Source: a virus. From it: a DNA stretch of 34,188 nucleotides. Made by a program: the position numbers and the translations under genes. The stretch is from positions 1 to 34,188 of the IMG/VR virus record IMGVR_UViG_3300017613_000460. One strand, written 5' to 3'. Positions 1-34,188 of the stretch are shown one piece after another; position 1 is the stretch's first letter; every line of letters begins with the position of its first letter. The notes under the pieces are model-generated. The model worked only from the letters and a program-made list of their open reading frames with translations. It made no database searches and had not been told where the DNA came from.

Positions 1-105
1 GAACACAGATCTGAATTTATAGGCAGAAGTATTAAAATAAACTATAAACACATAACAGCTAATAAAGAAGTTCCACGAGAGCCAGTTTATGTGGAGATAG
101 TTTGA
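1..105 (+). CDS. C-terminal end of a cut-off gene, possibly ATP-dependent DNA ligase
   Basis: Frame 1 is open from the first base to a TGA at 103-105 and encodes the last 34 residues of a protein whose start is outside the window. The segment EFIGRSIKINYKHIT followed by PREPVYVEIV resembles the end of the OB-fold domain of phage ATP-dependent DNA ligases, where an IGK-type strand and a Y..xT turn precede a final R-x-P strand. The match is short and judged from memory, so ligase is only a suggestion. The stop lies just before the ribosome site of the next gene, which shows that the plus-strand operon begins upstream. A replication or repair gene would fit this block. Confidence 0.4.
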   Translation, partial: EHRSEFIGRSIKINYKHITANKEVPREPVYVEIV

Positions 106-119
106 AAGGAGGTGATAAA

Positions 120-353
120 ATGCCAAAGAACAAAAATAAGTTAGATACTTTAATGGATGTTGAAGGATTTGATTCCATTGAGGAAATGATTGAGGACGCA
201 GAAAGCGGATTTAGAGCAGGGTATCCGGGTATTTGCATGAACCCGAACTGCGATTACTGTATTGATGTCGAACCGGATCAGGATGAAGGTTGGTGTGAAC
301 TTTGTCGCACGAATACAGTAAAATCTTTTTATATATTACTTGGTGTACTGTAA
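120..353 (+). CDS. Small zinc-ribbon phage protein (77 aa)
   Basis: The ATG at 120 is chosen because a near-perfect ribosome site, AAAGGAGGTGAT, lies at 105-116; an in-frame TTG at 102 precedes that site and is not used. The protein carries four cysteines in the pattern C-x4-C-x2-C...C-x2-C around residues 33-56, with the segment EPDQDEGWCELC followed by TNTVKS. This Cys-rich EPDQ-GWCE-C-TVKS arrangement is a small putative zinc-binding module that I recall from other phage and prophage genomes, with no proven function. It ends in a hydrophobic tail (FYILLGVL). The stop codon at 351-353 touches the first copy of the dispersed palindrome. Confidence 0.8.
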   Translation: MPKNKNKLDTLMDVEGFDSIEEMIEDAESGFRAGYPGICMNPNCDYCIDVEPDQDEGWCELCRTNTVKSFYILLGVL

Positions 354-371
354 TTGCTACCAGTAGCAATC
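352..371. repeat. Dispersed palindrome, copy 1
   Basis: First of 16 copies of the element with consensus GAYTGCTACNNGTAGCARTC. The core arms ATTGCTAC and GTAGCAAT at 353-370 are perfect, and the outermost pair is lost. It fills the gap between the zinc-ribbon gene and the next ribosome site. Confidence 0.85.
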
Positions 372-385
372 AGAAAGGAAGGAAA

Positions 386-781
386 ATGGATAAAGATGTG
401 GCAGAAAAAGTAATAGAGAGTTTTAAACGAGTAAGCGATGAAGCAGAGATGAGCTATAAGTTGGTGAAACTACAGCTAATGGTACATCCAGATGCTCCAG
501 AGAATGAAGAGTGTATTAATCAATTGATGAGAGTGTTAGTTAATTCGGATTGTATGAAATATTCTATGATAAATCCTGACAAGATTAGTAAGCTTCTTCG
601 GCATGTAACAAATGCAGAACTGTTCGACAGATTTATGCTATACTGTACGCCTTTAGCTCGACAACTTTTTGATAGTCAATTGACTGGTAAACTTTCAAAA
701 GAAACATCTCCTTCGATAGTTGTGACAGAATTTATGGATGAACTTGTTGATAAATGGCTTTTGGAATACTCTGAAAAATAA
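386..781 (+). CDS. Hypothetical protein (131 aa)
   Basis: The ATG at 386 follows a purine-rich ribosome site (AAAGGAAGG). An open extension back to a TTG at 302 is rejected because it overlaps the upstream gene, runs through the palindrome and has no ribosome site. The protein appears soluble and mostly helical (for example KVIESFKRVSDEAEMSYKLV near the start), mildly acidic, with no membrane segment. I recognise no family. It lies between the zinc-ribbon gene and a consensus promoter, and is probably an early accessory protein. Confidence 0.7.
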   Translation: MDKDVAEKVIESFKRVSDEAEMSYKLVKLQLMVHPDAPENEECINQLMRVLVNSDCMKYSMINPDKISKLLRHVTNAELFDRFMLYCTPLARQLFDSQLTGKLSKETSPSIVVTEFMDELVDKWLLEYSEK

Positions 782-784
782 TAC

Positions 785-813
785 TTGACAACCATACGGA
801 TTTGTGGTATAAT
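785..813 (+). promoter_or_regulatory. Consensus sigma70 promoter with extended -10
   Basis: TTGACA at 785-790 and TATAAT at 808-813 are exact consensus hexamers separated by 17 nt. TGG directly before the -10 box adds the extended -10 element. Transcription should start near 820, giving a leader of about 20 nt before the ATG at 842. This predicts use by the unmodified host housekeeping polymerase, and it would drive the small Cys-rich gene and probably the ParB and replication genes. Confidence 0.88.
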
Positions 814-841
814 AGAAGTCTGTTTCACACACGGAGTCACA

Positions 842-1033
842 ATGAATAACCCACGATCAATACAATGTAAGTGCGATTCTTCTGTACGAAAGTTAGAATT
901 TGAGAAAGTTCAGCTCAATAGTTCTACTTTTGTATACAGGAGTAGATGTAAAATCTGCGGTAAGCTATGGAGATTTTATGAATCTGAACGCTACAGACTG
1001 ATTGCTATCAGTAGCAATCTGGAAGGGGGGTGA
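842..1033 (+). CDS. Small Cys-rich protein (63 aa)
   Basis: The ATG at 842 lies about 20 nt after the expected start of transcription from the strong promoter and follows a GGAG ribosome site. An open frame back to 785 is rejected because it runs through the promoter. The protein has C-x-C near residue 10 and C-x2-C near residue 36, compatible with a small zinc finger, and then a basic and aromatic stretch. Its last residues, LIAISSNLEGG, are encoded by a copy of the dispersed palindrome. Position right behind the promoter suggests strong early expression. The function is unknown. Confidence 0.65.
   Translation: MNNPRSIQCKCDSSVRKLEFEKVQLNSSTFVYRSRCKICGKLWRFYESERYRLIAISSNLEGG
1000..1019. repeat. 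Dispersed palindrome, copy 2 (inside CDS end)
   Basis: This copy, GATTGCTATCAGTAGCAATC, has one arm change in the left half (TAT for TAC). It encodes IAISSN at the end of the small Cys-rich protein, 14 nt before that gene's stop. Confidence 0.85.
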
Positions 1034-1050
1034 TAACGTAGATTAGAGAT

Positions 1051-1068
1051 TTCTGCATAAGTGCAGAA
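1051..1068. repeat. Hairpin TTCTGCA-taag-TGCAGAA, copy A
   Basis: A 7-bp perfect stem with a 4-nt loop is followed by AAAAAACC. A near-identical hairpin lies at 11680-11697, at the other end of the plus-strand operon. The 93-nt gap at 1034-1126 holds this hairpin and an AT-rich stretch before the ParB-like gene. I see no clear promoter in it. Confidence 0.7.
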
Positions 1069-1126
1069 AAAACCATTAACTTTTAACCTATTATTAATTA
1101 TTGATCTTTGAAAAAAGGAGAACAAC

Positions 1127-2266
1127 ATGACTGACAAAGAAACCACAGAAGTCAAAGCTCACAAGGCTGAAGGTACGATGGCAACCGTTTCTGTTCTGGA
1201 ACTACAGAATAACCCGCATCGTAATGATGAAGTTTTTGTCTGGAATGAGGAAAAGATTCAAGGACTCATCGAAACCTATAAGGTGGATGGATTTCAGTCC
1301 ACGTTTGAGGTAACAAAGGACAAGTGGGGACGATTCTTTCTGGCAGGTGGTGGCCATCACCGGAAGGAAGCATTGAAACGGATTATCAGTGGTGGGGTCG
1401 ACGGGATTACACCGGAAATGATTCGGGGTGTTTTCAAAGATGACGGTGACAATTGGTCAATCAAAGTCGTGGCCAAGAAATATTCCAAAGAGCAAATGCT
1501 TCGTAACTTTATGATTGAGAATGCGGATGCTTGGGGAAAAGATTCCCAACAGAATATTTGCATGATGACTGTTCAGGTCAAAGACTTCCTTGATAAGAAA
1601 CTTGTGGAGTCAGCGGATTTGGAAAGTTTCATTGCTTTGGTTAACTCACCGTACCCGTTGAAAATGGACGAGCGTTCATACAGCCGTGCCAAAAATTCCG
1701 GTGCAGGTGCATCATTGGTGGTGCAGTATCTCGGTGAAAATACATGGTCACGTCAGGCAATTGACTTCGCAATCAAGGTACTTTATGAAGAAGGCGAGGA
1801 AGGACAGAAACTGCGAGAACTGGCCGAAAAGCTGCCGAATGTTGTCATGGCTTACAAGTTCAAAAGGCTGATGACCCAGGAAGTAGACGGCGAGAAAGTT
1901 CTTTCCTCGGCTGATGATCAGACCAAAGCCGAAAAGCTCATCGAGAAAGAAAATTTAACTCGGGCAGATTTGGAGGCCGCAGATAAGATTAAAGCGGAGA
2001 AAGGTATTGACCCCCTCGCTGCTCTGGAATCCATCGTCGCCGACAAGAAAGAAGAAAAGAAAACGGGAACCGGCGAAACGGCCAGTAAGGAACGGCCTAC
2101 GGAAGCCCTTCTGAAACCGCCGGAACAAGCCTTAGTATCCCTGAAAGAGGCTTGCGCCCACATGACTGTTTTGGCGCAGTCAGATGATTCATTCTCTAAA
2201 GCTCAATTCAACGAAGCCAAAAAATTACTCAAGGAACTGGCGGATACCATTAAGAAACTTGGATAG
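1127..2266 (+). CDS. ParB-like (ParB/Srx fold) protein
   Basis: This 379-residue protein starts after a good AAAAAAGGAGAAC ribosome site. Residues 17-85 resemble the ParB N-terminal fold: a segment EEKIQGLIETYKVDGFQSTF followed by the GGGHHRKEA motif at 74-82, which corresponds to the G-x-x-R/HR motif of ParB box I. MLRNFMIENADAWGKDS at 124-140 resembles box II (xxENxxR). I could not assign the helix-turn-helix that follows box II in true partition ParB proteins. The C-terminal third is Lys/Glu-rich and probably helical, with a low-complexity linker around 310-335. No ParA gene is present, so plasmid-type partition is unlikely. ParB-fold proteins in phages include nucleases, DNA-binding proteins and CTPases, and which activity applies here is open. 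It could be the binder of the dispersed palindromes, but that is inference only. Confidence 0.72.
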   Translation: MTDKETTEVKAHKAEGTMATVSVLELQNNPHRNDEVFVWNEEKIQGLIETYKVDGFQSTFEVTKDKWGRFFLAGGGHHRKEALKRIISGGVDGITPEMIRGVFKDDGDNWSIKVVAKKYSKEQMLRNFMIENADAWGKDSQQNICMMTVQVKDFLDKKLVESADLESFIALVNSPYPLKMDERSYSRAKNSGAGASLVVQYLGENTWSRQAIDFAIKVLYEEGEEGQKLRELAEKLPNVVMAYKFKRLMTQEVDGEKVLSSADDQTKAEKLIEKENLTRADLEAADKIKAEKGIDPLAALESIVADKKEEKKTGTGETASKERPTEALLKPPEQALVSLKEACAHMTVLAQSDDSFSKAQFNEAKKLLKELADTIKKLG

Positions 2267-2284
2267 TATCTGCATAAGAATCCG

Positions 2285-2310
2285 GGGGACTGCTACCTGT
2301 AGCAGTCTCC
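2285..2310 (+). repeat. Dispersed palindrome, copy 3, in a 12-bp hairpin
   Basis: The 20-bp element is at 2288-2307 (GACTGCTACCTGTAGCAGTC). Its stem is lengthened by GGG on the left and TCC on the right, including one G-T wobble. An AT-rich stretch with T runs begins about 5 nt later (2315-2325). This could act as a weak terminator or a processing hairpin between the ParB-like and DUF2800 genes. Confidence 0.75.
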
Positions 2311-2350
2311 ATGGATTTTTATTTTTAAAAATAGAAAGGAGACAATGGTT

Positions 2351-3994
2351 ATGTCTAAACACGCACGTTTTGCACCTTCTGCAGCGCACCGTTGGATCGC
2401 TTGTCCAGCTTCAATATCTCTGAGCGAAAAAGTTGGAGGCGGATCAGGTAAATCGGAATATGCTTCAGAAGGTACAGCTCTGCATGAAATCACAGCAGTG
2501 TGTTTAAAAGAAAAGAAAGATCCTTCAGACTTTCTCGGTACAACCTTAACTGATGAGGATAACCCTGACTGGTCTATGGAATGTGATCAGGATCATGTAA
2601 ATGCTGTTCAATTTTGTGTAGAAGAAGTAAAACGTATCACTTTAGAAATTGGAGCTAAGGGTGGTCGTATTGAATTATCTGTTAGCGTTAACGAAGATTG
2701 TTGGGGACAAGCCGATGTTCTTATCTGGAGCAAAGATTATGCTGTTGTCATAGATTTTAAATTTGGCCGTGGCAAAAGTGTCAAAGCTGAAAATAACTCC
2801 CAACTAATGCTCTATTATCTTGGTGCAATGCGGTTCTTATACACTGAAACGCCTCCACCCCTACCATCGAAAGCTAAACTTTTTATCATACAGCCTCGTA
2901 TCCCTAATCCTGTCCGTGAATGGGAAACCACTTTTGAAGAAGTCAAAATATGGTATCAAAAATTCGTTTCCCCTGCCTACGATCAAGCTAAAAAAGGTGA
3001 GTCTCCCTGCAATCCTGGCCAAGAACAATGCCAGTTTTGTCCCGCCAATGGGATATGTGGTTCAAGAGCAGACTACCTACTCGGCGTAGCAGAAACAGAA
3101 TTTAAAGACTACGCCGTTGATGTATCTGGAACAAAAGCTAACTGCCTACCTGCACCTGTCGAACAGACAAAAGACATTAAGAAGATTATGTCACACGGCC
3201 TTGAAGTTTTGAACACCGAGATTGCTGGCAGGATTTTAGCTTATCAAGATGATTTTGATAATTTTTTCAAGAGGGTAGGGGAATTTGCACTTCAGTCGGC
3301 CCTTGATGGGACTGCTGTACCCGGATTCAAAATTGTTTACGGTAAGTCTAATCGTAAATGGAAAGGGACGGAACAAGAAGTCGCCTTACTTCTCAAAAGT
3401 TTAGATGTTGAACCATTTGAGAAGAAACTTATCAGTCCTGCCAAAGCTGAGAAAGCCCTCGGCAGGAAAAGAAAAGGTGAGATTGAAGACAATTGGGAAA
3501 AACCTCTTGGTAAAAAGATTCTTGTTGACGAGTCTGATACCAGAGAAGAAGTGGATCTCACAGGTGAATCAGATATGGATCAGTTTGCTACTGGTAGCAG
3601 TCCTAAACCTGAGTATGCTGATGGTTCTGCGGTGTTTGAAGGTACTGATGACATTATGAGCGAAGCAAATGCAGATGTCCATGTCTTTGAAGAACCAGAT
3701 GTAGGTGAAATAGACGACATCATGGATGGTTTTGATGATGTTGTTGAGGAGAAAGAAACAGAACAGACCCCTGAAGTTTGGCCAGGACTGAATCCTTCTC
3801 CACCAAGTAAACGAACCAAAAAATTTAAGCTCATGACCATAGGGCTGAAAGGGGGTGTGTCTTTAAAAGAGGTTGCAGACAAGCTATTTGAAGGTGATGT
3901 CGGACAAGTCAAGAAAGGTCTGCGGAATTTAAACGAACGGGATGGATACACAATCGTTATCCATGCCAACAACACTTTTACAGTAAAGGAGTAA
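2351..3994 (+). CDS. DUF2800 family PD-(D/E)XK nuclease with Fe-S cluster motif
   Basis: This is a RecB/Cas4-like nuclease expected to act on DNA ends in phage recombination or replication. The second ATG (2351) is preferred because it sits about 9 nt from GGAG, while the ATG at 2345 is only 3 nt away. Motifs in this numbering: the opening SKHARFAPSAAHRWIACPAS typical of DUF2800, H45 in EGTALHE, D122 in GQADVLI, D135 and K137 in VIDFKFG, and Q151 in NSQLMLYY. Cysteines at 18, 227, 230 and 236 match the C...C-x2-C-x5-C iron-sulfur pattern of AddB and Cas4 enzymes. At 547 residues it is longer than the roughly 370-400 I expect for the family. The extra part is a long acidic linker plus a basic C-terminal segment (after about 490) that may be a winged helix. 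It is followed by the SSB-like gene and the polymerase, a known phage gene order. Confidence 0.88.
   Translation: MSKHARFAPSAAHRWIACPASISLSEKVGGGSGKSEYASEGTALHEITAVCLKEKKDPSDFLGTTLTDEDNPDWSMECDQDHVNAVQFCVEEVKRITLEIGAKGGRIELSVSVNEDCWGQADVLIWSKDYAVVIDFKFGRGKSVKAENNSQLMLYYLGAMRFLYTETPPPLPSKAKLFIIQPRIPNPVREWETTFEEVKIWYQKFVSPAYDQAKKGESPCNPGQEQCQFCPANGICGSRADYLLGVAETEFKDYAVDVSGTKANCLPAPVEQTKDIKKIMSHGLEVLNTEIAGRILAYQDDFDNFFKRVGEFALQSALDGTAVPGFKIVYGKSNRKWKGTEQEVALLLKSLDVEPFEKKLISPAKAEKALGRKRKGEIEDNWEKPLGKKILVDESDTREEVDLTGESDMDQFATGSSPKPEYADGSAVFEGTDDIMSEANADVHVFEEPDVGEIDDIMDGFDDVVEEKETEQTPEVWPGLNPSPPSKRTKKFKLMTIGLKGGVSLKEVADKLFEGDVGQVKKGLRNLNERDGYTIVIHANNTFTVKE
3583..3602. repeat. Dispersed palindrome, copy 4 (inside DUF2800 gene)
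   Basis: The core TGCTACTGGTAGCA at 3586-3599 is perfect, and the outer pairs are partly lost. It encodes FATGSS in the acidic linker of the nuclease, a place where inserted residues would be tolerated. Confidence 0.8.
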
Positions 3995-4001
3995 AATTAT
4001 T

Positions 4002-4685
4002 ATGGCAGACAAAACTTATTCAATGGATGTAAACTCGGAGAAAAAAATCTACCGAGTGAAACCACCAGAAGCGAGAGGTTCGTATATGCAACGCATCATC
4101 GAGCCTGAAGCTTTTGAAGAAGGCGGCACTGCTGAGTATGGGTGTCAGCTTCGGTGGCCCATCGACAATCCTGAAGTCCAGTTATGGGCTAAGGATATGG
4201 CAGGTCTTTTCCGTCTGATCATAGCAGATAAGTATGGAAAAGAAAAGGCCGATAAAGTTCTTAAGAAACCTGGCTTCAAAGTTCCTCTCCGCAATGGTAA
4301 CAATGAGGACAATGAGGAATACCACGGCTGGCTGTTTATGAATGTACGGAATAAATTCCGTCAGCCTATCGTCATGGGGCCACATGCGAAAGCGTTATCG
4401 AATGACCTGATCACAGATCAGATTATCTATTCCGGTGCATGGTATCGTACCCGATTAATCTTTCGATACTACAAACAGATCGGTGAAGGTATCGGAGCTT
4501 ATATTGATATTCTGATGAAAACTCGTGATGATGATCGTCTTGATTCAGTCATCAATGTTGGAGCTGCTGAAGAAGACTTTGCAGGATTCGCTACGGCGGA
4601 TAGTTTTGATGAAGTACCTTCAGAAGATGACAAAACTGAAGGCGGTATTGAACCTTCCAAAGACGATGATTTTAGTTTTCTTTAA
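4002..4685 (+). CDS. DUF2815 single-stranded DNA-binding protein (gp2.5-like)
   Basis: The 227-residue protein resembles the DUF2815 family, considered relatives of the T7 gp2.5 ssDNA-binding protein. Recognisable parts are an N-terminal strand region with YGCQLRWP, a central segment with GWLFMNVRNKFRQP, and an IIYSGAWYRTRLIFRYY core followed by GIGAYIDILMKTRDDDRLD. The last 35 residues are strongly acidic and end in DDDFSFL. An acidic tail closing on an aromatic residue is the standard partner-docking device of gp2.5 and bacterial SSB. The gene begins 7 nt after the DUF2800 stop and precedes the polymerase, so it should coat single strands during replication and recruit the polymerase, helicase or nuclease. 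Confidence 0.85.
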   Translation: MADKTYSMDVNSEKKIYRVKPPEARGSYMQRIIEPEAFEEGGTAEYGCQLRWPIDNPEVQLWAKDMAGLFRLIIADKYGKEKADKVLKKPGFKVPLRNGNNEDNEEYHGWLFMNVRNKFRQPIVMGPHAKALSNDLITDQIIYSGAWYRTRLIFRYYKQIGEGIGAYIDILMKTRDDDRLDSVINVGAAEEDFAGFATADSFDEVPSEDDKTEGGIEPSKDDDFSFL

Positions 4686-4690
4686 AATTC

Positions 4691-4718
4691 TTGGGGTTGC
4701 TACAGGTAGCAACCCCAA
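4691..4718 (+). terminator. Hairpin terminator built on the dispersed palindrome, copy 5
   Basis: A perfect 13-bp stem (TTGGGGTTGCTAC and its complement) encloses the variable AG centre and is followed by ACTTTT. The outer GGGG/CCCC pairs differ from those at other copies but remain complementary. It lies between the SSB gene and the polymerase start at 4745, so it may attenuate read-through or mark an mRNA end. The core 20-mer is 4695-4714. Confidence 0.75.
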
Positions 4719-4744
4719 ACTTTTAGGAGAATAGGAGATCTAAT

Positions 4745-6715
4745 ATGGTTTTTATTGATTTTGAAACACAGTCTGACGTAGATATAAAAGAATGTGGGCT
4801 ATATAAATATGTACGGGGATTATATTTTGCTCCCGTATGTATGGCGTATGCGATAGACGATGGCCCTGTGGAGTTGTGGCTTCCAGGAGAACCACTACCG
4901 AAGGAGATTGCTACTGGTAGCGATCTCAATATTTTTAATGCTGAGTTTGAATATAATGTGTTTCACAGTAATTGGTTCCGCTATAATGAGTATGATGTAT
5001 CTAAGATCACATACAATAATATGATTGACACTCAAGCTATAGCTGCCACATTTGGATTCCCCATCAACTTGAAAAATTTAGCTCAAGCCCTTGACGTTAA
5101 ACATCAGAAAGATAACAAGGGTACTTACCTTATTAAAAAACTTTGCGTAGTTAAAAACGGTAAAGTTCCTGCCCCTTCCACATTCCCAAGAGACTTTGAA
5201 AATTTATATGAGTACTGTAAACAAGATGTACGCACCCTTCGTGCGTGTTATAATTATATGATTAAAAAGAAACTATCCCCTTTTGAAAATAAAGTATGGC
5301 AACATACTCTAAAACAAAATGCGTATGGACTGCCCGTTGATACAAAAACTATACGCCAGATCATTCGAGTTCTCAACACCTATAAAGACCAATGTAATTT
5401 AAGGTTATCAAAAATTACAGATGGTGAGATAACAGCCGGTACTCAGAATCAACGTATAGTCAGTTACATTAGGAAACGAGATTCGAGATTACTTAACCTT
5501 CAGTCAGATCATGTGCAGTCTATTCTTGATGAAGATATACTTGATAAAAAATGTACGGAAATATTACAGATAAGACAAAAGACTTCTAAGAGTAGTACAG
5601 CTAAGTTCACGAAAGCCATAAATATGCTGTGTCCAGATGATAGAATCCGAGGCTCTCTTAAATACCACAAAAGTCATACAGGTAGATTTGCCGGAACAGG
5701 ATTTCAGATTCATAACTTGCCTCGTGCCAAACACGATAATCCTGACGCAGTAATTGAAGATTTTTTTCTTAAGCCTATACCCTATCTGATTGAAAAGTAT
5801 GGTAACATCGGTGAGGCTGCTTCTAAACTGGTACGACCTATAATCAAAGCTCCAGAAGGTAAAAAACTGATCGTGGCAGATTATGTATCTGTAGAGAATG
5901 TATGCCTTCATTGGGTGGCCGGTGATACTGATACAACTAATGACTTTTTTAATAAGATAGATCAGTATAAGCGTTACGCATCACGACGATTTAATATCGG
6001 GTACGATGATGTTAATAAAGACCAGAGGACATATGCTAAACCTTCAGTTCTTGGATTAGGATATGGCGGTGGCCCCGGTGCGCTTCAACGAGTAGCCATC
6101 AATCATGGTATTGAATTAAGTTACGACCAAGCGGATGCGGATAAGAGATTCTACAGAAATATGTATCCTCAAGTTCCCAAACTTTGGCGGCGAGTTCATG
6201 ATAGTATGATTAGAGCTGTTCAAGATGAAACTCTTATAGAATTATACACCGGCACAGTTACTCTACGGATTATCAAAAGAGGGTCTTATGCTTTCATTCT
6301 GTTACCCTCTGGAAGATTTCTGTCCTACCCTGCCCCACAGATTCAAACTGATGCACAATATGGGAATCCTTGTTTCACATACATGGGAATAGACCATGCA
6401 AAACAGTGGCGGCGTTTAGGAGATCAACACCGAAGTGAACCGGATATGCCTGTTCATGGTGGTCGATTGGTTGAGAATATTATTCAAGGTATAGCCAGAG
6501 ATCTACTGGCTTGTGGGTTACTATACCTTGAAGCTTCAGGGTTTGAAGTTATCGCTTCAGTACACGATGAAATTATATCAGAGATTGACGACAAGAATGC
6601 TACTGATAGCAATCTCGAAAGATATTGTAATGTCATGTGCGTATTGCCCGATTGGGCTGAAGGTTTACCGTTAAGAGCCGAAGGATATATAGCTGAAAGA
6701 TACAGAAAAGATTAA
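4745..6715 (+). CDS. Family A DNA polymerase with 3'-5' exonuclease domain
   Basis: This 656-residue replicative polymerase has no 5' nuclease domain, as is usual for phage family A enzymes. Exonuclease motif I is DFET at 5-8, motif II is NAEFEYNV near 65-72, with Glu where Asp is usual, and motif III is YCKQD at 157-161. Polymerase motif A is ADYVSVENVCLHW, with catalytic D379 and the steric-gate Glu kept, but the Arg that normally follows the Glu (E-x-R) is Val. Motif B is R428-x3-K432-x7-Y440-G, and motif C is HDE at 607-609. Two copies of the dispersed palindrome encode ATGSD (56-60) and NATDSN (618-623), both outside the motifs. The neighbours (DUF2800, SSB, VRR-NUC, SNF2, primase) form a complete replication module. 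Confidence 0.93.
   Translation: MVFIDFETQSDVDIKECGLYKYVRGLYFAPVCMAYAIDDGPVELWLPGEPLPKEIATGSDLNIFNAEFEYNVFHSNWFRYNEYDVSKITYNNMIDTQAIAATFGFPINLKNLAQALDVKHQKDNKGTYLIKKLCVVKNGKVPAPSTFPRDFENLYEYCKQDVRTLRACYNYMIKKKLSPFENKVWQHTLKQNAYGLPVDTKTIRQIIRVLNTYKDQCNLRLSKITDGEITAGTQNQRIVSYIRKRDSRLLNLQSDHVQSILDEDILDKKCTEILQIRQKTSKSSTAKFTKAINMLCPDDRIRGSLKYHKSHTGRFAGTGFQIHNLPRAKHDNPDAVIEDFFLKPIPYLIEKYGNIGEAASKLVRPIIKAPEGKKLIVADYVSVENVCLHWVAGDTDTTNDFFNKIDQYKRYASRRFNIGYDDVNKDQRTYAKPSVLGLGYGGGPGALQRVAINHGIELSYDQADADKRFYRNMYPQVPKLWRRVHDSMIRAVQDETLIELYTGTVTLRIIKRGSYAFILLPSGRFLSYPAPQIQTDAQYGNPCFTYMGIDHAKQWRRLGDQHRSEPDMPVHGGRLVENIIQGIARDLLACGLLYLEASGFEVIASVHDEIISEIDDKNATDSNLERYCNVMCVLPDWAEGLPLRAEGYIAERYRKD
4906..4925. 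repeat. Dispersed palindrome, copy 6 (inside DNA polymerase gene)
   Basis: GATTGCTACTGGTAGCGATC has one changed base in the right arm (G at 4922). It encodes IATGSD just before exonuclease motif II. It lies only 211 nt from copy 5, the closest pair in the window. Confidence 0.82.
6595..6614. repeat. Dispersed palindrome, copy 7 (inside DNA polymerase gene)
   Basis: GAATGCTACTGATAGCAATC is a diverged copy with two broken pairs. It encodes NATDSN shortly after motif C of the polymerase. Confidence 0.7.
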
Positions 6716-6730
6716 AAGGGGGTGGTAGTA

Positions 6731-6970
6731 TTGAAGTTTAAAGAATTGGTAATGGCACAGGATCTAAGTGATGTTGACCTTGCTTTCTGTAATCATACTT
6801 GTAAACAGTGGGAACGTTTTTCTAATACTGTAGGAAGACTGAATAAAAAACAGACTCTAAAAGTTCTTAAGTATTTATTGAAAGAACGACCTAACTCAAA
6901 AAGCTTTGGGCAAAGAGCTGTCAGAAGATTTAACCATTTAAATAAAGTACGATGGGAGGATCTAAATTAA
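6731..6970 (+). CDS. Hypothetical protein (79 aa), TTG start
   Basis: A TTG at 6731 is preferred because AAAGGGGGTGG ends about 7 nt before it. A GTG at 6722 lies inside that ribosome site, and an ATG at 6752 is a further possibility that would remove seven residues. The product is small and basic, with C-x3-C near its start (FCNHTCKQW) and a Lys/Arg-rich second half (KQTLKVLKYLLKERP, GQRAVRRFNHL). It may bind nucleic acid. It sits between the polymerase and the VRR-NUC nuclease, and its stop overlaps the next start as TAATG, so the two are probably translationally coupled. Confidence 0.7.
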   Translation: MKFKELVMAQDLSDVDLAFCNHTCKQWERFSNTVGRLNKKQTLKVLKYLLKERPNSKSFGQRAVRRFNHLNKVRWEDLN

Positions 6971-7314
6971 TGGCAACAGAAAAGACAATCGAAAGTTATC
7001 TTAAAACAAGGATCGAACAAAACAATGGTTTGTGCTTAAAATTTCGATCCCCTTCTATGGTGGGTGTACCTGATCGGATATGTATAATGCCTATCTTTGT
7101 TTACTTTGTAGAAGTTAAGGGGCCGAGTGGTAAGCTCAGTTCCAAACAACAACGTATCATCATGAAATTCAAAGAAAGAGGACATGACATATTCGTGATA
7201 GACTCTGACGAAAAAGTTGATGCTCTTATAGAGTATCATTTAATAAGATTGGAGAACTATAATAATGTACAGTTATCAAGACTTTTCTCTGTACCAAAAA
7301 AGGATAGTACCTGA
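6970..7314 (+). CDS. VRR-NUC domain nuclease
   Basis: This 114-residue protein matches the small phage VRR-NUC nucleases of the PD-(D/E)XK fold, which act on branched or flap DNA. Visible motifs are VGVPDRI with Asp 35, YFVEVKGPSGKLS with E48-x-K50, and Q60 in SSKQQRI. The ATG at 6970 follows GGGAGG and overlaps the preceding stop. The 3' end overlaps the SNF2 gene by 50 nt. A VRR-NUC next to an SNF2 helicase is a recurring pair in phage and prophage replication modules, and the two probably work together on replication or recombination intermediates. Confidence 0.9.
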   Translation: MATEKTIESYLKTRIEQNNGLCLKFRSPSMVGVPDRICIMPIFVYFVEVKGPSGKLSSKQQRIIMKFKERGHDIFVIDSDEKVDALIEYHLIRLENYNNVQLSRLFSVPKKDST

Positions 7315-8674
7315 ATCAATAAGACTTAAACATGGCTATTGGTTTTTGGATACAGGTATGGGCAAAACGGTATTAGCCCTTGCCTTACATGACCAATTAA
7401 AGAAAAGAAATATAATCCGACAATCCTTAGTGATAGCTAAGAAAAAGGTGATGAACAATGTCTGGAGACAAGAAGCAAAAATATGGGACTTTGCAAAAGA
7501 TTTTACGTTCTCGCGCATTCATGGTAGCGAGTATAGAGGTTCTCCTGAATATTCTCGCCGCACTGCGTTTTTAGACAATGTTGATTTTCACTTAATCAAC
7601 TACGAAGGACTTCAATGGTTAGCTGCGCACGTTCGTAAGATGAAAAGATTTCCGTGGCAGTGTGTGTTTTATGATGAATCTACTCTTATGAAACGCTCCA
7701 CCACGAAAAGATTTAAAGCCTTTAAGTCTTTTATGAATATGTTTCCATACCGTTGGTGTCTTACAGGTACTCCCATACCAAATGGACTCGAAGATATATT
7801 TGGTCAGGCGTACTGTATAGATCAAGGGGCTGCTCTCGGCAAGTATATAACACCTTTCAGAGAAAATTATATGCGAGCTTTATATCAGGTCAGTGATCGA
7901 GTAACAGTATATGATGAAAGACCTGGAGCACGAAAAGAAGTCGCAAAGAAAATCTCCAATCGAGTAATGCGATTGAAAAAAACTGAACATCTAAAACTCC
8001 CTCCCCTCAAGTATCATCCTATCTATTTAGAACTTCCCACAGACCAACGTGAAATATACCAAGAATTTGAAAATGAGTTTTTTCTATCTGTAGGTGGTGT
8101 TTCGATTGAAGCTATGAATAAAGTATCCGCAGATATGAAACTGAGACAGTTTCTTCAAGGTCGTATGTACACAAAAGGAAAAGGCGAGACTCTATTCTTC
8201 CACGATGTCAAACTACAAGCTCTCAAAAACTTATTAGGTGAAATTAAAGGTAATACCCTTATCGGGTACAATTTTCATTTCGAACGAGATGATATTTGGA
8301 CTGCTACTGGTAGCAATCTACCCTATTTAGATGGTAGAACTTCTGATAGCGACGAGGAAAAGTTTATAATAGGATGGAACAACTATGAGTATCCTATTTT
8401 TCTGGTCAACCCTGCATCCGCAGCACATGGATTAAATTTACAAGCAGGTGGAAATAATATCATATGGTATAGCCTTACATGGGATGCGGAACATTTCTCA
8501 CAGTGCATTGACAGATTATGGAGACAAGGACAGCGAGCTGAAGCCGTTAATGTTTATCTAATTATCTTTAAAGATACAATAGATGAGAAAATAGCTATGG
8601 CCTTGCAACGGAAAGATGGAAATCAGAAACGACTGATGGAAGATATTGTGAGGTATAAAAATGCAAGATCTTAA
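7265..8674 (+). CDS. SNF2-type DNA helicase/translocase
   Basis: This 469-residue superfamily 2 ATPase is the single-chain phage form. Motif I is LDTGMGKT (28-35), motif II is DEST (137-140), motif III is LTGTPIPN (166-173), and motif VI is CIDRLWRQGQ (414-423), all in the right order and spacing. The start lies inside the VRR-NUC gene. The gene end overlaps the primase start by 14 nt, so the three are one translated unit. A palindrome copy encodes ATGSN (347-351), between the two ATPase lobes' conserved motifs. It is expected to translocate on DNA and possibly remodel forks or displace proteins. Confidence 0.92.
   Translation: MYSYQDFSLYQKRIVPESIRLKHGYWFLDTGMGKTVLALALHDQLKKRNIIRQSLVIAKKKVMNNVWRQEAKIWDFAKDFTFSRIHGSEYRGSPEYSRRTAFLDNVDFHLINYEGLQWLAAHVRKMKRFPWQCVFYDESTLMKRSTTKRFKAFKSFMNMFPYRWCLTGTPIPNGLEDIFGQAYCIDQGAALGKYITPFRENYMRALYQVSDRVTVYDERPGARKEVAKKISNRVMRLKKTEHLKLPPLKYHPIYLELPTDQREIYQEFENEFFLSVGGVSIEAMNKVSADMKLRQFLQGRMYTKGKGETLFFHDVKLQALKNLLGEIKGNTLIGYNFHFERDDIWTATGSNLPYLDGRTSDSDEEKFIIGWNNYEYPIFLVNPASAAHGLNLQAGGNNIIWYSLTWDAEHFSQCIDRLWRQGQRAEAVNVYLIIFKDTIDEKIAMALQRKDGNQKRLMEDIVRYKNARS
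8299..8318. repeat. Dispersed palindrome, copy 8 (inside SNF2 gene)
   Basis: GACTGCTACTGGTAGCAATC has perfect core arms, with one outer position mismatched (C opposite A; a G-U wobble on the opposite strand). It encodes TATGSN. Confidence 0.85.
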
Positions 8675-11420
8675 CATTACCCTCGTTAGATCAAAAATCA
8701 AAGACAGACCATACTGTAAAATAGATGGAGTGTACTCAGGGAGAACCTGGAAAAATGATATAGGATTACAGAAAATAAAAAATGACATCGAGTCATTATA
8801 TCAGGTATGCCAAAAATTATCAGAAACCCCTGAAGTTTGTATGGTCTACGGTACTGCTCGAAAGGCAAAAATCCGTAACACAGACCGAACTATGGCAAAT
8901 TTTGTAGAAGAACCTACCCGTATATTAACTTTAGATTTAGATACGTATGAAGGAGGATTAAAAGATGAGTACCCAACTTATCAGGAAACTGTTAAAGAGG
9001 CAGACATATTCATTAGAACACATCTACCGCCAGAATTTCAAAATACTTCTTATATTATACGTTTCAGTTCATCATTCCTTACCAAAGGTTACACATTCAA
9101 AGCACATCTTGTTTTTCTACTTGAGGACTCTCAGTATCCTCGTGAAATTGGCACTTGGCTTAAGCAGGAAAATATACCGGCTGATTCTACATTCTACTTA
9201 AACCTTACCCAACCAATTTTTACTGCTGCTCCGCAATTTCACGATAAGTTAGACCCCTTAGTTAAGACAGGAAACGATTTACCAAGAGTAAGTTTAGTTA
9301 AAAAAGAAAATAACATGGTTGCTGGAGGTTGGCAGCCCTATTCAGTAAAGAAAAGAGAACCTATAGACTTTGAGAATCTGCCAAAAGCAATAGACCTACC
9401 AGGAAAGATAGGTTCTTTTTGTCGTATGTTCCCTATAGAAAAAGCCTTAATCGAAATAGGATATGAACGCCACGATGACGATAGATTTTTAGCTCCGACT
9501 TCTCAAACAGGACTTCCGGGTGTTAAAATATTCCCAAATGGATACTGTTTCTCACATCATTCAGATGATCCTATTCATAAAATATCTGACAAATTATTTT
9601 TAGGTAAACGATATAGTTTTAATTCACACGATTTAGTATATGGATGGGCTAAGATCAATCGAGAAGAACAACCCGAATTGATGGATCAGTTTCAGTTCCT
9701 CTTATCTGAAGCCGTCTTAGCTGACCAAGAATATCAAGACGAGATCATTAAAGAATTTATATTTAGGACTGAATGGCTTGTAGAAGATGGGTATACTGGA
9801 GATAATAAAATTATAATCGACTCACTACTTTTTGATATATCTAAAGCAGGTCTAAACGAAATGTCCAGAGATTATATTTTTGGAATGATCGTAGTTAAAA
9901 CTAATAAGAAAATTACCAAAAGTGTTCTAAAAAATACTTGGAAATATCTAAAGAAAGATGAAGCATTTTATAAGAATGAGTATGACCCCGAAGCAGGAAT
10001 TAGGACTATGGCAAGTATATTTTTAAAAAAGAGAATAGTCTACTCCCATCATAAAAGTATAAGAGGAGAATTTTGGTGCTACTATCAAGATGTTCGTATG
10101 TGGAAAAGACTTAACCGGGATCAGACGGATGCTTTTATCTACAAACATCTACACACTGCGATGCCTGTTAAAAAAGAGATACATCTTAAAATTGTAGAGG
10201 ACGTAACAAAAGTAATTTTAAAAGCTATATGTGAATCGTATGGAACTTTTAAACCTGGAAGCGGTTGGGCTTTTAAAGGTGGTAAAATAGGAATATTAAC
10301 TACAGATATATTCAAGAAAGAATGGACTCTTGAAAGTGGTACTAAAACTTTAAAACGAGAATACCATATCTGTAAAGAGCTACCTATTACTTACGATAGT
10401 TGGAAAAATTCAAACGGCTCTCCACCTAAGTTTAATGATTTTCTTGTCTCATCTTGTGAAGAGGACTATCATAAAGTAGAGCTAATTCAAGAATACGTAG
10501 GATACATATTTAGTGATTCTTACTATTTACATAATTTTTTAATATTAGAGGGAGTTCCTGGTAGTGGTAAAAGTATTTTACTTAAAATTATACGAAGCTG
10601 CTTAGGGCCATCTTACTATGCGGCAGCTTCTCTCGGTAGGGTAGGTGGTGCTTTCGGTATTGGTGAACTTCCTGGAAAAATGTTAGCAGTTATATCAGAA
10701 GCAAGAGAATTAGATTTTAATCTACTACGAGCAGCAGTTCCGATCATATTAAAGATAACAGGTAACGACCCTGTAGATGTTGAAGCAAAGTATAAATCCG
10801 CTTTAACCGAAGTATTGAGTTGTAAGTTAATGATTGTAACCAATCGTACTCCTGTCATACCTGATGATACAGGAGCTTTAGTTCAACGTATGATAATGAT
10901 TAAACTTCATAAATCATTTCGTGGTACTTCTGAAGAAATTTTAGGGCTGGATGATATTATTGTGGATAAGGAGATTACACAGATAATTCAGTGGGCTTTT
11001 AGAGGATTAGAAAGATTGGCGAAACGAAAACAATTCGAGATTTCAGACTCTATTATAAAAGAAAGTGGGTTTTATATAGATCGTCTTAACCCGCTGAAAG
11101 CCTTCATAGCGGATTATTTTACTATGGAGGAAGACAGTAATGCAAATAAATGGGTTAAGAGTACAAAATTTACACAGCATTTTCGAGAATATCTATTCCG
11201 TATAGGACAGATAATTAAAGTTGAGAAAATACAAAAACGAGTTTCAGCACCTAATCTTCTGTCAGTAGATGGCAGACTACGTAGACTAACAGTAAGAGAT
11301 GGACCTGACACATACGCTGTGATAGAACCTTTAATACCAAATAAAGATTTAGATATTGAGTTTGCATCAGAACGATCAGAACTAATGCCTGAGCAAGAAC
11401 AAAGAAGAAAGGAGGAATAA
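8661..11420 (+). CDS. AEP-like primase fused to SF3 (D5/P4-type) helicase
   Basis: This 919-residue replication initiator combines a primase-type N-terminus with a superfamily 3 helicase. ILTLDLDTYEGG (88-98) supplies a D-x-D as in archaeo-eukaryotic primases, and FKAHLVFLLE (146-155) is a plausible second primase motif. GYCFSHHSDDPIH (294-306) resembles a His-rich segment seen between primase and helicase parts of such proteins. The helicase has Walker A GVPGSGKS (631-638), a sensor-type segment LAVISEARELDF, and LMIVTNRTPVIPDD with its conserved Asn. It should synthesise primers and unwind the fork. The primase assignment is less certain than the helicase. The gene is the last large one of the plus-strand operon. 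Confidence 0.88.
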   Translation: MQDLNITLVRSKIKDRPYCKIDGVYSGRTWKNDIGLQKIKNDIESLYQVCQKLSETPEVCMVYGTARKAKIRNTDRTMANFVEEPTRILTLDLDTYEGGLKDEYPTYQETVKEADIFIRTHLPPEFQNTSYIIRFSSSFLTKGYTFKAHLVFLLEDSQYPREIGTWLKQENIPADSTFYLNLTQPIFTAAPQFHDKLDPLVKTGNDLPRVSLVKKENNMVAGGWQPYSVKKREPIDFENLPKAIDLPGKIGSFCRMFPIEKALIEIGYERHDDDRFLAPTSQTGLPGVKIFPNGYCFSHHSDDPIHKISDKLFLGKRYSFNSHDLVYGWAKINREEQPELMDQFQFLLSEAVLADQEYQDEIIKEFIFRTEWLVEDGYTGDNKIIIDSLLFDISKAGLNEMSRDYIFGMIVVKTNKKITKSVLKNTWKYLKKDEAFYKNEYDPEAGIRTMASIFLKKRIVYSHHKSIRGEFWCYYQDVRMWKRLNRDQTDAFIYKHLHTAMPVKKEIHLKIVEDVTKVILKAICESYGTFKPGSGWAFKGGKIGILTTDIFKKEWTLESGTKTLKREYHICKELPITYDSWKNSNGSPPKFNDFLVSSCEEDYHKVELIQEYVGYIFSDSYYLHNFLILEGVPGSGKSILLKIIRSCLGPSYYAAASLGRVGGAFGIGELPGKMLAVISEARELDFNLLRAAVPIILKITGNDPVDVEAKYKSALTEVLSCKLMIVTNRTPVIPDDTGALVQRMIMIKLHKSFRGTSEEILGLDDIIVDKEITQIIQWAFRGLERLAKRKQFEISDSIIKESGFYIDRLNPLKAFIADYFTMEEDSNANKWVKSTKFTQHFREYLFRIGQIIKVEKIQKRVSAPNLLSVDGRLRRLTVRDGPDTYAVIEPLIPNKDLDIEFASERSELMPEQEQRRKEE

Positions 11421-11423
11421 GAT

Positions 11424-11642
11424 ATGCTAAAATCTATAGAATGGACGCGAACAATTTGCGGTAAAACTCAGTGTATTTATGAATCAGAAGAGGGTGGGCA
11501 GTTGCTTATTAGAAGGTATGGTGATTACGACTGGATGGCAATTAACCTATCTATAAAACATTGGGGTGTAGGACAAATTATGGCTAAAGGTCAGTCGGAT
11601 ATAGATTGTCTAACTAAAGTAGAAAAAATATTAGAACAGTAA
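11424..11642 (+). CDS. Hypothetical protein (72 aa), last gene of the plus-strand operon
   Basis: A strong AAAGGAGGAATAAG ribosome site precedes the ATG, which is 4 nt after the primase stop. The small protein is rich in Trp and Ile (EWTRTICGK, DYDWMAINLSIKHWGVGQIM) and probably forms a compact beta-strand unit. No family was recognised. It ends 3 nt before the convergent terminator. Confidence 0.72.
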   Translation: MLKSIEWTRTICGKTQCIYESEEGGQLLIRRYGDYDWMAINLSIKHWGVGQIMAKGQSDIDCLTKVEKILEQ

Positions 11643-11645
11643 AAT

Positions 11646-11679
11646 AAAGCCAGACTGCTACAGGTAGCAGTCTGGCTTT
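11646..11679. terminator. Bidirectional terminator at the convergence point, built on palindrome copy 9
   Basis: A perfect 16-bp stem surrounds the core element (11653-11672). On the plus strand it is followed by five T after the stem, and on the minus strand by TTTATTTTA, so it can end transcripts from both blocks. It lies between the last plus-strand gene and the last minus-strand gene, where two-way termination is needed. The outer pairs AAAGCCA/TGGCTTT are specific to this copy. Confidence 0.9.
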
Positions 11680-11697
11680 TTCTGCACAAATGCAGAA
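11680..11697. repeat. Hairpin TTCTGCA-caaa-TGCAGAA, copy B
   Basis: A 7-bp stem and 4-nt loop differ from the hairpin at 1051-1068 only in two loop bases. It sits next to the convergent terminator, so minus-strand transcripts meet it just before the large hairpin. Confidence 0.7.
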
Positions 11698-11702
11698 AGA
11701 TT

Positions 11703-12035
11703 TTAGGGTGGTGATGTAGTTGCCAACGTAGTGGGTGCCAACGTAGTGGGTGGCGTGGTAGTTAACAACGTAGTAGGTGGTGTCGTAGTTAACAACGTAG
11801 TGGGTGGCGATGTCGTAGGTATGACAAAGTCACGTTCAAACAACTGTCGAGCCATTCGATGGATTAAGTTTTCAAGTCCTCGCTCGTCAGTAAAATCTAC
11901 ACCGTCGTCGAATACAATGGCAACATGAGCCGCATCAACAGTATTGGCAACTGTTTCTGTTCCTGCCAAATCTTCGATTTCGAAATTTCTTTTATTCTGG
12001 TCAATAGTTCCAGAAATAATTATTGATCCTCCCAT
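11703..12035 (-). CDS. Small protein with Thr/Pro-rich mucin-like tail
   Basis: The 110-residue product has a strong ribosome site (GAAAGGAGAACAG). Residues 1-73 form an apparently folded, acidic domain of unknown family, starting MGGSIIISGTIDQNK. Residues 74-110 consist almost only of Thr, Pro, Leu, Ala and Ser, in units such as PPTTLLTTT and APTTLATT with a 9-residue period. No signal peptide is present. The gene is the last of the late operon and follows the glycosyltransferase by 15 nt. Thr/Pro repeats of this kind are classic acceptors for mucin-type O-glycosylation, so the tail may be the enzyme's substrate. It could also be an unmodified stalk or linker. A related repeat lies in the tail nozzle. 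Confidence 0.75.
   Translation of the reverse strand: MGGSIIISGTIDQNKRNFEIEDLAGTETVANTVDAAHVAIVFDDGVDFTDERGLENLIHRMARQLFERDFVIPTTSPPTTLLTTTPPTTLLTTTPPTTLAPTTLATTSPP
11706..11816 (-). repeat. Imperfect 27-bp tandem repeats coding the Thr/Pro tail
   Basis: Units related to GTTAACAACGTAGTAGGTGG (plus strand, first 20 of 27 nt, at 11761 and 11788) repeat about three to four times. One unit is 30 rather than 27 nt long, and all keep the reading frame. Unit number is likely to vary by slippage or recombination. Confidence 0.75.
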
Positions 12036-12050
12036 TTCTGTTCTCCTTTC

Positions 12051-12995
12051 TTAAGTTTCCCAAGGTTCCGAATTTTCCAAAAATTCAACTTCGTTGATTT
12101 TGTCTTTTTCTAATCGCCTCCTTTCATCATTAGCGAGTTTCTTAGCAAGTTCTAAATGTTTAAGAATATTAACTTTATTCCTATCTTCCATAAATGCAAT
12201 AAAATCTTTCCTTTCAAACATATAGTCTGCTCCGAGTGCTCGTAAAGAAACTAAAAATCCGAGCCACGGAAAGTGTGTACCAGAGTGAGAATACACTCTG
12301 TACTTATGGAATTTTCTTGCAATTGCAGGAAAGGGACCAAGATGTATAACAGGTCGAGCAGGAACCGCCCAATTTTCATAGCCCAATACCCAAGATTTTA
12401 GTCCTAAGTGCATATCCCCGCCACCCCAGGCAAGGCGGTGTTGAGATAAAGCACCGTACCCTTGAAGTTCATTTAAGAACCAGTCTCGTTTACAAATCCA
12501 AGGCATACCTTTCCATGATATTTTTCTTTCATGAGTATACAAACCGCCCCAAGTTCCAAAGACCTTAGCCATGTTATGACGAGATCTATCCTCATGGTGG
12601 GTAAACCAGTTAACTGGGGCATGAGCAAAACCTATCTTCCGATGCTCATTTCTTTCCATAAATTCAACCAAGTCAGCAATAACTCTATGACCAAATAAGC
12701 AATGCGAATCCACGCATACTATATATTTACTGCTTGATTCTTTTATAGCTGTTTCTCTTGCCGTAAAAAGGCAAGGATAGTCTTGTCGAAACATTTTGAT
12801 CTTTGGTTTAGGGCCAGTCATATAGCCTGTAGGTAAGATAGCGTTTCTACAATCCCAAATCTCTTTATCCGAGTTATCAACAATAACCACTTCCCCATCA
12901 TTTGAAAGTGGAACAAATTCTTCAATGGCCGATCTTACAGTAACTGTAAGCATAGCTGTATCATTTCGGTTTGCTATAATAACTGATACTCTCAT
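12051..12995 (-). CDS. GT2 glycosyltransferase resembling polypeptide GalNAc-transferases
   Basis: This 314-residue GT-A fold enzyme begins MRVSVIIANRND (nucleotide-sugar binding strand) with VIVDNSD at 37-43. The metal-binding motif is DSH at 96-98 in YIVCVDSHC. In family GT27 (polypeptide GalNAc-transferases) the equivalent is LDSHCE, where Asp and His bind manganese. WGGGDMHLGLKSWVLGY starting at 190 matches the WGGEN-x-E-x-SFRxWxCGG Gal/GalNAc-transferase motif in position and pattern, and PVIHLGPF (216-222) parallels the SRVGHVFR segment. There is no signal peptide or membrane anchor and no lectin domain, so it acts in the cytoplasm. It precedes the Thr/Pro-repeat protein in the operon. 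Substrates could be that protein, the nozzle repeat, or a host glycan. The donor sugar is unknown. Confidence 0.82.
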   Translation of the reverse strand: MRVSVIIANRNDTAMLTVTVRSAIEEFVPLSNDGEVVIVDNSDKEIWDCRNAILPTGYMTGPKPKIKMFRQDYPCLFTARETAIKESSSKYIVCVDSHCLFGHRVIADLVEFMERNEHRKIGFAHAPVNWFTHHEDRSRHNMAKVFGTWGGLYTHERKISWKGMPWICKRDWFLNELQGYGALSQHRLAWGGGDMHLGLKSWVLGYENWAVPARPVIHLGPFPAIARKFHKYRVYSHSGTHFPWLGFLVSLRALGADYMFERKDFIAFMEDRNKVNILKHLELAKKLANDERRRLEKDKINEVEFLENSEPWET

Positions 12996-13207
12996 TTAGC
13001 TTCTTCTTTCGGCGGAAGGGGAGACTGTTTTAAGAACATTGCGGCTGCTACAATAGCACTGACAAGAGCTACCATCCCAAGTTTTCCAATCCCCTCCTCA
13101 AAATTGAAAGACGTTGGTTCAACAATCATGACAGTTACACTATTCGCCGCTCCGCCAATGACCGCACTTATCAGTCCTCTAATCCATTGAGTCGTTTTCG
13201 GTTTCAT
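12992..13207 (-). CDS. Holin-like membrane protein (71 aa)
   Basis: Two hydrophobic segments (about residues 8-30, LISAVIGGAANSVTVMIV, and 43-60, LGMVALVSAIVAAAMFL) flank a short acidic loop, and a Lys-rich tail ends the protein. This is the size and layout of small phage holins, and I recall similar unannotated phage proteins beginning TTQWIRGL. The start overlaps the upstream gene by 29 nt, and the stop overlaps the glycosyltransferase start (ATGA type). It belongs to a compact three-gene membrane or lysis cassette. No endolysin gene was recognised nearby, so the lysis role is inferred. Confidence 0.65.
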   Translation of the reverse strand: MKPKTTQWIRGLISAVIGGAANSVTVMIVEPTSFNFEEGIGKLGMVALVSAIVAAAMFLKQSPLPPKEEAK

Positions 13208-13457
13208 CTGTTACCCCCATAAATTTACTGTAGTCAATTGCATCTTCCGGGTTGGGAGTAGCCTCCTCCTCAGCCAGCGCTACCATTGCATCCCGCATCT
13301 TGGTTACGTCGAAACTGGTCTTGACTCCAAGACCCGCCAGCATTACCATTACCAACCGAAAACACTCCTCGGCATCAATCTTACCGTCCATAATAGCCTG
13401 AGAAAACCAAGCCGTGATGTTACCGATCATAAAAAAAATCTTCAGTCCAATCTTCAT
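13179..13457 (-). CDS. Hypothetical lysis-cassette protein (92 aa)
   Basis: The ATG at 13457 follows an AAAGGAG site; the open frame extends upstream to 13544 but lacks a ribosome site there. The N-terminus (MKIGLKIFFMIGNITAWFSQAI) is hydrophobic and could be a membrane-associated helix, followed by DGKIDAEECFRLVMVMLAGLG and an acidic C-terminus. The 3' end overlaps the holin-like gene. No family assigned. Sandwiched between two membrane-protein genes, it may help or regulate lysis. Confidence 0.6.
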   Translation of the reverse strand: MKIGLKIFFMIGNITAWFSQAIMDGKIDAEECFRLVMVMLAGLGVKTSFDVTKMRDAMVALAEEEATPNPEDAIDYSKFMGVTDETENDSMD

Positions 13458-13468
13458 TTTATTCTCCT

Positions 13469-13684
13469 TTATTTTAGATAACCTCGCATAAAAATTATTG
13501 CCAGCCCCACAACGACGGGGATCGCTCCGCCAACCACGCCCCAAATACCCGCCTTTACTTTAAGAATAGCAATCTCAACTCTTACTTTAGCGCACTCTGT
13601 ATTAAGTGCTGTAGTACAATGATCCAGTCGTTCAAGTTCTTTAAGAACGTGTTTAGACCATTCAGTCCAACCATTAGTTCCCAT
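13469..13684 (-). CDS. Small coiled-coil protein with C-terminal membrane anchor
   Basis: The 71-residue product begins with an amphipathic, coiled-coil-like stretch (WTEWSKHVLKELERLDHC, then VRVEIAILKVKAGIWG) and ends in one membrane segment (VVGGAIPVVVGLAIIFM) and a short basic tail. This layout resembles XhlA-type haemolysin or holin-associated proteins. Its start overlaps the cupin stop as TAATG. Together with the following two genes it forms the likely lysis cassette. Confidence 0.65.
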   Translation of the reverse strand: MGTNGWTEWSKHVLKELERLDHCTTALNTECAKVRVEIAILKVKAGIWGVVGGAIPVVVGLAIIFMRGYLK

Positions 13685-14217
13685 TACGAATCTACCTCCG
13701 GTGTACGATAAGGGAACGGCGCGCCATCTGGAAATCCTTCCGCTGAGGGTACTGTTATTAATATCAAATGAGAATCCACAGGGAAGTAAACAGAGTGCAG
13801 TGTTCTTGGAGATAAGTAAAAAATCCCTGGGGCTTTTATAATGTTAGTACCATTTTTCTTTTCTATCCTGTTACGACAATCAGTTGGCCTAAACTCAACG
13901 TGCATTTCTCCATCATACACAATAAAATATTCCCAAGCCTCGTGATAATGCGGAGGCCATTGTGTGTCACCTTTAACAAAAGAACGTGCTACAGCTACTT
14001 TGTCTACCTTGTACAACCCAATTAGAACTCCCTCACCCTTTTCAAGTGTTGTCCTTAAAACGGAAGGGGATTCGAAAAAAGCGTGATCTCCGTAGTCCTG
14101 TAGTTCTGCGGTTAACTTTCGTATTGTATCAAGATTTGAGTTACCCATATCCAACACGCAGCATTCCTTTCCTTTTGCTATGGTTTGTGCAAGGTAGGTT
14201 GTTAGTCTACCTGCCAT
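13684..14217 (-). CDS. Cupin-fold metal-binding protein
   Basis: This 177-residue protein contains the cupin motif H90-x-H92-x3-E96 in PPHYHEAWEYFIVYDGE and the second-motif H141 in SPRTLHSVYFPVDSH, the usual four metal ligands. The rest looks like a single small beta-barrel. Cupins in sugar-nucleotide pathways act as epimerases or isomerases, while others are oxygenases or plain binding proteins, and the sequence does not decide. Position in the late block, two to three genes from the glycosyltransferase, allows a role in sugar metabolism. The ribosome site AAAGGAGGATAAAA is strong. Confidence 0.75.
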   Translation of the reverse strand: MAGRLTTYLAQTIAKGKECCVLDMGNSNLDTIRKLTAELQDYGDHAFFESPSVLRTTLEKGEGVLIGLYKVDKVAVARSFVKGDTQWPPHYHEAWEYFIVYDGEMHVEFRPTDCRNRIEKKNGTNIIKAPGIFYLSPRTLHSVYFPVDSHLILITVPSAEGFPDGAPFPYRTPEVDS

Positions 14218-14237
14218 TTTTATCCTCCTTTAGTTTA

Positions 14238-15185
14238 TTATAGCCAGGGTTTAAAGTCAAACTGTGCTAAAAAAGTGCTACTGCCAGGGTGTACAGCCAT
14301 CACACCCAATTGACCTGAACCATCTGCCATAATTTCGATTTCTCCAGGTCCTAATAATGTCCAATCCCCATCAACAGCTGGCTCACTTGTAGCATAGTAG
14401 GTTTTAAAATTACTCCCTTCTCGTTCCATCCGTACCCAAGCAGGATTCGTAGTGGTATTCTTAGCAGTTTCAGATAATGTAGATCTTTCCCTACTTATAT
14501 CTGTATCTCGCCGTTGAAAACTTTGTTCTATTTCATTATCGTAACGTGTTAAGATTAATACACTATCTCCATTACTATGCTGATAAATAATACCTGCTTG
14601 CCGGTACTGTTCAGTAATTTTATCAGTTGTCACTTTAGCGTAAAAATCGAAGTTTCCTGTTATTGTACTATGTTGCCAAGTAGGTGAAAACGAACCACCC
14701 CAAACATCACCCCCACCACTCTGTAAGGTAATAAAGGCAGGGTTAGGATTAGCACCCACATGAAGATTGGTGGGTGGTAAGTATTTTGACGGTGGAGGTA
14801 GTTCTTGAAAGAACTCAAAGGGTTGTGGAACATAAAGTGTATTTGTGCTATCACTCCAAGTTTTTTCGCTTTCAGTAGTAAGTGGAGAATCCTCTTTGAA
14901 AGCAGAAACACCGACATGATAAAAGATCCCCTGTGCCGGTAAACCCACAACCCAGGTTAGATCTTTAGTTTCACCCAAGAGCAGTATATTAGGTTCTCCG
15001 ATTTTATTTTTTAAATAAATCCTGTATTTAAGAGTATCAGGATCAATAGCATTTCCGTTAATATCTTCGGTAGGTGCGTCCCAATAAACCGGCGTGTTAT
15101 TGGGGACTGTCACCGTTTCCGCCATTGCCGGGACTGCCATTAACAACGCCAGTAGTACTGCTAAGACCAATAAGCTTTTTTTCAT
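14238..15185 (-). CDS. Secreted protein with C-terminal lectin-like (DUF1349-type) domain
   Basis: The ATG at 15185 follows AAAAGGAGGAACAAG; a longer open frame to 15263 would bury the export signal behind 26 charged residues. Residues 1-22 are a Sec signal peptide (MKKSLLVLAVLLALLMAVPAMA) with an Ala-x-Ala cleavage site. A fibronectin type III-like unit (PVYWDAPTEDINGN to VGVSAF) follows, then a Pro-rich link, and a beta-sandwich with GNFDFYAKVT, QAGIIYQHSNGDSVLIL and WVRMEREGSNFKTYY, resembling DUF1349/concanavalin-like glycan-binding domains. It is 315 residues long. It is expected in the periplasm or outside the cell, which is unusual for a gene in a phage late operon. Its 5' end overlaps the HTH gene by 89 nt. 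Confidence 0.78.
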   Translation of the reverse strand: MKKSLLVLAVLLALLMAVPAMAETVTVPNNTPVYWDAPTEDINGNAIDPDTLKYRIYLKNKIGEPNILLLGETKDLTWVVGLPAQGIFYHVGVSAFKEDSPLTTESEKTWSDSTNTLYVPQPFEFFQELPPPSKYLPPTNLHVGANPNPAFITLQSGGGDVWGGSFSPTWQHSTITGNFDFYAKVTTDKITEQYRQAGIIYQHSNGDSVLILTRYDNEIEQSFQRRDTDISRERSTLSETAKNTTTNPAWVRMEREGSNFKTYYATSEPAVDGDWTLLGPGEIEIMADGSGQLGVMAVHPGSSTFLAQFDFKPWL

Positions 15186-15504
15186 CTTGTTCCTCCTTTT
15201 CTTTTTTAATTCTTCTTTTTCTTTCATTAATAACCCTTGATATATAAGTTCTTTGCATTCCAAGTGCTTCTGCAGTTACTATTTGATTACCGAAATGACT
15301 ATATATTGCAGCAATGCAATTTTGTTTAAAAGCCTTCAAGCCTATCCTGAGGATTTCCTGAACTATAGGCCGGTAATCTAACTTCTTTCCATTGAGAGGT
15401 TCTTTGTCATCGTCACGATCAATATCTACAAATTGACGCATATTCCCATTCCCATCAACATGGATTTCTTGTCTAAATTTAAAACCTTCATTAGTATTTT
15501 TCAT
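15097..15504 (-). CDS. Fis-like helix-turn-helix DNA-binding protein
   Basis: Residues 50-97 (EILRIGLKAFKQNCIAAIYS, then HFGNQIVTAEALGMQRTYIS and RVINERKRRI) resemble the Fis or NtrC C-terminal helix-turn-helix, a helical dimer and HTH unit that ends in a basic helix. The tail is Gly/Ser/Asn-rich and apparently disordered; it is read in another frame over the signal peptide code of the next gene. The start overlaps the lipoprotein stop as TAATG. It is the only clear small DNA-binding regulator in the window. It is a candidate late regulator and a second candidate binder of the dispersed palindromes, although Fis-type sites are usually degenerate. Confidence 0.7.
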   Translation of the reverse strand: MKNTNEGFKFRQEIHVDGNGNMRQFVDIDRDDDKEPLNGKKLDYRPIVQEILRIGLKAFKQNCIAAIYSHFGNQIVTAEALGMQRTYISRVINERKRRIKKEKEEQDEKKLIGLSSTTGVVNGSPGNGGNGDSPQ

Positions 15505-15914
15505 TAGTATTTTACTTTCCTTTTCCAGTCACTTTCGATAGCCCAATCAAATTGTTGCTCCATGTAGCTCCTCACACTTTTGTACCCAAGAGGTTCAAAC
15601 CAATTATGTCTCTGGCAAACGTAAACATAATCTTCAGCTACACATAGAGCCTTCCATTCACCCTCAATCTGTGCTTCAGCTTGAGCGTGCCAAGCTTTTG
15701 CCTTGTAAGAAGGGCCACTGATAATTCTAACCGGATACTCTTCCCCCATCACAATAGCTGCGTAAACAGCACTATGCCTACACTCTCCCCGAATAGACTG
15801 ATTAGCACACCCACTGAACAACATCATAAAAATTACAGTTCCAAAAAACAATACGATGAGTAATAAAACCTTTATTAACATCTCCGCTTTTTTACCTTCA
15901 ATAACTACTTTCAT
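15504..15914 (-). CDS. Putative lipoprotein with transglutaminase-like cysteine peptidase fold
   Basis: The start follows AAAAGGAGGAGGAATT. A hydrophobic segment (residues 13-33) ends in LFSGC with C36, a lipobox-like site for lipid attachment in a Gram-negative envelope. The remainder, GECRHSAVYAAIVMGEEYPV with C45 and KAWHAQAEAQIEGEWKAL with H76, follows the transglutaminase-like pattern: Cys in a helix, G-x-PVR strand, then His before a Trp-containing strand. A third residue could be E94 or D95. Phage lipoproteins often act in superinfection exclusion, but a cysteine-peptidase-like one is not a type I recognise. Lytic activity against cell wall is possible but unsupported. Confidence 0.65.
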   Translation of the reverse strand: MKVVIEGKKAEMLIKVLLLIVLFFGTVIFMMLFSGCANQSIRGECRHSAVYAAIVMGEEYPVRIISGPSYKAKAWHAQAEAQIEGEWKALCVAEDYVYVCQRHNWFEPLGYKSVRSYMEQQFDWAIESDWKRKVKY

Positions 15915-15931
15915 AATTCCTCCTCCTTTTG

Positions 15932-15951
15932 GATTGCTACCTGTAGCAATC
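15932..15951. repeat. Dispersed palindrome, copy 10
   Basis: The perfect form GATTGCTACCTGTAGCAATC fills the 36-nt gap between the large secreted protein and the lipoprotein ribosome site. On the coding strand its first G is the last base of the TAG stop, the same arrangement as at 34108-34127. Confidence 0.88.
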
Positions 15952-18900
15952 TATGGTGATCCACCGATGGCGTCAATCTCGGTAGCGGTTAAAACTTTCG
16001 GAACTATTAACATATCTGAAAAATAAGTTGGTCCTCCAACAAGATAACCAAATTGCATTTTGGCCGCAGCGGCCGCATAGTCACCGTCGAAGTCATCAGG
16101 CGTTCCCCACGTGAACCCACTTCCGTCATCATAACCGACATTCATAGTATTCGTTCCGGTTTCCCATTTGACACCCATCTTAATCCAACTATTAGCGGCC
16201 CAATTTGGATCAATCTCGGCCCTTGTAGATGGGCCTGAACAAAAAGAAGCAAGCACATCATTAGTCCCTCTATACCACAGAATATTAGAATGTGAGTTAG
16301 CCATTGACATTACAGACAAATAGGGCCATCCTGAGGCGGCTAAAGTTGCTTGAGAATAAGTCGGATACAGCCAAATAATAAGAGTTCCAGGTTGCCCTGA
16401 TACGGGGGTGACTAAAGGAAAAGTCAAACCCGTTGCTCCACCACTACTTTCCTCGGTCAACCTCCCCTGGCCCATCTTCTTGACTGCTATATCGTCAACC
16501 GTCCCGTTCCAGGAGTCGTCAAACACAACTTTTAGGACGTCGTTGTCAGTCGCTGTGACGTAGTCGTAATACGTTCCGTCAGCAGAAATGGTTTCTCCAA
16601 CGGTACTCCCGTACTCCATATGATAAGACCCGCCATCCGTGTCCTCGTCGGCGGTATGGGTGATCTGATAAATGTAACCGGCAACGGGCTTTTCGTAGAT
16701 GGAGAGGTTTTCGATTGTACCTGACCAATTGACACCAGCAGATCCGGTATTGTATCCAACAACCCCGATATGATCGTGGGTGTGATCCATCGTAAGTGTT
16801 TCTGATATTGTTTCAACCAGTGTAGTTCGGGCAGCATCGGAGTAAATGTCAACATACATGGTACCAGGAGAACCGCCGACACACCTAATAGTTAAATAAT
16901 AGGTAGTATTTGGTGTTAATTCGGCTGAGGAAGAAGGATTACTTAAAACACCATCGTCTATCTCATAGATAGCAATATCATTAGTCATCCAAATAAAAAC
17001 ACCATGATGTGTTGCCCCGCCTGCAACGATGTTTGCCAGATCGTCATCTTCGGAGCATATTGCCCATGGAGCTATCCCACCTGATCCGACTACGGCTGTG
17101 TATTTAGTATCTACATAATGAGTAAAATTAGATGTGGTATCAAAGTAATCTGCAGCACCCATGTCTCGCAACTTATGAATATCAATTGCTCTTGTCATAG
17201 TCGTAGCGGTAATAGTGTTACCATCTGTAACAACTAATGTGCCAGGAAAATCAGCAGCCTCCCAACACGGCTTGCTCCAGTCCATGTAGGACTGTTCAAC
17301 GGTTATAGTATCTGTCTGATCTCCAGTAACCGTTACGGTGTCTGCAGAGCCAGTATGCCCTACATAGTCACCTTCGTTCCAGTCATCAGGGGTGACTTCC
17401 TTTAAACTTAAGTTATCAAGCCAGCAACATTCTCCAACGGACAAATCGATAGTGTTAAGAGCCACACCGTTTGGCGTCCCTGATGCATCCCGACAGGTAA
17501 AGTAAAAAGTATATGTATCAAAGGTTGTACCAGTTACTGCTTGATATACAGTTCCACCTGAGCTGTCATAAAATCTTAAATTGAGAGTGTCTCCAACGCC
17601 CTTTTTAGCGTCCACTTGGAACCTATATCTCTTCCCAACAACCATGTCGGCTGACAAATCATCAGAGTCCGAAAAGTAAATAAACGCTCCTGATGCATTA
17701 TCAACATAGGTTATTTTTAATGAATTAGCATCATTAGAAATAGTGTTATTTGCTGATTTTGTCCATCCATAAGTCCCACTCGGAGCAGCCTCATCGTCTG
17801 CCACGGCAGCATCCGTTAACCCACTTGTTGAAAGTATCGTTGTCGCACTGGCAGCTGCCTCTGTAGTGATAATATACTCCCCACCGCCAGAAAAAACCAA
17901 TTTGGTACCAACTACAAGTTTAAAGGGGATAGCATCAACCGTCATGCTATTGGTTCCTATGATGTAGCCAGCCCCGTTGTTAATTGTAACATTGCTGCTC
18001 GTAAATACAGATGCAGCAGAATCCCATAGCTCATCCCCAAGCGTACTGTTAACAAAACCACCATCCACGACCTGGTCACCGCCAAGCACGACTCCATCGT
18101 TGTCAACGTAGGAGGAGGGGAACTTCTTGTTGTATTCAAGTTGGGCGCAGTCAACGATAACAGATCCCGTTTCGGTTCCATCACCTACGCTCGTTCCATT
18201 TGTACTGGCTGCAGGGAAAATAGCATATTGTACTTTTTCATTAGATCCGTCACTGTCGGCCCCAGAAACCCATACTCTCAACCAGTCTCCAACATCAATA
18301 CAGCCTGTAGACACCCCTGTTGCTTGTGTAACAGTGGCGTAGTTTGAAACAACTCCTGTATTCGTATTGATAAAGGACATTGCATAGTTAACTGTTCCAC
18401 CTTCATGAAAAGTGATCCCAAACAAAGGGAAGGTAGTTGCACCAGTTGTCTTTTTTATGTATATAGAACTACAGTAATAAACTCCATCGCCGACTGTGAC
18501 ATCTAAATGCTGTCTAATCCTATAATAATCACCAGAGTCAGAATCGGTATCTCTTATCGTGGTTGCCTTATTGGCTCCTCCATCAACCCCTGTAGCATTT
18601 TGGCTTGCCGTTCCCTCATCCTGTGAACTCCAATAAGTGGAACCACTATCTATATTTCTTGAATCCAACAGAAGATTCTCCCCCTGTGGTTCAATACGTA
18701 ACGCCCGTTTTCCCCCGACCCACTCATAAATCGGCTTGGTATCATCTGCTTCGAATTGCATCACCCCGTTATCTATATAGGAACGTGATGCGGCGCTGGT
18801 GTAGGTGAATGTTCCTTCATTGCTTTGACTACCCTTTGTTATTAAAGGATTTGTACTATTCGCAGCAAATTTCCATACTGCGCCTATACCTGCAGTATTA

Positions 18901-19001
18901 AGAGAATAGAAACCCGTTCCCCAGTATAGATCAAGAACTCCGGCTGAGACGCCTATCGTGAGTGTTAGTATTAATACTAAAGATAATAATATCTTTTTCA
19001 T
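15951..19001 (-). CDS. Large secreted multidomain carbohydrate-binding-like protein (1016 aa)
   Basis: Residues 1-20 (MKKILLSLVLILTLTIGVSA) form a clear Sec signal peptide. After it come jelly-roll and laminin-G-like parts. The first (about 107-305, opening ENLLLDSRNIDSGSTYW, then YYCSSIYIKKT and DWLRVWVSGA) is the glycan-binding module common in phage tail fibres. A second (WTKSANNTISNDANSLKITY to CCWLDNLSLKE) is CBM4/9-like. A middle concanavalin-like part and a C-terminal LamG-like part (GTLIIWLYPTYS, ANSWIKMGVKW) complete it. Content suggests a receptor-binding or fibre-type protein, but export would remove it from cytoplasmic virion assembly. It lies three genes after the T7-type fibre adaptor. 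It may be a soluble glycan binder, a surface decoy, or a fibre with a misjudged hydrophobic start. Confidence 0.8.
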   Translation of the reverse strand: MKKILLSLVLILTLTIGVSAGVLDLYWGTGFYSLNTAGIGAVWKFAANSTNPLITKGSQSNEGTFTYTSAASRSYIDNGVMQFEADDTKPIYEWVGGKRALRIEPQGENLLLDSRNIDSGSTYWSSQDEGTASQNATGVDGGANKATTIRDTDSDSGDYYRIRQHLDVTVGDGVYYCSSIYIKKTTGATTFPLFGITFHEGGTVNYAMSFINTNTGVVSNYATVTQATGVSTGCIDVGDWLRVWVSGADSDGSNEKVQYAIFPAASTNGTSVGDGTETGSVIVDCAQLEYNKKFPSSYVDNDGVVLGGDQVVDGGFVNSTLGDELWDSAASVFTSSNVTINNGAGYIIGTNSMTVDAIPFKLVVGTKLVFSGGGEYIITTEAAASATTILSTSGLTDAAVADDEAAPSGTYGWTKSANNTISNDANSLKITYVDNASGAFIYFSDSDDLSADMVVGKRYRFQVDAKKGVGDTLNLRFYDSSGGTVYQAVTGTTFDTYTFYFTCRDASGTPNGVALNTIDLSVGECCWLDNLSLKEVTPDDWNEGDYVGHTGSADTVTVTGDQTDTITVEQSYMDWSKPCWEAADFPGTLVVTDGNTITATTMTRAIDIHKLRDMGAADYFDTTSNFTHYVDTKYTAVVGSGGIAPWAICSEDDDLANIVAGGATHHGVFIWMTNDIAIYEIDDGVLSNPSSSAELTPNTTYYLTIRCVGGSPGTMYVDIYSDAARTTLVETISETLTMDHTHDHIGVVGYNTGSAGVNWSGTIENLSIYEKPVAGYIYQITHTADEDTDGGSYHMEYGSTVGETISADGTYYDYVTATDNDVLKVVFDDSWNGTVDDIAVKKMGQGRLTEESSGGATGLTFPLVTPVSGQPGTLIIWLYPTYSQATLAASGWPYLSVMSMANSHSNILWYRGTNDVLASFCSGPSTRAEIDPNWAANSWIKMGVKWETGTNTMNVGYDDGSGFTWGTPDDFDGDYAAAAAKMQFGYLVGGPTYFSDMLIVPKVLTATEIDAIGGSP

Positions 19002-19010
19002 TACAAGCTC

Positions 19011-19514
19011 CTATCGTCTGTGAATAACACCTATGTAAAGAGTATAACTATCTCCAGTGCTGCCGAAATCATTTAAAAGAAAATAGTCGTCGTTTTGAAC
19101 ATCCATAAATTCAACACTATGACCGTCAGCTACTTCTACTTTAATGTGCGAATCCGTAGCGTAACCTGCCATAACTGGTATTTTCAAGGCATCTGCTCTT
19201 GTATACCAACTTATCTGTACAGCCGTAGAAGGAGCAGCACCACCAGTTCCAGGATCTGCAGAAACCCAAAGAAGCATACCATTTAGAGCAAGTCGTATCG
19301 CACGAGTATACGTTGCAGCAGCGGCAGCTTTTATATCCGCCATAGATATTTCTTCCGCAGAATCATCATCAGCACCGAGAGTTACAGTTAAAGCTATAGT
19401 AGCAAAACCGTCTCCTTGGTCTGAAATAATTGCGCTAAGTGTATAAGCTGCATAACTCGGGACTGCTACCAGTAGCAATCCAACCATAATTAAAATACTA
19501 ATAAATTTTTTCAT
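19011..19514 (-). CDS. Small secreted protein (167 aa)
   Basis: The ATG at 19514 is preferred because GGAGGG precedes it closely; another ATG at 19526 overlaps the upstream stop but lacks a ribosome site. The product opens with a signal peptide ending VAVPSYA before YTLSAII. The mature part is probably beta-rich, with a helix-like ADIKAAAAATYTRAIRL segment and an Asp/Gly-rich end. No family recognised. It sits directly between the fibre adaptor and the large secreted protein, and both secreted genes are 9-12 nt from their neighbours, so the three are probably co-translated. A palindrome copy lies in the signal peptide code. Confidence 0.68.
   Translation of the reverse strand: MKKFISILIMVGLLLVAVPSYAAYTLSAIISDQGDGFATIALTVTLGADDDSAEEISMADIKAAAAATYTRAIRLALNGMLLWVSADPGTGGAAPSTAVQISWYTRADALKIPVMAGYATDSHIKVEVADGHSVEFMDVQNDDYFLLNDFGSTGDSYTLYIGVIHRR
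19461..19480. repeat. Dispersed palindrome, copy 11 (inside signal peptide code)
   Basis: The core arms are perfect, with one outer wobble. On the coding strand it reads GLLLVAVPS, a different frame from the other coding copies, and it makes up the hydrophobic core of the signal peptide. Confidence 0.85.
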
Positions 19515-19525
19515 TGTTCCCTCCA

Positions 19526-20020
19526 TTAAGTTAGATCATCTGTTGTAAGTATATAACTTTCTTCATCAGTATCACCCTTCAAACCTTTGTTATCAACAGG
19601 ATCAGGGAGGTAACCCAATGTCATTTCTGATCCTGGAGACAATTTAAGACATCTATCAATTTGTTCCTGCTGTTGCTTCAAAATCATAATGATCTTATCT
19701 AATACATCTTCATGAGATTCTGCAGGAAAAGCACCACCAGCGATATAGTCTGCTGCTTGAGTAAATGGTACATTGTATAGTATTACAATTCTCTCATCAG
19801 CAGCAGGTGGCGTAACCATAACAATATTACCACCAGACTGATCATCTACACCACTTACCGTATAGTGAGTAGTGAGAGTCTGCACTACTTCCGTATCGTC
19901 ATTCTCAATAAGAATTACTTGTATGTGTGTTTCATCTTGTATTTTAAAAGAAAAAGCGAATGTATCTTCAGAACCCGTACCGTCATAGCCATTACGTTTA
20001 TTTTCATTACTTACTGTCAT
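19526..20020 (-). CDS. T7 fibre-type adaptor (N-terminal tail fibre domain only)
   Basis: The 164 residues match the N-terminal domain of T7 gp17-type tail fibres: TFAFSFKIQDETHIQVILIE, then HYTVSGVDDQSGGNIVMVTP, then RIVILYNVPFTQAADYIAGG and FPAESHEDVLDKIIMILKQQ. This is the virion-docking part that attaches to the tail. The usual distal coiled coil and receptor domains are missing, and the protein stops soon after a short linker. It therefore probably acts as an adaptor for separately encoded distal parts, which could be products of the next genes. Ribosome site ACGGAGG precedes the ATG. Confidence 0.88.
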   Translation of the reverse strand: MTVSNENKRNGYDGTGSEDTFAFSFKIQDETHIQVILIENDDTEVVQTLTTHYTVSGVDDQSGGNIVMVTPPAADERIVILYNVPFTQAADYIAGGAFPAESHEDVLDKIIMILKQQQEQIDRCLKLSPGSEMTLGYLPDPVDNKGLKGDTDEESYILTTDDLT

Positions 20021-20031
20021 TTTATCCTCCG

Positions 20032-23000
20032 TTAATAATCGTCGTCCATTTCTCTACGTTTTACCATTATATCCCACCAAGTATAATCTGGATTTTCTTC
20101 TTGGTTCATTAACCCTTTCATGATTGTAATAGATTGAGCAGTAGGAAGTCCAGTTGCGTAACCCACAGTACTAATAAGAGGAAAGAGTACTCCTTTATCT
20201 GTTTCAGGGTCACCATCTATTTTAGATAGAACACCCGTACCTAACTTTACAATTTCTTTGGGTACATCTTCCATCGGAGTTAACTGATATGGGTAACCCA
20301 TAAACATAAAACTGGCTATATCACGAAATATAGGAAATCCACCTGCTCCGTGAGTCAGCATAACTGGAAGTAAGTCTTCTTTTTTGACTCCTCCTTCTCT
20401 AATTGTATGCGCTGCGAGTGCGGGAAGCATTATATAATATAACATATCAGAAGATAGTCTGAAAAAGTTAATATCTTTAGCTCCATACCGCATAAGACTT
20501 TCAACTATTTGGTTTTGGAGAACAGAAAAATAAGAATAAAACATTGTAATCGCACGTTCGAATTCATTACTTCTCATAATTCGAGGAAGATCTTTAGCTG
20601 AAGACTGAGGCTGAGTAACTCGTACAGCTTGACTTGCGTATTCCAAAGCACTGTCTACGTTTCCTTTAAAAAGTTGCATACCTTTTTTATGGCCCGCAAG
20701 CCAAGCAGGATAAGAACCGAATTGATCCATTATCCGAACAGTAGAAAAAAAGAAATTTCTTAACCGAGGATTAATAAATATACCTTTGTATGCTTTACCT
20801 TTTTTAGGTAAACCCAATAATTCACGTTGAGCTAATTGGAAATCTCGGTCTATATGATTTGCTCGATATCTCATTTGGGGATCAATATCGTTTACTGCTT
20901 TAATAACTTGAGCAGGATTTGAAGCAAATTCTGCTATAGCTACAATGGTATTTTTTAGTCCATTCCGAGGGACTGAACTTATCACTGAGAGAGGTTGAAC
21001 AAATGCTGTTGTAAGCTTCATGCCCAAATTTGCAACAGTAACATTACCTCTTAACTGACGCAACCACTTTGGTCCTTCAAGGTCAGGACGTGCTATATTT
21101 TTAAGCCAAGGATCGAATTGTTTGTAAATATGTTTTCCGAGTGTAGACTCAACAACCTTCCGAAAGTTTGCATTTCTAACAATTTTTTGGACTTCATTCA
21201 GAGGTTTATGATGAGAACTATAATGAATAGTTTCCCGTAAATGTCTTGCGAGTACATCAAAATCTAATCTGAGAGCAGTTGTTCCACCGTGTCGAGGTAT
21301 TGTAAAACCTTTTTGAACCGACGCCCAATACTGACTTGCATTAGTATTTTTAAATAAATCTGTCAGTTTTCTGTCAAGATTTTTAAATTCAAAATCTTGC
21401 ATAATAGGCATGTACTTACCTTCAACTTTTACTAAGTCAACACCGGCTACCTCTTTATATATTTTATTGAGAAGAGGATAAAAGTCCTCCATCAACTGCC
21501 AGAGATCCTCAACTAATTGTAAATCTTTTTCGTTCAAGAAATCATCAAGAAATTCGTCTAATATTTTTTCGTTAAGTCGAGGTTTGCCTTCACTTAAACC
21601 GTGAAGTAATACTTTTTTCTGTTCAGGATTACCCATGTACGCTTTCATCATAACTGCGTGTTCTTTTTTAACTGGAGCACCCATTAATTCTGCTGTTTCT
21701 CCCCAATACCCATACTTACCACCATGTTTTGTAAATAGTTTATCTAACCGATTAATAGTTTTTTCACTTAAAGCATTTTCTAAATTTTCTGCATCAACGA
21801 AAGGTTTAAGTATTGTACGCCACATACGTCCTAAAGGTTTAAACCCATCTAAGGCTTCAACAATTTTCTCCATACGTGCAGTATGCGCTAAATACCTACC
21901 AAATAAGTCTGCAATTTTTTCCTTATTCTCAGCAAGAAAACTTTTAGCCGGTTCTGACAATGCCTCAAGTTGTGTACGGGAAGGAACTATCCCTTTATAC
22001 AGTGTACCTGAATTACCAAAAGTTCGAGTAGCTGTGATATGAACAGTGTCAATAATATCATCTATCAACTCACCCTTAAGAAGGTGTGTAGCATTTTTCT
22101 CTACCAAACCTAATTTATGAAAAGATTTTATTATTTCTCTAAATCTTTCTAAATGATTATAACTAAGATCTTTAAACTCTCGACCTATAATATGACTCAT
22201 TATTTTTGTAAACTCATCGCTTATAATCCCTGCGTCTAAGATTCCGTCTTCAACTTTAGTTTGGAGGAACTTATATATACTTACCTGTGCGTCTGGCACG
22301 TATTTAGATGTCTGAAAAAAAGGTTTGAGTAAAGCTTTAAGTTGAATTTTATACTCAGTAGGTAAACTTTTAGTTTTTAATAAACGCTTTAACTCCATTT
22401 TCCATCTTCGAACATCTTGAGCACGCCTATAAGTTCTTTGCAAAGCCATGCGAGTTTCAATTTCTCTTATTCGTAAACGAATCGCTCCTATCTTATTACC
22501 TTTTTTGAATGCACGGCCAACTCCTCTATGTATCAAACTAATAGAGTTCTTTAAGGCTTTTACGTCATCAAGAATTTCACCTACTTGTTCTTTAGGAACT
22601 TTCTTAGGAATTTTAGTACGTTTTGAAACACCTAATACTTTTTCAAGATACTCTTTTTCTTTTTCCAGAATTTTTTGTGCCCACATTTCTTGAAAAACTT
22701 CACTCCAATCAGCTGATGTACGATTAGCAATTCTGTTAACTACTTGTTTAAGTGTTTGAGCTGAAGCCAGGTCTTGAAAAAAATCTAATGGCGCACCATA
22801 TTTAAATAACCGCATCATTTTAGATGCTTCCGTTAAACCTTCAGGATGAAATAACTCAGGGTGAGATCGTAATATTTTGTCCTTTAAATTTTTAGGTATA
22901 TCATAAGTGTCAAATATCTTTAAACTCATTCTATAGTTATTTTTAAGATACTCAATCATCTGAGTATGAGGTAGGCTTTCATACTCCATTTTAGCTAAAC

Positions 23001-23913
23001 GAATATTAGATGCTTTTCGAACTTCTTTAAAACCTTCCCAAGCAGCTTTGTACGTTTCAGCTTGAGCCAATCGCTGAATATCTTCATAATCATCCTGTGA
23101 CAGTTTATCTATACTTTTTTTAGCGAGATCACCTAATTTCTTCTGTAATTTTTTTATGCTCTCAGGTATCTTATCAGCATACACAACTTGTTCATGAGGT
23201 ATTTTATTCTTCTCAAACTCTTTACCCATAGCTATATGAATACGTTCAATCCAAGTATCCGCAGCTACTTCATCTCCGACATCTGCTTTGTACGCATGAC
23301 GTTCTAACTCCTCTAATATTTCTTCGGAAAAATGTTTACTACCAGAATTTGTAATACCCTGCGTGGTCTTCTTAAAAAAATTAGGATTAATTTTGTTAAT
23401 ACCTTTAAGCGTTAGTCTTTCTAACCCCGCTTCTAAAGTTACAGCACTTCCTATTCCGCCCAAAACAGAAAGACCTAAAGCAGCAAGAGGATGTCCTGCT
23501 TCTTCAAGACGATCAGCAGGTATTTGTACTGCAGCTTCACCTACTAAAGCAGTTCCAGTTACTACCATTGACCGTGTTAAAGCGTTAAGGATAGAATGGG
23601 TACCCATTCGTAAAGAATGATAAAAAATTCCTGGCCCTACTCCAGTTGCCATCATGAGTGGGTCGAAAAAAGGAATTTGTAGTCCTCCCCCTTCCATCGC
23701 TAAACCTTCCTCTACAGTTAACCCGCCGTATCTTCTTTCACCTGTACGTGCGTCATAGGTTACTATACGTCCTTGTTCATCATAGTCTGCCGGAGGAATA
23801 TCAGAAAGAACAGGAGTGTGGTATAGTTCTTGTTCTCGTTCTAATTCGTCATTTTGGACTGTCATACCCTGTTCTCTTCGCCTGTCTAACATTTTTTTAA
23901 TTAAAGGGTCCAT
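20032..23913 (-). CDS. Large internal virion / ejection protein (1293 aa)
   Basis: Its size and position between the other internal proteins and the fibre adaptor match the large internal core protein (T7 gp16 place). I see no lysozyme-type transglycosylase motif at the N-terminus. Residues about 85-165 hold hydrophobic Gly/Ala-rich stretches (ALVGEAAVQIP, LAALGLSVLGGIGSAV). A long Lys/Glu-rich helical body follows. The end, with VLFPLISTVGYATGLPTAQS and YTWWDIMVKRR, resembles C-termini of large phage internal proteins. It should travel with DNA into the cell. Its start overlaps the preceding stop (TAATG). Confidence 0.8.
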   Translation of the reverse strand: MDPLIKKMLDRRREQGMTVQNDELEREQELYHTPVLSDIPPADYDEQGRIVTYDARTGERRYGGLTVEEGLAMEGGGLQIPFFDPLMMATGVGPGIFYHSLRMGTHSILNALTRSMVVTGTALVGEAAVQIPADRLEEAGHPLAALGLSVLGGIGSAVTLEAGLERLTLKGINKINPNFFKKTTQGITNSGSKHFSEEILEELERHAYKADVGDEVAADTWIERIHIAMGKEFEKNKIPHEQVVYADKIPESIKKLQKKLGDLAKKSIDKLSQDDYEDIQRLAQAETYKAAWEGFKEVRKASNIRLAKMEYESLPHTQMIEYLKNNYRMSLKIFDTYDIPKNLKDKILRSHPELFHPEGLTEASKMMRLFKYGAPLDFFQDLASAQTLKQVVNRIANRTSADWSEVFQEMWAQKILEKEKEYLEKVLGVSKRTKIPKKVPKEQVGEILDDVKALKNSISLIHRGVGRAFKKGNKIGAIRLRIREIETRMALQRTYRRAQDVRRWKMELKRLLKTKSLPTEYKIQLKALLKPFFQTSKYVPDAQVSIYKFLQTKVEDGILDAGIISDEFTKIMSHIIGREFKDLSYNHLERFREIIKSFHKLGLVEKNATHLLKGELIDDIIDTVHITATRTFGNSGTLYKGIVPSRTQLEALSEPAKSFLAENKEKIADLFGRYLAHTARMEKIVEALDGFKPLGRMWRTILKPFVDAENLENALSEKTINRLDKLFTKHGGKYGYWGETAELMGAPVKKEHAVMMKAYMGNPEQKKVLLHGLSEGKPRLNEKILDEFLDDFLNEKDLQLVEDLWQLMEDFYPLLNKIYKEVAGVDLVKVEGKYMPIMQDFEFKNLDRKLTDLFKNTNASQYWASVQKGFTIPRHGGTTALRLDFDVLARHLRETIHYSSHHKPLNEVQKIVRNANFRKVVESTLGKHIYKQFDPWLKNIARPDLEGPKWLRQLRGNVTVANLGMKLTTAFVQPLSVISSVPRNGLKNTIVAIAEFASNPAQVIKAVNDIDPQMRYRANHIDRDFQLAQRELLGLPKKGKAYKGIFINPRLRNFFFSTVRIMDQFGSYPAWLAGHKKGMQLFKGNVDSALEYASQAVRVTQPQSSAKDLPRIMRSNEFERAITMFYSYFSVLQNQIVESLMRYGAKDINFFRLSSDMLYYIMLPALAAHTIREGGVKKEDLLPVMLTHGAGGFPIFRDIASFMFMGYPYQLTPMEDVPKEIVKLGTGVLSKIDGDPETDKGVLFPLISTVGYATGLPTAQSITIMKGLMNQEENPDYTWWDIMVKRREMDDDY

Positions 23914-25727
23914 TATTTTGCCGGTCTCGCATATTCGATTATAGATTTAATACCCATATAATTTTCGTATGTATCCTCTATATCAGGAAATATCAAGAAA
24001 TAATTTGTAGCTTTTTCTGGAACAGTATCTCCAGGAATTGTCCAAGGATCTTTATCAAACTGTTCTAAAGAATAACTTTTACGAAATTCTTCTACATCTA
24101 TACCTTCTGGATTGCTACTGGTAGCAATCTTACCTGTATTTGGAAAAGGTTGGTTAACTTTTTCTTTCTTCCTTTCTTCAAAATCTTTTTCTTCCTGTTG
24201 TAACTCCCATTGTAAAACCGATGTCCGGGTACCTGCAAGTCGAGCTGGAATATAATCTTTAGGATGGATTTCACCCATAAACTTATAGTAACTTGATTTA
24301 TCCATCAACCTTTCTGATTCATCCCAAAGTTTATCATCAAATGGAGTAAGATTATTATCGAACATGTAATGCCGTAAATGCCGCATAAAATGCTCTTTTA
24401 ATTTAAAATCTAATTTTTTATCCCCGCTGGCTTTAGTACTCGATAGATCATCAAACCTACGTCCTGCCGCTTCAAGTACATTAGTGTACTTACCTCTCTG
24501 TTTAATTGCTTGCATACGATCAAATAGAGAATAACAAGAACCTAAAACACCCCTGTCTCTACCCATAATAGGTAATGCTCTTAAAGTTATATCTGAATGA
24601 TTTGTTATTCTTTCTTCAGCAATATCCTTGATTAATTTAGATATTTCTATAGTATTAGGCTCAGTGGCCACGTTATTAATAGCAGTGCGCCATGCTATCT
24701 TATTATCTAAAAATGTAGACTTTTCTAAATACTCTTGAGCTTTTTCAAATTCTTCTTCAAATACTAAATCTTCAATTTGTGATGATTCTTCCCTTTTTCC
24801 TTCTTGGATTTTCCGTTGCTGTAATTTATACTGATAGTCCATTCGACCTTCATACATACCTTCCATAGTCATTTGTTGCGCAGGTGTAATACCGTGCTTC
24901 TTCTCCATATTAGTATTGAGGATATAATTTAGTTTTGCTTGGTTATTAGTGCCGAATAAATTACTTAATTCACGCATTGTTTGGTTAAAAAATGCTTTAG
25001 GTTTCGCAGTTTCGTAAGCTGCTACAAGACCTGTATAGACTTTCGCACTGACCTTACCTTTTATTTCGTTAGAATGTACGGCCCAAAAACCAACTGCACT
25101 GATAGGTTCTTCTTTAAACCTTTGGAGTAGTTGTTCACTAAATAATTTATCTTGTGTTGCATTTCGGTAATTTTGAAGATGCGCTTCAGAAGGTTGCTCT
25201 CGGCCAGCAAAATCTACTGTCAATTTATCTACTTTATTATTTATATCTTCAAGAAGATTAGTAATAGGTGTAAGAGATAATTCTTCTGAAGCATTAAACT
25301 GATTAGCTATGTCTACTTGTTCTCGATACTCTTGATCTTGTTGTATCTGATATGACATTACATTAGCTTCAGTCTCTTTGTATTTTTGTAAAGCATATAT
25401 TTCTATATTTTTACGAGTAACATTATGACTAATATTTTCGGTAATGCCGGTTGTAAATTGTTCTTGTTTACTCTGAAAATCATCAAGAACACCCTTAGCT
25501 GCGCCCCCTTTAAAGTGTGTGTACGCAATACTTTGTTCTCGTAAGGCCGTATCTACTTTAATTTTAAGCATGTCTTCATCAGCTTTACGTTGACGTTCTT
25601 TATGCTGAGCAAATATCTGAACAAAGTTTTGTACTCCCCGACCTATTTCTTCATAATCGGGTACGCTTCTTGGTCTACTTGGAACTATCTGAACAACTTG
25701 TCGAGTATATGTAGGTATATTAGCCAT
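23913..25727 (-). CDS. Internal virion protein (604 aa), gp15-like position
   Basis: This is a hydrophilic, mainly helical protein with long Lys/Glu/Gln stretches (QHKERQRKADEDMLKIKVDT, YQIQQDQEYREQ). It has no catalytic motifs. The opening with DYEEIGRGVQNFVQIFAQHK resembles internal proteins of other short-tailed phages. Order in the block (adaptor-type small proteins, this gene, the 1293-residue protein) matches the gp14-gp15-gp16 series of T7. A palindrome copy encodes IATSSN near residue 535. Ribosome site AAGGAGGACTT is strong. Likely a part of the ejection tube. Confidence 0.75.
   Translation of the reverse strand: MANIPTYTRQVVQIVPSRPRSVPDYEEIGRGVQNFVQIFAQHKERQRKADEDMLKIKVDTALREQSIAYTHFKGGAAKGVLDDFQSKQEQFTTGITENISHNVTRKNIEIYALQKYKETEANVMSYQIQQDQEYREQVDIANQFNASEELSLTPITNLLEDINNKVDKLTVDFAGREQPSEAHLQNYRNATQDKLFSEQLLQRFKEEPISAVGFWAVHSNEIKGKVSAKVYTGLVAAYETAKPKAFFNQTMRELSNLFGTNNQAKLNYILNTNMEKKHGITPAQQMTMEGMYEGRMDYQYKLQQRKIQEGKREESSQIEDLVFEEEFEKAQEYLEKSTFLDNKIAWRTAINNVATEPNTIEISKLIKDIAEERITNHSDITLRALPIMGRDRGVLGSCYSLFDRMQAIKQRGKYTNVLEAAGRRFDDLSSTKASGDKKLDFKLKEHFMRHLRHYMFDNNLTPFDDKLWDESERLMDKSSYYKFMGEIHPKDYIPARLAGTRTSVLQWELQQEEKDFEERKKEKVNQPFPNTGKIATSSNPEGIDVEEFRKSYSLEQFDKDPWTIPGDTVPEKATNYFLIFPDIEDTYENYMGIKSIIEYARPAK
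24110..24129. repeat. Dispersed palindrome, copy 12 (inside internal protein gene)
   Basis: The perfect form GATTGCTACTGGTAGCAATC. On the coding strand it encodes KIATSSNPEG, the same frame as most other coding copies, in a hydrophilic part of the protein. Confidence 0.88.
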
Positions 25728-25739
25728 AAGTCCTCCTTA

Positions 25740-25759
25740 GATTGCTACTTGTAGCAGTC
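25740..25759. repeat. Dispersed palindrome, copy 13
   Basis: GATTGCTACTTGTAGCAGTC fills the 43-nt gap between the 131-residue protein and the ribosome site of the gp15-like gene. One outer pair is a wobble. Confidence 0.85.
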
Positions 25760-25770
25760 TAAGTATTTTA

Positions 25771-26166
25771 CTATTTTGTTGAACCAGGGAGTAAACTACT
25801 TCCAGACCGTTTTTTACTTGAGGTCCAAGCCTTTTTCATCCATTCATCTATTTTAGCTTCGTTCCAACCCGAACCTGTCAATAGGGTTCTCATCTTCTTA
25901 TTCCCCTCTTCAACAGAGCTTTTTAAAACTGAAAGAGGCGTTCCTGTTAACACAGATACTCCTCCAGCAGCAAATCTTGATCTACCTTTTTCAGATGCTG
26001 CTGCTGACTGTGTTGCAGCATTTTGTGATTCAATAAATGCAGCGTCTCGTGCATCTAACCATGTCATCCAATCAACATAAGCCTGATAAGGTATCGGACC
26101 CGATGGATCAAAACCCGGTCTTGGTCCGCCTATTGAAATATCTGGAAATCCTGGATAATCTGGCAT
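25771..26166 (-). CDS. Small internal virion-associated protein (131 aa)
   Basis: The ATG at 26166 follows AAAAGAAGGAGAAATAAA; the open frame extends upstream to 26238 without a ribosome site and would overlap the previous gene. The start is Pro/Gly-rich (MPDYPGFPDISIGGPRPGF), then comes an Ala-rich helix (AAFIESQNAATQSAAASEKG). GGVSVLTGTPLSVLKSS resembles the MGSPLTIMKDT segment in the neighbouring protein, so both may share a short ejection-protein motif. No catalytic features. Likely a minor internal or ejection protein. Confidence 0.65.
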   Translation of the reverse strand: MPDYPGFPDISIGGPRPGFDPSGPIPYQAYVDWMTWLDARDAAFIESQNAATQSAAASEKGRSRFAAGGVSVLTGTPLSVLKSSVEEGNKKMRTLLTGSGWNEAKIDEWMKKAWTSSKKRSGSSLLPGSTK

Positions 26167-26182
26167 TTTATTTCTCCTTCTT

Positions 26183-26617
26183 TTAGTTTGTAGAAGGGGA
26201 GCCTTGACCCCATCCTCCGTAATATCCTGCTGTACCAACTCCAGTAAGTAACGTACTACCGGCTTTCATATACCCTGTAGTTGAAATGGCCGCAGCTTCA
26301 GAACGTAGTTGAGCACCTTTAAAACCATAGCCCATCTTAATTGCTGCTATATCTTTATCTCTTTTTCTTCTCGTGTCTTTCATAATCGTAAGAGGCGACC
26401 CCATATCTGGCTCGATCCCTGCTGCCGCGTAAGCTGCTCTCTGCCGTTCTTCGAGACCCTCAGTTTCTTCTGCGAAGACTTCTGACTCATACAGACTTTG
26501 TATAGCTAACATTTGTGCTTGTTCTTTTCGAGCTTTACTTGCCTGTTGTGCAGCATAAATAGATGTTCCTGCACTAACAACAGACCCCATAATTATAGCT
26601 ACTGTTGCTGCTGTCAT
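26183..26617 (-). CDS. Ejection-type internal virion protein (144 aa), gp14-like
   Basis: Residues 4-24 (ATVAIIMGSVVSAGTSIYAA) are a hydrophobic Gly/Ala segment, then a helix rich in Gln, Ala and Lys, AAGIEPDMGSPLTIMKDTRR, and a Gly-rich C-terminus. This layout, hydrophobic start plus the A-G-x-x-x-x-x-GSPL motif, is common in small phage ejection proteins that form a pore in the cell envelope (T7 gp14 position). It begins with GAGGAGGT upstream and overlaps the acetyltransferase stop as TAATG. Confidence 0.75.
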   Translation of the reverse strand: MTAATVAIIMGSVVSAGTSIYAAQQASKARKEQAQMLAIQSLYESEVFAEETEGLEERQRAAYAAAGIEPDMGSPLTIMKDTRRKRDKDIAAIKMGYGFKGAQLRSEAAAISTTGYMKAGSTLLTGVGTAGYYGGWGQGSPSTN

Positions 26618-27060
26618 TACAACCTCCTCATATAACTGTACTCTGCTAAAAAATAACCTTTACGTTTTAAGACAGGACTAAAATCAATTTCTGGTTTTAT
26701 ATTGATTATAAAATATTCTACTTTTCTTTTCTTTAATTCTTTTTCTGTAAAACTTATTAATTTTTGGCCGTGTCCTCTATAATCTTTTAAGAGATATATT
26801 ATATCATTTAAAGCGATTTTAACTGGATAGTGTATATGAGAATGTAAAAAATTAGAAGTGTAGCCCACTATTCGGTCGTAATAATTAGCCGTAATAACTA
26901 ACAAACCGCCATTATCGTGCATAACTTGGTAAACATCCCATTTAGGATCTAATACAGTTTCTTTAAAATGAGATACTTCTTGAAAATGATCAACTAACAT
27001 TGGTAGTAACTGAGTTTTAAATAAATAAATTGGGTCATTTTCTATTTTAAAAGTTATCAT
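26617..27060 (-). CDS. GNAT-family acetyltransferase
   Basis: The 147-residue protein has the GNAT core: VYQVMHDNGGLLVITAN strand pair, IIYLLKDYRGHGQKLISF with acetyl-CoA loop RGHGQK at 95-100 (R/Q-x-x-G-x-G/A), then EYFIINIKPEIDFSPVLKRK GYFLAEYSYMRRL (end given in two parts), which matches motif B. It is coupled to the nozzle gene (ATGA overlap) and to the gp14-like gene. GNAT genes between nozzle and ejection proteins occur in other short-tailed phages. Targets are unknown; virion proteins or host RNA polymerase factors are possibilities. Confidence 0.85.
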   Translation of the reverse strand: MITFKIENDPIYLFKTQLLPMLVDHFQEVSHFKETVLDPKWDVYQVMHDNGGLLVITANYYDRIVGYTSNFLHSHIHYPVKIALNDIIYLLKDYRGHGQKLISFTEKELKKRKVEYFIINIKPEIDFSPVLKRKGYFLAEYSYMRRL

Positions 27061-28973
27061 TTTACTCTAAACTCCGGCATTATAGATATAATTGTACAAG
27101 GAAAAGGTTTGTTGTGGACTACTGTTATCTGTCCGTCAACTACATACCCATCATCTAAATTAACTTCCTTAATCCCCGAAAAAAACTCCTCAGGATAGCT
27201 ATTTACGTCTAAAGGATCATACATAGTATCCAAAAGGAAAGTCATATCTTCGTCGTTAACAGTTAATTCTTGAGTATTGTATAAACGTATCTGAGCTTTA
27301 CTAATCCGTTTTATTTTTCCTATAGCAGTTCCTATAGGATTGCCTCCTTCTAACGGTATAGTTTTTAATGTAGCAGTATACCCCAAACCAACTAAAGCCT
27401 TGCTGACCTCATAATTTATATCAATTGCTCCACCAGATACAATACAGTCAGGATGACGATAACCCCTAATAAAAACCTGAACAGTTTCTCCCTCTAAATG
27501 TTCTAAACCTCTTAAAGTAGTTGTTGGTGGTGTAGTTGTAGGAGCTAAAGTTGTAGCAAGTGTTGTAGGAGCTAAAGTTGTAGCAAGTGTTGTAGGAGCT
27601 GGAGTTGTAGCAAGTGTTGTAGGAGCTGGAGTTGTTTCTGTATCCGCATAAGCCACTATTCCACTGTCAACATACCAAGCATCAGGAGTACTATCGTATT
27701 CATCTGTAGGCCATGCAAGACGTTCAATATAAACTACAGTATCACTACCTATCATACGTTGTACACTTATAAAAACCTCAGTATGCGGAGAATCTTCTAC
27801 CATACCCTCGACAATAGCAACACTGGTTATAACTGTATCATCAGCAACATTTGCTCCAAGTTCAAATACAAACCATCCAGTAATATTTGTTTCGGGTTCG
27901 TAACTAATTATTATAAGTACACCATCTTCTCTAAGAAACCATCCTAATGTATCTGGAGTATTACTATACCCCGAGGATATAACAGGACTTTCCCTAAATA
28001 AGTGTTCACTCATAATAGATAGGTCTTTTGATATTTTTTTATTTTTAGCAATAGAATAATTGATAGCTCGAAGTTTAGTAGAACCCCTCTGAACAAAACA
28101 AAGATCACTTCCTAAAAAGATAGGAGGTACTGCTTCAGAACCATAATTAGTGTTTCGTACAAATTTTATATTAGTTGGGCCTATTGCTAAATCTGGATCT
28201 TGACCTACCATCTCGTATTCATTGTAGTCTGTCCCAATCATTAGGGAGTTAGACTCTACAGCCAACCAACGAATATGATCTGCTCGATCTGAATCAATAG
28301 TGAAAGTAAAAGCATCCGTAGGATTAACACCTAAAGTAAAAGTGTAGTAATCATAAGAAGTAGCTCCAATAGCACTTGCCCAAATTTGTCCAGGTTGTTC
28401 AGGGCATCCTGTTAAGTATAATCGTTCCTGAAAAATAACACCAATCGAAGGATAGTTATTAGCTCCCCATTCTGTAGGTGCTCCGGTAAAAGTAATAGTG
28501 CCAAGAGTAAATGAATCAGCTCCAGTTCTTGCAAGAACATAAGGAACATAGTCGTTATGGAGAAGAATCATAACGGCCACACCGCTTGCAGCATCCCTGG
28601 TTGTGGCAATACCTAAGTCCTTAAGTTCTGCATGAGCGTAAGGTGAGACAGTTTCAACTGTCGCCCCACCTGAAGTTACTAACTGGTATGCTGAACCATA
28701 CTTCCAGTATCTAAATTGTATATTAGAACACTCAATTACTAAACTCATTCCTTCTTCTTGAGGCCATGCAATAAGTCGTATGCTGTCATTATCCGCAGCT
28801 GCAGCAAGATATTCAGTACCACCCCTTTTTATAGCTGCCCCATGTGATTTAGCAAAAAAGTTTCTTAGAGTCTCACAACCTTGAAGATACTGGTCGAGAT
28901 CAACTCTACCTTTAACATACGGGCTAAGTTCTCCGACTGAAAAAGTCGATAATATGGGTTCGAATTTTGGCAT
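27057..28973 (-). CDS. Tail tubular protein B-like nozzle with internal Thr/Ala/Pro repeat
   Basis: The opening (FSVGELSPYVKGRVDLDQYL, then LRNFFAKSHGAAIKRGGTEY) is typical of the tail nozzle family of short-tailed phages (T7 gp12 / stabilisation protein type). At 638 residues it is of normal size or slightly short. Residues about 445-490 hold a Thr/Ala/Pro repeat of 9-residue units (TLAPTTLAT type) placed between two folded parts, after WYVDSGIVAYADTETTPAP and before LRGLEHLEGETVQVFIRG. That is likely an exposed flexible loop on the tail. No signal peptide. It directly follows the tail tubular A gene (TAATG). The repeat resembles the tail of the Thr/Pro protein at 11703-12035. Confidence 0.88.
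   Translation of the reverse strand: MPKFEPILSTFSVGELSPYVKGRVDLDQYLQGCETLRNFFAKSHGAAIKRGGTEYLAAAADNDSIRLIAWPQEEGMSLVIECSNIQFRYWKYGSAYQLVTSGGATVETVSPYAHAELKDLGIATTRDAASGVAVMILLHNDYVPYVLARTGADSFTLGTITFTGAPTEWGANNYPSIGVIFQERLYLTGCPEQPGQIWASAIGATSYDYYTFTLGVNPTDAFTFTIDSDRADHIRWLAVESNSLMIGTDYNEYEMVGQDPDLAIGPTNIKFVRNTNYGSEAVPPIFLGSDLCFVQRGSTKLRAINYSIAKNKKISKDLSIMSEHLFRESPVISSGYSNTPDTLGWFLREDGVLIIISYEPETNITGWFVFELGANVADDTVITSVAIVEGMVEDSPHTEVFISVQRMIGSDTVVYIERLAWPTDEYDSTPDAWYVDSGIVAYADTETTPAPTTLATTPAPTTLATTLAPTTLATTLAPTTTPPTTTLRGLEHLEGETVQVFIRGYRHPDCIVSGGAIDINYEVSKALVGLGYTATLKTIPLEGGNPIGTAIGKIKRISKAQIRLYNTQELTVNDEDMTFLLDTMYDPLDVNSYPEEFFSGIKEVNLDDGYVVDGQITVVHNKPFPCTIISIMPEFRVK
27535..27634 (-). repeat. 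27-bp tandem repeat in the nozzle gene (3.6 copies)
   Basis: Three full units start at 27535, 27562 and 27589, with a partial one at 27616. The first two are identical, and the third differs by GG for AA in one codon. Each unit codes nine residues of the Thr/Ala/Pro repeat. Near-identity of units suggests recent duplication or frequent copy-number change. Confidence 0.9.
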
Positions 28974-29575
28974 TATCTTGGTTGTCCCATTCTAAGTCCA
29001 AGAGGACCGGATATTCCTGAGCGACGAGCGTCAAGCCATTGTTCAGTCTCAAACCACTTCGGTCCATCTTCTATGGCATTTATATTTTTTGCGTCTACAA
29101 TAGCTCGAATATACGATTCTCTCATACTTTTATGTCGAGCATCATTATCTGATAAAGCAATAGCCGCATCTTCTGCAATTTTACAAGCCAAAGCCTCAAC
29201 AAAAGAAGGATCGAACTTAGCTACATCGGTAATACGATATATATATTTTATATACCCCGATGCATAATTAGTTACTAAATCCTGTCCTTCAATTGAATAC
29301 TCCCATACATTACGATCTGGAATTAGCAGACGGATAAAATCACTTGGAAGCCGGTAACTGTAGTCAAAATCATACTCAGGAGCCGCAGAATTTACAGCCA
29401 ATTCCACCCTCTTTTTGGCAAAATTCCAAGCATGACTTCTCAAAACTAAGTCACGAGTAGTTGCATATAATTGTTTACAAGTACGTGCAACTTTTGTGTT
29501 GTCGTCAAGAGTAAGAATAGTAGCTTCTCCTAACTTAATCATTGCTCTATTACAAATAGTAACTTCTGAAGCCAT
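28973..29575 (-). CDS. Tail tubular protein A-like adaptor (gp11-like)
   Basis: The 200-residue protein matches the T7 gp11 / head-to-tail adaptor family: ICNRAMIKLGEATILTLDDN, CKQLYATTRDLVLRSHAWNF, the YRLPSDFIRLL segment and the helix FVEALACKIAEDAAIALSDN. It forms the ring between portal and nozzle. Gene order capsid, small protein, gp11-like, gp12-like agrees with T7. Its stop overlaps the nozzle start. Confidence 0.9.
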   Translation of the reverse strand: MASEVTICNRAMIKLGEATILTLDDNTKVARTCKQLYATTRDLVLRSHAWNFAKKRVELAVNSAAPEYDFDYSYRLPSDFIRLLIPDRNVWEYSIEGQDLVTNYASGYIKYIYRITDVAKFDPSFVEALACKIAEDAAIALSDNDARHKSMRESYIRAIVDAKNINAIEDGPKWFETEQWLDARRSGISGPLGLRMGQPR

Positions 29576-29583
29576 GCCGTCAC

Positions 29584-30114
29584 CTATTGTTTAATGTATA
29601 TGATGTACCCTTCAATCAGATCGCCTTTTTTACCATCCTGTACTGTCTGAACTACAACTTCGACTGCCGTCATACCACCCAGTCGAATAGACTGTGAAGG
29701 GAGATGATCTAAAAAGGACTGAGATGCTTTAGGTTTTAAAGTTCCGAACCCTTTAAAATTAGTTTTAGTCCATTCTCGGTGGGTAGTTCGATATTTAGAC
29801 CATCCGATATTCAGTGGTTTTTTTCCTGGAAAATTAGTGGTAATTAATGACAAAGCACCCAATACTCTAATCTCTCCTTGTAGAAGATTACAAATAGAGA
29901 AAGTAGTTCCTTTTAAATAATCTCTATTTGCTTTTACTGAAAAAGTAGTAATGGATAAATTACCGTGATAGTCGCATCGAAAAAACTGATTTAAATTTGT
30001 TGCCGTCATTTTTGCGTCTATAAACTGCTCAATCTTAATTTTCTCGTCTTTTTCTTCGGATTCGTCTGGTTCGTCTGACCCAAAATCAAAGTCCAAAATA
30101 TCTCCATCTTCCAT
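29584..30114 (-). CDS. Hypothetical structural-region protein (176 aa)
   Basis: An acidic start (DGDILDFDFGSDEPDESEEK, residues 3-22) is followed by a probably beta-rich body (IRVLGALSLITTNFPGKKPL, SIRLGGMTAVEVVVQTVQDG). No family is recognised. Placement between the capsid and the tail tubular A gene suggests a head decoration, fibre or head-completion protein. Ribosome site TTAGGAGATT is good. Palindrome copy 14 lies in the gap before it. Confidence 0.6.
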   Translation of the reverse strand: MEDGDILDFDFGSDEPDESEEKDEKIKIEQFIDAKMTATNLNQFFRCDYHGNLSITTFSVKANRDYLKGTTFSICNLLQGEIRVLGALSLITTNFPGKKPLNIGWSKYRTTHREWTKTNFKGFGTLKPKASQSFLDHLPSQSIRLGGMTAVEVVVQTVQDGKKGDLIEGYIIYIKQ

Positions 30115-30134
30115 TTTAATCTCCTAAGTTATCC

Positions 30135-30164
30135 CTCCAGACTGCTACTGGTAGCAGTCTGGAG
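30135..30164. repeat. Dispersed palindrome, copy 14, in a 14-bp hairpin
   Basis: The core element at 30140-30159 (GACTGCTACTGGTAGCAGTC) has its stem extended by CTCCA/TGGAG, all paired. No T run follows on the coding strand, so it looks like a processing or stabilising hairpin rather than an intrinsic terminator. It lies directly after the capsid gene, where a stable 3' end would protect an abundant message. Confidence 0.88.
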
Positions 30165-30187
30165 AGCTTATGATAAAGGTTAACTAA

Positions 30188-31075
30188 CTACGCAGGTTCA
30201 TTACAATCAATCTGTACGACTTTTTCTTCTTCCATTCGAGACGCACCGATTGTCATACGAGTGTAAACCTGGGTAAGATATTGTTTATCCGGTCTTTCGC
30301 CGATTCGTGCGGTAATATCAGCACCCACCGCGAGTAACAGGCCACTCTTAGCCCAAGCAAAACAATGTCGAGTTGTGGTTGTATTATCAACCCGTTCTGA
30401 CCTTTTGAACGTGAAACCCATAAAGGTATCAATTTCACCACGGACCAACGCACGAACAGAGTTGTAATCTACATTCGTTACTTCCGTAGTATTCAAAAGA
30501 TCTTCCAATTGTTTTCCGGTTACGACGATAAATTTCTCCTCATCGTCATTGACGTCATTTGCCCAAAAAATACCTTTAGCCTCAATGAGTTTGGCCACGG
30601 TGAGACCTGAAGTCCCGACCGCAATTTTTTGACCGGAAGGCAAAGCAACAGTTGTTGCAGAAGATTTGGGACGATTACTACTGGATGCACGAACGGCGTT
30701 CCCAATAGCCGCATCAATAATAGCATCGTCCATAGATCGCCCAAAAGCGGCAGCGGCATTCTGAGCATACGGGGAAGCAGGATCAATCAGCATTCTGATC
30801 TTATCTTCCAAATCAATGTAGTCTACCCACACATAATCCGATATGCCCACCCGCACAGCTTGATGATCAGATTCGACCAAAGCGTCGTCAGTATCGTCAT
30901 GCCGAGCTGCTTTAGCTGCTGCAGCGGTAGCTCCAAGTTGTTCGTACCATGCGTACTCACCATTCTGAGATTCACTACGCACAGCATCCCGCAAACGTGA
31001 ACCCATTTGCTGAGATAAAAGTTCCACATTTGCTTTGTACTGATTAACAAATGCAGTTGTGATATATTGGCCCAT
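30188..31075 (-). CDS. Major capsid protein (HK97-like fold)
   Basis: The 295-residue protein sits directly after the scaffold gene and has the features of short-tailed phage coat proteins: TAFVNQYKANVELLSQQMGS at the start, YVWVDYIDLEDKIRMLIDPA, YAQNAAAAFGRSMDDAIIDA (spine helix), FIVVTGKQLEDLLNTTEVTN, FMGFTFKRSERV, and a C-terminal IGASRMEEEKVVQIDC strand. The family is known for unclassified podoviruses and some siphoviruses. Flanking palindrome hairpins lie both upstream and downstream, and the ribosome site AAAAAAGGAG is strong, in keeping with high expression. Confidence 0.88.
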   Translation of the reverse strand: MGQYITTAFVNQYKANVELLSQQMGSRLRDAVRSESQNGEYAWYEQLGATAAAAKAARHDDTDDALVESDHQAVRVGISDYVWVDYIDLEDKIRMLIDPASPYAQNAAAAFGRSMDDAIIDAAIGNAVRASSSNRPKSSATTVALPSGQKIAVGTSGLTVAKLIEAKGIFWANDVNDDEEKFIVVTGKQLEDLLNTTEVTNVDYNSVRALVRGEIDTFMGFTFKRSERVDNTTTTRHCFAWAKSGLLLAVGADITARIGERPDKQYLTQVYTRMTIGASRMEEEKVVQIDCNEPA

Positions 31076-31109
31076 TTTAAATTCTCCTTTTTTGTTGTAG
31101 TTTTTGTTG

Positions 31110-31129
31110 GATTGCTACCCGTAGCAGTC
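31110..31129. repeat. Dispersed palindrome, copy 15
   Basis: GATTGCTACCCGTAGCAGTC in the 87-nt gap between scaffold and capsid genes. One outer pair is a wobble. The rest of the gap is A-rich leader before the capsid ribosome site. Confidence 0.87.
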
Positions 31130-31162
31130 AGGTTGTCCTTTTGGGCCTTTTATCAGTACAGG

Positions 31163-32081
<919 letters not shown>

Positions 32082-32089
<8 letters not shown>

Positions 32090-32306
32090 CTGATTTCTCC
32101 CTTCTGTACATTTCTAAAATGATTTCTATTCTGAGAACTACGTTACGTTCTCCCGATTGCCTGGCATGTTCTCGTGAGTCAGTATGAAATTCTGAAGAAT
32201 ACCCATGATGAGCTAACTTCATATCTTCAAGAATTTTCACACCAAGTTCATTCCGAACAAATAAATTATAATAATCCTCAGGGATTACTTTCTTCTGCTC
32301 CGTCAT
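32082..32306 (-). CDS. Small phage protein (74 aa), Bbp19-like
   Basis: The segment HTDSREHARQSGERNVVLRI resembles the T-D-x-RE-x-A-x-x-EG-x-R-x-VV-L motif of small proteins (Bbp19 type) often found between portal and scaffold or terminase genes. The function is unknown. The start is at 32306 with AAGGGAC upstream, inside the small zinc-ribbon gene (29-nt overlap). The stop overlaps the scaffold start by 8 nt, so these genes are coupled. Confidence 0.7.
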
Positions 32307-32439
32307 GTATTGTCCCTTCTACTTCTGCTTTAACTGTTCTACAATTAGGACAGTATTTCAATACTACCTTCTCAATAGGGTATTCAATTTCTGGAAATGA
32401 AAATTCAGATATGTAATGACACGCCGCACATCTTTCCAT
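32278..32439 (-). CDS. Small zinc-ribbon protein (53 aa)
   Basis: A short gene between portal and the Bbp19-like gene. The ATG at 32439 follows GGAGATATT, and the TGA is at 32278-32280. It begins MERCAACHYI, with C-x2-C, and has KYCPNCRTVKAEVEG with a second C-x2-C at residues 30-33, which gives a four-cysteine zinc ribbon. Similar small Cys-rich proteins are common beside phage portal genes. Coding is supported by ribosome site, spacing (8 nt after the portal stop) and paired cysteines. Confidence 0.75.
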   Translation of the reverse strand: MERCAACHYISEFSFPEIEYPIEKVVLKYCPNCRTVKAEVEGTIHDGAEESNP

Positions 32440-32447
32440 AATATCTC

Positions 32448-34091
32448 CTACTCTGGTGCTCTTTGGGCTTCCTTGATGTTCAAACCTGCACGAGTAACAG
32501 CTTCAAGTCCCTGACCCATGCTTTGCATACCTGAAGCATTCCGCTGACCTTCTTCTGCCTCAGCTCGTTGTTCTCGTATAGCCTGTTTAGCCTTTTCAGA
32601 TCTTAAGAATTTAGGTCTTACACTATACATATCAAATACACCCTTTGCAATTTGGTCACCATCGAAATTATCTATAAGTTGTGGGTCCATTTCCATGAAA
32701 GGTGTAAGAATTTGAAGGGACCGCATAATGCCGTTTGCCTCTGTCTGCTCTTGAGCACGAGCAATAGGAGACGTATAAGTTATCTTGAACTCCTGCCCTT
32801 CGATCATTGGAGGAGGTTGAGGCAGTTTTCCCTGTCTATACAAAAGCCCGAATACTCTTGTAAGCAAGGGGCCAAGTAACTCACACTGCAAGCGTCCCAT
32901 CAACGGTCCCATAAGCCGTAACTTCTCTTCGGTTCTCTGCAGCACTTCAGTTGCTGTCATCTGTGGGCCTTCTTGCAATTGAAGTTGGTCTATAAAAAAG
33001 ATCTCACGTATGCGCCCACGAAGATCATTTACAACGTCATAACCTATATCTGGACGAGAACCGAAATTCATAGACTCCGCTCTGTCACCGGTTCCAGGTC
33101 TATAGAAATTGATTCCCCCAGGTGTAGTTCGAATAGGATTCAAGAAGGTTTCATCAGGTACAGCCATTGGAGGGTCTGTTGCTTTCTGTGCAGCCCTAAT
33201 AGTTGTTCGCATTATTTCCATTAGCATCTTAATATCAGGAAGTGCTGTTGACCCTGGCCCTCGCCCGTATTGTTCCCAAGGGTTCTTGTAAAATCGAGGA
33301 GCCATAAATGGTAGTTCTCTAAAAATATTTCCTGCCATTATGTGTTTGTGTTTAAGATCTATATATGTAGAAATATATGGAAAGGGTACGTTAATACCAT
33401 AATCCGATGGCGGGACTATACAATGCACACATTCTACGATTTCATCAGTTTTATGCTCAGCGAATAGTTTTTGTGTTCCTTCACTCACAGACTCAATACC
33501 AAACTTGGCTATGAGTTGTCTCACACTTCGAGGATATTTTCTAAACAAAGAGTCCATTACCCCATTTGCGCCCTCAGATAGATAAGATTCACTCAGAGGT
33601 AGTGCTTGAAATCGAAGATTCCGCCCATCCAATGTCTCAGTTACATAGAGAACACCTGTTCCAAAAGCTCCGTATTCAAGGTATAACTCATGCATAGATG
33701 TGTTAAAATGAGCTATAGGTTTGTTTATTTCAAAATACATTATGTGAGATACTTGATCCAACCACATTCGTACCTCTCGTATGTTATTAAGCATATCATT
33801 CATCATCTGTACATCAAACCATTTCTGAGCAGACGATGTGGCCATAGAGAATAAACCTGCTGACAGCAGTTGATTAGCATGAATCGGAGTAGAATCAAAA
33901 ATGTACGTCATCTTATCAGTACCAGGAGCTTCTTTCGACAAGAAGTTATCATCAAAAGGATGCATTAAATCTGCAATATCCTGCCAATGAGCCTCCCAAT
34001 TACTACGATTGGTTTTACGAGTTTCATACGCAGCTTTTATCATATTGATAAACTGCTCGTTGTTACTGTTCATTGTTACTAAAGATGACAT
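32448..34091 (-). CDS. Portal (head-tail connector) protein, T7 gp8-like
   Basis: The 547-residue protein matches the head-tail connector family of short-tailed phages: NWEAHWQDIADLMHPFDDNF, FDSTPIHANQLLSAGLFSMA, QKWFDV, YLEYGAFGTGVLYVTETLDG, and the later RQLIAKFG and MTATEVLQRTEEKLRLMGP. It forms the ring through which DNA is packaged and the tail attached. The length is normal for the family. The ATG follows TTGGAGAAGAT. Palindrome copy 16 lies 16 nt upstream. The gene heads the late structural operon seen in this window. Confidence 0.93.
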   Translation of the reverse strand: MSSLVTMNSNNEQFINMIKAAYETRKTNRSNWEAHWQDIADLMHPFDDNFLSKEAPGTDKMTYIFDSTPIHANQLLSAGLFSMATSSAQKWFDVQMMNDMLNNIREVRMWLDQVSHIMYFEINKPIAHFNTSMHELYLEYGAFGTGVLYVTETLDGRNLRFQALPLSESYLSEGANGVMDSLFRKYPRSVRQLIAKFGIESVSEGTQKLFAEHKTDEIVECVHCIVPPSDYGINVPFPYISTYIDLKHKHIMAGNIFRELPFMAPRFYKNPWEQYGRGPGSTALPDIKMLMEIMRTTIRAAQKATDPPMAVPDETFLNPIRTTPGGINFYRPGTGDRAESMNFGSRPDIGYDVVNDLRGRIREIFFIDQLQLQEGPQMTATEVLQRTEEKLRLMGPLMGRLQCELLGPLLTRVFGLLYRQGKLPQPPPMIEGQEFKITYTSPIARAQEQTEANGIMRSLQILTPFMEMDPQLIDNFDGDQIAKGVFDMYSVRPKFLRSEKAKQAIREQRAEAEEGQRNASGMQSMGQGLEAVTRAGLNIKEAQRAPE

Positions 34092-34107
34092 ATCTTCTCC
34101 AATCTTG

Positions 34108-34127
34108 GATTGCTACAGGTAGCAATC
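34108..34127. repeat. Dispersed palindrome, copy 16
   Basis: The perfect form GATTGCTACAGGTAGCAATC in the gap before the portal gene. On the coding strand its first G is the last base of the upstream gene's TAG stop, as at 15932-15951. Confidence 0.88.
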
Positions 34128-34188
34128 TACACAGTACATTTCTCAAAAGGGTCATATCGAGCAGGATCAGTATAATGTGAATCCTGCC
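34127..34188 (-). CDS. C-terminal end of a cut-off gene before the portal
   Basis: Reading minus-strand frame from the window edge gives QDSHYTDPARYDPFEKCTV and then TAG at 34127-34129. Only 19 residues are visible, which is too few to name it. The place directly before the portal is where a terminase or a small connector-region gene would be expected. Confidence 0.5.
   Translation of the reverse strand, partial: QDSHYTDPARYDPFEKCTV

Follow-up and report, generated by a model that had tools for sequence, protein, structure and literature searches.

Mucin-type O-glycosylation of Thr/Pro tracts is regarded as an animal trait, and to our knowledge glycosylation of the virion has been described in only a few phage systems. 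In mycobacteriophages, according to Freeman 2023 (as cited in PMC12619734 and PMC10877033), phage-encoded glycosyltransferases decorate the capsid and tail-tube proteins with glycans at their C-termini. As far as these citing accounts go, the system described here shares with the mycobacteriophage one a phage-encoded glycosyltransferase, its virion glycosylation being predicted from the genes alone, and differs from it in both phages and hosts. A preliminary description of the present locus had taken glycosylation by a phage of its own protein to be new or barely described. On the same accounts, self-glycosylation of the virion is already published for mycobacteriophages, so that novelty would be confined to its mucin-type form. 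The open-licence literature yielded no link between the mycobacteriophage system and a GT27-like enzyme or mucin-like Thr/Pro repeats, and neither phage GalNAc-transferases nor mucin-like phage proteins were found to be reported in it.

On the enzyme side, the closest described family is that of the polypeptide GalNAc-transferases (GALNT/PGANT, CAZy GT27). In GalNAc-T2, Mn is bound by Asp224, His226 and His359, and Trp331 acts as a gate, while Glu334, Arg362 and Lys363 are the peptide contacts (PMC4432651).

The DNA analysed here (the window) is a virus record of 34,188 bases that is Pelagibacter-phage-like; Pelagibacter podophages such as HTVC010P are the closest for its portal and nozzle proteins. 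The two reading frames from which the preliminary description started, a glycosyltransferase and a Thr/Pro protein separated by 15 nt in the same operon, lie at the positions it gave. The late operon ends with the glycosyltransferase gene followed by that of the 110-residue protein, which has a strong ribosome-binding site (Shine-Dalgarno-like AGGAG). The features of this end of the operon are:

11646 to 11679, no strand: perfect 16-bp hairpin with a T run, a likely terminator separating convergent transcription units
11703 to 12035, minus strand: small 110-residue protein and predicted acceptor; its gene starts 15 nt past the glycosyltransferase stop and closes the late operon
11706 to 11819, minus strand: mucin-like Thr/Pro tail of that protein (residues 73 to 110), with a 27-nt DNA period
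12051 to 12995, minus strand: GT-A glycosyltransferase of 314 residues, GalNAc-transferase-like and predicted to be soluble (PF00535, AlphaFold2 model, PDB matches)
12992 to 13207, minus strand: small hydrophobic protein in the same transcription unit, its stop codon overlapping the start codon of the glycosyltransferase gene (ATGA)

A cupin protein encoded a few genes upstream of the glycosyltransferase (13684 to 14217, minus strand) has a weak WbuC-like, LPS-related match. Three late proteins of the window, all on the minus strand, have hydrophobic, leader-like starts: one with a weak DUF1349 match (14238 to 15263), a fibre-like protein of 1016 residues (15951 to 19001) and a third at 15504 to 15914. 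One of the three has a lipoprotein-like box before a Cys.

We consider it likely, with a probability of roughly 0.7, that the enzyme O-glycosylates mucin-like Thr/Pro tracts of the phage's own virion proteins. In the proposed mechanism, the soluble, Mn-dependent enzyme would take a nucleotide sugar of the host in the host cytoplasm, the candidate donors being GalNAc, GlcNAc or a hexose, and during late gene expression would add O-linked sugars to Thr (and Ser) residues of disordered, mucin-like Thr/Pro tracts. The acceptors in the window would be the C-terminal tail of the 110-residue protein, which we infer to be placed in the virion, and a loop of the nozzle. Particles would end up with dense glycan brushes, which might help them to escape recognition by the host or by antibodies, to adhere or to resist proteases, or might simply add bulk. 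If this is true, bacterial viruses would have evolved mucin-like coats, the view of how phage surfaces meet hosts, mucus and antibodies would change, and a compact cytosolic enzyme would provide a simple tool, compatible with bacteria, for the glycosylation of Thr/Pro sequences.

The fold of the glycosyltransferase was computed with AlphaFold2, which gives a model with a pLDDT of 89 and a pTM of 0.89. The best 50 PDB matches of this model are all polypeptide GalNAc-transferases (E 1.2e-14 to 2e-11), a ranking that is not benchmarked against an ordinary GT2 enzyme, since the control phage GT2 (G083) was modelled at a pLDDT of 31. The alignments mostly span nearly the whole enzyme, at 20% identity and with a modest query TM score of about 0.6. 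The structural check proposed in the preliminary description had set GalNAc-transferases against LPS or teichoic-acid enzymes as the nearest folds, and all of these best 50 matches belong to the former. Among viral structures, the best matches are phage GT-A proteins (1e-10). At the sequence level, the general GT2 domain PF00535 is the sole Pfam match (1e-11), and a search with profile A1, built from 28 viral relatives of the enzyme, matches GalNAc-transferases, chondroitin synthase and TarP with weak E-values.

The catalytic residues, likewise computed, are located in three motifs:

12702 to 12710, minus strand: DSH, residues 96 to 98, predicted Mn ligands equivalent to Asp224 and His226 of GalNAc-T2
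12414 to 12428, minus strand: WGGGD, residues 190 to 194, with Trp190 equivalent to the gating Trp331
12327 to 12344, minus strand: H218-L-G-P-F-P, with His218 predicted to be the third Mn ligand, corresponding to His359 of GalNAc-T2

The segment WGGGDMHLGLKSW starts at residue 190 and is followed by His218. The DSH, the WGGGD segment and the His after it had all been pointed out before, and they are indeed present and invariant or nearly so in the 28 homologues, where D96, H98, W190, G191 to G193, D194 and H218 do not vary. The spacing between the Trp and the His is 28 in all family members that could be scored for both patterns, identical to that between W331 and H359 of GalNAc-T2, and HMMER aligns the phage WGGGD onto the WGGEN segment of PGANT9. 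With the GALNT/PGANT enzymes, its nearest solved structures, the phage enzyme has in common the GT-A fold, a metal site made of D-x-H and a distal His, a gating Trp in a WGG segment at the same distance from the His, and presumably Thr/Pro-rich acceptors.

Relative to these enzymes, however, the phage protein is short (314 residues), lacks a lectin domain and a membrane anchor, has WGGGD in place of WGGEN and HLGPFP in place of H-x-x-R-K, and is encoded by a phage and predicted to be cytosolic, with no Golgi. Its chain ends at residue 314 with no Pfam match to a ricin-type C-terminal lectin domain. The positions of Glu334, Arg362 and Lys363, taken as equivalent by spacing, are occupied in the phage family by Gly193, which is invariant, and by Pro221 and Phe222, which are nearly so; since these peptide-contact residues are replaced, acceptor binding must differ in the phage enzyme. 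Because these residues and the lectin domain are both missing, the earlier assignment to GT27 does not hold. The enzyme is GT27-like: on its model it is predicted to work like a GalNAc-transferase, yet it is not filed as a member of GT27.

Surface-modifying glycosyltransferases are common in phages, and a GT2-type enzyme might instead modify a surface glycan of the host (O-antigen, capsule or teichoic acid), the Thr/Pro tracts being plain flexible linkers. Consistent with this, the N-terminal, nucleotide-binding GT2 half of the enzyme has a weak match (19.8 bits) to the GtrB-like O-antigen conversion transferases of phrog_22739, the matches to TarP and chondroitin synthase are in the same direction, and a generic GT2 occurs in 18 of the 50 control phages. 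Compared with the GtrB-like proteins, however, the C-terminal half of the phage enzyme is unmatched, and their C-terminal transmembrane helices are absent from it: in a simple hydropathy scan, as distinct from a dedicated transmembrane predictor, the maximum over 19 residues (KD19) is 1.26, and there is no strong hydrophobic segment. Serotype-conversion neighbours were not recognised around it either; in the window the gene belongs to the terminal part of the late operon, and it lies just upstream of the terminase (TerL) gene in the clade described below. Chondroitin synthase and the GT7-like WGGED enzymes share with the phage enzyme the GT-A fold and the WGG-acid motif, with a profile sequence match of 9e-6, but they are not among the best 50 structural matches, and the phage enzyme has DSH where they have DxD. 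Taken with the GalNAc-transferases that make up those 50 matches and with the recurrence of Thr/Pro tails alongside the enzyme in unrelated phages, these features make modification of the host surface unlikely.

The predicted O-glycosylation of virion proteins has two candidate acceptors in the window. The 110-residue protein ends in PTTSPPTTLLTTTPPTTLLTTTPPTTLAPTTLATTSPP, and the preliminary description had reported a tail of 37 residues of Thr, Pro, Leu and Ala. The tail is there, with a length of 38 residues and a composition of 18 Thr, 10 Pro, 6 Leu, 2 Ala and also 2 Ser. For the N-terminal 72 residues, no family match and no homologue were found. A second tract, at which the preliminary description merely hinted, is confirmed in the nozzle as a Thr/Pro insertion of 41 residues:

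27057 to 28973, minus strand: nozzle, homologue of tail tubular protein B (phrog_376, E 5e-130; tail tubular protein B of Pelagibacter phages)
27516 to 27638, minus strand: Thr/Pro/Ala/Leu insertion of 41 residues in the nozzle (residues 446 to 486), absent from 12 homologues, second predicted acceptor

The insertion contains 20 Thr and 8 Pro, and the candidate acceptor peptides include TTLAPTTLAPTT and TTSPPTTLLTTT. In both proteins the best 37-residue stretch has 18 Thr, while the maximum in 200 shuffled proteomes of the window is 13, so that the tail of the 110-residue protein is not due to chance. Since the Thr codons differ between the two tracts, their likeness lies at the protein level and does not reflect recent copying of DNA.

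Among the 13 nozzles compared, the insertion is exclusive to the enzyme-carrying phage; the 12 homologues, whose phages have no detected enzyme, lack it at the same alignment position, and in some of them other inserts occupy the same loop. This comparison, like that of the portal, drew on cultured relatives of the window phage, and searches of viral contigs with the portal and nozzle for relatives of the window gave no match. One record with a podovirus nozzle gene, Limnohabitans phage DC33 (L360, PQ492659.1), has Inoviridae in its taxonomy line despite a length of 39 kb, which is probably a taxonomy error.

Relatives of the enzyme are encoded at 62 IMG/VR loci. The pattern method turned up none in 84,980 GTDB genomes, and a search of 50,697 phage records gave none either; by sequence search, the enzyme family is phage-only within these collections, which were covered by tblastn, HMM or pattern searches, many viral records being fragments. 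The 21 large records that were fetched form one syntenic, podovirus-like clade with genomes of about 50 kb (terminase phrog_38, portal, capsid phrog_1328). All 21 encode the enzyme, a core gene of the clade that mostly lies a short way upstream of the TerL gene; since the records were found through the enzyme, this count indicates its fixed place in the clade and not the absence of members without it. The enzyme family is the only gene family that the window phage and the clade have in common, and in the enzyme tree the window enzyme falls among those of the clade on a long branch, so the gene probably moved between unrelated phages.

In six clade genomes the enzyme gene is preceded by genes for an NAD-dependent sugar epimerase and a methyltransferase, and in one more by the epimerase gene alone. 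Most clade genomes also conserve a GDP-mannose-dehydratase/epimerase-like gene (family 26, for example L283:534-1724), which lies in the early region, at a distance from the enzyme gene. In three records the enzyme gene is directly adjoined by a divergent second paralogue that has DSH and WGG as well (G078:15620-16762, G080:6900-7826 and G085:1291-2349). Fusions of B12-binding, radical SAM and GT2 domains, assigned by a Pfam run on the L240 member, are encoded near the enzyme gene at L240:4046-6064, L273:4000-6885 and G089:18965-21844.

Viruses have many, diverse glycosyltransferases that modify DNA (Pyle 2024, as cited in PMC12619734). The occurrence of radical-SAM/GT2 fusions in some clade members would fit an enzyme whose acceptors are modified bases in the phage DNA. 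This is nevertheless very improbable, since it leaves the Thr/Pro tails unexplained and the window has no recognised base-modification gene. A TET/JBP oxygenase was found in none of 25 records (the window and 24 of the clade), a weak point, as the control genomes also gave none.

In all 21 enzyme-carrying clade genomes, the major capsid gene is immediately preceded by that of a small protein with a conserved body, and in 20 of them this protein has a Thr/Pro/Ala C-terminal tail, for example STTAPPGTTVAPTTVPQ. These tails vary in length and are constant in composition; some genomes have only short tails with 5 to 8 Thr. The exception is G094, in which a Thr-rich reading frame of 827 residues adjoins the enzyme gene. 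Both the enzyme and the tailed protein are absent from five cultured phages with homologous capsids, of which one is 50% identical. The pairing of enzyme and Thr/Pro protein that the preliminary description reported in one phage thus recurs in an unrelated clade, so that it is found, by computation, in two unrelated lineages.

The DNA encoding TTLAPTTLAPTT was also scanned for in all 2.9 million viral contigs, blind to the enzyme. Of the 27 records matched, 11 carry the enzyme and 7 more are fragments of the 50-kb clade that do not include the locus of the enzyme. The overlap expected by chance is about 0.0006 records, a figure that is not to be read as a literal P-value since shared ancestry explains much of the association. 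Within the clade the association reflects shared ancestry, which leaves only about two independent origins. The enzyme occurs in none of 50 collagen-repeat control phages. Presence of a generic GT2 was rejected as a marker of Thr tracts because PF00535 is found in 18 of these same controls, and so was a loose six-frame Thr/Pro criterion, since in the controls it responds to GPTG repeats of the collagen-like kind and to reads that are out of frame; the analysis therefore relied on the specific motif and on the capsid-adjacent family.

The enzyme could also glycosylate virion proteins at other sites, with Thr/Pro tracts serving flexibility and co-occurring with it because both are common. Eight of the 21 clade members have no long tracts by the six-frame criterion, and tracts are present in phages in which the enzyme was not detected: HTVC010P has a Thr/Glu-rich one, and several records outside the clade that match the motif (G027 and G020, for example) have others, so the tracts alone are not proof. 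However, even in the clade members without long tracts the capsid-adjacent protein ends in a Thr/Pro tail, the phages with homologous capsids but no enzyme lack this protein entirely, and the nozzle insertion is limited to the enzyme-carrying phage among the 13 compared. Glycosylation at other sites is therefore distinctly unlikely.

Since a GalNAc-transferase-like enzyme accompanies Thr/Pro-tailed proteins of the virus particle in two unrelated phage groups, both groups probably coat their own particles with sugar, as judged from their genes. We infer from the same pairing that the reaction is O-glycosylation of protein and that the tailed proteins are its acceptors. The fuller version, phage-borne mucin-type O-glycosylation in which a GT27-like enzyme and hypervariable, mucin-like domains on capsid-adjacent, tail and fibre proteins would produce a true mucin-like glycan coat, seems about evenly poised. 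A protein in the scaffold position of some clade phages (family 1, for example in G089 and G079) has Ser/Thr-Pro-acid repeats such as TDAPGTESPGTETPSTEAPST and may be another modified tract.

Follow-up and report, generated by a model that had tools for sequence, protein, structure and literature searches.

The metagenomic virus contig IMGVR_UViG_3300017613_000460:1-34188 (34,188 bases; this whole record is referred to as the window) carries a rightward set of early genes, including those for an exonuclease, a single-stranded DNA-binding protein, DNA polymerase, an endonuclease, a helicase and a primase, and a leftward late operon that converges on them at a terminator. The late operon encodes, in order, the portal, a protease-like/scaffold protein, the major head protein, tail tubes A and B, internal virion proteins and a giant internal virion protein (IVP). 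Downstream of the giant IVP are a tail-fibre adaptor, four genes with export signals and an HTH-like gene among them, a cupin gene, likely lysis genes, a glycosyltransferase gene and a gene for a 110-aa protein. Judging from the portal, T7-type tail-tube and internal virion proteins, the phage is a podovirus, in agreement with the initial annotation, which had placed the four proteins within the late operon of a short-tailed phage; it is also apparently lytic. The portal resembles those of Pelagibacter phages, and the IVP is nearest to that of vir555 (BK063671) and then to that of Pseudomonas phage AF, with others also matched (tblastn). A terminase gene could not be recognised in the window, so the contig probably lacks part of the genome. 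The features considered here are as follows.

20032..23913, minus strand: giant IVP, upstream of the adaptor; phrog_9880, E 2.1e-84; query for finding relatives
19526..20020, minus strand: tail-fibre N-terminal anchor ("adaptor"), 164 aa; phrog_1640 tail protein, E 2.3e-38, residues 1-123 against a 765-position profile
19011..19514, minus strand: predicted exported protein 1, 167 aa; Sec signal peptide about 19449-19514, cleavage MKKFISILIMVGLLLVAVPSYA/AYT; ribosome-binding site GGAGGG; no known domain
15951..19001, minus strand: predicted exported protein 2, 1016 aa; Sec signal peptide about 18942-19001, cleavage MKKILLSLVLILTLTIGVSA/GVL; ribosome-binding site AGGAG; in the fibre/spike slot
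15504..15914, minus strand: predicted exported protein 3, a 136-aa lipoprotein; ...VIFMMLFSG/CANQS, lipobox FSG/C at residue 36, signal about 15810-15914; ribosome-binding site AAAAGGAGGAGG
15097..15504, minus strand: 135-aa cytoplasmic protein with an HTH-like segment, between the export genes; from ORF and translation, with weak sigma-factor HTH similarity (E 0.04)
14238..15185, minus strand: predicted exported protein 4, 315 aa; Sec signal peptide about 15120-15185, cleavage MKKSLLVLAVLLALLMAVPAMA/ETV; ribosome-binding site AAAAGGAGG; DUF1349 (concanavalin-like) C-terminal domain, match just under cut-off
11646..11679, no strand: terminator with a 15-bp stem where early and late genes converge, closing the late operon; from a terminator scan

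Export signals were evaluated with a rule-based scorer that considers a positive n-region, a hydrophobic h-region and either an AxA-type cleavage site or a lipobox Cys. All four export genes were positive, whereas none of the remaining genes of the window and none of 364 further in-frame starts passed. The proteins at 19011-19514, 15951-19001 and 14238-15185 scored as Sec (SPI) substrates and that at 15504-15914 as carrying an SPII lipobox, exactly as the initial annotation had proposed, with correct coordinates and frames. Composition-preserving shuffles of the four N-termini passed the scorer in 0.35-7% of cases, and among genes upstream of the tail-fibre slot in IVP-related viral loci, 0/282 and 1/262 were positive. 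Strong, purine-rich ribosome sites with normal spacing precede all four start codons, so the starts that include the signal peptides are the genuine ones. The reading frame of 14238-15185 is open to 15263 from a TTG; the AAAAGGAGG site belongs to the ATG at 15185. The signals are well supported from the sequence, and from them we infer that the four proteins are exported across the inner membrane by Sec.

Family assignments are sparse. The earlier suggestion that two of the proteins contain lectin-like domains held in part: the C-terminal domain of 14238-15185 nearly reaches the Pfam cut-off for DUF1349 (PF07081; E 1.7e-7, 31.5 bits against a gathering cut-off of 32.4), whereas the 1016-aa protein has no significant family match. 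No significant match was found for the 1016-, 167- and 136-aa proteins in Pfam, PHROGs and NCBIfam, nor for the 1016- and 136-aa proteins among PDB sequences, and no close relatives of the four were present in the viral contigs or phage records searched. The 1016-aa protein is repetitive, beta-rich and tail-appendage-like, with jelly-roll and LamG-like stretches recognisable by eye only; modules of the DUF1349 and jelly-roll-like kinds bind carbohydrates in general. Structure predictions from single sequences were of too low confidence to add to this (pLDDT of 42 for the mature lipoprotein and 32 for the mature 1016-aa protein). The lipoprotein also has a transglutaminase-like pattern by eye (GEC..A...PVR..G...HAQ.E..I.GEW, with the Cys at the acid position). 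Its assignment as a transglutaminase-like cysteine peptidase was rejected, as the pattern was seen by eye only, with no library match.

The adaptor at 19526-20020 is homologous to the N-terminus of the 400-1200-aa fibres of most relatives and lacks the C-terminal receptor-binding part that these carry. Elsewhere, the phrog_1640 anchor is fused to that part; in the window it stands alone and is absent from all of the exported proteins. To place this arrangement, relatives were fetched by means of the IVP (80 and 77 viral loci), and 98 distinct loci entered the adaptor comparison. Most loci found in this way have a full-length 400-1200-aa fibre in the adaptor position and no adjacent exported protein. 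In the window and five relatives, on the other hand, the receptor-binding-protein slot, which there follows a short anchor, is filled exactly by an exported spike or fibre. Beyond the short adaptor, no other spike- or fibre-like gene lacking a signal peptide was recognised in the window, in vir555 or in contigs G001, G002 and G003.

The closest named relative by IVP, vir555, encodes proteins of 768, 241 and 524 aa with signal peptides (the last apparently a beta-helix) and a 133-aa protein with a hydrophobic N-terminus (genes 00056-00059). Like the export genes of the window, these form an exported fibre/spike-like run directly behind the phrog_1640 protein, although the proteins are not homologous to those of the window and the adaptor is longer (321 aa). 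The adaptors of vir555, G001 and G003 have a small C-terminal domain of their own, which could bind the receptor. Since vir555 and contig G003 both have comparable sets, the earlier remark that no such cluster was known does not stand. Further examples include spike-like proteins with signal peptides directly after a short adaptor in L052 (633 aa) and L068 (440 aa), a 374-aa fibre-like protein with a signal peptide behind a short adaptor in L036, and, in L121, a 605-aa beta-helix spike (beta-helix E 1.2e-5) that follows a short adaptor and has a lipobox (LVG/C), which implies that this spike is membrane-anchored. Vibrio phage 1.021.A likewise has a short phrog_1640 adaptor followed by a separate gene, there a beta-helix spike, but unlike that of the window it has no signal peptide.

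A large gene with a signal peptide or lipobox occurs in the adaptor run of 5/17 genomes with adaptors below 360 aa (6/17 with L036) versus 1/81 with longer ones (Fisher p 5e-4 to 7e-5), where the 360-aa threshold was chosen after the lengths had been seen (they show a gap at 357-433 aa) and a separate spike gene shortens the adaptor by definition. Given that the following gene is at least 300 aa long, the counts are 5-6 of 13 short-adaptor versus 1 of 18 long-adaptor genomes (p 0.06 to 0.012). Among 30 further whole records not chosen for genes with signal peptides, only G045 encodes a credible exported protein of 250 aa or more (329 aa), so the trait is a minority one and not a group-wide artefact. 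Several signal-peptide calls in relatives were dropped as i-spanins, wrong starts or wrong-strand ORFs.

The interval between the capsid and tail-tube genes is a second place for exported fibre-like genes. The whole records of L068 and L121 have a second fibre-like gene with a signal peptide there; genes of this kind lie at 22619-24577 in L180-L182 (record G003; 648 aa) and at 18095-19369 in L177 (record G002; 423 aa). Small late proteins of 107-110 aa with signal peptides and a GPCYAPEF/GVYPCWEK motif are encoded near the lysis genes of two related phages (L070:15069-15413 and L075:14136-14504).

Pseudomonas phage AF encodes a member of a separate, conserved family of exported fibre-like proteins. 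AF_025 (AFV50639.1; phrog_31472) is a 340-aa protein with a signal peptide and fibre-like repeats; its C-terminal domain shares homology with the end of an Erwinia Ackermannvirus tail fibre that has no signal peptide. The signal peptide is kept in all 15 distinct members found, at roughly 50-96% identity; its letters vary while charge and hydrophobicity are retained. AF_025-type genes are present in AF-like podoviruses, in the P22-like AH02 and in an HK97-type genome, where the gene lies between the major head protein and portal genes, and they sit at arbitrary places in structural operons. This distribution across podovirus, P22-like and HK97-type genomes indicates that the family moves independently of virion type. 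These comparisons provide direct evidence that exporting a fibre-like phage protein is a genuine trait under selection, at least in this family, and that it is not bound to a single virion architecture. AF_025 and AH02_17 resemble the window proteins in their late region, Sec signal, tail-fibre-like character and proximity to a tail spike gene. However, there is no sequence homology, AF_025 coexists with a full-length tail spike in AF, and both proteins carry only a hypothetical-protein annotation. The window proteins gave no phmmer match to AF_025 members at E 0.05 and lack the conserved C-terminal domain that marks the family (motif VCYEGSF...CR...IPAGK); thus, they are not members. In two loci, a second gene with a signal peptide (134 aa; L095:3413-3817 and L097:3417-3821) lies just upstream of the AF_025-type gene.

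We tentatively favor, as a possibility that falls somewhat short of probable, the interpretation that the four proteins are envelope or extracellular glycan binders of the infected cell that mask or trim receptors and counteract re-adsorption. They would be produced late and moved over the host inner membrane by Sec, and may derive from tail-appendage and glycan-binding modules. Their place of action would then be the envelope or the exterior of the infected cell, not cytoplasmic virion assembly, with the lipoprotein 15504-15914 presumably anchored in a membrane. There, they would most likely bind, mask or trim the surface glycans that virions use as receptors, which would leave fewer progeny re-adsorbing to the dying cell and its debris and prevent a second infection. 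In favor of this role are the lipidated spike in L121, a lipoprotein encoded in the window itself, an AF_025 family that is independent of virion type, and T4 Spackle as a precedent. Spackle (gp61.3) has its signal peptide cleaved, is periplasmic in the infected cell and acts against secondary infection (PMC7650644). Like the window proteins, which are predicted to be exported, Spackle is a signal-bearing phage protein, although it is only 97 aa long, binds the gp5 lysozyme and is not fibre-like. T5 Llp-type superinfection-exclusion lipoproteins are made in infected cells and mask the phage receptor; they share with the window set a phage lipoprotein but are small and have no fibre domains. 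What Llp-, Cor- and Spackle-type exclusion proteins have in common is that they are exported phage proteins made in infected cells, a trait that applies to the window proteins by prediction only. In a diderm host, a Sec substrate stays in the periplasm unless carried further, which counts against this reading. No enrichment in cysteine, which would have hinted at folding in the periplasm, was detected in the proteins with signal peptides relative to fibres without them (median 0.74% versus 0.99%, p 0.37).

Against the glycan-binder reading, the 1016-aa protein occupies the receptor-binding slot of a phage with an adaptor devoid of the receptor-binding part, and nothing else was recognised as a receptor-binding candidate; on this point, a virion role fits better. 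The exported spike or fibre may be the only receptor-binding protein of the phage, folding in the periplasm and docking on the short adaptor at lysis, which we consider somewhat unlikely. In addition to the position of the 1016-aa protein and the part missing from the adaptor, late docking is consistent with the concentration of large exported genes in short-adaptor genomes and with the lack of a recognised signal-less spike or fibre in the window, vir555 and G001 to G003. That concentration is tempered by the post hoc threshold and by the shortening of adaptors that separate spike genes entail. Moreover, the spike of L121 is lipidated, most contigs, and probably the window as well, do not cover a complete genome, and the small domains on the adaptors of vir555, G001 and G003 could themselves bind the receptor. 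We know of no precedent for Sec-exported tail spikes on virions, and in the literature, where access to subscription papers was partial, no paper describing Sec signals on tail fibres or spikes was found. The glycan-binder and late-docking readings could both hold, for different proteins of the set. The non-virion role put forward in the initial annotation, with decoys, exclusion factors or free binders as candidate functions, is upheld as far as export is concerned, by the signal peptides of all 15 AF_025 homologues and the L121 lipobox, while its premise that virion proteins must stay in the cytoplasm is not secured and the receptor-binding slot is occupied.

It is distinctly unlikely, in our estimate, that the genes are moron-like accessories encoding exported lectins, adhesins or glycan enzymes for nutrient gathering, surface attachment of the infected cell or matrix modification. 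DUF1349 and jelly-roll-like modules would suit such roles, glycosyltransferase and cupin genes share the late operon, and AF_025-type genes occupy arbitrary positions, but late expression in an apparently lytic phage leaves little time for a benefit to the cell, and the placement of the four proteins in the tail-fibre slot points to adsorption. Finally, that these are ordinary virion proteins whose hydrophobic N-termini merely resemble signal peptides (for example, docking helices) would agree with their location among virion genes and with the hydrophobic N-termini of some phage appendage proteins, yet it is highly improbable given the positive n-region, uninterrupted h-region and AxA or lipobox site in each, the near absence of positives among other structural genes, and the charge and hydrophobicity kept throughout the AF_025 homologues.

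Considered together, the sequences suggest that the sugar-binding "feet" of some phages are made in copies that leave the infected cell. If such exported fibre-like products do form a class, the phages' own glycan-binding modules would reach the envelope or the space outside it through the host Sec system. This would explain part of the unassigned genes of late operons, provide exclusion or anti-readsorption factors of a new kind and call into question the assumption that all tail-operon products are virion parts. Because the AF_025 family occurs in culturable Pseudomonas phages, the idea is testable now. A stronger proposal, which we regard as unlikely, is a class of phages in which all receptor-binding spikes are Sec-exported or lipidated and the virion carries the short adaptor only, the spikes docking after lysis or staying in the envelope. 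In either case, such phages would route tail-spike biogenesis through the host secretion pathway, for which, to our knowledge, there is no described example among tailed phages.

Within the late operon of the window, neither an endolysin nor a spanin pair was recognised; small membrane proteins with a holin/XhlA-like look are encoded at 13469-13684 and 12992-13207. The last late gene (110 aa; region 11703-12995) has a mucin-like Thr/Pro repeat end (TTSPPTTLLTTTPPTTLLTTTPP...) and adjoins a GT2 glycosyltransferase gene (12051-12995, E 1e-11), a pairing that makes phage-encoded glycosylation of a phage protein possible.
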